Assembly (NCBI GenBank): GCA_030037885.1
Contig: JASHPU010000164.1
Span: 1-46,171 of the forward strand
Source: Xanthobacteraceae bacterium
GTDB lineage: Bacteria; Pseudomonadota; Alphaproteobacteria; Rhizobiales; Xanthobacteraceae
DNA: 46,171 bases
Direction: 5' to 3'
Part shown: in pieces, positions 1 through 46,171 of the stretch
Layout of the letters: each line of letters opens with the position of its first letter
Numbering within the stretch: the stretch's first letter is position 1
Notes under the pieces: generated by a model
What the model was told of the DNA's origin: nothing
The model's input: the letters and a program-made list of their open reading frames with translations, nothing else
The model's database searches: none
Program-made: the position numbers and the translations under genes

Positions 1-13
1 TGCTGCCTCCGCC

Positions 14-313
14 ATGGTGGCCCGAGTGCGTTGGCTCATGGTCATATCGGCGCTCACGACCGCCGTGGCCATCGCCGCGGTGCTGGGGCTCATCGGCTAT
101 CGCATTTTCCATGCCGGCAGAAGCGCCGGACCGGCCGGTGTGGTCTCGGCCGGCATCGTCACCCTGCCCAAAGGCGCCCGCGTGGTCTCGACCGCCATTG
201 CCGGCGACCGCATCGTGGTGACGATCGAAATCGCCGGCGCAACCGAAATCCGCACCTTCGATGCCGACACGCTCCACGAAACCGGCCGCCTGCGCTTCAC
301 AACGCAGCCGTGA
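14..313 (+). CDS. Small membrane-anchored protein, unknown function
   Basis: A 99-residue protein with one strongly hydrophobic segment at about residues 8-32 and a short polar C-terminal domain of about 60 residues rich in Val, Ile and Thr, probably exposed on the far side of the membrane. It resembles the small single-helix proteins grouped as DUF6476 in Rhizobiales, but I hold that name loosely. The reading frame is open to the left edge of the window, so the ATG at 14 may be internal and the true start may lie outside. It ends 47 bases before the tRNA-Glu gene. Confidence 0.6.
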   Translation: MVARVRWLMVISALTTAVAIAAVLGLIGYRIFHAGRSAGPAGVVSAGIVTLPKGARVVSTAIAGDRIVVTIEIAGATEIRTFDADTLHETGRLRFTTQP

Positions 314-323
314 CTCTCCGTGC

Positions 324-352
324 TTGCGCGCGGGGTTCATCACCGCTATTTC
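324..352 (+). promoter_or_regulatory. Sigma-70-type promoter of tRNA-Glu
   Basis: TTGCGC at 324-329 and TATTTC at 347-352 are separated by exactly 17 bases. The -10 box ends 8 bases before the mature tRNA 5' end at 361, which is the expected geometry for a tRNA promoter. The same -35 hexamer with a 17-base spacer recurs upstream of the cold-shock gene in this window. Inferred from sequence pattern only. Confidence 0.5.
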
Positions 353-360
353 GGGACGAG

Positions 361-436
361 GCTCCCTTCGTCTAGCGGCCCAGGACGTCGCCCTCTCACG
401 GCGAAAACAGGGGTTCGAGTCCCCTAGGGAGCGCCA
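361..436 (+). tRNA. tRNA-Glu (anticodon CUC)
   Basis: A full cloverleaf can be folded. The acceptor arms GCTCCCT (361-367) and AGGGAGC (426-432) pair over 7 bp, followed by discriminator G433 and an encoded CCA at 434-436. The anticodon stem TCGCC/GGCGA encloses the loop CTCTCAC, giving anticodon CTC. The T stem AGGGG/CCCCT encloses TTCGAGT. The anticodon reads GAG codons, which are frequent in the high-GC genes of this window. The 3' end does not match any obvious integrated element nearby. Confidence 0.95.
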
Positions 437-489
437 GCGAACAAAGTCCATGACTTAGCGGGTATTTTGGCGGCGGTGGCGACCATCTG

Positions 490-720
490 TCAGCCGCAGA
501 TGCAGTAAAGTCCGGACTTCATGGGCGCGGGCTGCGGCGGCTCGAGCGTTGCTTTTATCAGGTCGCCGCTGCTGCGTAGCTTGGCCTCGCGTGCGTCGGC
601 GCTCTTGTCCCAGCCTTTGGCCATGAGTTCCAAGGCCCGCTTGTCAGCTGGCTTCGTGAGCACTGCTGCGAGCCGTCTACATTCCTCGGCAAAGCGTCGA
701 TACTCGGTCACCCAACGCAT
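490..720 (-). CDS. Small helical hypothetical protein
   Basis: A 76-residue protein starting MRWVTEYRRF and rich in Arg, Lys, Glu and Ala, predicted almost wholly alpha-helical. Proteins with this N-terminus (a run of aromatic, Arg and Glu residues followed by a Cys-Arg-Arg-Leu stretch) are common orphans in Bradyrhizobium-like genomes; no function is known to me. I chose the ATG at 720 over the longer reading frame because a GGGGGG-ACAG ribosome site lies just upstream. It stands alone between the tRNA and the GMC gene. Confidence 0.6.
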   Translation of the reverse strand: MRWVTEYRRFAEECRRLAAVLTKPADKRALELMAKGWDKSADAREAKLRSSGDLIKATLEPPQPAPMKSGLYCICG

Positions 721-928
721 AGCTGTCCCCCCGCCGCGCAAGGCTGCGCGGCGCAATCGAGCTAAGCTTTGTGAATTCCCCCGTACGCAGTTAGGATTGC
801 CGGACACTGTGTCAACTCAATGTCCGTCTCGGGTCATCGTTGGCGTTATGAACATGGCGCAACGCGGGATATTGTCCAAATTGTGGGAGCGGTTCGGTCG
901 CAAGGACGACGCAAGCTTTCAGAACGCG

Positions 929-2575
929 CTAAAGCTCATTGCGCGCCGCCAGTGCCTTGATGCGGTCGGCGGTGCGGCAGGCGATCGCCTGGATGGTGAG
1001 TGAGGGATTGACACCGCCCACGGTCGGGAACACCGAGCCATCGCAAATCCACAGGTTCGGTATGTCCCAGGAGCGGCAATCGGCGTTGACGACGCTCGTT
1101 TTCGGGTCGTCGCCCATGCGCGCGGTGCCGTTGAGATGGCAGGTGTCGTCGGTCTCGTCCCAGATTTCGGTGGCGCCGGCCGCCTCCAGCGCTTGCCGCA
1201 TGAAGGCGAGCGAATGGGCGATCAGGCGCTTGTCGTTGTCGCAATACGAATAGGTGACACGCGAGATCGGCAGGCCATATTGATCGCGCTCGTCGGCAAG
1301 CGTGACGCGGTTGCGCTCCTGCGGCATGAGTTCGCCGACGATTTTCAACCCGACCTGATGATTGTAGCGCTCCATCTCGTCGATGAGCGGCTGGCCCCAC
1401 AATCCGCGCTCGCTCGACTCCACCCCCGACCAGACGAGCGGCAGCGGGCCTTGGCTCATGTAGGCGTAGCCGCCGAAAAAATCCTTGCCGGTATCGGTGT
1501 AGTTCCAATGCTCGGTGATAGCGAGCGAGGGCGGACCTTTGTAGGCGCGGATCTCGCGCTCCATGATGCCCCATACCGCCTGGTTCGCCTGCACCATGAG
1601 ATTTTTGCCCACCAGCCCGGAAGAGTTGGCCAAGCCGTCCGGGTAGCGGCTCGATGCCGAATTGAGCAACAGTCGCGGCGTTTCGATCGAATAACCCGCG
1701 ACCACGACGTTCTTGGCGCGCTGGAAACGCCAGCGGCCCCGGCGGTGGTAGCGTACGCCGGTGACGCGGCCGGATTTGTCGTGCTCGACGCGGCCGACCA
1801 TGGCGAGGTCGCGGATTTCGGCGCCGGCTTTGAGCGCGCGCGGCAGCCAAGTGATGAGCACGCTCTGCTTGGCATTGGTCGAGCAGCCGATGACGCACAT
1901 GCCCCGATAGACGCAGGGCGGCGAACGGCCGCGCGGCGCCGAGACCGTCGCGAGCGGGGTCGGCGACCAGGCAATCCCGAGCGCCTCGGCGCCTTCGGCG
2001 AGCACCAGGCCGGCGGCATTGACTTCGTGGGCGCGGTACGGATAGCGCGGCCGCTTCGGCCCCCATGGGTAATTGACCGGACCGGAAATTTTCAGCGCGT
2101 TCTCCACCTCGGCGTAGTAGCGCCACATCTCGCGCCAATCGAGCGGCCAATCGACGCCATAGCCGAGCTTGCTGCGCGCCTTGAACCATTCCGGGCGGAA
2201 GCGCAGCGACACCATGGCGAAATGCACGGTCGAGCCGCCGACCGATTTGCCGGAATTATTGGCGCCAAGCTGCAGCGGGTTGTCGCCGTCGACGATGCGC
2301 TCGTCGGTCCAATAGAGCTTGGCCTGATGATGCTCGTCGGAGGCAAAATCGTCGAGCGGCCGCCAATACGGTCCGGCATCGAGCGCCACGACGGAGAAGC
2401 CGTATTCGGCGAGCTTGCAGGCCAGCGTGCCGCCGCCGGCGCCGGTGCCGACGATGGCGAAATCGACCGCGTCGTCCTCATCATATTGCCGCATCGGCAC
2501 CCAGCCGCCCGGCCGCAACACATCCGGCGCGCGACCGTCGAGGGCGCGCGGGGTATGTTCGGGATTATCCGACAC
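929..2575 (-). CDS. GMC-family FAD-dependent oxidoreductase (large subunit of a gluconate/glucose-type dehydrogenase)
   Basis: A 548-residue GMC oxidoreductase that oxidises an alcohol or sugar hydroxyl and passes electrons to FAD. The dinucleotide-binding motif VGTGAGGGTLACKL lies near residues 43-56. The C-terminal family signature is present: a His in CHLNGTARMGDDP and the Asn of GGVNPSLTIQA near the FAD-contacting end. It has no signal peptide or Tat motif of its own. Its start overlaps the upstream small-subunit gene by 11 bases, which is the standard pairing for membrane-bound gluconate-2-dehydrogenase or FAD-glucose-dehydrogenase complexes. No multihaem cytochrome c subunit follows, so the electron acceptor must be something else; the membrane protein two genes upstream is the best candidate. 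Substrate unknown. Confidence 0.88.
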   Translation of the reverse strand: MSDNPEHTPRALDGRAPDVLRPGGWVPMRQYDEDDAVDFAIVGTGAGGGTLACKLAEYGFSVVALDAGPYWRPLDDFASDEHHQAKLYWTDERIVDGDNPLQLGANNSGKSVGGSTVHFAMVSLRFRPEWFKARSKLGYGVDWPLDWREMWRYYAEVENALKISGPVNYPWGPKRPRYPYRAHEVNAAGLVLAEGAEALGIAWSPTPLATVSAPRGRSPPCVYRGMCVIGCSTNAKQSVLITWLPRALKAGAEIRDLAMVGRVEHDKSGRVTGVRYHRRGRWRFQRAKNVVVAGYSIETPRLLLNSASSRYPDGLANSSGLVGKNLMVQANQAVWGIMEREIRAYKGPPSLAITEHWNYTDTGKDFFGGYAYMSQGPLPLVWSGVESSERGLWGQPLIDEMERYNHQVGLKIVGELMPQERNRVTLADERDQYGLPISRVTYSYCDNDKRLIAHSLAFMRQALEAAGATEIWDETDDTCHLNGTARMGDDPKTSVVNADCRSWDIPNLWICDGSVFPTVGGVNPSLTIQAIACRTADRIKALAARNEL

Positions 2576-3212
2576 GAGCGTTCTCCGCGCGCGCCCTGCC
2601 TTCGTTGCCGGATCGCGCTTCGGCAGCCTCCCATGGATCGCGACGGTCGAAATACATGCGCACGTAGCCGCGCGGACTTGCTGGTCCGCCGAAGCCGATT
2701 TCGCTCCAAGCTGCCGGATGCGCGTAATAGGAGCTGACGATGTCGTGCAGCAGGCGCATCTTGAAAAAGACTTTGGCGGGCAAATCGTCCCAGGCTTTTT
2801 CGTCCACCTCGCCGTTCTGGATTGCTTTCAACAAGTCGTCCTGCAACAGCGCGCCGATTTCATGGAAGCGCCGGCCGTAACGCGACGTCGCCTCGGCATC
2901 GATCGCCGCAAGGGCGCGCTGCCAGGCCTCGCGCATCGGCGGCAAACGCGCATCGCGATAACCGTCGCCACTGTTCTTGTGCATTTTTTCGTCAACCATG
3001 GCGGCGACCGGCGCCCGCTGCGCCCGGTCCGGCGGTTGCGGCACGATGCGCTCGCAGATCGCGCGTAGCGTCGGCCATTCGGCGTCGGTGAAGAAGCCGT
3101 GATGGTCCGGGTCAATCGCCATGCGCCGGTCGATGACCGCCCGCGTTTGGTCGTTCCATGACGGCGAGTTGCGCTTTTGCAGCACGTCGTAGCCGGGATA
3201 GCGGTCAGGCAT
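2565..3212 (-). CDS. Gluconate 2-dehydrogenase subunit 3 family protein
   Basis: A 215-residue protein of the small-subunit family that accompanies GMC dehydrogenases. A region around residues 40-70 (FFTDAEWPTLRAICERIVPQ) is the typical subunit 3 signature. Known members act as chaperone or escort and stay in the complex, often carrying the Tat signal for both subunits; here no twin-arginine signal is visible, so export of this complex is uncertain. The gene overlaps the end of the upstream membrane-protein gene by 8 bases and the GMC gene by 11 bases, so the three are surely co-translated. Confidence 0.85.
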   Translation of the reverse strand: MPDRYPGYDVLQKRNSPSWNDQTRAVIDRRMAIDPDHHGFFTDAEWPTLRAICERIVPQPPDRAQRAPVAAMVDEKMHKNSGDGYRDARLPPMREAWQRALAAIDAEATSRYGRRFHEIGALLQDDLLKAIQNGEVDEKAWDDLPAKVFFKMRLLHDIVSSYYAHPAAWSEIGFGGPASPRGYVRMYFDRRDPWEAAEARSGNEGRARAENARVG

Positions 3213-4287
3213 CGGTCTCGTCCTCGATGAGAGAGAGCGCGGCGAGACCGGCGAGTGCCAGGCCGGTAAAACTCGGCGGCGCCGGCAGCGGCGGACCGTT
3301 CAACACGTTCTGGCTCCAGTTGCGCCAACCGCCCATGTTGCGCGCCACGCCGAAGATGTGGAATCCGACGCCGCCCATGCCGAGCAGCGCGGTGAGCTTC
3401 AGCCAGCGCCGCGCAAGGCGATTGGTCTTCAGCGTCGGCCGCAACGCGGCGGCCCCGAGCAGCGCCGCGGCAACCGGCGGTACGGTGACCGGCAACACCA
3501 TTGCCGGATCTTGAAACGCACCGCGGAAATGCAGGAGCCCGGCTTCGCCCACGGTACCGGCGAGTCCCACAGCGCTGACGGCCGCGAGCGTGCGCCCGGC
3601 AGGCATGCCGAGAATCGTCGGGCGTCGCCGCGGCAGCACGTCGCGCACCCGCTCGGCGCCGCGGCCGAGCAGACCGGCAAGCGTCAGCGCGAACGGCGCT
3701 CCGATCGGCGCGGCATAAAATAGATTGAGCCACGACAGGCCGCCGGGGCGCTTGAGAATATTGTAGGCGTGGAAGCAAAGGCCGGCGAGGCCGGTGACGG
3801 CGGCCACGGCATAGATGCCGTCACGCACCGCGTGGCGGTTTGGCCGCGCATCGGCGAGACCAAACACACTGCCGGCAAGCGTCAGCGCCGCGATCGCCAG
3901 CGGCGTATACATCGCCCGATTGGCGAACGAGCCGCGATAGTGCTCGACGGCGCTGTCGGCCAGCACCAAAAATGCGAGCAACGCGGTGCTGCCGTTGAGC
4001 CGGCGTGCGGCTTTTTTGACGATGTCGCGAGTGGAGCGCAGTCGCGCCGGGGAATATTTGCCGACAAGCCGCGCCAACTCCCGCACCTTGGCGACGCGCC
4101 AATGCAGCGGAGGCGGAGCCGGCGGCGCAATCAAACGTGCGGCCGCGACAGCGACGTCGCGCGTCGTCGGCAACAGCGGCGAGCGCGCCACGCGCGCGAT
4201 CAGGCGCGGCCGCGCCACGAGCAGCACGGCAGCGCCGGCGAGCGCCGCATTGGCGATCAGGTCCAGCGTCGGGTCGGCTCTCGTCAT
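3205..4287 (-). CDS. Eight-helix membrane protein with internal duplication; possible b-haem anchor of the GMC dehydrogenase
   Basis: A 360-residue membrane protein I do not recognise. About 95 N-terminal residues are basic and partly amphipathic; the rest holds about eight hydrophobic segments in two modules. Module 1 (about 101-208) and module 2 (about 238-350) align without gaps at an offset of 137 residues from His116 to Gly183: H116/H253 in HYRGSF and HFRGAF, AM..P at 125-129/262-266, G..G..FH at 166-173/303-310, and GG at 182-183/319-320. The two histidines of each module are 57 residues apart in both copies and sit near the ends of the first and third helices. Such pairs could bind b-type haem. 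The ATG overlaps the upstream enolase-family stop as ATGA; the end overlaps GMC subunit 3 by 8 bases. Function is inference. Confidence 0.75.
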   Translation of the reverse strand: MTRADPTLDLIANAALAGAAVLLVARPRLIARVARSPLLPTTRDVAVAAARLIAPPAPPPLHWRVAKVRELARLVGKYSPARLRSTRDIVKKAARRLNGSTALLAFLVLADSAVEHYRGSFANRAMYTPLAIAALTLAGSVFGLADARPNRHAVRDGIYAVAAVTGLAGLCFHAYNILKRPGGLSWLNLFYAAPIGAPFALTLAGLLGRGAERVRDVLPRRRPTILGMPAGRTLAAVSAVGLAGTVGEAGLLHFRGAFQDPAMVLPVTVPPVAAALLGAAALRPTLKTNRLARRWLKLTALLGMGGVGFHIFGVARNMGGWRNWSQNVLNGPPLPAPPSFTGLALAGLAALSLIEDETDA

Positions 4288-5405
4288 GACGGCCCGCCGC
4301 CGACGCAAAATCGCTCGGCGTCCTTGTCCTTGAACGTGATGCCGTGGCCGGGCCGGCCGAGATCGGGCGCGATGGCGCCGTCATGCGATGCCGGCGCGCC
4401 GTCGAACAGCATCTGCTCGATGCGCACGTGGTCGTGAAACCATTCGAGATGGCGCAGCCGCGGCACCGCGCAGCCGACGTGGCGGTGCATCGACGGCGCA
4501 CAATGGGCCGACAGGTCGACGTGATGCGCCTCGCACAAAGCCGCGATTTGCAGAAAGCCAGTGATGCCGCCGCAGCGCGTCGCATCGGCCTGCAGCACAT
4601 CGACCGCATCGGCTTGCAGCATCAGCCGCGCGCCGTCGGACGTATAAATGTATTCGCCCGCGGCGACCTCCATCGCTTGCGGCGCGCGCTCGCGCATCAA
4701 CCGCAACCCGGGCAGATCGTCGGCGGTGACCGGCTCCTCGAACCAGCGGACGTCCGCTTCTCGGCAGCCTTGCGCAAAATCAAGCGCCTGCTTGACCGAG
4801 AACGCGCCGTTCGCGTCGACGAACAATTGCCGATCGCCGATCGCGGATTTGGCTTCTTTGACACGCTGCGGATCGCGCTCCGGCTCGCTGCCGATCTTCA
4901 TCTTGACGAAACGGCAGCCGTCGCGCTCCACCCAGCCTCGAAGCTGCGACCGCAATTGCTCGGACGAATAGGTCGTAAAGCCGCCGCTGCCGTAGATCGG
5001 CACGCGCTCGCGGCAGCGGCCGAGCAGCGTCGCCAGCGGCACCCCGAGCGCGCGCGCTTTCAGATCCCAGAGCGCCGCGTCGACCGCCGAAATGGCGCAT
5101 GCGGCAAGCCCGGACCGGCCGAGATTGCGCACGCTGCGCCGCATCGCCATGAAGGCGCCCGGAATGTCGAAGCTGTCGCGCCCTTCGGTCGCCTTGCGTA
5201 AAAGACCGTGCACCAACGAGACAATCGACGCATCCGCATAGGTATAGCCGAAGCCCACGGCGCCGTCGGCCTTCGCATGCACCGCGACGAGCGTGGTCGC
5301 GTCCCAGCTTAACGTGCCGTCCGCTTCGGGAAAATCGGTGGGGATGCGATAGGCGCGGGCATGCAGCTCCGTGAGCGGAGCGCCGCCGCTGTTCGACCTC
5401 GTCAC
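4284..5405 (-). CDS. Enolase-superfamily enzyme, mandelate racemase subgroup (sugar-acid dehydratase or racemase)
   Basis: A 373-residue protein with the full catalytic set of the mandelate racemase subgroup: Lys168 and Lys170 in VKMKIG, metal ligands Asp197 (FVDANG), Glu223 (WFEEP) and Glu251 (AGEY), and the Asp274-His301 dyad (LQADATR, SAHCAPS). Each lies within 2-4 positions of its counterpart in Pseudomonas mandelate racemase. These enzymes abstract the proton alpha to a carboxylate, most often to dehydrate sugar acids. The GTG start at 5405 is chosen because it follows the upstream stop by 2 bases, has a GGGGAAG ribosome site, and the longer open frame upstream is only a shadow of the thiamine-enzyme gene. 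Substrate cannot be assigned from sequence. Confidence 0.88.
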   Translation of the reverse strand: MTRSNSGGAPLTELHARAYRIPTDFPEADGTLSWDATTLVAVHAKADGAVGFGYTYADASIVSLVHGLLRKATEGRDSFDIPGAFMAMRRSVRNLGRSGLAACAISAVDAALWDLKARALGVPLATLLGRCRERVPIYGSGGFTTYSSEQLRSQLRGWVERDGCRFVKMKIGSEPERDPQRVKEAKSAIGDRQLFVDANGAFSVKQALDFAQGCREADVRWFEEPVTADDLPGLRLMRERAPQAMEVAAGEYIYTSDGARLMLQADAVDVLQADATRCGGITGFLQIAALCEAHHVDLSAHCAPSMHRHVGCAVPRLRHLEWFHDHVRIEQMLFDGAPASHDGAIAPDLGRPGHGITFKDKDAERFCVGGGPS

Positions 5406-5407
5406 CG

Positions 5408-7195
5408 CTACTTCCCCGGAATGATCGAAGCCAAAACCTGCTTCGCCGTTTCCTTGATCACACTGCGCTCGTGCGGATCGCCCTTGACCAGCGACTCGGT
5501 GAGGTGCCTGGCCTGCTCGAACGTGATGTGCGGCGGCAACGGCGGCACTTCGGGATCGGTCTTGACTTCCAGAACCACGGGGCGGTCGGCGGCGAGCGCA
5601 CTGTCCCATGCGGTGCCGAGCGCATCGGGACGGTCGACGTAAATCCCCTTGAGGCCGATCAGCTCGGCGAAGCGGTGATAGGGAACGTCCGGGATCTGCT
5701 GCGAGGCATTGAACTTCGGGTCGCCCTCCATGACTCGCTGCTCCCAGGTCACCTGATTGAGGTCTTCGTTGTTGAACACGCAGACGATCCAGCGCTGGTC
5801 GGCCCATTGCCGCCAGTATTTCGCGACGGTGATCAGTTCCGCCATGTTGTTCATCTGCATGGCGCCGTCGCCGACGAGCGCGATGACCGGGCGGTCGGGG
5901 TGGGCGAATTTGGCCGCGATCGCATAGGGCACCGCGGCGCCCATCGAGGCGAGGCCGCCCGACAGCGACGCCATCATGTCGCGCCGGATTTTCAGATCGC
6001 GGGCGTACCAATTGGCGCAGGAGCCGGAGTCGCTCGTGAGAATGACGCGATCCGGCAGCCGCGGCGACAATTCCCAGGTGACGCGCTGCGGATTGACCGG
6101 GGCCGCGTCGGCCATGGCGCGCTCCTGCAGCGTCTTCCACCAATCCTTCATGTTCTTTTCGATGGTCTTGCGCCACTGTCCGTCGCCTTTTCTCGATTTC
6201 AGAAGCGGTAGCAGCGCGCGCAGCGTCTCGGCGGCGTCGCCGACCAGGTTGACCTCCATCGGATAGCGCAGCGACAGCATGTCGGGGGCGATATCGATTT
6301 GCACGCCGCGGGCTTGCCCTTCCTTCGGCAGAAATTCCGAATACGGAAAGCCGGAGCCGACAACGAGCAGCGTGTCGCACTCCATCATCAGCTTATAGCT
6401 CGGCTCGGTGCCGAGCAGGCCGATCGAGCCGGTGACCCAGGGCAGATCGTCCGGCAACGCGGCCTTGCCGAGCAGCGCCTTGGCGGCGCCGGCTTCGAGC
6501 TTGTTGGCGACCGCGATCACCTCGTCGGCGGCATACAGTGCGCCGGCGCCAACCAGGATTGCGACTTTCCTGCCGCTGTTGAGCACGTCGGCGGCGCGCC
6601 GCAGGTCATGATCGTATGGAATGGTCTTCGGCTTGGCGAAACCGACGCCGGAGTGCAGCGTGCCATGCTTGCGCGGCGGCTCCTGATAATCCGCTTCCTG
6701 CAGGTCGTTGGGCAGAATGATTGCGGTGACGCGGCGTTCGCCGAGCGCGATGCGCACCGCGCGATCGACCAGATGCCGTACCTGGGCAGGCGTCGAGGCC
6801 TGCTCGACGAAGGCGCCGGCCACGTCCTTGAGCAGGCTCGTCAGATCGACCTCCTGCTGATAATGGCCGCCCATCGCGTTGCGCGATTGCTGTCCGGCGA
6901 TCGCCAGTACCGGCATATGGTCGAGCCGCGCGTCGTAGAGGCCGGTGACCAGATGCGACGCGCCCGGTCCCGAGGTCGCGATGCAGACGCCGAGCTCGCC
7001 GGTAAACTTGGCGTAGGCCGAGGCCATGAAGGCGGCCATCTCCTCGTGGCGCGCCTGAATGAACTCGATTTTGCCGTTGGCGCGGTTGAGCGCGCCGAAT
7101 ACGCCGTTGATGCCGTCGCCGGGATAGCCGAACATTTTGCGCACACCCCACGCATGGAGGCGCTCAACGATAAAGTCGCCGACAGTCTGCGCCAT
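5408..7195 (-). CDS. Thiamine-diphosphate-dependent enzyme, pyruvate oxidase/dehydrogenase (quinone) type
   Basis: A 595-residue three-domain ThDP enzyme. The N-terminal pyrimidine-binding domain has the catalytic Glu51 in RHEEMAAF; the central domain follows (LVGAGALYAADEV); the C-terminal pyrophosphate domain has the GDG...NN cofactor motif in VGDGAMQMNNM ... CVFNNEDLN. The family includes pyruvate oxidases, PoxB and acetolactate-synthase-like decarboxylases; the C-terminus lacks a clear PoxB lipid-binding helix, so the electron acceptor is open. The start MAQTVGDF at 7195 is preferred to a longer frame because family members begin there and a CGAGG site precedes it. It leads the downstream enolase-family gene by 2 bases and follows paoC by 158 bases. 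Confidence 0.85.
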   Translation of the reverse strand: MAQTVGDFIVERLHAWGVRKMFGYPGDGINGVFGALNRANGKIEFIQARHEEMAAFMASAYAKFTGELGVCIATSGPGASHLVTGLYDARLDHMPVLAIAGQQSRNAMGGHYQQEVDLTSLLKDVAGAFVEQASTPAQVRHLVDRAVRIALGERRVTAIILPNDLQEADYQEPPRKHGTLHSGVGFAKPKTIPYDHDLRRAADVLNSGRKVAILVGAGALYAADEVIAVANKLEAGAAKALLGKAALPDDLPWVTGSIGLLGTEPSYKLMMECDTLLVVGSGFPYSEFLPKEGQARGVQIDIAPDMLSLRYPMEVNLVGDAAETLRALLPLLKSRKGDGQWRKTIEKNMKDWWKTLQERAMADAAPVNPQRVTWELSPRLPDRVILTSDSGSCANWYARDLKIRRDMMASLSGGLASMGAAVPYAIAAKFAHPDRPVIALVGDGAMQMNNMAELITVAKYWRQWADQRWIVCVFNNEDLNQVTWEQRVMEGDPKFNASQQIPDVPYHRFAELIGLKGIYVDRPDALGTAWDSALAADRPVVLEVKTDPEVPPLPPHITFEQARHLTESLVKGDPHERSVIKETAKQVLASIIPGK

Positions 7196-7353
7196 GTGAA
7201 AAACCTCGCGGGAACGCCGCCGCACGTTGCCGCCGATAATGTTCAATTGTTCTTTTGGTGAACGAACGCTCTGCGGGGAAGTTCCCACCGCGTTCGTCTG
7301 AGAGAAGTTCCCGAATTTCCCGCTCGGAGGGCCAAGTTAAAATCTGAGCGCGG

Positions 7354-9636
7354 CTACGCCTGCAGCAGCTTTTCGAGACGGATCGGCAACTTGCGGACGC
7401 GGATGCCGGTCGCGTGATGCACAGCGTTGGTGATGGCGGCGGCGGTGCCGACATTGGCGAGCTCGCCGAGACCTTTGACGCCGGCCGGATTGACGTCGTG
7501 ATCGACCTCGGACACCAGGATGACCTGGACCTGATCGACGTCGGCGTTCACCGGAATCATGTAATCGGCGAGATTGTCGTTGACGTAGCGCGCGTAACGG
7601 GGGTCGATCTCGGTTGCTTCGTGCAGCGCCGAGCTGATGCCCCAGATCATGCCGCCCATCAGTTGGCTATGGACGGTTCGCGTGTTCATCAGCCGCCCGG
7701 CAGCGAATGCGCCGACGATGCGCGGCACGCGGATTTCGCGCGTCAGCACGTGGACGCGCACTTCGACCAGCTCGGCGCCCATGGCGTACATCACCTTGTC
7801 GCCGTGCGAGCCGCCGACCATGTCGACTTTGCCGGCATAGAGGTCGGCGATGGCTTGGGGCTTCAATCCGTCGGGGACGAACTCGGCATAGTCCTCAACG
7901 ACGGCGACACCCATGCGCCTGAAAATATCGGCGAAGCTTTCGCCCGCGCCGTCGTTGGCGACGACCTTGCCGTCCTGGAGCATCAGATCGTCGGCGCTGC
8001 GGCCGGCGAGCGGCCCGTCATTGGCGGTGACCGCGGCATGGAACAGCCTGGCGCGAATAAGATTGCAGGTCTTCTTGACGGCGCTGCACGAACTCGCGGT
8101 GGTATTGGAGCCGCCAGCGACCGGCGCCGGCGGCAGCCGCGAGTCGCCGATCTCGACGGTGACGGACGCAAGATCGATGCCCAGACGCTCGGCCGCCATC
8201 TGGCCGATGACGGTGTAGGCGCCGTTGCCGATCTCATGGGCGGCGATCTGCACGCGCGCCTCGCCGTTCGGTTTCAGCCGCACGCGCGCCGCCGCCGGGC
8301 CAGTGTGGGTCGGATAGACCGCCGTGGCGCAGCCGTAGCCGACCAGCCAATCGCCGTCGCGCATCGCGCCGGGTTGCGGATTGCGATCCTTCCAGCCGAA
8401 GGCCGCGGCCGCCTGGTCGTAACACGTCATCAACGAGCGGCTCGAATAAGGCCGATTGCCGATCGGGCTATTCATCGTGTCGTTGACGCGGCGAAACGCG
8501 ATCGGGTCCATGCCGAGCTTTTGCGCCATCTCGTCCATGGCGCTTTCCAACGCGTAAATGTACGGCACGACCGGCGGCGAGCGCATGTAGCCCGGTGTAT
8601 TGCGGTCGGCATGGACGACGTTGACCTTGGTGGCGACGGCGCCGAACGCATAGAGCTGGGCGCTGTCTTCGACACCGGCGACGACGTAAGGATCGGGCCG
8701 CGAGCTGACCTCGAAGCCCTCGTGACTGTAGCCGACGAGCTTGCCGTCGCGAGCGGCGCCAAGCCGGATGTGGTGGCGGGTCTCGGCGCGGTAGGTGGCG
8801 ATGGTGAACCCTTGTGCGCGGGTCGCCACAAGCTTCACCGGCCGATTGAGCCGTTTCGCCGCGAGCGCGATCATCGCGGTGCGGGGCGTCATCGTGCCCT
8901 TGGAGCCGAACGCACCGCCCGCATAGCTGCTGACGACGCGCACCTTGTCCGGATCGATGCCGAGCCGCTGGGCGACGCCGTTCTTCAGGCCATACACGAA
9001 CTGGCTCGGCTCGTAGACCGTCAGGTGATCGGCGGTCCATGCGCAAGTGGTGGTGAACAGCTCCATGGGATTATGGTGCTGCGGCGGCGTTTCGTATTCG
9101 AGATCAATGACTACCGGCGCGCCGGCAAACGCCGCTTCGGCGTCGCCGGCCTGCGGCAGGTGCTTGTGCTGCGGCGAAACCTTGGTGGCATCCTCCTGCG
9201 TCACTCCCGGCGAGCCGAACGTCGCCGACGGCGTCTGTTCCGAATAGGTCGGCTTGACGCGAGAGGCCGCATCGGTCGCGGCTTCGAACGTGTCGGCCAC
9301 CACCACGGCGATGATCTGGCCGGCCTGCTGAATTTCCGGCCCGAGGTCCTCAATCGACGTCGACGAGCCCTGGCCGAATTTCACGCCTTTCAGTTCACCG
9401 GTATTCTCGTAGGTCAGTATGTCGAGGACGCCGGGCACCGCGCGCGCGCCGTCGAGATCGAGGCGTTCGATCCGCCCCGTGGCAATGGTGCTCGTGACCA
9501 GAACCGCGAACGCCGGATTGCCGACGGGCGTGTCGGAGGGGTAGCGCGCTTGTCCGGTGACCTTCAGCCGCGCATCCACACGCGGCGCGGGAGCGCCCAT
9601 ATTGGCTTTCGGCGTCGGTGCGGCTGCGTTTGCCAT
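7354..9636 (-). CDS. paoC: Aldehyde oxidoreductase molybdenum-binding subunit PaoC
   Basis: A 760-residue xanthine-oxidase-family large subunit. It binds the molybdopterin-cytosine-dinucleotide cofactor and oxidises aldehydes to carboxylic acids. It starts with ADPRL-like residues (PAPRVDARLKVTGQARY), has the substrate-domain sequence GGAFGSKGTMTPRTA, and ends with the active-site motif KGLGELANVG whose Glu725 is the conserved catalytic base. It starts directly after the paoB stop with a GGAG site spanning the junction. No xdhC/paoD cofactor-insertion chaperone is present in this window, so that must be encoded elsewhere. Confidence 0.9.
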   Translation of the reverse strand: MANAAAPTPKANMGAPAPRVDARLKVTGQARYPSDTPVGNPAFAVLVTSTIATGRIERLDLDGARAVPGVLDILTYENTGELKGVKFGQGSSTSIEDLGPEIQQAGQIIAVVVADTFEAATDAASRVKPTYSEQTPSATFGSPGVTQEDATKVSPQHKHLPQAGDAEAAFAGAPVVIDLEYETPPQHHNPMELFTTTCAWTADHLTVYEPSQFVYGLKNGVAQRLGIDPDKVRVVSSYAGGAFGSKGTMTPRTAMIALAAKRLNRPVKLVATRAQGFTIATYRAETRHHIRLGAARDGKLVGYSHEGFEVSSRPDPYVVAGVEDSAQLYAFGAVATKVNVVHADRNTPGYMRSPPVVPYIYALESAMDEMAQKLGMDPIAFRRVNDTMNSPIGNRPYSSRSLMTCYDQAAAAFGWKDRNPQPGAMRDGDWLVGYGCATAVYPTHTGPAAARVRLKPNGEARVQIAAHEIGNGAYTVIGQMAAERLGIDLASVTVEIGDSRLPPAPVAGGSNTTASSCSAVKKTCNLIRARLFHAAVTANDGPLAGRSADDLMLQDGKVVANDGAGESFADIFRRMGVAVVEDYAEFVPDGLKPQAIADLYAGKVDMVGGSHGDKVMYAMGAELVEVRVHVLTREIRVPRIVGAFAAGRLMNTRTVHSQLMGGMIWGISSALHEATEIDPRYARYVNDNLADYMIPVNADVDQVQVILVSEVDHDVNPAGVKGLGELANVGTAAAITNAVHHATGIRVRKLPIRLEKLLQA

Positions 9637-10641
9637 CTATATCTCCAAAGCCGCGGCCTGCCGCAGCGCGCGGCGCAGGGTGCGCTTGCCCAGCTCGATC
9701 TTGAAATCGTTGTGGCCGTGGCCTTGCGCGCCGGCAAAGGCTGCGTCCGCCGCCGCCATCGCGGTTTGCTCGTCGATGGTTTTGCCGCGCAGCGCGGCCT
9801 CGGCATCGGCCGCGCGCCAGGGCACCGTCGCAACGCCGCCGAGTGCAATGCGGGCTTCGCGCACGGCGCCGTCCTCCAGGTCGAGCGCGACGGCGGCCGA
9901 CGCAAGCGCGAATTCGTAGGATTGCCGATCGCGCACTTTCAGGTAGAGCGAGCGCCGGGTCCACGGCCCGGCTGGCACCGTGAAGGACACGATCAGCTCG
10001 CCCGGCCGCAGCATCGTCTCTTGATCCGGCGTGTCGCCGGGCTGGCGATGCAGCTTGGCAAACGGAATGGTGCGCGCGCCGTCGGGACTGATGAGGTCGA
10101 CGGTTGCGTCGAGCGCGATCAGCGCCTGGCCGAAGTCGCCCGGGTACGTGGCGATGCAATGATCGCTGCCGCCGAGGACCGCATGCATGCGGTTGACACC
10201 GGCAAGCGCGGCGCAGCCGGAGCCGGGATTGCGCTTGTTGCATGCCGCGTAGGAGACATCGCGAAAATAGGTGCAGCGCGTGCGCTGCAGGACGTTGCCG
10301 CCAAGGCTGGCCATGTTGCGAAGTTGCGCACTGGCCGCGAGTTGCAGGGATTGCCCGATCACCGGGTAGTGATGTCGGACGTCCGGGTGGGCGGCGGCAT
10401 CCGCCATGCGCACCAAGGCGCCGAGGCGCAGCCCGTTCTGGCCGAGCTCGATGCGTCCATAACGGCCATCCTGCAGCGCGTTGATGTCGATCACACGCTG
10501 CGGCCGCATCACGTCAAGCCTCATGAGGTCGACGAGCGTGGTACCGCCGGCAAGATAAGAGACGGGCGCGGAGGCTCCGCCGCCGGCAGCCTGCGTGGCA
10601 GCGGCCCAATCGCTGACGCGCTCATAGATGAAGGGGCGCAT
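9637..10641 (-). CDS. paoB: Aldehyde oxidoreductase FAD-binding subunit PaoB
   Basis: A 334-residue FAD subunit of the xanthine dehydrogenase family. It starts MRPFIYERVSDW and contains the FAD-binding stretch YLAGGTTLVDLM. A cysteine-rich insertion (RTRCTYFRD ... ACNKRNPGSGC) matches the extra 4Fe-4S-binding segment that is characteristic of PaoB and absent from ordinary xanthine dehydrogenase FAD subunits, so the enzyme is of the PaoABC type. The start at 10641 lies 2 bases after the paoA stop. Confidence 0.9.
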   Translation of the reverse strand: MRPFIYERVSDWAAATQAAGGGASAPVSYLAGGTTLVDLMRLDVMRPQRVIDINALQDGRYGRIELGQNGLRLGALVRMADAAAHPDVRHHYPVIGQSLQLAASAQLRNMASLGGNVLQRTRCTYFRDVSYAACNKRNPGSGCAALAGVNRMHAVLGGSDHCIATYPGDFGQALIALDATVDLISPDGARTIPFAKLHRQPGDTPDQETMLRPGELIVSFTVPAGPWTRRSLYLKVRDRQSYEFALASAAVALDLEDGAVREARIALGGVATVPWRAADAEAALRGKTIDEQTAMAAADAAFAGAQGHGHNDFKIELGKRTLRRALRQAAALEI

Positions 10642-10643
10642 GG

Positions 10644-11282
10644 CTAGTCTCGGCTCGCTGTCTTCATCGCCGGTCTCGCCTGCCGCACGGCGGCGACGAT
10701 GTTCGGATAGGCCGCACAACGGCACAGATTGCCGCTCATGTACTCGCGAATGTCGGCGTCGGTTTCGGCATGGCCTTCGTTGACGCAGGCGATCGCCGAC
10801 ATGATCTGTCCGGGCGTGCAGTAGCCGCACTGGAACGCGTCGTGATCGATGAAGGCCTGCTGCATCGGATGCAGTTCGCCGTTCTTGGCGAGGCCTTCGA
10901 TGGTGGTGACGGCGCGGCCTTGCGCGGCGACCGCAAGCGTCAGGCACGATACGACGCGGCGGCCGTCGAGCAGCACCGTGCAGGCGCCGCATTGGCCGTG
11001 ATCGCAGCCTTTTTTGGTCCCGGTCAGCGCCAGATGCTCGCGCAACAGGTCGAGGAGCGAGGTGCGGGAATCGACCGCGAGCCGATGGTCGCGGCCGTTG
11101 ACGGTAAGGGTGAAATCGCTGGGCGCTCGCGCATCGCCGCTATTTGCGGCTGCCGGAGTGGCGCGCGAGGCGCGGGCAAAGGCCGGCACCACTGTGGCGG
11201 TCGAGACGCTCGCCATCAGGAATCGTCTCCGGTTGGTACCGGACCGCTGCGGGTCCTTTGCCGCAATATCGTCGTTGGTCAT
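10644..11282 (-). CDS. paoA: Aldehyde oxidoreductase 2Fe-2S subunit PaoA, Tat-exported
   Basis: A 212-residue iron-sulfur subunit. A twin-arginine signal (NRRRFLMASVS) lies at residues 17-27 followed by a hydrophobic stretch and an Ala-rich cleavage region, so the assembled enzyme is expected in the periplasm, with PaoB and PaoC carried along. The plant-type 2Fe-2S site is Cys93, Cys98, Cys101 and Cys113; the second, helical 2Fe-2S domain has CGYCTPGQ and CRCAAYPN. Upstream in-frame starts at 11303 (ATG) and 11321 (TTG) are possible; none has a strong ribosome site, and I chose the one that gives a normal-length Tat leader. First gene of the minus-strand block. Confidence 0.88.
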   Translation of the reverse strand: MTNDDIAAKDPQRSGTNRRRFLMASVSTATVVPAFARASRATPAAANSGDARAPSDFTLTVNGRDHRLAVDSRTSLLDLLREHLALTGTKKGCDHGQCGACTVLLDGRRVVSCLTLAVAAQGRAVTTIEGLAKNGELHPMQQAFIDHDAFQCGYCTPGQIMSAIACVNEGHAETDADIREYMSGNLCRCAAYPNIVAAVRQARPAMKTASRD

Positions 11283-11740
11283 GTCCGTTCGAAAGTTGTG
11301 CATCACGCCGATGCTGCTCAACGGCTAACGACGCTCGGCCACGACCCGTTCCGGGAACCAGCGGATGCCCGGCAAACATTTCGAACCGCCGGGACTCATG
11401 CTGTTGCCCGCGTGCGCGATTGTCGCATCCCGTTGGCCGGTGCCGCCGTAGACTAATCACTGCGACGGTCTAGATCACTGCAATCGCGAGGCTGACTTAT
11501 CCCACTTTCGAACGGATCGCGCGGCGGAGCCGCGGACGCTTGTTTGGTTTAGCGAGACCAAAGATACCGGCCAAGGTCGCTGCCGGTTAGTTCGCTATCA
11601 AACATTGAAGGGGAATAACGCGAAGTTCCGCTTTTTGGAACCAATCGGTCTGGCTTGGGTTTGGCCAAAGGCATTCGCTGGGAGGGCTAGGGTCGTTCGC
11701 ATCTACTCTCCCGCTGAGTTGGGGGCGGCCACCAGGGCGC
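11283..11740. other. Divergent intergenic region between paoA and actA
   Basis: About 460 bases with no convincing gene. It must hold the promoters of both the leftward paoABC block and the rightward ACIII-oxidase operon. CCGTTCGAAAGT at 11285-11296 is mirrored exactly by ACTTTCGAACGG at 11504-11515, a 12-base inverted repeat 207 bases apart; this may be chance. I see no confident -35/-10 pair and no riboswitch-like structure. Confidence 0.4.
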
Positions 11741-12397
11741 ATGCTGATGGCGATCTTCGGGCCCCGAGCGAACCTTTTTATGAACGCGGCGCTGCTCGGC
11801 GCGACCGGCGGCGGCATCGTGCTGTTGCTGGCCGTCTGGGTCGTGCCGGTGATCGGCTACAACACGCAGGAGCGCTTTGCGCCGCAGCAACCGATCCCCT
11901 TCAGTCATAAGCATCACGTCAGCGGCCTCGGCATCGACTGCCGCTATTGCCACACCGAGGTCGAGAAATCGGCGGACGCCGGTATGCCGTCGACGGCGAT
12001 CTGCATGACCTGCCACTCGCAGATCTGGACCAACGCCGCGATGCTGGCGCCCGACCGCCGCAGTCTCGCGGACAATACGCCGATCCGCTGGACGCGCGTC
12101 TACACCCTGCCCGATTACGTCTTCTTCGACCACAGCATCCACATCGCCAAGGGCGTCGGCTGCACCGAGTGCCATGGTCCGATCGGCGACATGGCGCTGA
12201 CCTGGAAGGCACGCACGCTCTCCATGAGCTGGTGCCTGTCGTGTCATCGCGATCCCGCGCCGCACCTGCGGCCGAGGGACCAAGTGTTCAACCCGCATTG
12301 GCAGCGCGCCTCGGCAACGCCGTCAGGCGCGGCGCTGATGGCCGCATATCGCATCAATACTGAAAACTTGTCTGATTGCGGAATTTGCCATCGATGA
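11741..12397 (+). CDS. actA: Alternative Complex III subunit ActA, pentahaem cytochrome c
   Basis: A 218-residue protein with one N-terminal membrane helix (about 15-38) and a periplasmic domain holding five CXXCH haem sites: CRYCH (67-71), CMTCH (88-92), CTECH (141-145), CLSCH (165-169) and CGICH (213-217). This matches the pentahaem ActA of Alternative Complex III, the quinol:cytochrome c/oxidase oxidoreductase that replaces bc1. The last haem site ends at the penultimate residue. The stop overlaps the ATG of actB as ATGA. A second ATG at 11747 (MAIFGPR) is an equally good start; no clear ribosome site separates the two. Confidence 0.93.
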   Translation: MLMAIFGPRANLFMNAALLGATGGGIVLLLAVWVVPVIGYNTQERFAPQQPIPFSHKHHVSGLGIDCRYCHTEVEKSADAGMPSTAICMTCHSQIWTNAAMLAPDRRSLADNTPIRWTRVYTLPDYVFFDHSIHIAKGVGCTECHGPIGDMALTWKARTLSMSWCLSCHRDPAPHLRPRDQVFNPHWQRASATPSGAALMAAYRINTENLSDCGICHR

Positions 12398-15324
12398 ATG
12401 AGCCGACCCGCACCTATTGGCGCAGCCTGGAAGAGCTGGCGGAGACGCCGGAATTCGCCGCGATGGTCGCGCGCCGGGCGCCACGCTTCCGCGACATCGT
12501 CAATGCGTTCGATCGTCGGCGCTTTCTGCAACTGATGGCGGCCTCGTTGGCGCTCGGCGGTCTGTCCGCGTGCGGCCCGGAGCCGAACCCGCGCCAGCTT
12601 CTGCCCTATGTGGAAGAGCCGGAGAACATCGTGTCGGGGCGCAATCGTTACTACGCCAGCGCCGTCACGCTCGACGGCTATGCGACCGGCGTGCTGGTCG
12701 CGCACCAGATGGCGCGACCGATCAAAGTCGAAGGCAATCCCGATCATCCGGCGAGTCTTGGTGCCAGCAGCGCCATCATGCAGGCGAGCATCCTGCAGCT
12801 TTACGATCCCCGGCGCGCCCAAACCATCGTCGGCAACGGCCAAATCGCCACCTGGGACGCTTTCGTCAGCGCCTTACATGATCGTCGCGGCGCTTTGCTG
12901 GCGCGCCACGGCGAAGGATTGCGCATTCTGACCGGAGCGGTCGGCTCGCCGTCGCTCGCAGCGCAGTTGGCAAAGCTTCAGCAACAGCTGCCGCAAATGC
13001 GCTGGCATCAGTGGGAGCCGCTGCATCGCGACAATGCGTTCGCCGCGGCGCAGACGAGCTTCGGCCAGCCGGTCGAGCGGCTCTACGACCTGAGCAAGGC
13101 CGAGCGGATATTCGGCGTCGAAAGCGATCTGATCTCGGCGACGCCTGGATGGCTCGCCTACGCGCGCCAGTTCGCCGCGGCGCGGCGGCCGACCGAGACC
13201 GGCGGCACCATGAGCCGCGTCTATGCGATCGAGAGCACCCCGACCTTGCTTGGCGCCAAGGCCGACCATCGCCTGCCGTTGCGGCCGGACCAAATGACGG
13301 AGTCCTTGCAATACCTGGCCGGGTCGCTCGGCGCCGGGCCGCAAGAATGGACGCAGCAGAATAACGCGCGCGCCGCATGGCTCAAGGCGCTGGCGGACGA
13401 CCTTTCGCAGCATAAGGGCAAGGCGCTCGTCCACGCCGGCCGCGAGCAGCCGGCCGAAATCCATGTCCTCGCCGATGCCATCAACAACACACTCGGCGCG
13501 TTTGGCAACACGGTGCGATTGGTCGCGCCTGTCTTCGCCAATACGGGCTCGATGCGGCAGTCGATGACCGAGCTCGTGCAAGACATGGCCTCCGGCAAAG
13601 TCGATACGCTCTTCATGCTCGGCGTCAATCCGGTCTATGACGCGCCCGCCGATCTCGATTTTACCGGTGCACTCCATCACGTGCCGTTCTCGGTGTCGCT
13701 CGCGCTGTACGAAGACGAGACGGCCCTGGCCACCACATGGCGCATTCCAGCCACGCACGAATACGAGACTTGGGGCGACGCGCGCGCCTTCGACGGCACC
13801 GTGACAATCCAGCAGCCGCAAGTGCGTCCGCTCTACGGCGGTCACTCGGCGCAACAGATTTGCGCACTCCTGCTCGGCGACTTTGTGCCGGACGATTACA
13901 AGATGCTGCGCGACTATTGGCAGAACCGGGCCCAGCAGGAGAACCGCGGCGATTTCGAGACGTTTTGGCACGAGGCGGTGCGCGTCGGCGTCGTGCCCAA
14001 CACGGCGGAAGCTCCGCTCGCGCTGACGCCGAACACGAGCGCCGGGCCTCAGATGCCTGCAACCAAGGCCCAGCTGCAAAGCGGCTTGGTCGCGCTGTTC
14101 CGCCAGGATGAAGGAACCTGGGACGGACGTTACGCCGATAATCCGTGGCTCTTGGAAATGGCGCGCTCGTTTACCCGCCTGACCTGGGACAATGCCGCGC
14201 TGGTCGCGCCAGGCACCGCGACGCGGCTTGGGCTCAAGACCGAGGACGTCGTCGAGATCGCGGTCGCGCAGACGAAGCAGAAGGTGCCGGTTTTCGTGCT
14301 GCCGGGCCAGGCGCCTGATTGCATCACTCTGCCGCTCGGCTGGGGCCGCACCGCGGGCGGGCTCGGCGTCGGCGCCGGCTTCGACGCCTATCGCCTGCGC
14401 CGCGCCGCCGATCCATGGCTCGCCCCGATCATGTCGATCAGCAAGACCGGCGAGGTTTATCGCCTGGCGACGACACAAGGCCAGGACCGCGTGCTCGGCC
14501 GCGACCTCATTCGCGAGGCGAACCTGGAGCAGTTCAACAGCGCTGCCGGGGCGGTGGTGAAGAAGGACAAAGCCGAGTCGCTTTATCCGCCGTTCGAGTA
14601 TCCCGGGCGTGCCTGGGCGATGGCGATCGATCTGAACTCCTGTATCGGCTGCCAGGCCTGCACCATCGCCTGCCAGGCGGAAAACAACGTGCCGGTCGTC
14701 GGCAAGGACCAGGTCCTCGATCAGCGCATCATGCACTGGCTGCGCATCGATCGTTATTATTCCGGCCCGGCTGATGCACCCGCCGTCGCGTTCGAGCCGA
14801 TGCCCTGCATGCATTGCGAGAACGCGCCGTGCGAAGTGGTCTGTCCGGTGCACGCCACCGTGCACGACCACGAAGGCCTCAACCTGATGGTCTACAACCG
14901 ATGCGTCGGCACGCGGTTCTGCTCCAACAATTGTCCCTATAAGGTGCGCCGCTTCAATTTTTACGCCTATGCGGCGACCAACGAACGTCCGCCGGAATCG
15001 TGGAACCCCGAAGTGTCGGTGCGCGACCGCGGCGTCATGGAGAAGTGCACCTACTGCATTCAGCGCATCCGCACGGTGCAGATCGCCGCGGCGCGCGACG
15101 GCCGGCCAATTCGCGACGGCGAGATTGTCACCGCGTGCCAGCAGAGCTGCCCGACCCAGGCGATCATTTTCGGCGACCGCAACGACCGCAACAGCGCGGT
15201 CGCCAAGCGCAAGGCCGCGCCGACCGATTACGTGCTGCTCGAGGAATTGAACACGCGGCCGCGCACCAGCTACGGCGCGCTGATCCGAAATCCCAATCCG
15301 GCGATCAAGACCGGCCAGTCGTGA
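12394..15324 (+). CDS. actB: Alternative Complex III subunit ActB, iron-sulfur protein with vestigial molybdopterin domain
   Basis: A 976-residue periplasmic subunit. A Tat signal with DRRRFLQLMAAS and a following LSAC sits at about residues 42-62, unusually far from the N-terminus but normal for ActB. The large middle region resembles molybdopterin oxidoreductases without a cofactor-binding cysteine; the C-terminal ferredoxin domain from residue 750 has CIGCQACTIAC, CMHCENAPCEVVC, CVGTRFCSNNC and CTYC ... CQQSC, enough for three 4Fe-4S and one 3Fe-4S cluster as known for ACIII. It carries electrons from the quinol site towards the haem subunits. ATGA overlap with actA; 18-base gap to actC. 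Confidence 0.93.
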   Translation: MNEPTRTYWRSLEELAETPEFAAMVARRAPRFRDIVNAFDRRRFLQLMAASLALGGLSACGPEPNPRQLLPYVEEPENIVSGRNRYYASAVTLDGYATGVLVAHQMARPIKVEGNPDHPASLGASSAIMQASILQLYDPRRAQTIVGNGQIATWDAFVSALHDRRGALLARHGEGLRILTGAVGSPSLAAQLAKLQQQLPQMRWHQWEPLHRDNAFAAAQTSFGQPVERLYDLSKAERIFGVESDLISATPGWLAYARQFAAARRPTETGGTMSRVYAIESTPTLLGAKADHRLPLRPDQMTESLQYLAGSLGAGPQEWTQQNNARAAWLKALADDLSQHKGKALVHAGREQPAEIHVLADAINNTLGAFGNTVRLVAPVFANTGSMRQSMTELVQDMASGKVDTLFMLGVNPVYDAPADLDFTGALHHVPFSVSLALYEDETALATTWRIPATHEYETWGDARAFDGTVTIQQPQVRPLYGGHSAQQICALLLGDFVPDDYKMLRDYWQNRAQQENRGDFETFWHEAVRVGVVPNTAEAPLALTPNTSAGPQMPATKAQLQSGLVALFRQDEGTWDGRYADNPWLLEMARSFTRLTWDNAALVAPGTATRLGLKTEDVVEIAVAQTKQKVPVFVLPGQAPDCITLPLGWGRTAGGLGVGAGFDAYRLRRAADPWLAPIMSISKTGEVYRLATTQGQDRVLGRDLIREANLEQFNSAAGAVVKKDKAESLYPPFEYPGRAWAMAIDLNSCIGCQACTIACQAENNVPVVGKDQVLDQRIMHWLRIDRYYSGPADAPAVAFEPMPCMHCENAPCEVVCPVHATVHDHEGLNLMVYNRCVGTRFCSNNCPYKVRRFNFYAYAATNERPPESWNPEVSVRDRGVMEKCTYCIQRIRTVQIAAARDGRPIRDGEIVTACQQSCPTQAIIFGDRNDRNSAVAKRKAAPTDYVLLEELNTRPRTSYGALIRNPNPAIKTGQS

Positions 15325-15342
15325 ACGTTCGCGGATGATCGC

Positions 15343-16710
15343 ATGACAATGACTCTGCCGAGCGAATTTTTACCCGACGCGCCGGTCGTGGCGCCGGACG
15401 TCACACTGACCTCGCTGAGCGAGCAGGTCAGCAGCCGCGTGCTGATGGATCGCGCGCCGCTTTGGTGGTGGATCGGCTTTGCAATTTCGTCCGCGCTGTT
15501 CACGGTTCTGATCATTCAAATGGGTTGGCTGTTCATCGGCGGCATCGGGGTGTGGGGCGTCAACATTCCGGTGGCCTGGGGCTTGGCCATTGCCGAATAC
15601 GTCTGGTGGATCGCGCTGGCGAGCGGCGGCACCATCGTGTCGGCGCTGTTTTTCCTCACCCGCTCGCCGTGGCGCTCGGCCACCAACCGCATCGCCGAAA
15701 GCATGCTGCTGTCGGCGGCGCCCTGCGCCGGCCTGATGCCGATCATGCATCTCGGCCGGCCGGGCCTGTTCTACTGGCTGTTTCCGTATTCCAACGTCAT
15801 GGGCGTGTGGCCGCAGGTGCGCAGCCCGCTGTGGTGGGACTTCATTTGTCTAATCTGCTATATTCTGATGTCGATCATGTATTACTACGCCGGCATTTTG
15901 CCGGACCTCGCCACCGTTCGCGATCTGGCAAAGAGCCGATTCAAACAAATTTTTTATGGCATTCTGGCGCTCGGCTGGCGCGGCTCGTCCGAGGAATGGC
16001 GCAATCAGCGCATCGTCTACGCCATCATGTCGGCGATCATGGCGCCGATGGTGGTTTCGGTGCACAGCGTCGTCGGCCTCGACTTTGCCGGCGGACTGAC
16101 GCCCGGATGGCACGACACCCAATTCCCGCCATATTTCTTTTTCGGCGCCGTCATCTCCGGCTCCGCCGTGATCATGATGCTCACCATCATGGTGCGCTGG
16201 GGTTACGACCTCCACGACGTGCTCACCGGATATCATTTCAACGCCCTGGCCAAGGTCATGCTGGTCGGCAGCGTGATGCTCGGCTACGCCTATGTGTGGG
16301 AAGCATTCGGCCCGATCTACGGCAGCGACGTCGCCGAGCGGACGGAATTCTTTCAACGCATATTCGGCTTCACCGCACCGCTGTTCTGGTCGGAAAAAAT
16401 CCTCACAATCGTCATCCCGCAACTGCTGTGGCTGCCGCTGGTGCGCCGCAACCAGCTTCTGCTGTTTCTGATCTCCGGCGGAATCATCGTCGGCATGTGG
16501 CAGGAGCGCGTCATGTTCACCACCGCAAGCCTCGAGCATAATTACATGCCGTCGCGTTGGGGCGTGTTCTTTCCCACGCTGTGGGATTGGGCGGCGCTAG
16601 CCGGTACGATCGGCCTGTTCCTCACCTTGTTCTTTTTGTTCCTGCGCTTCGCACCGATCGTCTCGATCGCCGAAGTGCGCGAGGTCGTCGAAGCGGAGAG
16701 ATCGAAATGA
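15343..16710 (+). CDS. actC: Alternative Complex III subunit ActC, NrfD-like quinol-binding membrane protein
   Basis: A 455-residue integral membrane protein of the NrfD/PsrC family with about ten helices, the quinol-oxidising subunit of ACIII. Family features include a long polar N-terminal tail, a WWWIGFAIS first helix, the LHLGRPGLFYWLFPYSN-type stretch and the periplasmic-side segment HSVVGLDFAGGLTPGWH. Its stop TGA overlaps the actD ATG (ATGA). A second ATG two codons downstream (15349) is a possible start. Confidence 0.93.
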   Translation: MTMTLPSEFLPDAPVVAPDVTLTSLSEQVSSRVLMDRAPLWWWIGFAISSALFTVLIIQMGWLFIGGIGVWGVNIPVAWGLAIAEYVWWIALASGGTIVSALFFLTRSPWRSATNRIAESMLLSAAPCAGLMPIMHLGRPGLFYWLFPYSNVMGVWPQVRSPLWWDFICLICYILMSIMYYYAGILPDLATVRDLAKSRFKQIFYGILALGWRGSSEEWRNQRIVYAIMSAIMAPMVVSVHSVVGLDFAGGLTPGWHDTQFPPYFFFGAVISGSAVIMMLTIMVRWGYDLHDVLTGYHFNALAKVMLVGSVMLGYAYVWEAFGPIYGSDVAERTEFFQRIFGFTAPLFWSEKILTIVIPQLLWLPLVRRNQLLLFLISGGIIVGMWQERVMFTTASLEHNYMPSRWGVFFPTLWDWAALAGTIGLFLTLFFLFLRFAPIVSIAEVREVVEAERSK

Positions 16711-17240
16711 AGGATCTCTTCGGCGTCGTCGCGGTGTTCGATACGGCGGAAGCGGTCAAAAACGCCGCCGCGCGTCTGCGGCAACAAGGCTATCGCAGCT
16801 TCGAAGCCTACACGCCCTATCCGATCGAAGGCTTGGACCGCATCATGCACCCGCGGCCGCAGCGGCTCTTGCCCGGCCTGATGTTCGCAGGCGCAGTGCT
16901 GGGCGCGGCGTGGGGATATTGGATCCAGTACTGGGACGAAGCGCTGAATTATCCGCTCAATGTCGGCGGCCGCCCCTACAACAGCTGGCCGGCGTTCACG
17001 GTCGGAACGTTCGAATTCATGCTGCTGGTGGCGGTCGCCGCCGGCTTTTTCGGCATGCTCGCGGTATCGCGCTTGCCCAAACTCTATCACCCGGTGTTCG
17101 AAGCGAGAGCATTTGTCCGCGCCTCGCGCGACCGCTTTGTCATTTGCATCGAGGCCTCGGACCCGCGCTTCGACGCCTCGGCGGTTCGTCGCGAGTTCGA
17201 ACAGCTCGGCGCCGAACAGATCGAGGAGGTACGCGCGTGA
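16707..17240 (+). CDS. actD: Alternative Complex III subunit ActD
   Basis: A 177-residue protein with a soluble N-terminal domain beginning MKDLFGVVAVFDT, two membrane helices (about 52-70 and 100-120), and a soluble C-terminal domain with RFVICIEASDPRFD. This is the DUF3341 layout of ActD. It has no cofactor motif. Start chosen by the ATGA overlap with actC; its own end overlaps the actE start as GTGA. Confidence 0.92.
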   Translation: MKDLFGVVAVFDTAEAVKNAAARLRQQGYRSFEAYTPYPIEGLDRIMHPRPQRLLPGLMFAGAVLGAAWGYWIQYWDEALNYPLNVGGRPYNSWPAFTVGTFEFMLLVAVAAGFFGMLAVSRLPKLYHPVFEARAFVRASRDRFVICIEASDPRFDASAVRREFEQLGAEQIEEVRA

Positions 17241-17764
17241 AACCGTGGCGCGGCACCGCGATTGCAGGCCTAGCCGGTGCCGCGGCGCTCGGCTTGGCGG
17301 CATGCGACAACATGGCCAATCAGCCGAAGCTCAATCCTTACGAACTGCCATACGGCGCGCAGACAAATTGGCCGGTAACGCCGCCGCCGCACGTCGTCGC
17401 GCGCGACGAGCCTGAGCATCCGCCGCCGGCGCCGCCGGTCACCATGGCGTTGCTCGAGCGCGGCCGGCAGCGCTTCGACATTTATTGTTCGCCGTGCCAC
17501 GGCCGCTTCGGCGACGGCAACGGCATGATCGTGCAGCGCGGGTTTCCGCGCCCGCCGTCCTATTACAGCGACGCGCTGCGCAATGCGCCGAGCCAGCATT
17601 TCTATGACGTGATCACCCACGGCTACGGCGTCATGTACTCCTATGCGGGCCGGGTCGAGCCGGCCGACCGCTGGGCCATCGTCGCCTATATCCGCGCGCT
17701 GCAGGCGAGCGCCGGCGCGACCGTCGCCGACGTGCCGCCGAACCAACGGAGCGCGCTGCAATGA
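17237..17764 (+). CDS. actE: Alternative Complex III subunit ActE, monohaem cytochrome c lipoprotein
   Basis: A 175-residue lipoprotein: lipobox LAAC with the acylated Cys23, a Pro-rich linker (about 45-70), then a class I cytochrome c domain with CSPCH at 84-88 and a likely distal Met in GYGVMYSYAG. ActE is the monohaem subunit through which ACIII passes electrons to its oxidase. The GTG start at 17237 is set by the GTGA overlap with actD and by a GAGGAGGT ribosome site directly upstream. Confidence 0.92.
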   Translation: MKPWRGTAIAGLAGAAALGLAACDNMANQPKLNPYELPYGAQTNWPVTPPPHVVARDEPEHPPPAPPVTMALLERGRQRFDIYCSPCHGRFGDGNGMIVQRGFPRPPSYYSDALRNAPSQHFYDVITHGYGVMYSYAGRVEPADRWAIVAYIRALQASAGATVADVPPNQRSALQ

Positions 17765-18861
17765 GGAGCGAGACCCGATGGTTCGCGTCCGCCGCGGCGC
17801 TCGGGGCGCTCGGCATTGTCGGTTGCGTCGTCGGCGCCATCATCGATCCGGCCGCATTTTGTCGAGCGTGGTTGTGCAGCTATCTGTTCTGGCTCGGCCT
17901 GCCGCTCGCCGGCGTCACGCTCGTTCTGGTGCACGACCTTTCCGGCGGCGATTGGATGGCGACGGCGCGTCCGTCGCTCGATGCGGCGATCGCCACCATG
18001 CCGCTGGCGAGCCTCGCCGGCATTTTGGCGTTCATCGGGCTTCCGTCGCTGTACGGCTGGACCCATCCGCCGTCCGATCTCGGCAATGTCTTCTATCTCA
18101 ATCCCGCTGCTTTCTTCATCCGCTACGCGGTCTATGTCGTGCTGTGGAATCTGCTCGCGGCGTATGCGCTGTGGGGTCCGCGCGCCGGCCGGCTGCCGAT
18201 CGCGCCCGGACTCTCGTGGATCAGCGGCCTCGGCCTCATCGTGCTTGCCTTTTCGGCAGGCTTTGCCTCGATCGACTGGATTCTGTCGCTCGAGCCGAAA
18301 TTCTGGTCGTCGGTTTTCACCTATGCGCAAGGCGCAAGCTGGTTCAACACCGGCATGGCCGTCGTGCTCTTGACCGTGGCGCTGTTTGGTTGGCCGGGCG
18401 ACGAGCGCCGGCGGCAGATGATCGACCTGTCGCAGATCATCTTCGCCACCACAATCTTCTGGGCTTACCTCGAATTCATGCAGTTTCTGATCATCTGGGA
18501 AGAAAACCTCAGAACCGAGATCCCGTGGTATTTGAAGCGCCTCGATTCGGCGTGGCAGCCGGCGATCTACGTCTCGGCCGTATTCGGATTCATCGTACCC
18601 TTCTTCGTGCTGCTGTGGGCGCCGAGCAAGCGCAATCGCGCCGCCGTCGCAATCGTCTGCGTGTCCATTCTGATCAGCCGGCTCGCCCACACCTGGCTCC
18701 TGGTCATGCCGGAATTCACGGCGCCGACGCCGTTCTGGCTCGACGTTGCGGCGATCCTGGCGCTCGGCGGCGCCATGGTGCTGTTGTTTGCCTTCGGCTT
18801 GCGTTACGCGCGCCAACCCGCGCCGGCCGGCGCCCCGATCTGGACGGCGGATCATGGCTGA
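17761..18861 (+). CDS. actF: Alternative Complex III subunit ActF, NrfD-like membrane protein
   Basis: A 366-residue integral membrane protein with about ten helices, the second NrfD-like subunit of ACIII, structurally similar to ActC but shorter. Characteristic stretches include SIDWILSLEPKFWSSVF and FAYLEFMQFLIIW-like sequence (here WAYLEFMQFLIIWEENL). No cofactor motifs, as expected. ATGA overlap with actE; its last 8 bases overlap the next gene. Confidence 0.92.
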   Translation: MRSETRWFASAAALGALGIVGCVVGAIIDPAAFCRAWLCSYLFWLGLPLAGVTLVLVHDLSGGDWMATARPSLDAAIATMPLASLAGILAFIGLPSLYGWTHPPSDLGNVFYLNPAAFFIRYAVYVVLWNLLAAYALWGPRAGRLPIAPGLSWISGLGLIVLAFSAGFASIDWILSLEPKFWSSVFTYAQGASWFNTGMAVVLLTVALFGWPGDERRRQMIDLSQIIFATTIFWAYLEFMQFLIIWEENLRTEIPWYLKRLDSAWQPAIYVSAVFGFIVPFFVLLWAPSKRNRAAVAIVCVSILISRLAHTWLLVMPEFTAPTPFWLDVAAILALGGAMVLLFAFGLRYARQPAPAGAPIWTADHG

Positions 18862-19243
18862 GACGATTCATAACAAAACCGTTCAGGAGGAGAACCCCGC
18901 AACCGCGTTCGAGCCGAGCGATTGGTCGTTGCGGCCGGTGGCGCTGATTTACCTCGGCATACCGGTGCTGCTTGTGATCTCGTGTTTCGTGCTGATTGCC
19001 GCCTATCCGACTGCGCTGCCGGACGTCGACCGCACGCTGCACATCACACCGCCCGGCCCGCGGCTTGAGACCGACGCCGAAGGCGATCTGCAAAAATTCC
19101 GCGCCGACGAGGAGCGGCGCCTCGATACCTACTACTGGATCGATAAGCAGAAGGGCGTCGTGCACATCCCGATCGAACAGGCGATGAAAAAGCTCGCGGC
19201 GACCGGCGCGCCCGGCTTTCCCAAGGCAAAGGGGCGGCAATGA
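18854..19243 (+). CDS. Small single-helix membrane protein of the ACIII-oxidase operon
   Basis: A 129-residue protein with one membrane helix (about 30-50) and a periplasmic C-terminal domain ending in YYWIDKQKGVVHIPIEQAM followed by a KLAATGAPGFP motif. Short proteins with a Y-W-(V/I)-D ... G-(I/V)-V-(H/R)-I-P-I-(D/E)-x-A-M pattern recur beside ACIII and SCO genes; I know no proven function. The position between actF and the SCO gene, with overlaps of 8 and 4 bases, implies a stoichiometric or assembly role in ACIII or the oxidase. No haem or copper motif is visible. Confidence 0.8.
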   Translation: MAETIHNKTVQEENPATAFEPSDWSLRPVALIYLGIPVLLVISCFVLIAAYPTALPDVDRTLHITPPGPRLETDAEGDLQKFRADEERRLDTYYWIDKQKGVVHIPIEQAMKKLAATGAPGFPKAKGRQ

Positions 19244-20061
19244 AACGCACCGCGTCGGTCTTGATCGTTGTCCTGGTGCTGTGCGCCGGCACTCTGCTCG
19301 CCGCGATCACGCTACCGAGCCCCTCGCGGCCTGCACCTGCCGCCGGTAGCGACCTCGCGGAGCTTGCGTTCCAGCCGCATCCGGGCGCTCACTTGCCCCT
19401 GGCGACGACAATGACCGACGAACGCGGCCGCCCGGTTACGCTCGGGACTTATTTCGGCAAGTCGCCGGTCATTCTCGTGCTCGACTATCTGCGCTGCACG
19501 TCATTGTGCGGCGTGACGCTGCGCAATCTCGTTGCCGGGGGGCTCGCCAAGCTGCCGCTCGAGCCCGGCCGCGACTACGAGTTCGTGGCGATCAGCATCG
19601 ATCCGCGCGACACGCCGGCGGACGCCGCGGCGGCCCGGATGAAGTATGCCGCGCTGCTGGACCGCGAGGGCGCGGAGCGTGGCATGCATTTCCTCACCGC
19701 CACTGCGCCAGCCGTGCGCGCGATCGCCGATGCGGTCGGATTTCCTTATCGCCACGATTCCCTGCTCGACGCCTACATTCATCCCGCCGGCTTTATCATA
19801 GCGGCGCCCGACGGCGTGATCAGCCGCTACGTCGAGGGTGTCGCCGTCGCGCCGCGCGATCTGGTCGGCGCCTTGGCCGACGCCGAGCAGGATAAATCGC
19901 CGGGTCTGCTCACGCGCATCGTGCTGCTGTGTCACGTGCAAGGTGTACCGCTGGGACGCTTCACCGTGCCGGTGCTCACTGCGTTCACCGCCGCCGATCT
20001 CGCCGCGGGTTTCGCTCTTATCGCGCTGTTCACTGTTATTCGCCGTCGGCGCCACGGCTGA
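19240..20061 (+). CDS. SCO family copper chaperone for the CuA site
   Basis: A 273-residue SCO1/SenC-type protein with an N-terminal membrane helix, a thioredoxin-fold domain containing the copper ligands Cys86 and Cys90 (CTSLC) and His181 (YIHPAG), and an additional C-terminal hydrophobic segment (about 245-265) that simple SCO proteins lack. It delivers copper to the CuA centre of subunit II, encoded by the next gene. ATGA overlap upstream; 14-base gap to coxB. Confidence 0.9.
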   Translation: MKRTASVLIVVLVLCAGTLLAAITLPSPSRPAPAAGSDLAELAFQPHPGAHLPLATTMTDERGRPVTLGTYFGKSPVILVLDYLRCTSLCGVTLRNLVAGGLAKLPLEPGRDYEFVAISIDPRDTPADAAAARMKYAALLDREGAERGMHFLTATAPAVRAIADAVGFPYRHDSLLDAYIHPAGFIIAAPDGVISRYVEGVAVAPRDLVGALADAEQDKSPGLLTRIVLLCHVQGVPLGRFTVPVLTAFTAADLAAGFALIALFTVIRRRRHG

Positions 20062-20075
20062 CGCGGGCATTATTG

Positions 20076-21020
20076 ATGTATCACTGGATTCCATTTTGGC
20101 CCGATACCGCCGCCGTCAACGCGATCGTGGTCAACAATCTCTACATCGCCGAGCTCGGCGTTTCCGGCCTGATCATGGTGACCGTCGTCGCCATGATGCT
20201 GACGTTCTGCATCCGCTACCGCAAAGGCAGCGCTACCTCGCGCGCCGACCGCGTGCAAAAGACCTGGCATTTCGAGATCGGTTGGACCATCGCCACGCTC
20301 GGCGCCTTTCTCGTCCTCTTCGTCTGGGGCGCGGCGATCTACATCTGGCTGTACCAGGCGCCGCGCGGCGACGAGGAGGTCTACGTCGTCGCCAAGCAAT
20401 GGATGTGGAAGATCGAGCATCCGGGCGGCCAGCGCGAGATCGACGCGCTGCACGTGCCGGTCAACAAGACCATCAGGGTGGTGATGGCGTCGGAAGACGT
20501 GATTCACAGCTTCTTCATCCCGGCGTTCCGCATCAAGCGCGACGTGGTGCCCGGCACGCTGGAAACGATCTGGTTCAAGGCCGACAAAACCGGCGTCTTC
20601 AAGCTCGAATGCACGCAATTTTGCGGGCTGCAGCACGCGACCATGCACGGCGAGGTCGACGTCTTGAGCGGCCCCGATTACGCGCGCTGGCTCACCGGGC
20701 AGGGCGTGCACGAATCCTTGGCCGAGCAGGGCGAGGCGGTATTCCGCGCCCACGGCTGCAGCGGCTGCCACGGCGACAACAGCACGGTGCACGCGCCGTC
20801 GCTGGCCGGCCTCTACGGCACTTACGTGCATCTGCAGGACGGCTCGGTGCGCCTTGCCGACGAAGCCTACATCCGCGACTGCATTCTCAATCCGCGCAGC
20901 TTCACCGTCGCCGGCTACCCGCCGCTGATGCCGGATTTCACCGGGCAGCTCGGCGAGGACGATCTGCTGAAGCTCGTCGCCTACATCAAATCGCTCGCTA
21001 AGCAGGAGTCCGCCCAATGA
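20076..21020 (+). CDS. coxB: Cytochrome c oxidase subunit II, caa3 type (CuA plus fused cytochrome c)
   Basis: A 314-residue subunit with two membrane helices, a cupredoxin domain and a C-terminal cytochrome c domain. CuA ligands are His144, Cys179, Gln181 (backbone), Cys183, His187 and Met190 (CTQFCGLQHATM). The residue between the cysteines is Gln rather than the usual Glu of A1 oxidases; the same C-x-Q-x-C pattern occurs in Thermus ba3. The fused haem site is CSGCH (228-232) with a likely distal Met in PPLMPDF. I chose the ATG at 20076 because the frame upstream runs through the SCO gene. The fused cytochrome allows direct electron delivery from ActE. It overlaps coxA as ATGA. Confidence 0.93.
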   Translation: MYHWIPFWPDTAAVNAIVVNNLYIAELGVSGLIMVTVVAMMLTFCIRYRKGSATSRADRVQKTWHFEIGWTIATLGAFLVLFVWGAAIYIWLYQAPRGDEEVYVVAKQWMWKIEHPGGQREIDALHVPVNKTIRVVMASEDVIHSFFIPAFRIKRDVVPGTLETIWFKADKTGVFKLECTQFCGLQHATMHGEVDVLSGPDYARWLTGQGVHESLAEQGEAVFRAHGCSGCHGDNSTVHAPSLAGLYGTYVHLQDGSVRLADEAYIRDCILNPRSFTVAGYPPLMPDFTGQLGEDDLLKLVAYIKSLAKQESAQ

Positions 21021-22690
21021 GCGTCACCACCGTCGAACGCGGACCGGCGGCCGAGCCGGCCGCCGCTTTCTCGGCGCCGAGCTATCTGACCGAGGAGAAT
21101 ACCGTCGCCTCCTGGCTGTTGACGCGCGACCACAAGCGCATCGCGCTGCTGTTCTTCGCCTCCATCACTTTTTTCTTCTTCATCGGCGGATTTGCCGCGA
21201 CCTTGATGCGGCTCAACCTCGCCACGCCCGGCGGCCTGCTGCAGCCGGCAGTGTACAACCGCATGTTCACCATGCACGGCATCATCATGGTGTGGTTCTT
21301 TCTTATTCCATCGATCCCGACGACGTTCGGAAATTTTTTCGTGCCGCTGATGATCGGCGCCCGCGATCTGGCGTTTCCGCGCGTCAATCTCGGCAGCTGG
21401 TACGTCTTCAACCTGTCCGGGCTGGTGGTGCTCTACTCCCTCGTCATGGGCGGCGCCGATACCGGCTGGACGTTCTACACGCCGCTGTCGACGTCCTATG
21501 CCGACGGCTACGTGTTCGCCGCCGCCATGGCCGTTTTCATCAACGGCTTCTCCTCGATCATGACCTCGCTCAACTTCATCGTCACCATCCATCGCTTGCG
21601 CGCACCGGGCATGACCTGGATGCGGCTGCCGCTGTTCGTCTGGGGCATTTATGCGGTGAGCGTCGTGATGCTGACCGCGACGCCGGTTCTGGCGATGGAT
21701 ACGTTCCTGCTTGCGGTCGAACGGTTCCTCGGCGTCGGCCTGTTCGATCCCAACCACGGCGGCGATCCGCTGCTCTGGCAGCACATGTTCTGGTTCTACT
21801 CGCACCCCGCCGTGTACATCATGATCCTTCCCGCCATGGGCGTCGTCAGCGAGATCATTCCCTGCTACGCGCGCCGTCCAGTCTTCGGCTACGCCGGCAT
21901 GACCATGGCGCTGATGGCGATCGCAATCTTGAGCTTCTTCGTCTGGGCCCATCACATGTTCGTCGCCGGAATCTCGATTTATTCGGGAGTCGCGTTCTCG
22001 CTGATGACGTTTTTTGTTGCCGTTCCCTCCGCCATCAAAGTGTTCAACTGGACCGTCAGCCTGCACAAGGGCAGCATCACTTTCGACGCGCCGATGCTGT
22101 ACGCGCTCGGCTTCGTTCTGCTGTTCACGCTCGGCGGCGTCACCGGCCTGATGCTGGCGACACTCGGCATCGACGTCGACGTCCACGGAACCTACTTCGT
22201 GGTCGCGCACTTTCACTACATCATGGTCGGCGCCACGGTCAGCGCATTCTTCGGCGCATTGCATTACTGGTGGCCGAAAATGACCGGCCGAATGTATCCG
22301 GAAACGTGGGCGCGCTTCGCCGCGATCCTCACTTATGTCGGCTTCAATCTGACGTTCTTTCCACAATTCATTCTCGGCTATCTCGGCATGCCGCGCCGCT
22401 CCTATACCTACCCACCCGAATGGCAATCGTGGAATTTGCTGTCGTCCGCCGGCGCCTCGATCCTGGCTATCGCCTATATCCTGCCGCTGTTGTATCTCGG
22501 CTGGTCGCTGTTCCGTGGCCGCAAGGCATCGGCCAATCCGTGGCGCGCCACCGGGCTCGAATGGGCGACGCGCTCGCCGCCGCCCGCGCACAATTTCGAA
22601 CGCACGCCGGTCGTCACCCTCGAGCCCTACTGCTACGACCCGGAGCGCGACACCTACGTCACCCAGGAGGGCGTGCCCCATGCCGGCTAG
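21017..22690 (+). CDS. coxA: Cytochrome c oxidase subunit I, A2-type haem-copper oxidase
   Basis: A 557-residue catalytic subunit with twelve expected helices. Haem and CuB ligands are present in FTMHGIIMVWF, the HP of YSHPAVY (261-267), VWAHHMF and VVAHFHYIM; the cross-linked Tyr is Tyr267. The D-channel glutamate of A1 oxidases (HPEVY) is Ala, and Tyr-Ser precedes the His, which is the YSHPxV signature of A2 oxidases. The K-channel Lys is kept (PSAIKVFNW). A usual HDTY is HGTY here. The long polar C-terminal tail (about 515-557) is a feature of this group. Overlaps coxC by 11 bases. Confidence 0.95.
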   Translation: MSVTTVERGPAAEPAAAFSAPSYLTEENTVASWLLTRDHKRIALLFFASITFFFFIGGFAATLMRLNLATPGGLLQPAVYNRMFTMHGIIMVWFFLIPSIPTTFGNFFVPLMIGARDLAFPRVNLGSWYVFNLSGLVVLYSLVMGGADTGWTFYTPLSTSYADGYVFAAAMAVFINGFSSIMTSLNFIVTIHRLRAPGMTWMRLPLFVWGIYAVSVVMLTATPVLAMDTFLLAVERFLGVGLFDPNHGGDPLLWQHMFWFYSHPAVYIMILPAMGVVSEIIPCYARRPVFGYAGMTMALMAIAILSFFVWAHHMFVAGISIYSGVAFSLMTFFVAVPSAIKVFNWTVSLHKGSITFDAPMLYALGFVLLFTLGGVTGLMLATLGIDVDVHGTYFVVAHFHYIMVGATVSAFFGALHYWWPKMTGRMYPETWARFAAILTYVGFNLTFFPQFILGYLGMPRRSYTYPPEWQSWNLLSSAGASILAIAYILPLLYLGWSLFRGRKASANPWRATGLEWATRSPPPAHNFERTPVVTLEPYCYDPERDTYVTQEGVPHAG

Positions 22691-23333
22691 CGCGCCGCCG
22701 CTCCGACCTGAAATCCAGTTCGCCACCCTCGAGCAGCAGGGCGACGCCGCGCAACTCGGCATGTGGGCGTTTCTGGTCAACGAGACGCTGTTCTTCGGCG
22801 CTTTGATCTTCACGTATTACATCTATCGCATCGCCTACCCGCACGAGTTCGCCGTCGCGGCCAAAGACGCGGTGCTGTGGTGCGGCAGTGTCAACCTGGT
22901 GATCCTGTTGACCAGCAGCCTGACCATGGTGCTTGCCATCAACGCCGGGGCGCAGGGCGGGCGCCACGCCATGATCGGCTGGCTGATTGCGACCGCCGCC
23001 CTCGGCTGCGTCTTTTTGTTGATCAAGGGCTACGAGTACTACCAGGATTTTCAGGACAAGGTCGTTCCGGTTGTGAACTTCGTAGCCAAGCCGGGCGCGG
23101 GCAGCGCCGGCGAATTGTTCTGGGTGTTTTATTGGATCGCCACCGGCCTGCACGCCATCCACCTGACCGTCGGCATCGGGCTTGTCCTCTATATGCTGCT
23201 GTGGCGCATCAAGCGCGGCGAGATCACGCCGGCCTATTACGCGCCGCTCGAAGTCGTCGGTATCTACTGGAGCTTTGTCGATGCGGTATGGTTGTTTCTT
23301 TATCCCTGCATTTATCTGGTGGGGCGGTCATGA
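22680..23333 (+). CDS. coxC: Cytochrome c oxidase subunit III
   Basis: A 217-residue five-helix subunit III with LGMWAFLVNETLFFGALIF in helix I, LIKGYEYYQDF before the loop, and the GLHAIHLTVGIGL and YWSFVDAVWLFLYP endings typical of the family. It stabilises the D-channel side of subunit I. The start MPASAP lies inside the coxA 3' end; an AGGAGG ribosome site at 22664-22669 fits. Confidence 0.92.
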   Translation: MPASAPPLRPEIQFATLEQQGDAAQLGMWAFLVNETLFFGALIFTYYIYRIAYPHEFAVAAKDAVLWCGSVNLVILLTSSLTMVLAINAGAQGGRHAMIGWLIATAALGCVFLLIKGYEYYQDFQDKVVPVVNFVAKPGAGSAGELFWVFYWIATGLHAIHLTVGIGLVLYMLLWRIKRGEITPAYYAPLEVVGIYWSFVDAVWLFLYPCIYLVGRS

Positions 23334-23686
23334 CGATCGGGCCGGAGATTCATCCCAAGCGCGCCCGGCCGTTGCCGTTCGTCGTCGCCTGGGCGGTCAT
23401 GCTCGTGCTGGCGGGAGTGAGCCTTCTGACCGCGTTTCTCGGATTGGGCGCGTGGGCGCCCGTCGTCCAATTCGGCATCGCTGCAATCCAGGTCAGCGTG
23501 CTCTTTATTCTGTTCATGCGCCTGAAAGGTTCGCCGTCGCTGAAATGGGTGTTCGCCGTCACAGGCTTTCTCTGGCTCGCTTTCCTCTATGGGCTAAGCA
23601 TGACCGATTACTCGAATCGCCGCGGCTGGCCGCCGCTCAATACGACCAGCGCGCCCGGCTTCGAAGCACACCAAAACGGGCCGTAA
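23330..23686 (+). CDS. Cytochrome c oxidase subunit IV (small three-helix subunit)
   Basis: A 118-residue protein with three predicted helices (about 17-37, 45-63, 73-90) and the motif VQFGIAAIQVSVLFILFMRL, which places it with the small bacterial subunit IV proteins (COX4_pro/caa3 subunit IV). It ends the twelve-kilobase operon. ATGA overlap with coxC. No genes for haem A synthesis (ctaA, ctaB) or CtaG follow, so those must be supplied elsewhere. Confidence 0.85.
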   Translation: MTIGPEIHPKRARPLPFVVAWAVMLVLAGVSLLTAFLGLGAWAPVVQFGIAAIQVSVLFILFMRLKGSPSLKWVFAVTGFLWLAFLYGLSMTDYSNRRGWPPLNTTSAPGFEAHQNGP

Positions 23687-23690
23687 TGTG

Positions 23691-23936
23691 ATGGCAGCAC
23701 GTCGGAAGCACGTCGTGGCAAAACCCAAAACCTTCGAGATCGGCGATCACGTCAGCTGGAATTCCGAGGCCGGGCAGGTCAGCGGCAGGATCGTCCGTGT
23801 GCACACCAAGGATGTCGACTACAAGGGTTACATCCACCACGCCAGCAAGGATGACCCGCAATACGAGATCAAGAGCGACAAGACCGATCACGTGGCGCTG
23901 CACAAGGGCCGCGCCTTGCGCCGGCTCGGTCGCTGA
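23691..23936 (+). CDS. HVA1/DUF2945 Tudor-like small protein
   Basis: An 81-residue basic protein with FEIGDHVSWNSEAGQVSGRI and HTKDVDYKGYIHHAS, the core of the DUF2945 (hypervirulence-associated protein TUDOR) family. Function unknown; the fold suggests a nucleic-acid or peptide-binding barrel. It starts 4 bases after the subunit IV stop (an in-frame GTG at 23688 is the alternative), so it may be carried on the oxidase transcript by read-through. Confidence 0.8.
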   Translation: MAARRKHVVAKPKTFEIGDHVSWNSEAGQVSGRIVRVHTKDVDYKGYIHHASKDDPQYEIKSDKTDHVALHKGRALRRLGR

Positions 23937-23977
23937 GGTCTGATCGCCGTACCCTTCGATCAGCGGAGTATTTGCCC

Positions 23978-24412
23978 GTGGACCTTGCCGCCGCCCTTGC
24001 CGAAGCGCTGCTCGCCACCCGCTCGGACGCCATCATCGCCGCCGACCGCGACGGCGTGATCCGGTTCTGGAACCCAGGCGCGGAGCGGCTGTTCGGCTTT
24101 TCCCGCGACGAGGCGCTCGGCGGCTCGCTCGATCTCATCATTCCGGCGCGGCTGCGCGAGCGGCATTGGCAGGGCTACGGCCGCGTCATGGCGACCGGGC
24201 AAAGCCGCTACGGCGAAGGCGACGTTCTCGCAGTGCCGGCGCAGCGCAAGGACGGCGCCACCATTTCGGTCGAGTTCACCATCGTGCCGCTGCGCGACGA
24301 AGCCGGCCGCCTCATTGCGCTCGCCGCGCTCCTACGCGACGTCACCAAGCGATTTGAGGAGACGCGCGCGCTCAAGCGCAGGCTCGCCGAGGCGACCAAA
24401 CCCACGACCTAA
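23978..24412 (+). CDS. Stand-alone PAS-domain protein
   Basis: A 144-residue protein made almost wholly of one PAS domain (about 8-125): AIIAADRDGVIRFWNPGAER, LFGFSRDEALG, then a PAC-like end with VPLRDEAGRLIALAALLRDVT. The short C-terminal helix has no kinase, cyclase or DNA-binding domain. The family can bind haem, flavin or small ligands; a role as a redox or oxygen sensor beside the oxidase operon is only a guess. The GTG at 23978 is preferred (GGAG 10 bases upstream) to a TTG at 23972. Confidence 0.75.
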   Translation: MDLAAALAEALLATRSDAIIAADRDGVIRFWNPGAERLFGFSRDEALGGSLDLIIPARLRERHWQGYGRVMATGQSRYGEGDVLAVPAQRKDGATISVEFTIVPLRDEAGRLIALAALLRDVTKRFEETRALKRRLAEATKPTT

Positions 24413-24831
24413 AGCCCCGTTGTCTTCCGGATTTGGCCGCCACACAGCATAAGCCATGCGGCCACAAGCAACGCTGCGAGCAGTCGCGCGCTGCGAGGCG
24501 CGAACGTTGCGTCGGCGACGCTCAGTCGACACCCGCAGCCGGAACACGTGTTCCGCTTGGGCGTTATTTTATTGAGAAGGTGTTACCGTGTTCATTCGAG
24601 CCTATCGACGATATTCCCGAACATTGGGCCATTGGTTGCTGGACCGAAGCTTGGCCGTGTTGTGGGCCTATCTCATCTATCGCCGCAACCAGTCCAGATC
24701 AGGGCAGACTTGGCATTCGCGTTGAGCGGACGCGACTTGAACCGGTGTGAGGGGCTATCGGCTTGATCCTGCAAACTGCCGCGCCGGCCGGCGGACTCGA
24801 TTCCGTCGCCGTCCATGTTTATGTGTCGGCC
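24413..24831. other. Non-coding stretch between PAS and zinc-ribbon genes
   Basis: About 420 bases with no frame I trust. A hairpin TGGCCGC (24434-24440) / GCGGCCA (24458-24464) lies 22 bases after the PAS stop and could end its transcript, but there is no T run. Short frames here lack recognisable features and ribosome sites. A TTG at 24763 could extend the next gene by 23 residues. Confidence 0.35.
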
Positions 24832-25149
24832 ATGGTCGAGTGGCGTTCCGGCCGGACAAATCGCGTAGCGACGTCCGCAGAGGCGAAAGCCGCCGCTTCC
24901 CCGCGGCAGCCCGCGCGGCAACACCGCGCCAAGGCGGGCGATGCCGCAATTGTCGTGCGTTGCCTGCACTGCCGGCACGAAGCGGTGCTGACCAACGCCG
25001 ATCTCGTGGGGTACGGCGTAAAGCCAGACGCCCCGATTGCGGGATTCGTCCGGCGCCTGCGTTGCACGCATTGCGGCAGCGGCAGCGTTCTGGCAAAGCG
25101 TGTCGCCAGACCTGAGCCAAGGTTACCGCGCCAGCGGCGCAGCGCGTGA
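24832..25149 (+). CDS. Small zinc-ribbon-like hypothetical protein
   Basis: A 105-residue basic protein with two CXXC pairs, Cys44-Cys47 (RCLHCRHE) and Cys78-Cys81 (RCTHCGSG), 31 residues apart, suggesting one structural zinc site. The flanks are Arg/Ala-rich and probably disordered. Similar orphan proteins occur in Bradyrhizobium-like genomes, but I cannot give a family name. The start is uncertain (ATG 24832 or TTG 24763) because no good ribosome site is seen. Confidence 0.55.
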   Translation: MVEWRSGRTNRVATSAEAKAAASPRQPARQHRAKAGDAAIVVRCLHCRHEAVLTNADLVGYGVKPDAPIAGFVRRLRCTHCGSGSVLAKRVARPEPRLPRQRRSA

Positions 25150-25225
25150 TCCCGCGCCAGGATCGACAAGTGAACGCGCTGCCGTGGATGCATGCTCCCG
25201 GTGCGGACAGCCTCGGAGGACGACG

Positions 25226-25630
25226 ATGCTGAGGGACGACAGGAACGGTGACGGCGGCGGCGTTCCGGCGCGCAACGTGCTCGGCGAGCCGCTCGATCTC
25301 TGCTCGATCAAGCCGATGACCGGGTTTTACCGCGACGGCTGCTGCAATACCGGCCGCGAAGATTTTGGCAACCACACGGTTTGTGTGGTCATGACCGCGG
25401 CCTTTCTCGAGTTTTCCAAATCCCGCGGCAATGATCTGTCGACGCCGGTCCCCGAATTCGGCTTTCCGGGCCTGAAATCCGGCGACCGCTGGTGCCTGTG
25501 CGCGCCGCGCTGGCAGGAAGCCTTCGAAGCCGGCCAGGCGCCGCGCGTGGTGTTGCGCGCCACTCACGAGGGCGCGCTGGCCTATTGCGCGCTCGCCGAT
25601 CTCAAACGCTTTGCCGTAGATTTGGCATAA
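25226..25630 (+). CDS. DUF2237 family protein
   Basis: A 134-residue protein with the DUF2237 core: NVLGEPLDLCSIKPMTGFYR, DGCCNTGREDFGNHTVC, and LKSGDRWCLCAPRWQEA. Several cysteines are conserved in the family (CC and CLC) but no activity is known to me. The ATG at 25226 has a strong GGAGGA ribosome site, which decides the start against a longer open frame. Confidence 0.85.
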   Translation: MLRDDRNGDGGGVPARNVLGEPLDLCSIKPMTGFYRDGCCNTGREDFGNHTVCVVMTAAFLEFSKSRGNDLSTPVPEFGFPGLKSGDRWCLCAPRWQEAFEAGQAPRVVLRATHEGALAYCALADLKRFAVDLA

Positions 25631-25775
25631 ACGTCCTGCCCGCGCACGCGGCCAGGACCAACAACGCTTTGTGGAAAATCTCCAAAACAACCGCGGCCGT
25701 CTTGTGAATGCCGCAAAGCAAAGCGAATATCGCGGCGTTGTCTCCAATCCGGATTTCAATCAAACGGGGGCGCTC

Positions 25776-26168
25776 ATGAAGCTCAAGCTCTTTATTACAG
25801 CCGCAGTTCTGTCCGCAGTGCCCGCGCTGGCTTTGGCGCAAGGGCAGCAAGGCGGCGCGCCGAATGCGCCGAAGCCCACCAAGGCGGATGCGCAGAAGGT
25901 CGTAGCGATCATCAAGGGCGACAAGGCCAAGAGCGAGGCGTTCTGCCAATTGGGCACGCTCAATGATCAGATGGCCGAAGCCGATCAGAAAAAGGACGAA
26001 AAGAAGCTCGACGCGCTCGGCAGGCAGGCCGATGCGCTGGCGCAAAAGATCGGCCCCGAATACGTGAACCTGATGGATGGGCTTGACGAGGTCGACGAGG
26101 ATTCGCCGGCCGGCAAGGACATCGCCGCGACGCTCAGCCAGCTCGACAATCTCTGCGGCGGCAGATAG
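25776..26168 (+). CDS. Small secreted protein, unknown function
   Basis: A 130-residue protein with a clear Sec signal peptide (KLKLFITAAVLSAVPALALA, cleavage near residue 22), then a mature helical domain rich in Lys, Asp and Gln with two cysteines (CQLGTLNDQ and NLCGGR) that could form a disulfide. Conserved as an orphan in related Rhizobiales. A REP-like repeat begins 20 bases after its stop. Confidence 0.65.
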   Translation: MKLKLFITAAVLSAVPALALAQGQQGGAPNAPKPTKADAQKVVAIIKGDKAKSEAFCQLGTLNDQMAEADQKKDEKKLDALGRQADALAQKIGPEYVNLMDGLDEVDEDSPAGKDIAATLSQLDNLCGGR

Positions 26169-26188
26169 TCGGGCGATCATCTCGTCCT

Positions 26189-26302
26189 GTCATTCCGGGG
26201 CGCCGCGTAGCGGCGAACCCGCAATCCATATCCCCTGTACTGGATCCCCTGTACTGGGCTTATGGATTCCAGGTTCCTCGCTTCGCTCGGCCCCGGAATG
26301 AC
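26189..26302. repeat. REP-like palindromic element, copy 1
   Basis: A 114-base element bounded by perfect 12-base inverted repeats GTCATTCCGGGG (26189-26200) and CCCCGGAATGAC (26291-26302), with an inner inverted pair AATCCATA (26223-26230) and TATGGATT (26261-26268). Its core holds a 14-base tandem duplication (TCCCCTGTACTGG at 26231 and again at 26245). A related element is found at 44792-44938. Both lie just after gene ends. This kind of nested CATTCCGG palindrome is common in Bradyrhizobium-like genomes. Confidence 0.8.
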
Positions 26303-26433
26303 GAGTCAGCGTTTGGTTTTCCCGCGCAACCTAACAACGGGATGTTGCTGCGAGCCGTTGGCATCGCTGCGCTCGGCGCGATAGATTGCGCGCCCGCGCC
26401 ATCTGGCGCGCGTACAAATCGGAGACACGCGTC

Positions 26434-27399
26434 ATGGAGCCGCTGCCGAAGGGCGCCAATTTCGTCCGCGCCAAGACTTTGTGGGAAATCGGACTGCACA
26501 TCGCAGGCAATCCGGCGACGCCGTATGGCGGCAACCGCGATATGGTCATCACCGTCGGCAGCGGCTCCGGGCCGCGCTTTCGGCCACGGCTGCGCATGGC
26601 GTCCGGCTCGGCGATCCTGGCCGAGGACGTGGCGGCCGGCGGCGGCGTCGATCTCGCTTTCGTCAATCCGTCGGCGTTGCTGACGCAGGCCTACCGCGGC
26701 GTCGGCCCGTTCAAGAAACCGCTGCCGCTGCGCATCGTCGCCTCGTATCCGAGCTGGGACCGCTTCGTCTTCGCTGTGCATCCGCGCGTCGGCATCCGTT
26801 CGCTCGCCGACATCAAAGCCAAGCGCTATCCGCTGCGCGTCTCGGTGCGCGAAGATGCCACGCATTCGACGCTGATCCTGATCGAGCAGGCGTTTGCGCT
26901 GCACGGTTTTACGCTCAACGATATCGAATCGTGGGGCGGACGATTGGCGCTGTGCGGCGGTCCGTCCGACACGCGCCGGCTCGAACCTTTGGCGCGCGGC
27001 GAAATCGACGCCGTGTTCGATGAAGGCATCAAGGTCTGGCTGGCGGAGGCGTTGGCGGCGGGGCTCGTGCCGATCGAACTGAACGATGACGAATTCGCCG
27101 CCATGGGCAAGCTCGGCTGGCGGCGCGTCGTGCTGCCGAAGGCGCGCTTTCCGAAACTCGGCAAGGACGTCGACACGCTCGATTTTTCCGGCTGGCCGAT
27201 CTATTGCAACGCCTCCTTGCCCGAGCAGACCGCCTACGATGTCTGCGCCGCGCTCGCCGCGCGCGAGGCCGAGATTCCGTTCGAGAAGGGCAGCGACGGC
27301 TCGGCACTGCACATGGTCAGCGACACCGACACCACCCCGATGGACGTGCCGCTGCATCCGGGCTCGGAGCGCTGGTATCGCGAGCATGGTAAACGTTGA
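26434..27399 (+). CDS. TAXI-family solute-binding-like protein without signal peptide
   Basis: A 321-residue protein resembling the TAXI solute receptors of TRAP transporters: an N-terminal lobe (MVITVGSGSGP ... VDLAFVNPSALLTQA), a middle with the usual VHPRVGIRSLADIKAKRY, and a second lobe with ARGEIDAVFDEGIKVW. Unlike real TAXI receptors it has no signal peptide, and no TRAP membrane genes are next to it, so it may act in the cytoplasm or be a repurposed binding domain. Start at ATG 26434 because of GGAGA at 26421-26425; a TTG at 26386 is less likely. Confidence 0.7.
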   Translation: MEPLPKGANFVRAKTLWEIGLHIAGNPATPYGGNRDMVITVGSGSGPRFRPRLRMASGSAILAEDVAAGGGVDLAFVNPSALLTQAYRGVGPFKKPLPLRIVASYPSWDRFVFAVHPRVGIRSLADIKAKRYPLRVSVREDATHSTLILIEQAFALHGFTLNDIESWGGRLALCGGPSDTRRLEPLARGEIDAVFDEGIKVWLAEALAAGLVPIELNDDEFAAMGKLGWRRVVLPKARFPKLGKDVDTLDFSGWPIYCNASLPEQTAYDVCAALAAREAEIPFEKGSDGSALHMVSDTDTTPMDVPLHPGSERWYREHGKR

Positions 27400-27494
27400 G
27401 GTAAGCATCCGCGGACATAACGCGAACAGAAGCGCGACTCCGCGGCCTTTGCGTGCTTCGCGCCTGCCGCCGCGGCTGTTCGACGGCGCGGTCG

Positions 27495-27533
27495 TCTGAT
27501 ACAATCTGATACAAATCGAGTTCGCGATCGAAC
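27495..27533. promoter_or_regulatory. Tandem decamer and inverted repeat upstream of ku
   Basis: TCTGATACAA occurs twice in direct tandem at 27495-27504 and 27505-27514, so the copies sit one helical turn apart. GTTCGCGATCGAAC at 27520-27533 follows as an inverted repeat (GTTCG/CGAAC). All are 65-105 bases before the ku start. The layout suggests a regulator-binding region; no known operator matches that I can name. Confidence 0.35.
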
Positions 27534-27598
27534 GTCGCGGAACCGGGGCCGGGCGGCGCCGGTTTGAGTCTTGTCTCCTTAAAGTATGGAGTGGCCCG

Positions 27599-28525
27599 GT
27601 GGCTCCGCGTGCGTATTGGAAAGGCTACCTGAAGCTTTCGCTGGTGTCGTGTCCGATCGCGCTGTTTCCGGCGACCTCCGGCCGCGAGAAGATCAGCTTT
27701 CACCAGCTCAACCGCGAAACCGGCAACCGCATCCGCTACCGCAAGGTCGACGCCGAAACCGGCGAGGACGTCGAGGCCGCCGACATCATCAAGGGCTACG
27801 AGGTCAGCAAGGGCGACTACATCGTGCTCGAGCCGGACGAGATCGAGGCGATCGCGCTCGACAGCAAGCGCACCATCGAGATCGACGAGTTCGTGCCGAA
27901 GAACGAGATCGACGACCTTTATCTCGCCGATCCGTACTACGTCGTTCCCGACGGCGAGGTCGGCCAGCAGGCGTTCGCGGTGATCCGCGAGGCGATCCGC
28001 ACGGAAGGCATGGTGGCGATCGGCAAGGTGGTGTTCACTTCGCGCGAGCACATCATCGCGCTCGAGGCGCGCGGCAAAGGAATGATGGGCGTGACCTTGC
28101 GCTACCCCTATGAGGTGCGCCGGCAGGACGAATTTTTCGCGGACATCGAAGACGAAAAGGTCCCGAAGGACATGCTCGATCTTGCCGCCCACATCGTCGA
28201 TACCAAGCGCGGCAAATTCCAGCCGGAAAAATTCCAGGACGAGTACGAGGACGCACTGAAGGAATTGCTGCGCAAGAAGCAGCGCGGCGAAAAGATCGAG
28301 CAGCCGAAAGAGCGCGCGCCTTCCAACGTCGTCAATCTGATGGATGCGCTACGCCGCAGCCTCAAAGCGGAAGGCGAGCGGCCGGCGGCGCATCCCGGCA
28401 AGAAAGGTCGCAAGCGGATTGACGGCCAGCGTGAGATGCTGTTGCCGATTCCCGGCAAGAAGTCGAAGGAAACCCCGGTCAAGCGCGCTGCCCGACCGAC
28501 AGCGCGGCGAAAAAGCGCCGGATAG
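27599..28525 (+). CDS. ku: Ku protein, non-homologous end joining
   Basis: A 308-residue bacterial Ku homolog that forms a homodimeric ring on double-strand DNA ends and recruits ligase D. The N-terminal start APRAYWKGYLKLSLVSCPIA and the core PKNEIDDLYLADPYYVVPDG are typical, followed by the DMLDLAAHIV stretch and a long basic C-terminal tail (about 245-308) rich in Lys and Arg, as in extended-C-terminus Ku proteins that bind internal DNA. GTG start with GGAG 8 bases upstream. No ligD is present in this window. Confidence 0.95.
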   Translation: MAPRAYWKGYLKLSLVSCPIALFPATSGREKISFHQLNRETGNRIRYRKVDAETGEDVEAADIIKGYEVSKGDYIVLEPDEIEAIALDSKRTIEIDEFVPKNEIDDLYLADPYYVVPDGEVGQQAFAVIREAIRTEGMVAIGKVVFTSREHIIALEARGKGMMGVTLRYPYEVRRQDEFFADIEDEKVPKDMLDLAAHIVDTKRGKFQPEKFQDEYEDALKELLRKKQRGEKIEQPKERAPSNVVNLMDALRRSLKAEGERPAAHPGKKGRKRIDGQREMLLPIPGKKSKETPVKRAARPTARRKSAG

Positions 28526-28645
28526 GGCCAGAGAACATCGCGCGTCTCTTCAATTGGTGCCGCTTCAAACATATTCGATGAGAGACGGCGCGTCGCGCAC
28601 CGGCCCACATCGGCGTTACGCGCGTTAAACGCGCAAGACGCGAAA

Positions 28646-28897
28646 TTATCCGGCCGGTCGTTTGCCGCGGCCGCGCCTGACCGGTTTTTCCTTGCCGCCT
28701 TTCAGCGGAATGACCTCAGCGCTCGCGCCGGCGCTGCGCCGCAAGGCCGCGCGCAGGTCGACCGGGCGACCGTGCTTCTTCAACAGATCGGCGAATGCTT
28801 CGTCGGCCAGCTCCTGAAACGTCATCATGCGGTCGCGCGCCAACAGATCGAGCGCTGCCCAGCTTTCGTCGTCGATCTGGATGCGTTTGCCCGGCAT
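28646..28897 (-). CDS. Small ribbon-helix-helix-like protein
   Basis: An 83-residue protein: MPGKRIQIDDESWAALDLLA looks like the beta strand and first helix of a ribbon-helix-helix DNA-binding fold, followed by a second helix (FQELADEAFADLLKKHG) and a basic tail (VRRGRGKRPAG). This is the pattern of small CopG/Arc-type antitoxin or regulator proteins; no toxin gene is adjacent. A good AAGGAG site precedes the ATG. It faces the end of ku. Confidence 0.6.
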   Translation of the reverse strand: MPGKRIQIDDESWAALDLLARDRMMTFQELADEAFADLLKKHGRPVDLRAALRRSAGASAEVIPLKGGKEKPVRRGRGKRPAG

Positions 28898-28990
28898 GGC
28901 GCGCTCCTTGTTCGTTCGGCAGCCGCCACAAATATTCGATGCCGGACCAAAGCGCTAGCGCCACAGCGGCATCACGCGCACAGGCTCAAA

Positions 28991-29191
28991 TTATTTCTTC
29001 CTTGGCGGCACCTTCTTGCCCTTCTTGCGCGCCTTCGAGAGTCCGATGGCGATGGCCTGTTTGCGGCTCTTCACCTTGCCGCCGCGGCCGCGCTTGCCGC
29101 TTCGCGCCGTGCCGCGCTTGTAGCGGCGCATCTCGTTTTCGACCTCGCGCCCAGACCCACGGGAATATTTCCGTTTCCTCTTCTTCGCCAT
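28991..29191 (-). CDS. Small highly basic protein (DUF6496-like)
   Basis: A 66-residue protein, nearly half Lys and Arg, beginning MAKKRKRKYSRGSGREVENE and ending in a PPRKK tail. The middle (KSRKQAIAIGLSKARKKG) matches the DUF6496 pattern. Likely binds nucleic acid, but that is inference from charge alone. An AGGAGG ribosome site 7 bases upstream fixes the ATG at 29191. Confidence 0.75.
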   Translation of the reverse strand: MAKKRKRKYSRGSGREVENEMRRYKRGTARSGKRGRGGKVKSRKQAIAIGLSKARKKGKKVPPRKK

Positions 29192-29476
29192 TGCGTTCCT
29201 CCTGAAAAAATGCAGCGCGCACGACCATCTGCAAACGCGCCGCGCGGCCAGTAAAGGTAGCGCGGGAGCGATTTGCCGTCGCATGCCCGCAATCCGATCA
29301 AATAACCGTTAGGAGGGGCGTCGAGTTCCCGACGGTCGGCACGGCGATGAATGCGCGGGCGATCGAACAGGCGGATTCGCCGATCCGCCGGCGAAGACTT
29401 GCGCCGGCGCCATGCGGAACTGGCGGCAAAGGCGGGCGATTATGAGCTTGTGGCGTCTACGTTGGAGCCGGGCCCG

Positions 29477-30370
29477 ATGTTGAAAGAGACCTTGAGCAAC
29501 TGGTCCAATCACAAGTGTTCGACGTTCGGCGCGGCGCTGGCGTACTACTCGATCTTCTCGTTCGGCCCGCTGATGCTGATCGCCACTGTCGTTGCCGGCA
29601 TGGTGTTTGGAACCGACGCCGCCCGCGGCGAGATCACGGACCAGGTGCGCAAGCTGCTCGGCGATTCCGGCGGGCAAGCGTTGCAGGCGCTGCTCAACGG
29701 CGCCGATCATCCCTATCAGGGGCTGCTGGCGACGATTTTCGGCGTCGGCACGCTGTTATTTGCGGCGGTGAGCGTCGTGGTTCAGCTCAAAACCGCGCTC
29801 AACACGATCTGGGAGTGCGACGCCGCCGCGCAAGGCGGCTGGTGGGACCTCGCGCGCAGTTACCTGGTGTCGCTCGCCGGCGTCCTCGCGCTCGGCTTTC
29901 TGCTCCTGGTGTCGCTGATCCTTACCACGGCGCTTTCGACGATCGGCAAATATTTCGGCTCTTACCTGCCGGAACCGACATTGCAGGTCGTCGGCTCCGG
30001 GGTTTCCTTTGTGGTCATTACCTTGCTGTTCGCGATGATGTTCAAATGGCTGCCGGATGCAGCGGTCGATTGGCGCGAGGTGTGGCTCGGGGCGGCGCTG
30101 ACCGCCGCCTTGTTCGAAGGCGGCAAATTTCTGATCGGCTATTACGTCGGCAAGCTCGCGCTGCAGTCGACCTACGGGGCGGCCGCCTCGCTGGTGATGC
30201 TGCTGATCTGGGTCTATTACTCGGCGCAGATCGTGCTGCTCGGCGCCGAGTTCACCCATGTCTACGCGCTCCGGCATAATGCGCGGCGACAGACATCCGG
30301 CACGGCGGCCGCAAAGACGAATGCACAGGCCGAGTTCAGGCCGCCGCCCAGGCGCGCCGCATCCGGCTGA
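29477..30370 (+). CDS. YihY/BrkB-family inner-membrane protein
   Basis: A 297-residue membrane protein with about six helices and the family signature ALAYYSIFSFGPLMLIATVV near the N-terminus plus YGAAASLVMLLIWVYYSAQI near the C-terminus. The family was once called ribonuclease BN in error; the true role is unclear, possibly transport or envelope maintenance. The polar tail after residue 270 is not conserved. Start at ATG 29477 (GGAG upstream); an earlier ATG at 29351 would add an unlikely basic leader. Confidence 0.88.
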   Translation: MLKETLSNWSNHKCSTFGAALAYYSIFSFGPLMLIATVVAGMVFGTDAARGEITDQVRKLLGDSGGQALQALLNGADHPYQGLLATIFGVGTLLFAAVSVVVQLKTALNTIWECDAAAQGGWWDLARSYLVSLAGVLALGFLLLVSLILTTALSTIGKYFGSYLPEPTLQVVGSGVSFVVITLLFAMMFKWLPDAAVDWREVWLGAALTAALFEGGKFLIGYYVGKLALQSTYGAAASLVMLLIWVYYSAQIVLLGAEFTHVYALRHNARRQTSGTAAAKTNAQAEFRPPPRRAASG

Positions 30371-30461
30371 CAACCCGATACCGCAGCCGGCCGCGAGCAG
30401 CCGGCCTGTAGCAGGCAGGCGGATCTCACGGCGCTGCGGCGTTGATGCGCGGCTTGCGCGT

Positions 30462-30644
30462 TCACTCGCTCAGGTCTGCGACGTCGCAACAGACACAATC
30501 GCCGATGCGCAGCCGCTCGCCCCGCCCGCTCGCCAGCAAGGCGCGGGCCTCTTCTTCGGTCTCGGCCTCCACGCACCAGTCCTCTAATCGCGTGACGTGA
30601 ACGCTCGCGTAAAATGTCTTGGGTCTCTTCTTGGGCAGCGCCAC
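30462..30644 (-). CDS. Small hypothetical protein
   Basis: A 60-residue protein beginning with a basic ALPKKRPKTFYASV segment, then alternating strand and helix (RLEDWCVEAETEEEARALL) and a C-terminal Cys pair (CVCCDVADLSE). GTG start. The beta-alpha-beta look and acidic helix resemble small ferredoxin-fold domains. No family recognised. Confidence 0.5.
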   Translation of the reverse strand: MALPKKRPKTFYASVHVTRLEDWCVEAETEEEARALLASGRGERLRIGDCVCCDVADLSE

Positions 30645-30798
30645 CGCGGGTCCCCGAATCAGTTCGCTGCGAATTATAGCGGGGTTGGCGCAAAACCGGC
30701 AGAAATCGCAACGCCATCGCGTTCAGGCGCGCCCGCAGCAGCAAGGCGCGCCTTGAAGCGTTCGAAAAGTGGCGTTCTGGTGCGACCCGTCCGTCACT

Positions 30799-31233
30799 TC
30801 AGCGGGCAGGAGCGGGGCTTGCCGCGCGGCGTCCGCTTTTGGCTCCGGTCGCATACGGCCGAACGGGAAGCTGCAACACGGTCGCGTATTGTCCCGGGCG
30901 CAGCCGTGTCAGCAATACGACTCTGCCGTCCGGGAACTCGATCGCATCGTGATGGGTCGCGGGATTATCCATGTTGACTTGGCGGAACCGGCCGACCTTG
31001 TGCGGGATCTTCCATTTGTTTTTGCGGAAAAACAGGGTTTGCAGCCAGGCATAGTGGCGCTCGACCTCGGCCTCGAACGCAAGCTCGGTGCCGGCCGTCA
31101 GGCAGACCGCGACGTCGGGCTCCCCGACCGCAGCAAAACCTCGCGTCAGAGTATTGCGAAAATCCGTGGTGACGAGTCTGTCACCGACCCTCGCCGGCCG
31201 GGAGGCAACTCCGTGAAGGCTGTAATCGCACAT
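30799..31233 (-). CDS. Conserved hypothetical protein (MCDYSLHG type)
   Basis: A 144-residue soluble protein beginning MCDYSLHGVASRPARVGDRL. Proteins with this exact N-terminal pattern are widespread in Bradyrhizobium and relatives, with no known role. The central region is mixed strand and helix (GTELAFEAEVERHYAW); the C-terminal part after about residue 125 is Arg/Ala-rich. The ATG at 31233 has an AAAGGAGA site; the longer open frame upstream is the shadow of the fadE region. Confidence 0.7.
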   Translation of the reverse strand: MCDYSLHGVASRPARVGDRLVTTDFRNTLTRGFAAVGEPDVAVCLTAGTELAFEAEVERHYAWLQTLFFRKNKWKIPHKVGRFRQVNMDNPATHHDAIEFPDGRVVLLTRLRPGQYATVLQLPVRPYATGAKSGRRAASPAPAR

Positions 31234-31705
31234 GGCAGGTCTCCTTTGTTTTGGTGTTCTACTTAAGAAAACGTGGGAGCGGCGAGTTGTTTCACAAGCC
31301 GTCATGCGATTTCCGAGCAATTGGACGCAGCAGTGCAATGCGCCGCGTCGGCGCAGCGGCCGGGCGCGCGCATAAGCCCGAAGGCGCACGCGCACGCCGC
31401 GTTGGATTACGTGCCCAAACGGCCGCGCGGGCCTGGCCGGTTGCCGGTTACCCCTACGACGCGCCGATGTGGCGGCTTTGCGGTGCAACGCGGGGCGGAG
31501 CCCTAATCTTGCCCGCAACGCCGCCGATATAGCGGCAAAACCGCCCCTCCCTCCTTGGACCGCCATTGACGCGGCGGACGGACGACAACAAGCTGGGGCC
31601 AAGAAGTAACAACCAGGGCTAAAAAGTAACATTTGGCGCTTTAAATAGGAAGCCTTCGGCAGCCGTAACGGCCGATCGCATCGTGAGCGAGAAAGGGGAC
31701 TTGCC
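31234..31705. other. Divergent intergenic region before the fad operon
   Basis: About 470 bases with no gene I can support. It must hold promoters for the leftward hypothetical gene and the rightward fadE operon. Its right half contains the GTAACA direct repeat listed separately at 31591-31631; no FadR- or PsrA-like palindrome is obvious. Confidence 0.4.
31591..31631. repeat. Direct repeat resembling an IS21-type end, possible remnant
   Basis: Two adjacent units of 20-21 bases, at 31591-31611 and 31612-31631, share the pattern GGSYAARAAGTAACA. Read on the other strand they give TGTTACTTTTTAGCCC and TGTTACTTCTTGGCCCC. Repeated TGTTAC units of this kind are found at the ends of IS21-family elements. 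No istA/istB is nearby, so at most this is a solo end left by a deletion. Confidence 0.35.
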
Positions 31706-34033
31706 ATGCCCCATTCGTCTTTCCGGCGGGACTGGATCACCAAGCCGATCTTTCGCTTGGCGCAGCACGCCTTGCCGCGGCTTTCCGACACCGAGCGCGA
31801 AGCCATCGAAGCCGGCGACGTGTGGTGGGACGCCGAGCTGTTCACCGGCAATCCCGACTGGAGCAAGCTCCTTGCCTTCGCGCCGGCACAACTGTCGGAC
31901 GAGGAGCAGCAATTCCTTGCCGGCCCGGTCGAGGACCTGTGCCGCATGGTCGACGAATGGAAGATCAATTGGGAATTGCGCGACCTGCCGCCGGAGGTCT
32001 GGGGTTTTTTGAAGGAGAAAAAATTCTTCGCAATGATCATTCCGAAGGAATATGGCGGTCGCGGCTTCTCGGCCTACGCTCATTCCGAAGTGATCCGCAA
32101 ACTCTCGTCGCGCTCGATCAGTACTGCCTGCACTGCCATGGTGCCCAACTCGCTCGGCCCGGGCGAACTCTTGGTGCAGTTTGGCACCAAGGAGCAGCAG
32201 GCCTATTGGCTGCCGCGGCTGGCGAACGGCGAGGAAATTCCCTGTTTCGGCCTGACCAGTCCGGAAGCCGGATCGGACGCCGCCGCGATGACCGATTCCG
32301 GCGTGGTATGCCGTGGCCGCTTCGAAGGCCGCGACGTGCTCGGCATCCGGCTCAATTGGCACAAGCGCTACATCACGCTCGGGCCGATCGCCACGGTGAT
32401 GGGCCTTGCGTTCAAGCTGCACGATCCGGACCACCTCATCGGCGACCGCGACGAGGTCGGCATCACTCTCGCTCTGGTCCCGACACATCTTCCCGGAATC
32501 AGCATCGGCCGGCGCCACCTGCCGGCGATGCACGTGTTTCAGAACGGCCCGAACTGGGGCCGCGACGTGTTCATCCCCATGGACTACGTGATCGGCGGTG
32601 CCGCGCAGGCCGGCAAGGGCTGGAAAATGTTGATGAGCGCGCTCGCCGCCGGCCGCGGCATTTCGCTGCCGTCATTGTCGGCTGCCGGCGCGGCCTTCAC
32701 CGCCCATGTCAGCGGCGCCTACGCGGGCATCCGCGAGCAATTCCACGTCGCGATCGCGCGCTTCGAGGCGATCCAAGAGCGCCTCGGCCGCCTGGCGGCG
32801 ACCGCTTACCTGCTCGACGCCGCGCGCCGCATGACCTGCGCGGCGCTCGACGCCGGACACCATCCGGCCGTCATCACCGCCATCATGAAAGCGCAGGCCA
32901 CCGAGCGCATGCGCATTTCGGTCAACGACGCCATGGACGTGCACGGCGGCAAGGCCATCATCGAGGGGCCGCTCAATTATCTCAGCAGCCTCTATCGCGG
33001 CGTGCCGATCGGCATCACCGTCGAGGGCGCCAATATCATGACCCGCAGCCTCATCCAATTCGGGCAGGGCGCGATCCGCTGCCATCCTTATCTGTTGCAG
33101 GAGATGATGGCGCTCGAAGACGCCGAAAGCGGGCGTGGTCTCGAAGCTTTCGACGCCGCTTTCTGGGGCCATGTCGGCCACAGTTCCGTCAACGCGCTAC
33201 GCGCCTGGGGGCGCGCCTGGACCGGCGGCCTGTTCGCGCCGGCGCCGGCCGCCGGGGCGGCGCGCAAATTCTACCGGCAGCTCGGCCGCTATGCGGCGGC
33301 CTTCGCGCTCGCCGTCGACGTCGCGTTGCTCACGCTCGGCGGCGGCCTCAAGCGCCGGGAGATGCTGTCGGCGCGCTTCGGCGACATTCTCTCCGAGCTT
33401 TATCTGTCGAGCGCGGCGCTCAAGCGCTGGAACGACGAAGGCAGGCGGATTGAAGATTTTCCGCTGCTCGAATGGTGCATGCAGGCAAGCTTGGCCACCG
33501 TCGCGGTGCGCTTTGACGAGATTTTCGCCAATTTCCCGATCCGTCCGGTCGGCTGGCTGTTGCGCTTCTTCATCCAGCCGTTCGGGCCGCGGCGCCGCGG
33601 GCCTTCCGACCGCGTGACCGCGCGCTGCGCCGCCATCGTTACGGCGCCGGGCGCTGCGCGCGACCGCCTCGTCGCGGATCTATTCCATCCGCCGCAGAGC
33701 GAGAAACACAACGGCCTGGCGCTGCTCGAGCGCGCGTTCGCCATGGTCGCCGCGGTGCAGCCGATCCGCGACCGCATGCACGCGGCGCGCGTCCGCGACA
33801 TCGATCAGGCGCTCGAGCAGCGCACCATCACCGCGGACGAGGCCGCGCAGTTGAAAGAAGCGGCGGACGCCGTGGCGGCGGCCGTCGCCGTCGACGATTT
33901 TGCGCCGGAGGAACTGACCGGCCGCGACGCCTTTCATCAAGGAGACGAATCATCAGCGACATTCCAAGCGACGCCTCCCCAAGCGACGCCGGACGAATTT
34001 CCGCTCCGCTTTCCGCCGGCCGCGGCGGAGTAA
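31706..34033 (+). CDS. fadE: Acyl-CoA dehydrogenase FadE
   Basis: A 775-residue FadE-type acyl-CoA dehydrogenase, the first step of beta-oxidation. The core runs from FAMIIPKEYGGRGFSAYAHS through the FAD-binding CFGLTSPEAGSDAAAM and ends with the FadE signature VEGANIMTRSLIQFGQGAIR. The C-terminal DUF1974-type region follows to about residue 745. The last 26 residues (from 750) are Pro/Thr/Ala-rich and lie over the start of the thiolase gene. A C at 33954 turns what would be a TGA stop (33953-33955) into TCA; with G there the protein would end at residue 749 with the normal ATGA overlap. GGGGA ribosome site upstream of 31706. Confidence 0.9.
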   Translation: MPHSSFRRDWITKPIFRLAQHALPRLSDTEREAIEAGDVWWDAELFTGNPDWSKLLAFAPAQLSDEEQQFLAGPVEDLCRMVDEWKINWELRDLPPEVWGFLKEKKFFAMIIPKEYGGRGFSAYAHSEVIRKLSSRSISTACTAMVPNSLGPGELLVQFGTKEQQAYWLPRLANGEEIPCFGLTSPEAGSDAAAMTDSGVVCRGRFEGRDVLGIRLNWHKRYITLGPIATVMGLAFKLHDPDHLIGDRDEVGITLALVPTHLPGISIGRRHLPAMHVFQNGPNWGRDVFIPMDYVIGGAAQAGKGWKMLMSALAAGRGISLPSLSAAGAAFTAHVSGAYAGIREQFHVAIARFEAIQERLGRLAATAYLLDAARRMTCAALDAGHHPAVITAIMKAQATERMRISVNDAMDVHGGKAIIEGPLNYLSSLYRGVPIGITVEGANIMTRSLIQFGQGAIRCHPYLLQEMMALEDAESGRGLEAFDAAFWGHVGHSSVNALRAWGRAWTGGLFAPAPAAGAARKFYRQLGRYAAAFALAVDVALLTLGGGLKRREMLSARFGDILSELYLSSAALKRWNDEGRRIEDFPLLEWCMQASLATVAVRFDEIFANFPIRPVGWLLRFFIQPFGPRRRGPSDRVTARCAAIVTAPGAARDRLVADLFHPPQSEKHNGLALLERAFAMVAAVQPIRDRMHAARVRDIDQALEQRTITADEAAQLKEAADAVAAAVAVDDFAPEELTGRDAFHQGDESSATFQATPPQATPDEFPLRFPPAAAE

Positions 34034-35313
34034 GGCGGCGGGTTTACATCGTCGACGGCAGCCGCACGCCGTTCATCAAGGCGCGCGGCCGGCCCGGCCC
34101 GTTCACTCCGGTCGATCTCGCCGTGCAATGCGGGCGGCCGCTCCTTCTGCGCCAGCCGTTTGCCCCCGACGCCTTCGATCTCGTGATCCTCGGCTGCGTC
34201 AACGTCATCGCCGATGAAATGAATCCAGCGCGCGTTGCCGCACTGCGGCTCGGCATGGGCGAGGCCATGACGGCGTTCACCGTGCAGATCAATTGCGGCT
34301 CCGGCATGCAGTCGATTGACACCGGCTACCGCACTATTCGCGATGGCGCGGCCGACCTTATCCTCGCCGGCGGCGCCGAAGCGCTGAGCCATGCGCCGCT
34401 GGTGTTCAGCCGCGGCGCGGTCAATTGGTACGCGCGGCTGTTCGGCGCGCGCACGCTCGGCGCCCGGCTGTCGGTGCTGCTCGGCTTGCGCCCGGCATTT
34501 TTCAAGCCGGTGGTCGGGCTCGAACGCGGCCTTACCGATCCGATCACCGATCTCAACATGGGACAGACCGCGGAGCTCGTCGGCCATCTGTTTCACGTCA
34601 CGCGCCGCGATGCCGACGAATACGCCGCCGAAAGCCAGCGGCGATTAGCGGCTGCGCAACACGACGGCTTTTTTGCCGATGAGATCGAACCGGCTTTCGC
34701 GCGCGATGGCACCGTGTACGACCACGACGACGGCGTGCGGCCCGACAGCACCGCCGAATCGCTCGCCAAGCTCAAGCCGGCATTCGAACGGCCGTGGGGC
34801 AAAGTGACGGCAGGCAACAGCTCGCAGATCACCGATGGCGCCTCGTGGGTCATTCTCGCTTCCGAGGACGCCGTCACGCGGCATAAGCTCACGCCCAAGG
34901 CGGTGATCGTCGACAGCGAATGGGCGGCGCTCGATCCCTCCGTCATGGGACTCGGCCCGGTCTATTGCTCGACTCCGTTGTTGCGCCGCCACCAGCTTAC
35001 ACTCGACGACGTCGAGCTATGGGAGCTGAACGAAGCCTTCGCGGCGCAAGTGTTGGGTTGCCTTGCCGCCTGGCAGGATGACGAATTCTGCCGCGACGCG
35101 CTCGGCCTTGCCGGCGCAGCGGGCCGCATCCCGCGCGAGCGGCTCAATGTCGACGGCGGCGCCATCGGCGTCGGTCATCCGGTTGGCGCCAGCGGCAACC
35201 GCATCGTGTTGCATCTGGTCAACGCCATGAAGCGGCTCGGCAAAAAGCGCGGCATCGCCACCGAATGCATCGGCGGCGGCCAGGGCGGCGCCATGTTGAT
35301 CGAAGCGGTGTGA
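33952..35313 (+). CDS. fadI: Acetyl-CoA acetyltransferase (thiolase), apparent ATC start
   Basis: A thiolase of about 453 residues catalysing the last step of beta-oxidation. Nucleophile Cys115 is in QINCGSGMQS; NEAFAAQ, GHPVGASG and CIGGGQGG complete the active site. The fold needs the N-terminal strand VYIVDGSRTPF, which lies before the first normal start codon (GTG 34123), so translation must begin upstream. The only good site is AAGGAG (33939-33944), 7 bases before ATC at 33952, giving a natural-looking SDIPSD N-terminus. I therefore propose ATC as start, or a mutated or misread ATG. It overlaps the fadE 3' end by 82 bases. Symbol fadI by context. Confidence 0.8.
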   Translation: MSDIPSDASPSDAGRISAPLSAGRGGVRRRVYIVDGSRTPFIKARGRPGPFTPVDLAVQCGRPLLLRQPFAPDAFDLVILGCVNVIADEMNPARVAALRLGMGEAMTAFTVQINCGSGMQSIDTGYRTIRDGAADLILAGGAEALSHAPLVFSRGAVNWYARLFGARTLGARLSVLLGLRPAFFKPVVGLERGLTDPITDLNMGQTAELVGHLFHVTRRDADEYAAESQRRLAAAQHDGFFADEIEPAFARDGTVYDHDDGVRPDSTAESLAKLKPAFERPWGKVTAGNSSQITDGASWVILASEDAVTRHKLTPKAVIVDSEWAALDPSVMGLGPVYCSTPLLRRHQLTLDDVELWELNEAFAAQVLGCLAAWQDDEFCRDALGLAGAAGRIPRERLNVDGGAIGVGHPVGASGNRIVLHLVNAMKRLGKKRGIATECIGGGQGGAMLIEAV

Positions 35314-35323
35314 CGGCGCGACC

Positions 35324-37471
35324 ATGACCAGCACGCCCGCCCGCAAACCAGCCCTCGCCATCCTCGGGAAGCGCAACCGCGAGCTTGGCCCTTTCGCGCG
35401 CGACGACGCCCGGCAGGAATCCGGACCGTGGGCGCATTGGCGCATGCGCACCGACGAAGACGGCATCGTCTGGCTCGTGTTCGACAGGAAAGACTCCAGC
35501 GCCAACACGTTGTCGGAACCGGTACTGGCCGAACTCAATGACATTCTCGGCCGGCTCGAACGCGATGGCCCGCGCGGCGTCGTCATTCGCTCGGCCAAAC
35601 CCGGCGGCTTCATTGCCGGCGCCGACATCGCGCAATTCCGTGGCGTCACCGACGTCGCCGAGCTGGAAATGCTGCTGTCGCGCGGCCACGCGGTGCTCGA
35701 CCGGCTCGACCGCCTGCCGGCGGTAACGGTCGCGGTCATCCACGGCTATTGCCTCGGCGGCGGCTTGGAACTGGCGCTCGCCTGCGACTGCCGCATCGCC
35801 GTCGATGATGCGCGCTTCGGCTTTCCCGAAGTGCTGCTAGGGCTGCATCCCGGGCTCGGCGGCACGGTGCGGCTGCCGCGCCTGATCAATCCCTTGGCCG
35901 CGATGACGATGATGCTGACCGGCCGCACCGAGCGCGCCCGCCGCGCGCGCCGGCTGCGCCTGATCGATGCGGTGACGCAGGAGCGCCATGTGCGCGCCGC
36001 GGTTCGGGCCGCCGTCAACGGCGATTTGCGCCGCAGCAAGCAGGATGTCACCGGCACGCTCCTCAACAGCGGGCCGGCGCGCCGGCTCCTGGCGCGACGC
36101 ATGGCAAGCGAAGCCGCCAAGCGCGCGCCGCGCGCACATTATCCCGCGCCCTACGCGTTGATTGATCTTTGGGTCGAGCACGGCGGCGACGCCGAAGCCA
36201 TGCAGCAGGCGGAGATCGCCTCGTTCGCCAAGCTTTTGGTCGGCGGCACTGCACAAAATCTGGTGCGGGTGTTCTTTCTGCGCGAGAATTTGAAAAAGCT
36301 CGCCGGCGGCGAGTGGCCGGGCCGGCACGTGCACGTCATCGGCGCCGGCACCATGGGCGGCGACATCGCTGCGTGGTGCGCCTGGCAAGGCCTGTTCGTT
36401 ACGCTCGCCGACACCAATCGCAACGCGATCGGCGGCGCCATCACGCGCGCCGCCGAGCTTTACGGCAAAATCGGCCGCGACAACAGGCTGCGCGTACGCG
36501 ATGCGCTCGACCGCCTGATCCCGGACTTGCGGGGCGACGGGGCGGACAACGCCGACCTCGTCATCGAGGCCGTGCCGGAAAATCTCGATCTCAAGCGCAA
36601 GATCTTTGCCGCCGTCGAGCCGCGCATGAAGCCGGCCGCGATCCTCGCCAGCAATACGTCGAGCATTCCGCTCGAAGCGCTCCGCGAAAATCTGGCACGG
36701 CCGCAGCGCTTGGTCGGCATTCATTTTTTCAATCCGGTGTCGCGCATGCAGCTCGTCGAGGTGGTCGGCCAGGATCTGGCCGCGCCGGATGTGCTGGCCG
36801 AGGCGCGCGCCTTCCTCGGGCGCATCGACCGGCTGCCCGCACCGGTGAAGAGTGCGCCGGGCTTCTTGGTCAATCGTGCGCTGACGCCGTATCTGCTCGA
36901 AGCTTTGGTCATGCTCGATGCCGGCATGAAGAAGGAAGCCATCGACAAGGCGGCAAAAAATTTCGGCATGCCGATGGGGCCGATCGAGCTGGCCGACGAA
37001 GTCGGGCTCGACGTCTGCCTGCACGTCGCCGACACGCTGCGCGGCAGCTTGCACCGCGACATGCCCGAGGCGCCGCAATGGCTCAAGGACAAGGTCGCCA
37101 AAGGCGAGCTCGGCAAGAAGAGCGGCAAGGGCCTTTATGATTGGAAGGACGGCCGCGCCGTCAAATCCCATGAAGATGTCGTGCCGGCCGCTGATGCCGC
37201 CGACCGCCTGATCCTGCCGATGCTCGATGCCTGCGTCACCTGCCTGCGGGAAGGCGTCGTCGCCGACGAGGCGGTGCTCGACGGCGCCATGATTTTCGCC
37301 ACAGGATTCGCGCCGTTCCGGGGTGGACCGCTGCACTACGCCCGCACGCGTGGCTTCGCCGACATACACGCCACGCTCGAACGGCTCGCCGCGCAATATG
37401 GGCCGCGTTTTGCGCCCGATCCCGGCTGGGATAGCCTGCCTGATCCGACGCCGGCTGCAGCCGCGCTCTAA
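35324..37471 (+). CDS. fadJ: Multifunctional 3-hydroxyacyl-CoA dehydrogenase/enoyl-CoA hydratase FadJ/FadB type
   Basis: A 715-residue two-domain enzyme. The N-terminal crotonase domain has both catalytic glutamates, Glu149 (GGGLELALA) and Glu169 (GFPEVLLGLHPG), 20 residues apart as in FadB. The NAD-dependent dehydrogenase domain has GAGTMGG (340-346) and catalytic His467 in GIHFFNPV, with FLVNR after it. With fadE and the thiolase 10 bases upstream it completes a three-gene beta-oxidation operon. About 35 N-terminal residues are a poorly conserved extension. Confidence 0.92.
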   Translation: MTSTPARKPALAILGKRNRELGPFARDDARQESGPWAHWRMRTDEDGIVWLVFDRKDSSANTLSEPVLAELNDILGRLERDGPRGVVIRSAKPGGFIAGADIAQFRGVTDVAELEMLLSRGHAVLDRLDRLPAVTVAVIHGYCLGGGLELALACDCRIAVDDARFGFPEVLLGLHPGLGGTVRLPRLINPLAAMTMMLTGRTERARRARRLRLIDAVTQERHVRAAVRAAVNGDLRRSKQDVTGTLLNSGPARRLLARRMASEAAKRAPRAHYPAPYALIDLWVEHGGDAEAMQQAEIASFAKLLVGGTAQNLVRVFFLRENLKKLAGGEWPGRHVHVIGAGTMGGDIAAWCAWQGLFVTLADTNRNAIGGAITRAAELYGKIGRDNRLRVRDALDRLIPDLRGDGADNADLVIEAVPENLDLKRKIFAAVEPRMKPAAILASNTSSIPLEALRENLARPQRLVGIHFFNPVSRMQLVEVVGQDLAAPDVLAEARAFLGRIDRLPAPVKSAPGFLVNRALTPYLLEALVMLDAGMKKEAIDKAAKNFGMPMGPIELADEVGLDVCLHVADTLRGSLHRDMPEAPQWLKDKVAKGELGKKSGKGLYDWKDGRAVKSHEDVVPAADAADRLILPMLDACVTCLREGVVADEAVLDGAMIFATGFAPFRGGPLHYARTRGFADIHATLERLAAQYGPRFAPDPGWDSLPDPTPAAAAL

Positions 37472-37799
37472 AACTCGAATCCGCAGTGTCGGAAATGTGA
37501 CATCTTGGCCGGGCGGCGACGTAGCAAGCCATTGCGCAGCAAATCAGATCAACGCAATTTTCATTCCGCTGATCGCGCTATTTTAAGCCTTTGATGCCCG
37601 CACCAGCCATTCGCCGCGCACCGGCTTGCGCCGCCTTGCGGTTACCGCTACATAGGAGGATCGAGCTTTCGGGCCGAAAGATTTGCCCATTCAGCGACGA
37701 CAACACGGCTGACCGACGATCCTTCACCAAAATCTCGAGCTAACCGAGCCGGGCGTTCGCGCACGGCTCACATCGACGTGCCTATAGGAGAGGTGTCTC
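37472..37799. other. Long leader region upstream of the cold-shock gene
   Basis: A 328-base gap with no gene. The proposed promoter at 37626-37654 would give a 5' untranslated leader of roughly 140 bases, the kind of long structured leader that controls cold-shock mRNA stability and translation in other bacteria. No further structure was resolved by eye. Confidence 0.45.
37626..37654 (+). promoter_or_regulatory. Candidate sigma-70 promoter of the cold-shock gene
   Basis: TTGCGC at 37626-37631 and TACATA at 37649-37654 with a 17-base spacer. The same -35 hexamer and spacing are seen before the tRNA-Glu gene. Confidence 0.45.
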
Positions 37800-38009
37800 G
37801 TGAGCAACGGAACCGTTAAGTGGTTCAACACACAGAAGGGTTACGGATTTATCCAGCCCGAGGGCGGCGGCAAGGACGTGTTTGTCCATATCAGCGCCGT
37901 CGAGCGCGCCGGGTTGCGCGAGTTGAGGGAAGGTCAGCGCGTGTCCTTCGAGATCGTGACCGACCGCAAGACCGGCAAATCAGCCGCCGAGAATCTGAAG
38001 ACCACCTGA
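37800..38009 (+). CDS. cspA: Cold-shock protein CspA family
   Basis: A 69-residue cold-shock-domain protein, an RNA chaperone that melts secondary structure. The sequence runs [18 protein letters not shown] with RNP1-like KGYGFIQ and RNP2-like VFVHIS, then [19 protein letters not shown] start with an AGGAGAGG ribosome site 7-9 bases upstream. A long leader and a terminator hairpin frame it as a single-gene unit. Confidence 0.95.
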
Positions 38010-38018
38010 TCGACCGAC

Positions 38019-38053
38019 GGCCGCCGTTTATTTTCGACGCGCGGCCGCTTTTC
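38019..38053 (+). terminator. Rho-independent terminator of the cold-shock gene
   Basis: CGGCCGC (38019-38025) pairs with GCGGCCG (38042-38048) around a 16-base loop, followed by CTTTT at 38049-38053. It lies 10 bases after the stop. The loop is longer than usual, which lowers confidence. Confidence 0.5.
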
Positions 38054-38173
38054 AAAGTGACGGCTGGTCCGCGCACGCGGGCCAGACTCAAGCATTTTCG
38101 CCGTGTTGCTGCACGGGTTCAATGCGGCTCCTTCGAGACTATAGCAAAGCCGCTGACGGCAACGGCGTAACGG

Positions 38174-39523
38174 CTAACCCGCCGCGGCGAAGCCTGGGAG
38201 CGGCACGCCGCAAGCCGCCAGAATCAGAAATGCGTTGAGCAGCAGCACGATTGCGGCGCCGATGGCGGCGGCGAGTTGCGTCAGTCGGCCATTGGCAAAC
38301 GCGCCCATGATGTCGGACCGCCTTGTGAAGATCAGCAGCGAAATCATCGGCAGCGGCAGCGCGATCGACAGCACAACCTGACTGAGCACCAGCGCCTTGG
38401 TGGCATTGACGCCCGCGGCCACCACCGCGAAGGCCGGCACCATGGTCACGGCGCGGCGCAGCCAGATCGGAATACGAAAGCCGACGAAGCTTTGCATGAT
38501 CATTTGTCCGGCCATGGTGCCGACCGTCGAACTCGACACGCCCGAGGCGATCAGCGACAGCAGGAACACGCCGGCGGCGCCGAGGCCGAGCAGCGGCGTG
38601 AGTGTGTGGTAGGCGGTCTCGATCTCCGCCACGTCCGGATGGCCGGCGTGAAACGCCGCCGACGCCATCATCACCATGGCCATGTTGACCAGCCCGGCGA
38701 CGACCAACGCGATGATCACTTCCCGGTTGGAGTAGCGCAGCACGCGCCGCCGCTCGCTGTCGTTGCGCACCGGCATACGCGCCTGCGTCAGCCCGGAATG
38801 CAGATAGACCGCGTGCGGCATCACCGTGGCGCCGATGATGCCGACCGCAAGCAGCAGCGCCTGCCCGTCGGCGAGCTGCGGCACGATCGTATGCAGGCCG
38901 GCGGCGCGCCAATCCACCGGCGCAACGAACATTTCGACCAGATAACAAAGCGCGATCAGGCCGACCAAGCCGCCGATGATCAGTTCGAGCGGCCGGAAGC
39001 CGTAGCGGTCGAACAGCAGCAGCGCATAGGTGACGATTGCGGTCGCTGCCATCCCGGCGAACAGCGGCATCTGGAACAACAGCGCCAACCCGATGGCACC
39101 GCCCAGAAACTCGGCCAAGTCCGTGGCCATCGCGGCGATCTCGCTGACCACCCACATGGCGAAGACCACCGGCCGCGGAAACTGGTCGCGGCACATCTGC
39201 GCGAGGTTGCGGCCGGTGACGATGCCGAGCTTGGCGGACAGCGCCTGGAACAGCATCGCGATCAGGTTGGCCAGCAGCACGACCCAGAGCAAACCGTAGC
39301 CGTATTTGGCGCCGGCCTGGATGTTGGTGGCGAAGTTGCCGGGGTCCATGTAGGCAATCGAAGCGACCACGGCCGGCCCGGCGAATGCCAGCGACGCGCG
39401 CAGGCCGCGCCGCTCGCCGGCCAGGACCGCGCGTCCGGCCGCCACCGTACGCGCCGACAACGACGTCGCCCCGGCGCCGCCGCCTTGGCGCAGGATCGGA
39501 TCATGGTCAGGCACACGAAACAT
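38174..39523 (-). CDS. mntH: Nramp-family manganese transporter MntH
   Basis: A 449-residue Nramp divalent metal/proton symporter with about eleven helices. The first-helix motif is Asp60 in DPGNFATN, the sixth-helix motif is MPHAVYLHS (Met235, His237), both needed for Mn/Fe binding. The family imports Mn(II). It faces mntR across a 130-base spacer with a possible operator. The 40-residue N-terminal tail is soluble and variable. Confidence 0.95.
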   Translation of the reverse strand: MFRVPDHDPILRQGGGAGATSLSARTVAAGRAVLAGERRGLRASLAFAGPAVVASIAYMDPGNFATNIQAGAKYGYGLLWVVLLANLIAMLFQALSAKLGIVTGRNLAQMCRDQFPRPVVFAMWVVSEIAAMATDLAEFLGGAIGLALLFQMPLFAGMAATAIVTYALLLFDRYGFRPLELIIGGLVGLIALCYLVEMFVAPVDWRAAGLHTIVPQLADGQALLLAVGIIGATVMPHAVYLHSGLTQARMPVRNDSERRRVLRYSNREVIIALVVAGLVNMAMVMMASAAFHAGHPDVAEIETAYHTLTPLLGLGAAGVFLLSLIASGVSSSTVGTMAGQMIMQSFVGFRIPIWLRRAVTMVPAFAVVAAGVNATKALVLSQVVLSIALPLPMISLLIFTRRSDIMGAFANGRLTQLAAAIGAAIVLLLNAFLILAACGVPLPGFAAAG

Positions 39524-39543
39524 CGACGCAGCGTTCCCACCAA

Positions 39544-39620
39544 AACATAGCCTCGGTTACCTTATAGTCATTGGCGGCTTTTGCGTCAATGGCTTCAAAG
39601 TGTAGTCTGAGTTACGTTTT
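39544..39620. promoter_or_regulatory. Candidate MntR operator pair between mntH and mntR
   Basis: AACATAGCCTCGGTTACCTT (39544-39563) is an imperfect dyad (AA..TA.CC..GG.TA..TT) whose left half matches the AAACATAGC half-site I recall from the E. coli MntR box. A related sequence occurs 55 bases on: TAGCCTCGGTTACCTTAT (39548-39565) and TAGTCTGAGTTACGTTTT (39603-39620) agree at 13 of 18 positions. One copy lies near each gene. Binding is inferred. Confidence 0.45.
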
Positions 39621-39653
39621 GACACGCTTATCAGAATGTGGTCTCGGCTCGCC

Positions 39654-40121
39654 ATGGCCCGCAGCCCCTCCGCATCGGATACCGATCGTTCGGCCAACGC
39701 AAAGCTCCCGGCCGAAGGCACCCAGGCGCGCCGCTTCGGCAAGACCCGCTCGGAGCAATCAACGGCGCTGTTGGAAGACTACGCCGAACCGATCGCCGAC
39801 CTGCTCGCCGGCGAAGGCAAGGCGCGGCCGACCGACATCGCCCGCCGGCTCGGCGTGTCCCATGCCACTGCGATCAAGAGCATTTCGCGGTTGAAACGCG
39901 CCGGCCTCGCCACGGCGCGGCCCTATCGCGGCGTGTTCCTCACCGACCAAGGCCACGCGCTCGCCGACCGCGTGCGCGTGCGCCATCGCCTCGTCGTCGA
40001 CGTTCTCGAAGCGCTCGGCGTGCCGAGCGAAGCGGCCGAAGCCGACGCCGAAGGCATCGAGCACCACGTCTCGGAAACCACGCTGAAGGCATTCGCCCAG
40101 TTTTTGAAGGCGCGCGGCTGA
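39654..40121 (+). CDS. mntR: Manganese-responsive transcriptional regulator MntR
   Basis: A 155-residue DtxR/MntR-family repressor. Winged helix: ARPTDIARRLGVSHATAIKS. The metal ligands of B. subtilis MntR (D8, E11, H77, E99, E102, H103) map at a constant offset of 34 to Asp42, Glu45, His111, Glu133, Glu136 and His137, so Mn sensing should be intact. Length equals E. coli MntR. Start at ATG 39654; an ATG at 39636 is an alternative, and neither has a clear ribosome site. Divergent from mntH. Confidence 0.9.
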   Translation: MARSPSASDTDRSANAKLPAEGTQARRFGKTRSEQSTALLEDYAEPIADLLAGEGKARPTDIARRLGVSHATAIKSISRLKRAGLATARPYRGVFLTDQGHALADRVRVRHRLVVDVLEALGVPSEAAEADAEGIEHHVSETTLKAFAQFLKARG

Positions 40122-40135
40122 TGGGTTCCGGCAAA

Positions 40136-41140
40136 TCAGCGAGCGATCGTAGGCAGCGACGCGCGGATGCGCTCTGAAAATTCCGGTTCCGGCGCGCTGT
40201 CTGCCGCGTCGGCGTCGTTATTGATCAGCGAGCGGCGCCGCAGTTCGTCGAACGGCAGCGTCGTGTCCAGGCGCCCCGAGTAGTAGAGGTAGCTGCCGAT
40301 CAACCCGTTGAAGAGATGGCGGATGTCGAACCCTCCCTTCCGTCCGGCGGCGTTCGCGTAACGAATGATATTGATGGTGCAGCTGTTGGTCAGCAAATTG
40401 TAGAACTCCGGCCGATCGGCGAGTTCGTTGATCCGCGCCAGATAGACACGCAACAGCCGGCGTGCGTCATCGCGCGAGGTATTGAGGTGATAGAGGTACA
40501 CCGGCTCCCGGCGGTGAATGGCGCGTACGCCTACGAGGTCGCGCTCCTCGCCAACGACGTAGATCAGCTCGAATTGTTTGAACATGGAGGCGACCGGCTC
40601 GAAACCGCGGCCGGCCTCGGGCCTCGTTTCGATCGAAATGCTCAATGGCGCGGCGTTGTCGAAGATGAAGCTCACGAACGTGTGCGCCACCGGCCCTTCC
40701 ATGAAGTACGACACGAAAAAATCCAAGCCGGTCAGATGTGAGAGATCAACCTCGCGCTCTTCGTAATGCGGGGTGAAATCGTCGCGGCTGCGGTAGTCGA
40801 AATTGCGGACGCCGGTGATGCGCACGTGATCGCCGTCGATGAAGGCCCGCGGCATGACGGCGACCTCCGGGCGCCAGTTCCTATCGCCCGAAGGAGGCGC
40901 GATGGTGAGCCACCAGGCGACGATCCCGAGCACCAGTGCGATGGCCACCGCCGGCATGCCCCGCCGGCGCGACAGCCAGAACGCCCAGATCACGAACGCG
41001 GCAAACGCCACCGCCAGTCCCAAGCGCAGCGGCAGCCACGGCAGATTCGAGAAGTAGACAGCGAGCGTCGTCCATGTGACGACGAGAATCTCGACCACGA
41101 ACTTGATTGCCGCAATCAGCCAGCGGAGCAATTTCGACAT
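40136..41140 (-). CDS. DUF4105 membrane protein, possible cysteine-dependent acyltransferase/hydrolase
   Basis: A 334-residue protein with an N-terminal membrane region of two to three helices (about 8-85) and a periplasmic DUF4105 domain from about 110. A conserved-looking Cys occurs in LLTNSCTINIIRYAN and a His in GPVAHTFVSF, fitting a Cys/His catalytic pair of a papain-like (NlpC/P60-related) fold. I recall that DUF4105 proteins were recently tied to lipoprotein N-acylation (Lnb) in Bacteroides; I cannot check that here. It converges with mntR, 14 bases apart. Confidence 0.75.
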   Translation of the reverse strand: MSKLLRWLIAAIKFVVEILVVTWTTLAVYFSNLPWLPLRLGLAVAFAAFVIWAFWLSRRRGMPAVAIALVLGIVAWWLTIAPPSGDRNWRPEVAVMPRAFIDGDHVRITGVRNFDYRSRDDFTPHYEEREVDLSHLTGLDFFVSYFMEGPVAHTFVSFIFDNAAPLSISIETRPEAGRGFEPVASMFKQFELIYVVGEERDLVGVRAIHRREPVYLYHLNTSRDDARRLLRVYLARINELADRPEFYNLLTNSCTINIIRYANAAGRKGGFDIRHLFNGLIGSYLYYSGRLDTTLPFDELRRRSLINNDADAADSAPEPEFSERIRASLPTIAR

Positions 41141-41185
41141 GAGGCGGCTATATCAAAACGTCGGATTTTGGTCGAATATGAAGGT

Positions 41186-41205
41186 CGAGGACGATTGCGT
41201 CCTCG
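41186..41205. other. Perfect 8-bp stem-loop in divergent spacer
   Basis: CGAGGACG (41186-41193) and CGTCCTCG (41198-41205) form a perfect hairpin with loop ATTG, 45 bases upstream of the DUF4105 gene and about 115 before the next plus-strand gene. No T run follows. It could be an operator or a transcript-end structure. Confidence 0.3.
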
Positions 41206-41319
41206 TCCCGGATTGGCGCTGAAAGCCCGTGTCAGGTTGATTGGGGCTCTCGTAAAATTTTCAGGAAGCCCCATTTGCGCGCCAGCCCGGGTGTAAGGCG
41301 AGCCGACTGGGAGGAAACG

Positions 41320-41652
41320 ATGCAGTCGAGGCGGTCATTTCTTCATCTCGGGTTTGTGTCTGCTGCGGCGCTCGTCGCCTCGGCCGCGTCGGCCGCGCCC
41401 GCGTATCATGGGTCGGCCAGAGGCGGTGGCACCGTGACCGCGCGCGACGATGCGGATCGTACCTTCACGGCCGTGCGCCGGCGCCGCGCCTGGACCTACC
41501 ACGTCACCGACCAGACCCAGTTCGTGAGCGGTGGGGCGGAAGGCTCGTGGTCCGACCTCAGGGTCGGCACCGTCGTGCAAGTAAGGTGGCACCGTGCCGG
41601 CAGCCAGCGCGTGGCCGACGTCGTCGGCATAAGGACGCGAAGCGCGAATTGA
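41320..41652 (+). CDS. Small exported protein with DUF5666/OB-like domain
   Basis: A 110-residue protein with a twin-arginine-like signal (QSRRSFLHLGFVSAAALVAS, likely cleavage after ASAA near residue 26) and a small beta domain: GGGTVTARDDADRTFTAV, then TYHVTDQTQFV and DLRVGTVVQVRWH. This is the strand pattern of DUF5666/OB-like domains. The function is unknown. A GGGAGGAAACG ribosome site sets the ATG at 41320. Confidence 0.7.
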   Translation: MQSRRSFLHLGFVSAAALVASAASAAPAYHGSARGGGTVTARDDADRTFTAVRRRRAWTYHVTDQTQFVSGGAEGSWSDLRVGTVVQVRWHRAGSQRVADVVGIRTRSAN

Positions 41653-41684
41653 GCCGTCGCGGCGAAGCGGAGTTACTCTGGAAC

Positions 41685-43028
41685 TCACACCGCGTGCGCG
41701 GTGAGCGCGTCGACGATGCCGTCGACGATCTCCTCGATCATCGCCTTGTCGTCGCCCTCGCCCATGACGCGGATGACCGGCTCGGTGCCCGACGGCCGCA
41801 CCAGAAGCCGGCCGTGGCCGTTGAGCCGCTTTTCCGCGCTGGCGATCGCCGAGCGCACCTTGGCGTGCTGCAGCGGCTTGCCGCTCTTGTAGCGCACGTT
41901 CCGCAGCACCTGCGGCAGCGCATCGAAGCGATGGCAGACCTGCGACACCGGCTTGCCCTGCTTGCGCACCACGGCGAGCACCTGCAGCGCGGCGACAAAG
42001 CCGTCGCCGGTGGTGGCGTAATCGGACAGGATGATGTGACCGGACTGCTCGCCCCCGACATTGTAGTCGTGCTCGCGCATGTGCTCGAGCACGTAACGGT
42101 CGCCGACCGGTGTGCGCACGAGATCAAGCCCGAGGCCGCGCAAATGCCGCTCGAGCCCGAGATTCGACATCACCGTGGCGACGATGGCCGGCTTGTGGAG
42201 CCGACCGTCGTCGCGCCAGCTCTCCGCGATCACGGCCAGGAGCTGGTCGCCGTCGATCAGGTGGCCATGCTCGTCGGCGATCAGAACGCGGTCGGCGTCG
42301 CCGTCGAGCGCGATACCGACGTCGGCGCGCATCTCGCGGATCTTGCGGCAGAACGCTTCCGGCGCGGTCGAGCCGCATTCGTGATTGATGTTGAAACCGT
42401 CCGGCTCGATGCCCATCGGCACGACATCGGCGCCGAGCTCCCAGAGCGCGTCGGGCGCCACGCGGTACGCCGCGCCGTTGGCGCAGTCGATGACGATGCG
42501 CAACCCTTCCAGCGACAGATTGCGAGGCAAGGTGCGCTTGGCGAATTCGATGTAACGGTCGTGGACGCCGTCGATGCGCTTGGCGCGGCCGAGATCGCGG
42601 CTGCCGGCGAGCCGCTTGGTCAGGTCGGAATCAATCAGCCGCTCGATGTCGCTTTCCGCCTCGTCGGAGAACTTGTAGCCGTCCGGCCCGAACAGTTTGA
42701 TGCCGTTATCATCGAACGGATTATGCGAGGCCGAAATCATGACCCCGAGATCGGCGCGCATCGACCGGGTAAGCATGGCGACCGACGGCGTCGGCATCGG
42801 GCCGAGCAGCAGCACGTCCATGCCGACCGAGGTGAAGCCGGCGACCAAAGCGGTTTCGATCATGTAGCCGGACAGCCGCGTGTCCTTGCCGATGACCACG
42901 CGGTGGCGGTGCTCGCCGCGGCGGAACACCAGCCCGGTAGCCTGGCCCACCTTGAGCGCCAGTTCCGGCGTGATCACGCCGTTGGCGCGGCCGCGGATAC
43001 CGTCGGTGCCGAAATACTTACGAACCAT
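41685..43028 (-). CDS. glmM: Phosphoglucosamine mutase GlmM
   Basis: A 447-residue phosphohexomutase converting glucosamine-6-phosphate to glucosamine-1-phosphate for peptidoglycan and lipopolysaccharide precursors. Start [13 protein letters not shown]; phospho-Ser101 in [13 protein letters not shown]; Mg-binding [11 protein letters not shown]; sugar-phosphate-binding [15 protein letters not shown] near the C-terminus. Length equals the E. coli enzyme within two residues. Confidence 0.97.
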
Positions 43029-43233
43029 TTTTGGATGCCCCGCCGCCTGCTCGCGCAGGCGGATACTAAACCTTTTCCCCGGTCTCTAGCTGCGAAAAAG
43101 ATGCAGTACTCTTACTGTGACGATTAACGTTCCGTTCATTATAGATCAAGGAAAGCGCGCCGGCGTCAACGCCTTGCCGCCGCAACCGCGGTGGACCAAG
43201 CGCGACACGCCGTCTCCGCCTCCGACATCGCGC

Positions 43234-43455
43234 TTACGGCTTGTTCTTGTCGCACGCGCTCGGCGGCGGCTGGGTGACGGCGACCGGGTCGGAGCCCGGG
43301 AAAGTATCCTGCAAGCCGCGGTCGAGCGCGTCCTCGAGCGATTTTCGGCGCTCGGCCTCGCGCTGCCTGCGCTCGTCGCCGTGCCGGCCGTTGTCGACCT
43401 GTCGATGCTCGCCGCCGGACGAGCGGGGTGCGGCGCGGTGCGGTGCGTCGATCAT
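43234..43455 (-). CDS. Small acidic-tail hypothetical protein
   Basis: A 73-residue protein: a disordered polar N-terminus (MIDAPHRAAPRSSGGEH), a charged helix (RRQREAERRKSLEDALDRGL) and a conserved tail DTFPGSDPVAVTQPPPS. The LEDALD-x-GL-x-(D/E)TFPGSDP pattern is seen in many small Rhizobiales proteins of unknown role. Start at ATG 43455 with AGGAA upstream. Confidence 0.65.
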   Translation of the reverse strand: MIDAPHRAAPRSSGGEHRQVDNGRHGDERRQREAERRKSLEDALDRGLQDTFPGSDPVAVTQPPPSACDKNKP

Positions 43456-43648
43456 GCTTGGATTCCTGGGCGTTGTTCGCGGAAAACGGTCGCCGCGCGC
43501 GTCCACTCGGGCCGGCCAGTCCCTCAAATAACGGCAGTCCCTCAGATAACGGTCGACGGCCGGCCATGTTCCTGCGGCCTTACCGCGGCAAACCGCAACG
43601 GCCGGGCTTGTGCTATCAAGGCCCGAGGGAAGAGTCGGAACCCCAAGC

Positions 43649-44788
43649 ATGAAGACCATGACCTGCATCGAGGATCTGCGGCAGGCCGCCCGCCGCAAGG
43701 TGCCTCGCGCCTTTTTCGAGTATGCCGACGGCGGCGCTTACACCGAGGGGACACTGTGCGCCAACAGCGCCGATCTCAGGCGCATCAAGCTGCGCCAGCG
43801 CGTCCTGGTCGACGTCGCCGCGCGCAGCATGAAAGCGACCATTCTCGGCGAGCCGGCGGCGCTGCCGCTCGTTCTGGCGCCGGTCGGATTGTGCGGCATG
43901 CAACGCGGCGACGGCGAGATTTTGGCCTGCCGCGCAGCCCAGCAGGCCGGCATTCCGTTCACCCTCTCGACCATGTCGATCTGCTCGATCGAGGACGTCG
44001 CCGGCGCGGTCAAAAAGCCGTTCTGGTTTCAGCTCTATGTCATGAAGGACCGCGGCTTCATTCGTTCTCTGGTCGAGCGGGCGGCCGCCGCACAATGCAG
44101 CGCACTGGTGCTCACCGTCGATCTGCAGGTGCTCGGGCAGCGTCACAAGGACATCAAGAACGGCATGACGGTTCCGCCCGAGCTGACGCGCCTCGACACC
44201 TTGATTGACGTCGCCACCAAGCCGGCCTGGGCGCTGAGCGTGCTGCGCGGCAAGCGCAGGACCTTCGGCAATATTGCGGGTCACCTCGCCGGCATGGCGA
44301 ACGTCAACACGCTCTCGAGGTGGATTGCCGGGCAGTTCGATCCGGCGCTGAACTGGAAGGACGTCGAGTGGATCGCCGGGCTGTGGGGCGGCAAGCTCAT
44401 CCTCAAGGGCATTCTCGACGTCGAGGACGCCCGTATCGCGGCCAAGACCGGCGCCGCCGGTCTGGTCGTCTCCAATCACGGCGGCCGGCAGCTCGACGGC
44501 GCGCCGTCCACCATCTCGATGCTCCCGAAGATCGCCGACGCGGTCGGCTCCGACATCGAAGTGATGTTCGACGGCGGCATCCGCTCCGGCCAGGACGTAT
44601 TCCGCGCGCTGGCGCTCGGCGCCCGCGCCTGCATGTCCGGACGGGCCTACATTTACGGGCTCGGCGCCGGCGGCCAGGCCGGCGTCGCGCGGGCGATCGA
44701 GATCCTCGGCGATGAGCTCGACATCACCATGGCGCTGACGGGGACCAAGAGTGTCGGCGACATCGGACGCGATTCTTTGGTGCTGTGA
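43649..44788 (+). CDS. FMN-dependent alpha-hydroxy-acid oxidase/dehydrogenase
   Basis: A 379-residue TIM-barrel flavoenzyme of the LldD/glycolate oxidase family that oxidises an L-2-hydroxy acid. Catalytic residues map onto spinach glycolate oxidase: Tyr25 (FFEYADGGA), Tyr130 (FQLYVMK), Asp158 (TVD), Lys253, His277 and Arg280 (SNHGGRQLDG). Both LldD-type dehydrogenases and oxygen-using oxidases share this set, so the acceptor is not settled. No lactate permease or regulator is beside it. ATG at 43649; the codon MTCIEDL three residues later is also possible. Confidence 0.9.
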   Translation: MKTMTCIEDLRQAARRKVPRAFFEYADGGAYTEGTLCANSADLRRIKLRQRVLVDVAARSMKATILGEPAALPLVLAPVGLCGMQRGDGEILACRAAQQAGIPFTLSTMSICSIEDVAGAVKKPFWFQLYVMKDRGFIRSLVERAAAAQCSALVLTVDLQVLGQRHKDIKNGMTVPPELTRLDTLIDVATKPAWALSVLRGKRRTFGNIAGHLAGMANVNTLSRWIAGQFDPALNWKDVEWIAGLWGGKLILKGILDVEDARIAAKTGAAGLVVSNHGGRQLDGAPSTISMLPKIADAVGSDIEVMFDGGIRSGQDVFRALALGARACMSGRAYIYGLGAGGQAGVARAIEILGDELDITMALTGTKSVGDIGRDSLVL

Positions 44789-44791
44789 TAC

Positions 44792-44938
44792 ATTCGTCAT
44801 TCCGGATCGCCGCGAAAGGGCGAGTCCGGAATCCATAATTCCTGCGCTGGGGTTATGGATTCCGGGCTCCTCGCGGAGCTTGTCATCGGGCCGGCCACTT
44901 CGGGCCGGACCCGTTGGCTTGGCCCCGGAATGACGAAT
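44792..44938. repeat. REP-like palindromic element, copy 2
   Basis: A 147-base element with perfect 14-base ends ATTCGTCATTCCGG (44792-44805) and CCGGAATGACGAAT (44925-44938), and an inner perfect 13-base pair CCGGAATCCATAA (44826-44838) and TTATGGATTCCGG (44853-44865). It shares the CATTCCGG ends and AATCCATA core with copy 1. It fills the space between two convergent genes, beginning 3 bases after one stop and ending on the first base of the other stop triplet. Confidence 0.8.
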
Positions 44939-45420
44939 TATTCTTCCTTATATCCATACCCCGGCACGTTGCCGGTCGCGCCGTAATATTTGTACGGCAG
45001 AAATTTGCCCGACATGGTGATCTTGACCCGGTCGCCTTTCGGATCGGGCTGGCGCTCGAGCTTAAGGTCGAAGTCGATCGCCGACATGATGCCGTCGCCG
45101 AATTCCTCTTCGATCAAGGCTTTGAGCGCCGGACCGTTGACCATGACCAGCTCGTAGAAGCGGTAGATGAGCGGATCGGTCGGCGGCATCGGCGCGCCGC
45201 GATATGGCGTCTCGTTGAGCAGCGCCTGCTCGCTCTTGGACAGGCCGAACAGCTCGGCGGCCTTGGCGACCTGCGGCTTGGTCAGCTTCATCTGGCCGAG
45301 CACCGCGCCGGTGATCAGCATCGGCGACATGCCGCCGATCTCGCTGCAGATGTATTTCCAACTCCAGCCCTTTTCGCGCTTGATGCCGAGCATTTTTTCG
45401 GTGAGTTCGGCCCGCGTCAT
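44938..45420 (-). CDS. cynS: Cyanate hydratase (cyanase) CynS
   Basis: A 160-residue cyanase that converts cyanate and bicarbonate to ammonia and carbon dioxide. The catalytic residues Arg87, Glu90 (PLIYRFYELV) and Ser113 (GIMSAIDFDL) sit 9 positions before E. coli Arg96, Glu99 and Ser122 throughout. N-terminal helical dimer domain then the catalytic domain, ending GKFLPYKYYG. The ATG at 45420 is chosen for its GGAGG site (an in-frame GTG lies 2 codons upstream). No cyanate transporter is adjacent. Confidence 0.97.
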   Translation of the reverse strand: MTRAELTEKMLGIKREKGWSWKYICSEIGGMSPMLITGAVLGQMKLTKPQVAKAAELFGLSKSEQALLNETPYRGAPMPPTDPLIYRFYELVMVNGPALKALIEEEFGDGIMSAIDFDLKLERQPDPKGDRVKITMSGKFLPYKYYGATGNVPGYGYKEE

Positions 45421-45559
45421 GAACACCTCCGGTCGTCAGGCATGCATGTGTCCAATTGACAGGCAAGCCCCGTGCCAACGTCAATCAGTCCGCCTGCCGG
45501 CAAGCGGTCCAACCAGTCGGGACCGGACGCGCGGGCCGGCTCCAGCGAGAGACGATGAC

Positions 45560-46171
45560 TCAGCGCGGGACGACGCCGCCGGTTCCGACGTTGATACGGC
45601 TGACGTCGAAGCTGCCGTCCGGCTTCTTCACCGCGGCGATGACCGAGAATGCCGCGCCAAGCTTGAGCGCGCTTTGATCGCCGACCACGTAGCGCATGAT
45701 CGGCACGTCCGGGCCGACGATGATCTTCTTCTCACCGTTTTTGTATTTGACGGTGATCACCGGTCCCGCCACTCCGGTGACCGTGGCGCCGACCGTGCCG
45801 TTGGTCATGGTGCTGTTGGGCGCGCCGTCCCACGGCCGAAAGCCTTCGCCGGTGCCGCGCATCGAATCGGCGAAGATGTGGACCTCGATCGCCTTCTGCG
45901 AACCGTCGGGCTGCGGCATGGCTCCGCTGCCGATATAGGCGCCGTCCTTGATGTCGGCCATCGAGGCCTTGGCCACTTCGACGACCAGAAGCTTGTCGGC
46001 AAGATTGAGCGTGAGCGCCGCGCCCTTGTCCGATTTGGCGGTGAGGGTCTTGCCCTCGACTTTCTCGATGACTCCGTGCAGCCGCTCCGCTTTCGGCGCC
46101 TGCGCCAGCGCCGCGGCCGCGGCGAACGCCGCAAGGAATGCGATGCCGGCGGCCGCGCCATGTCTGATCGC
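45560..46171 (-). CDS. Secreted OB/DUF5666-like protein, 5' end missing
   Basis: The frame runs off the right edge, so the start codon is not in the window; 203 residues are visible. The first ~25 form the rest of a Sec signal peptide (AAGIAFLAAFAAAAALAQA). Two beta domains follow: GVIEKVEGKTLTAKSDKGA and GPVITVKYKNGEKKIIVG, the repeating G-x-(V/I)-x(6)-(L/I)-T-(V/A)-K strand pattern of DUF5666/OB-like proteins. Function unknown. Confidence 0.7.
   Translation of the reverse strand, partial: AIRHGAAAGIAFLAAFAAAAALAQAPKAERLHGVIEKVEGKTLTAKSDKGAALTLNLADKLLVVEVAKASMADIKDGAYIGSGAMPQPDGSQKAIEVHIFADSMRGTGEGFRPWDGAPNSTMTNGTVGATVTGVAGPVITVKYKNGEKKIIVGPDVPIMRYVVGDQSALKLGAAFSVIAAVKKPDGSFDVSRINVGTGGVVPR

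Follow-up and report, generated by a model that had tools for sequence, protein, structure and literature searches.

The thiolase operon and its start region

The window, a stretch of 46,171 nucleotides from a Xanthobacteraceae bacterium whose genome is assembled to 4.67 Mb, encodes an operon with the gene order fadE, thiolase and fadJ, all on the plus strand. The upstream gene, fadE (31706..34033), encodes an acyl-CoA dehydrogenase of 775 aa with ACDH_C and acyl-CoA dehydrogenase domains. It is followed by the gene of a PRK08170-type acetyl-CoA C-acetyltransferase (thiolase), which occupies 33952..35313 and has 453 residues when counted from an ATC codon, and by an ATG-initiated gene for a fadJ-like multifunctional protein of 715 aa (35324..37471). 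The thiolase has been assigned to the PRK08170 type by its match to NF006030, which scores 724 bits where the cut-off is 593 and covers profile positions 9-433 of 434. The GC3 of the thiolase (0.82) resembles that of FadE (0.84) and FadJ (0.83), and this likeness in codon usage indicates neither decay nor low expression; a drop in codon adaptation, such as a weakly expressed gene might show, was not seen.

The thiolase frame is open from a TGA at 33514. The six bases at 33951-33956 are CATCAG, with C at 33954, and the in-frame ATC at 33952..33954 (+) is preceded by the Shine-Dalgarno (SD) sequence AAGGAG at 33939..33944 (+), with 7 nt between the two. A second ATC (33949-33951) is situated directly 5' of it. 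The letters and positions of the SD and of the ATC at 33952, first described in the initial annotation, have been confirmed on re-reading, and so has its statement that no ATG, GTG or TTG precedes the conserved N-terminal core. The first canonical codon of the frame is a GTG at 34123..34125 (+), which is located inside the Thiolase_N domain, so that a start there would drop the first strand; no ATG, GTG or TTG able to start the conserved thiolase is available. The fadE frame continues across the ATC for 26 more residues, from TCA at 33953 to GAG at 34028-34030, and is closed by TAA at 34031-34033, a run-on that had been noted correctly before. The two reading frames thus overlap by 82 nt (33952..34033, +), comprising the last 26 codons of fadE, whose tail and stop position are kept within the genus. 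A coupled junction of the ATGA or TGATG kind is absent here, as neither position 33952 nor the fadE stop (34031-34033) offers a canonical start.

A local control was made with the 32 ORFs of the window that are inferred to be coding. The first canonical codon is found more than 30 codons into the frame in 10 of them; family matches were obtained for seven of these ten, and the thiolase is the only one whose match begins before the first canonical codon.

Other features of the window

A palindromic dispersed repeat of 151 bp with the terminal inverted repeats ATTCGTCATTCCGG...CCGGAATGACGAAT is found at 44790-44940. It folds with -98.8 kcal/mol (z -9.0), has at least 82 match rows in its own genome (40 of 228 candidates scored, reverse self-matches included) and many matches in genomes of the same genus. 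No Rfam family has been assigned to it at the gathering score, and the repeat is MITE- or REP-like. Another short stretch, at 26181-26304, also matches many places in same-genus genomes. A tRNA-Arg (cct) called by ARAGORN on the minus strand at 17644-17738 is below the Rfam tRNA gathering score and overlaps the inferred coding ORF 17608-18861; the call is perhaps false.

Survey of the thiolase start in relatives

The thiolase has been searched in samples of close relatives, of the family, the order, the class and the phylum and in contigs of named genomes, and 60 gene starts have been added from the genomes. The survey comprises 152 parsed loci that share 52% identity or more across the first 120 residues of the core and have a sufficiently long upstream flank; the window itself is one of them, and some named and unnamed records possibly represent the same organism. 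In the family, 107 genomes have a match and about 95 have been parsed. The unparsed ones are mostly of the Bradyrhizobium type (code g48), besides one genome with a partial gene (G199) and one in which the retrieved region missed the gene start (G102). A start was taken as canonical when ATG, GTG or TTG occurs within the 114 nt that precede the core or at its very beginning.

A canonical start is present in 127 of the 152 loci and absent in 25. By an SD rule that was set after the sites had been seen, all 25 loci of the latter group have an in-frame, SD-linked near-cognate codon, which is ATC in 24 and ATA in one (L152). The Shine-Dalgarno of L153 is only GGAG with 9 nt spacing; under a stricter 5-mer rule this locus and L152 are left out and the ATC is retained in 23/25. 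In the same 25 loci an SD-linked ATC is found in neither of the other two frames (0/25 each). Among the 127 canonical loci the in-frame count is 7 and the counts in the other frames are 1 and 7; five of the in-frame cases (L006, L033, L117, L116 and L156) have the conserved site, and the other two, L054 and L214, are either ambiguous cases or unrelated to it.

The site, with ATC or ATT, is kept beside a later canonical codon in seven loci (L006, L033, L114, L116, L156, L176 and L177). The remaining 120/152 loci, Bradyrhizobium types included, have no such site and have a canonical ATG, GTG or TTG. An ATG or GTG is likewise available in 19/19 further records, 16/16 from the phylum search and 3/3 from plasmids. 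No paper on an AUC start in a thiolase is among those listed from the open-licence literature.

The aligned site and the wobble base of fadE

The 25 loci without canonical start and the seven with the site beside a canonical codon have been combined into an alignment of 32 loci. L176 and L177, whose ATC is more than 115 nt from the core and which the script had labelled canonical, were re-read and added. L114 is counted by an ATT at 6 nt from the SD, which is preceded by an ATC at shorter spacing. Dropped from the alignment were L117 (identical to L033), L001 (a second copy of the window), L054 (GTG directly 3' and ATG 5' of the ATC), L210 (ATA directly 5' of an ATG) and L214 (ATC 4 nt behind GGAGG and 75 nt 5' of an ATG).

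The SD-linked codon is ATC in 30 of the 32 loci, ATT in L114 and ATA in L152. The ATA of L152 (genome G418) and the ATC-ATT of L114 (genome G165) are natural substitutions among near-cognate codons at the SD-linked position. The SD core is nearly fixed (G at -11 in 30, G at -10 in 27, A at -9 in 24 and G at -8 in 26 of 32), and the preceding codon varies (GTC 9, GCC 6, ATC 4, ACC 4, CCC 3, GTT 3, GAC 2 and GCA 1). The second codon is mainly GCC (13), GCA (6) or AGC (6). No stop is encountered in the 641 in-frame codons between the start and the core, against 14/641 in upstream stretches of equal length in the same frame. L115, from a genome in one contig, has an in-frame TAA followed directly by AGGAG and the ATC, with 11 codons left to the core. 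The median energy of the duplex of SD and anti-SD is -8.5 kcal/mol for the AUC type (n=33, with L054, L210 and L117 included) and -5.8 kcal/mol for the canonical loci (n=119, L176 and L177 among them), with a Mann-Whitney p of 1.7e-10 that ignores the kinship of the sequences.

The fadE frame overlaps the codon in 20 of the 32 loci, ends before it in 10 and was not located in the 1.5 kb upstream of two (L064 and L158); the end of the gene upstream of L064 resembles an azurin-type protein when read by eye. Given these 12/32 loci, in which fadE stops short of the ATC or is not found, the overlap does not explain the ATC, and a constraint of the fadE frame as its cause has been rejected. Where the frames overlap (20 loci), a fadE codon TCA or CCA ends in the A of the ATC or ATT, at a four-fold degenerate position. 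This wobble base is A in 20/20, whereas A makes up 7.4% of 1173 four-fold degenerate third positions in the more upstream part of fadE in the same loci. With loci so related a naive probability is meaningless, but the direction is clear, and it is the thiolase frame that selects the A of ATC at the wobble position of fadE.

Comparison of the loci thus shows the conserved site, its frame and, in several lineages, its position directly after stop codons. The same comparison shows selection on the A of the ATC at the fadE wobble position and an interval from ATC to core that is free of stops.

Distribution and history

The 32 sites are distributed over 10 family codes of Alphaproteobacteria, eight in the same order (f1, f5, f14, f35, f36, f37, f38 and f47) and two in the same class (f91 and f189), and two named MAG records, Alphaproteobacteria AP_8 (L033) and BRH_c0 (L064; Gammaproteobacteria by its label). 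The records of Bradyrhizobium, Nitrobacter and Afipia are canonical, with ATG at the core position. It had been suggested that a single base removed an ATGA overlap at the SD site. This is contradicted by the canonical relatives, which mostly have their ATG about 26 codons further on, aligned with 34030 of the window; an ATG at the SD site itself is found only in L154/L155.

A tree of 92 full-length proteins requires at least 7 changes between the states with and without the site, so the 32 loci are not a count of independent events. Many branches of this tree are weakly supported, L054 was scored as having the site and L176 and L177 as canonical. Gain and loss are not distinguishable on it, and no ancestral state is claimed.

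Candidate explanations

Taken together, the PRK08170-type thiolase most likely starts on AUC. The best explanation, which we hold with high confidence from the comparison of genomes, is that the AUC at 33952-33954 would be used by the ordinary initiator tRNA with the aid of the SD, as an old conserved trait and not as damage. The proposal that AAGGAG marks initiation and that the ATC is the likely start has been borne out.

A dedicated or relaxed initiator tRNA reading AUC efficiently, by which the codon would be neutral and not regulatory, is unlikely. The initiator anticodon arm is linked to initiation fidelity, and 19/25 genomes searched, namely that of L266 (G000:C245:5220-5241) and 18 others, have an initiator-type arm AGG-CTCATAA-CCT, with AGG/CCT for GGG/CCC and without the usual three G-C pairs. 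However, the same arm is found in the ATG-using genomes G061, G066, G067, G068 and G144; being common to AUC-type and ATG-type genomes, it does not explain the difference in start. A pattern of the GGG..GAT..CCC type, as an initiator with GAU anticodon would have, matched 5 places in 4/20 genomes, none of them called as a tRNA by ARAGORN, and for initiator-type stems with either GAT or CAT anticodon in the 20 genomes there were 9 matches, with an ARAGORN tRNA in 0/9. The ordinary initiators, whose stem is AGG/CCT, escaped the GGG/CCC-type pattern as well, and an odd initiator with a stem other than the GGG/CCC type is conceivable.

The ribosomes that leave fadE at 34031-34033 could instead restart nearby, for example on GTA at 34030, by termination and reinitiation. 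This GTA aligns with the ATG of the Bradyrhizobium-type relatives, which use a TGATG overlap, L006 has a GTG at the aligned position, and most overlapping loci have the fadE stop at or near this place. A start on GTA or another codon at the fadE stop is nevertheless not favoured and is considered very unlikely, as several of the 25 loci have no GTA near the core (for example L064, L148, L149, L151, L153 and L160), fadE ends earlier or is absent in 12/32 loci, and the conserved SD-ATC and the selection on the wobble A would be left unexplained.

Sequences like the SD stimulate frameshifting in dnaX and prfB, and an internal SD could in the same manner make ribosomes slip from the fadE frame into that of the thiolase, which is open in the window for 516 nt upstream of 34030, to give a fusion protein. 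Such a programmed frameshift is not favoured and appears highly improbable: in-frame stops stand before the ATC, at 5 codons in L115 and L149 and at 3 codons in L153, fadE ends before the site in 10/32 and is not found in 2/32, and no conserved slippery sequence was seen by eye among the printed sites.

A private mutation or a base-calling error at 33954, the two readings offered in the initial annotation, might be suspected in a metagenome assembly of 309 contigs and 90.5% completeness, where G at this base would give a canonical start, but both are refuted beyond reasonable doubt by the relatives, since the same ATC is found in separately assembled genomes of the genus (L004, L005, L006 and L007), with 93-97% identical protein, in distant families and in other taxa whose genomes are assembled to a single contig (L115 and L176). 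Of the further suggestion that an alignment of the junction might show C in relatives together with another conserved upstream start, the C has been found and the other start has not.

Proposed initiation on AUC and the possible role of IF3

In the proposed AUC initiation, the strong and well-spaced SD would hold the ribosome and place the AUC in the P site, where the initiator tRNA would pair with the A and U of the codon and be mismatched at the third base. IF3 would tend to reject such a complex, making initiation inefficient and dependent on IF3, and the strong ribosome-binding site would offset the IF3-discriminated codon, as at the starts of infC or sigR. The outcome would be a thiolase level below those of FadE and FadJ, or one tied to the ratio of IF3 to ribosomes as for infC. 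The site suggests that thiolase production is restrained as early as translation initiation. By analogy with the known cases, it is plausible that the AUC lowers the thiolase relative to FadE and FadJ, and we infer a low or IF3-responsive output. For fadJ, an ATG, GTG or TTG is on offer in 29/29 loci in which the downstream gene is in reach, there being none within the flank of L007; such availability is a weaker test than mapping of the fadJ start.

The infC gene, which encodes IF3, starts on AUU, AUA or AUC and is autoregulated by its product. At the conserved start position of infC in the same genomes, ATT has been read by eye in 16, ATA in 8 and ATC in 2 loci, accounting for 26/26 readable loci, with L247 and L248, two pieces from one genome, set aside; in many of these loci an ATG, GTG or TTG follows further on. 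The infC of the window genome (L227) has an ATT behind TAGGAG at this position. As infC has near-cognate starts in the same genomes, a single factor would act on both infC and the thiolase.

According to a review, IF3 discriminates against all start codons but AUG, GUG and UUG (PMC4611024). Streptomyces sigR has a GTC start that is repressed by IF3 and sets the protein ratio in the operon (PMC5472188). The S. aureus genes ccpN, cvfC1 and citZ, which combine conserved AUU or AUA codons with a strong SD, give about 10-30% of the AUG output, with about 10% in poor medium and, for ccpN, up to 30% in rich medium (PMC13009471). Initiation on AUC at the thiolase could be very weak, because weak third-base pairs are poorly used or give no product in a reconstituted E. 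coli system, as a survey of codon-anticodon pairs found (PMC10158994).

Comparison with known near-cognate starts

The thiolase site shares with infC the AUH codon, the SD in front of it, the wide conservation and the genomes in which it occurs. Three traits of the infC class have been found for the thiolase, namely the lack of any ATG, GTG or TTG from which the conserved protein could start, an AUU, AUC or AUA at proper distance from a strong SD, and retention of the near-cognate codon in evolution. The two differ in that infC encodes the discriminating factor itself and forms a feedback loop, whereas the thiolase is a catabolic enzyme. The likeness to sigR lies in a non-canonical start within an operon with a strong SD; sigR sets the stoichiometry with respect to a neighbouring gene, and its start is misannotated in databases (PMC5472188). 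The sigR start is GTC, is confined to Streptomyces in this account and has been shown experimentally, in contrast to the AUC of the thiolase, which is found in at least 10 family codes on comparative evidence.

The S. aureus genes ccpN (AUA), cvfC1 (AUU) and citZ (AUA) resemble the thiolase in their conserved near-cognate starts and strong SD, and citZ is an enzyme of central metabolism too. They differ in belonging to Firmicutes and in the codons AUA and AUU, and the citZ start is stated for strains of the NCTC 8325 lineage (PMC13009471). The canonical PRK08170-type junctions of Bradyrhizobium and others have the same order of fadE, thiolase and fadJ and the same protein family, but the ATG at the core position overlaps the fadE stop there, mostly without a well-placed SD. 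For E. coli pcnB, Binns and Masters (2002, cited in PMC13009471) reportedly described an AUU start by which translation is limited; near-cognate starts are common to pcnB and the thiolase, pcnB being an RNA-processing enzyme with AUU.

Implications

A gene caller restricted to ATG, GTG and TTG would shift the start of this thiolase into the domain (GTG 34123) or miss its N-terminus. On the comparative evidence, the putative conserved AUC start in a beta-oxidation operon joins the small class of near-cognate starts, with a notable breadth and metabolic setting. Outside infC, few bacterial genes are known in which an IF3-discriminated start has persisted over long evolutionary distances, and with a conserved AUC start in a catabolic enzyme such regulation would reach into central metabolism. 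The AUC may serve either regulation or a fixed brake. A tentative proposal, which we regard as less probable than its negation, is that fatty-acid breakdown in many Alphaproteobacteria could be tied to the fidelity of initiation, the output of thiolase relative to FadE and FadJ tracking the ratio of IF3 to ribosomes together with infC. If this is true, IF3 would be a growth-state regulator of a catabolic pathway, and starts of this kind may form an unannotated regulatory layer in the Alphaproteobacteria.
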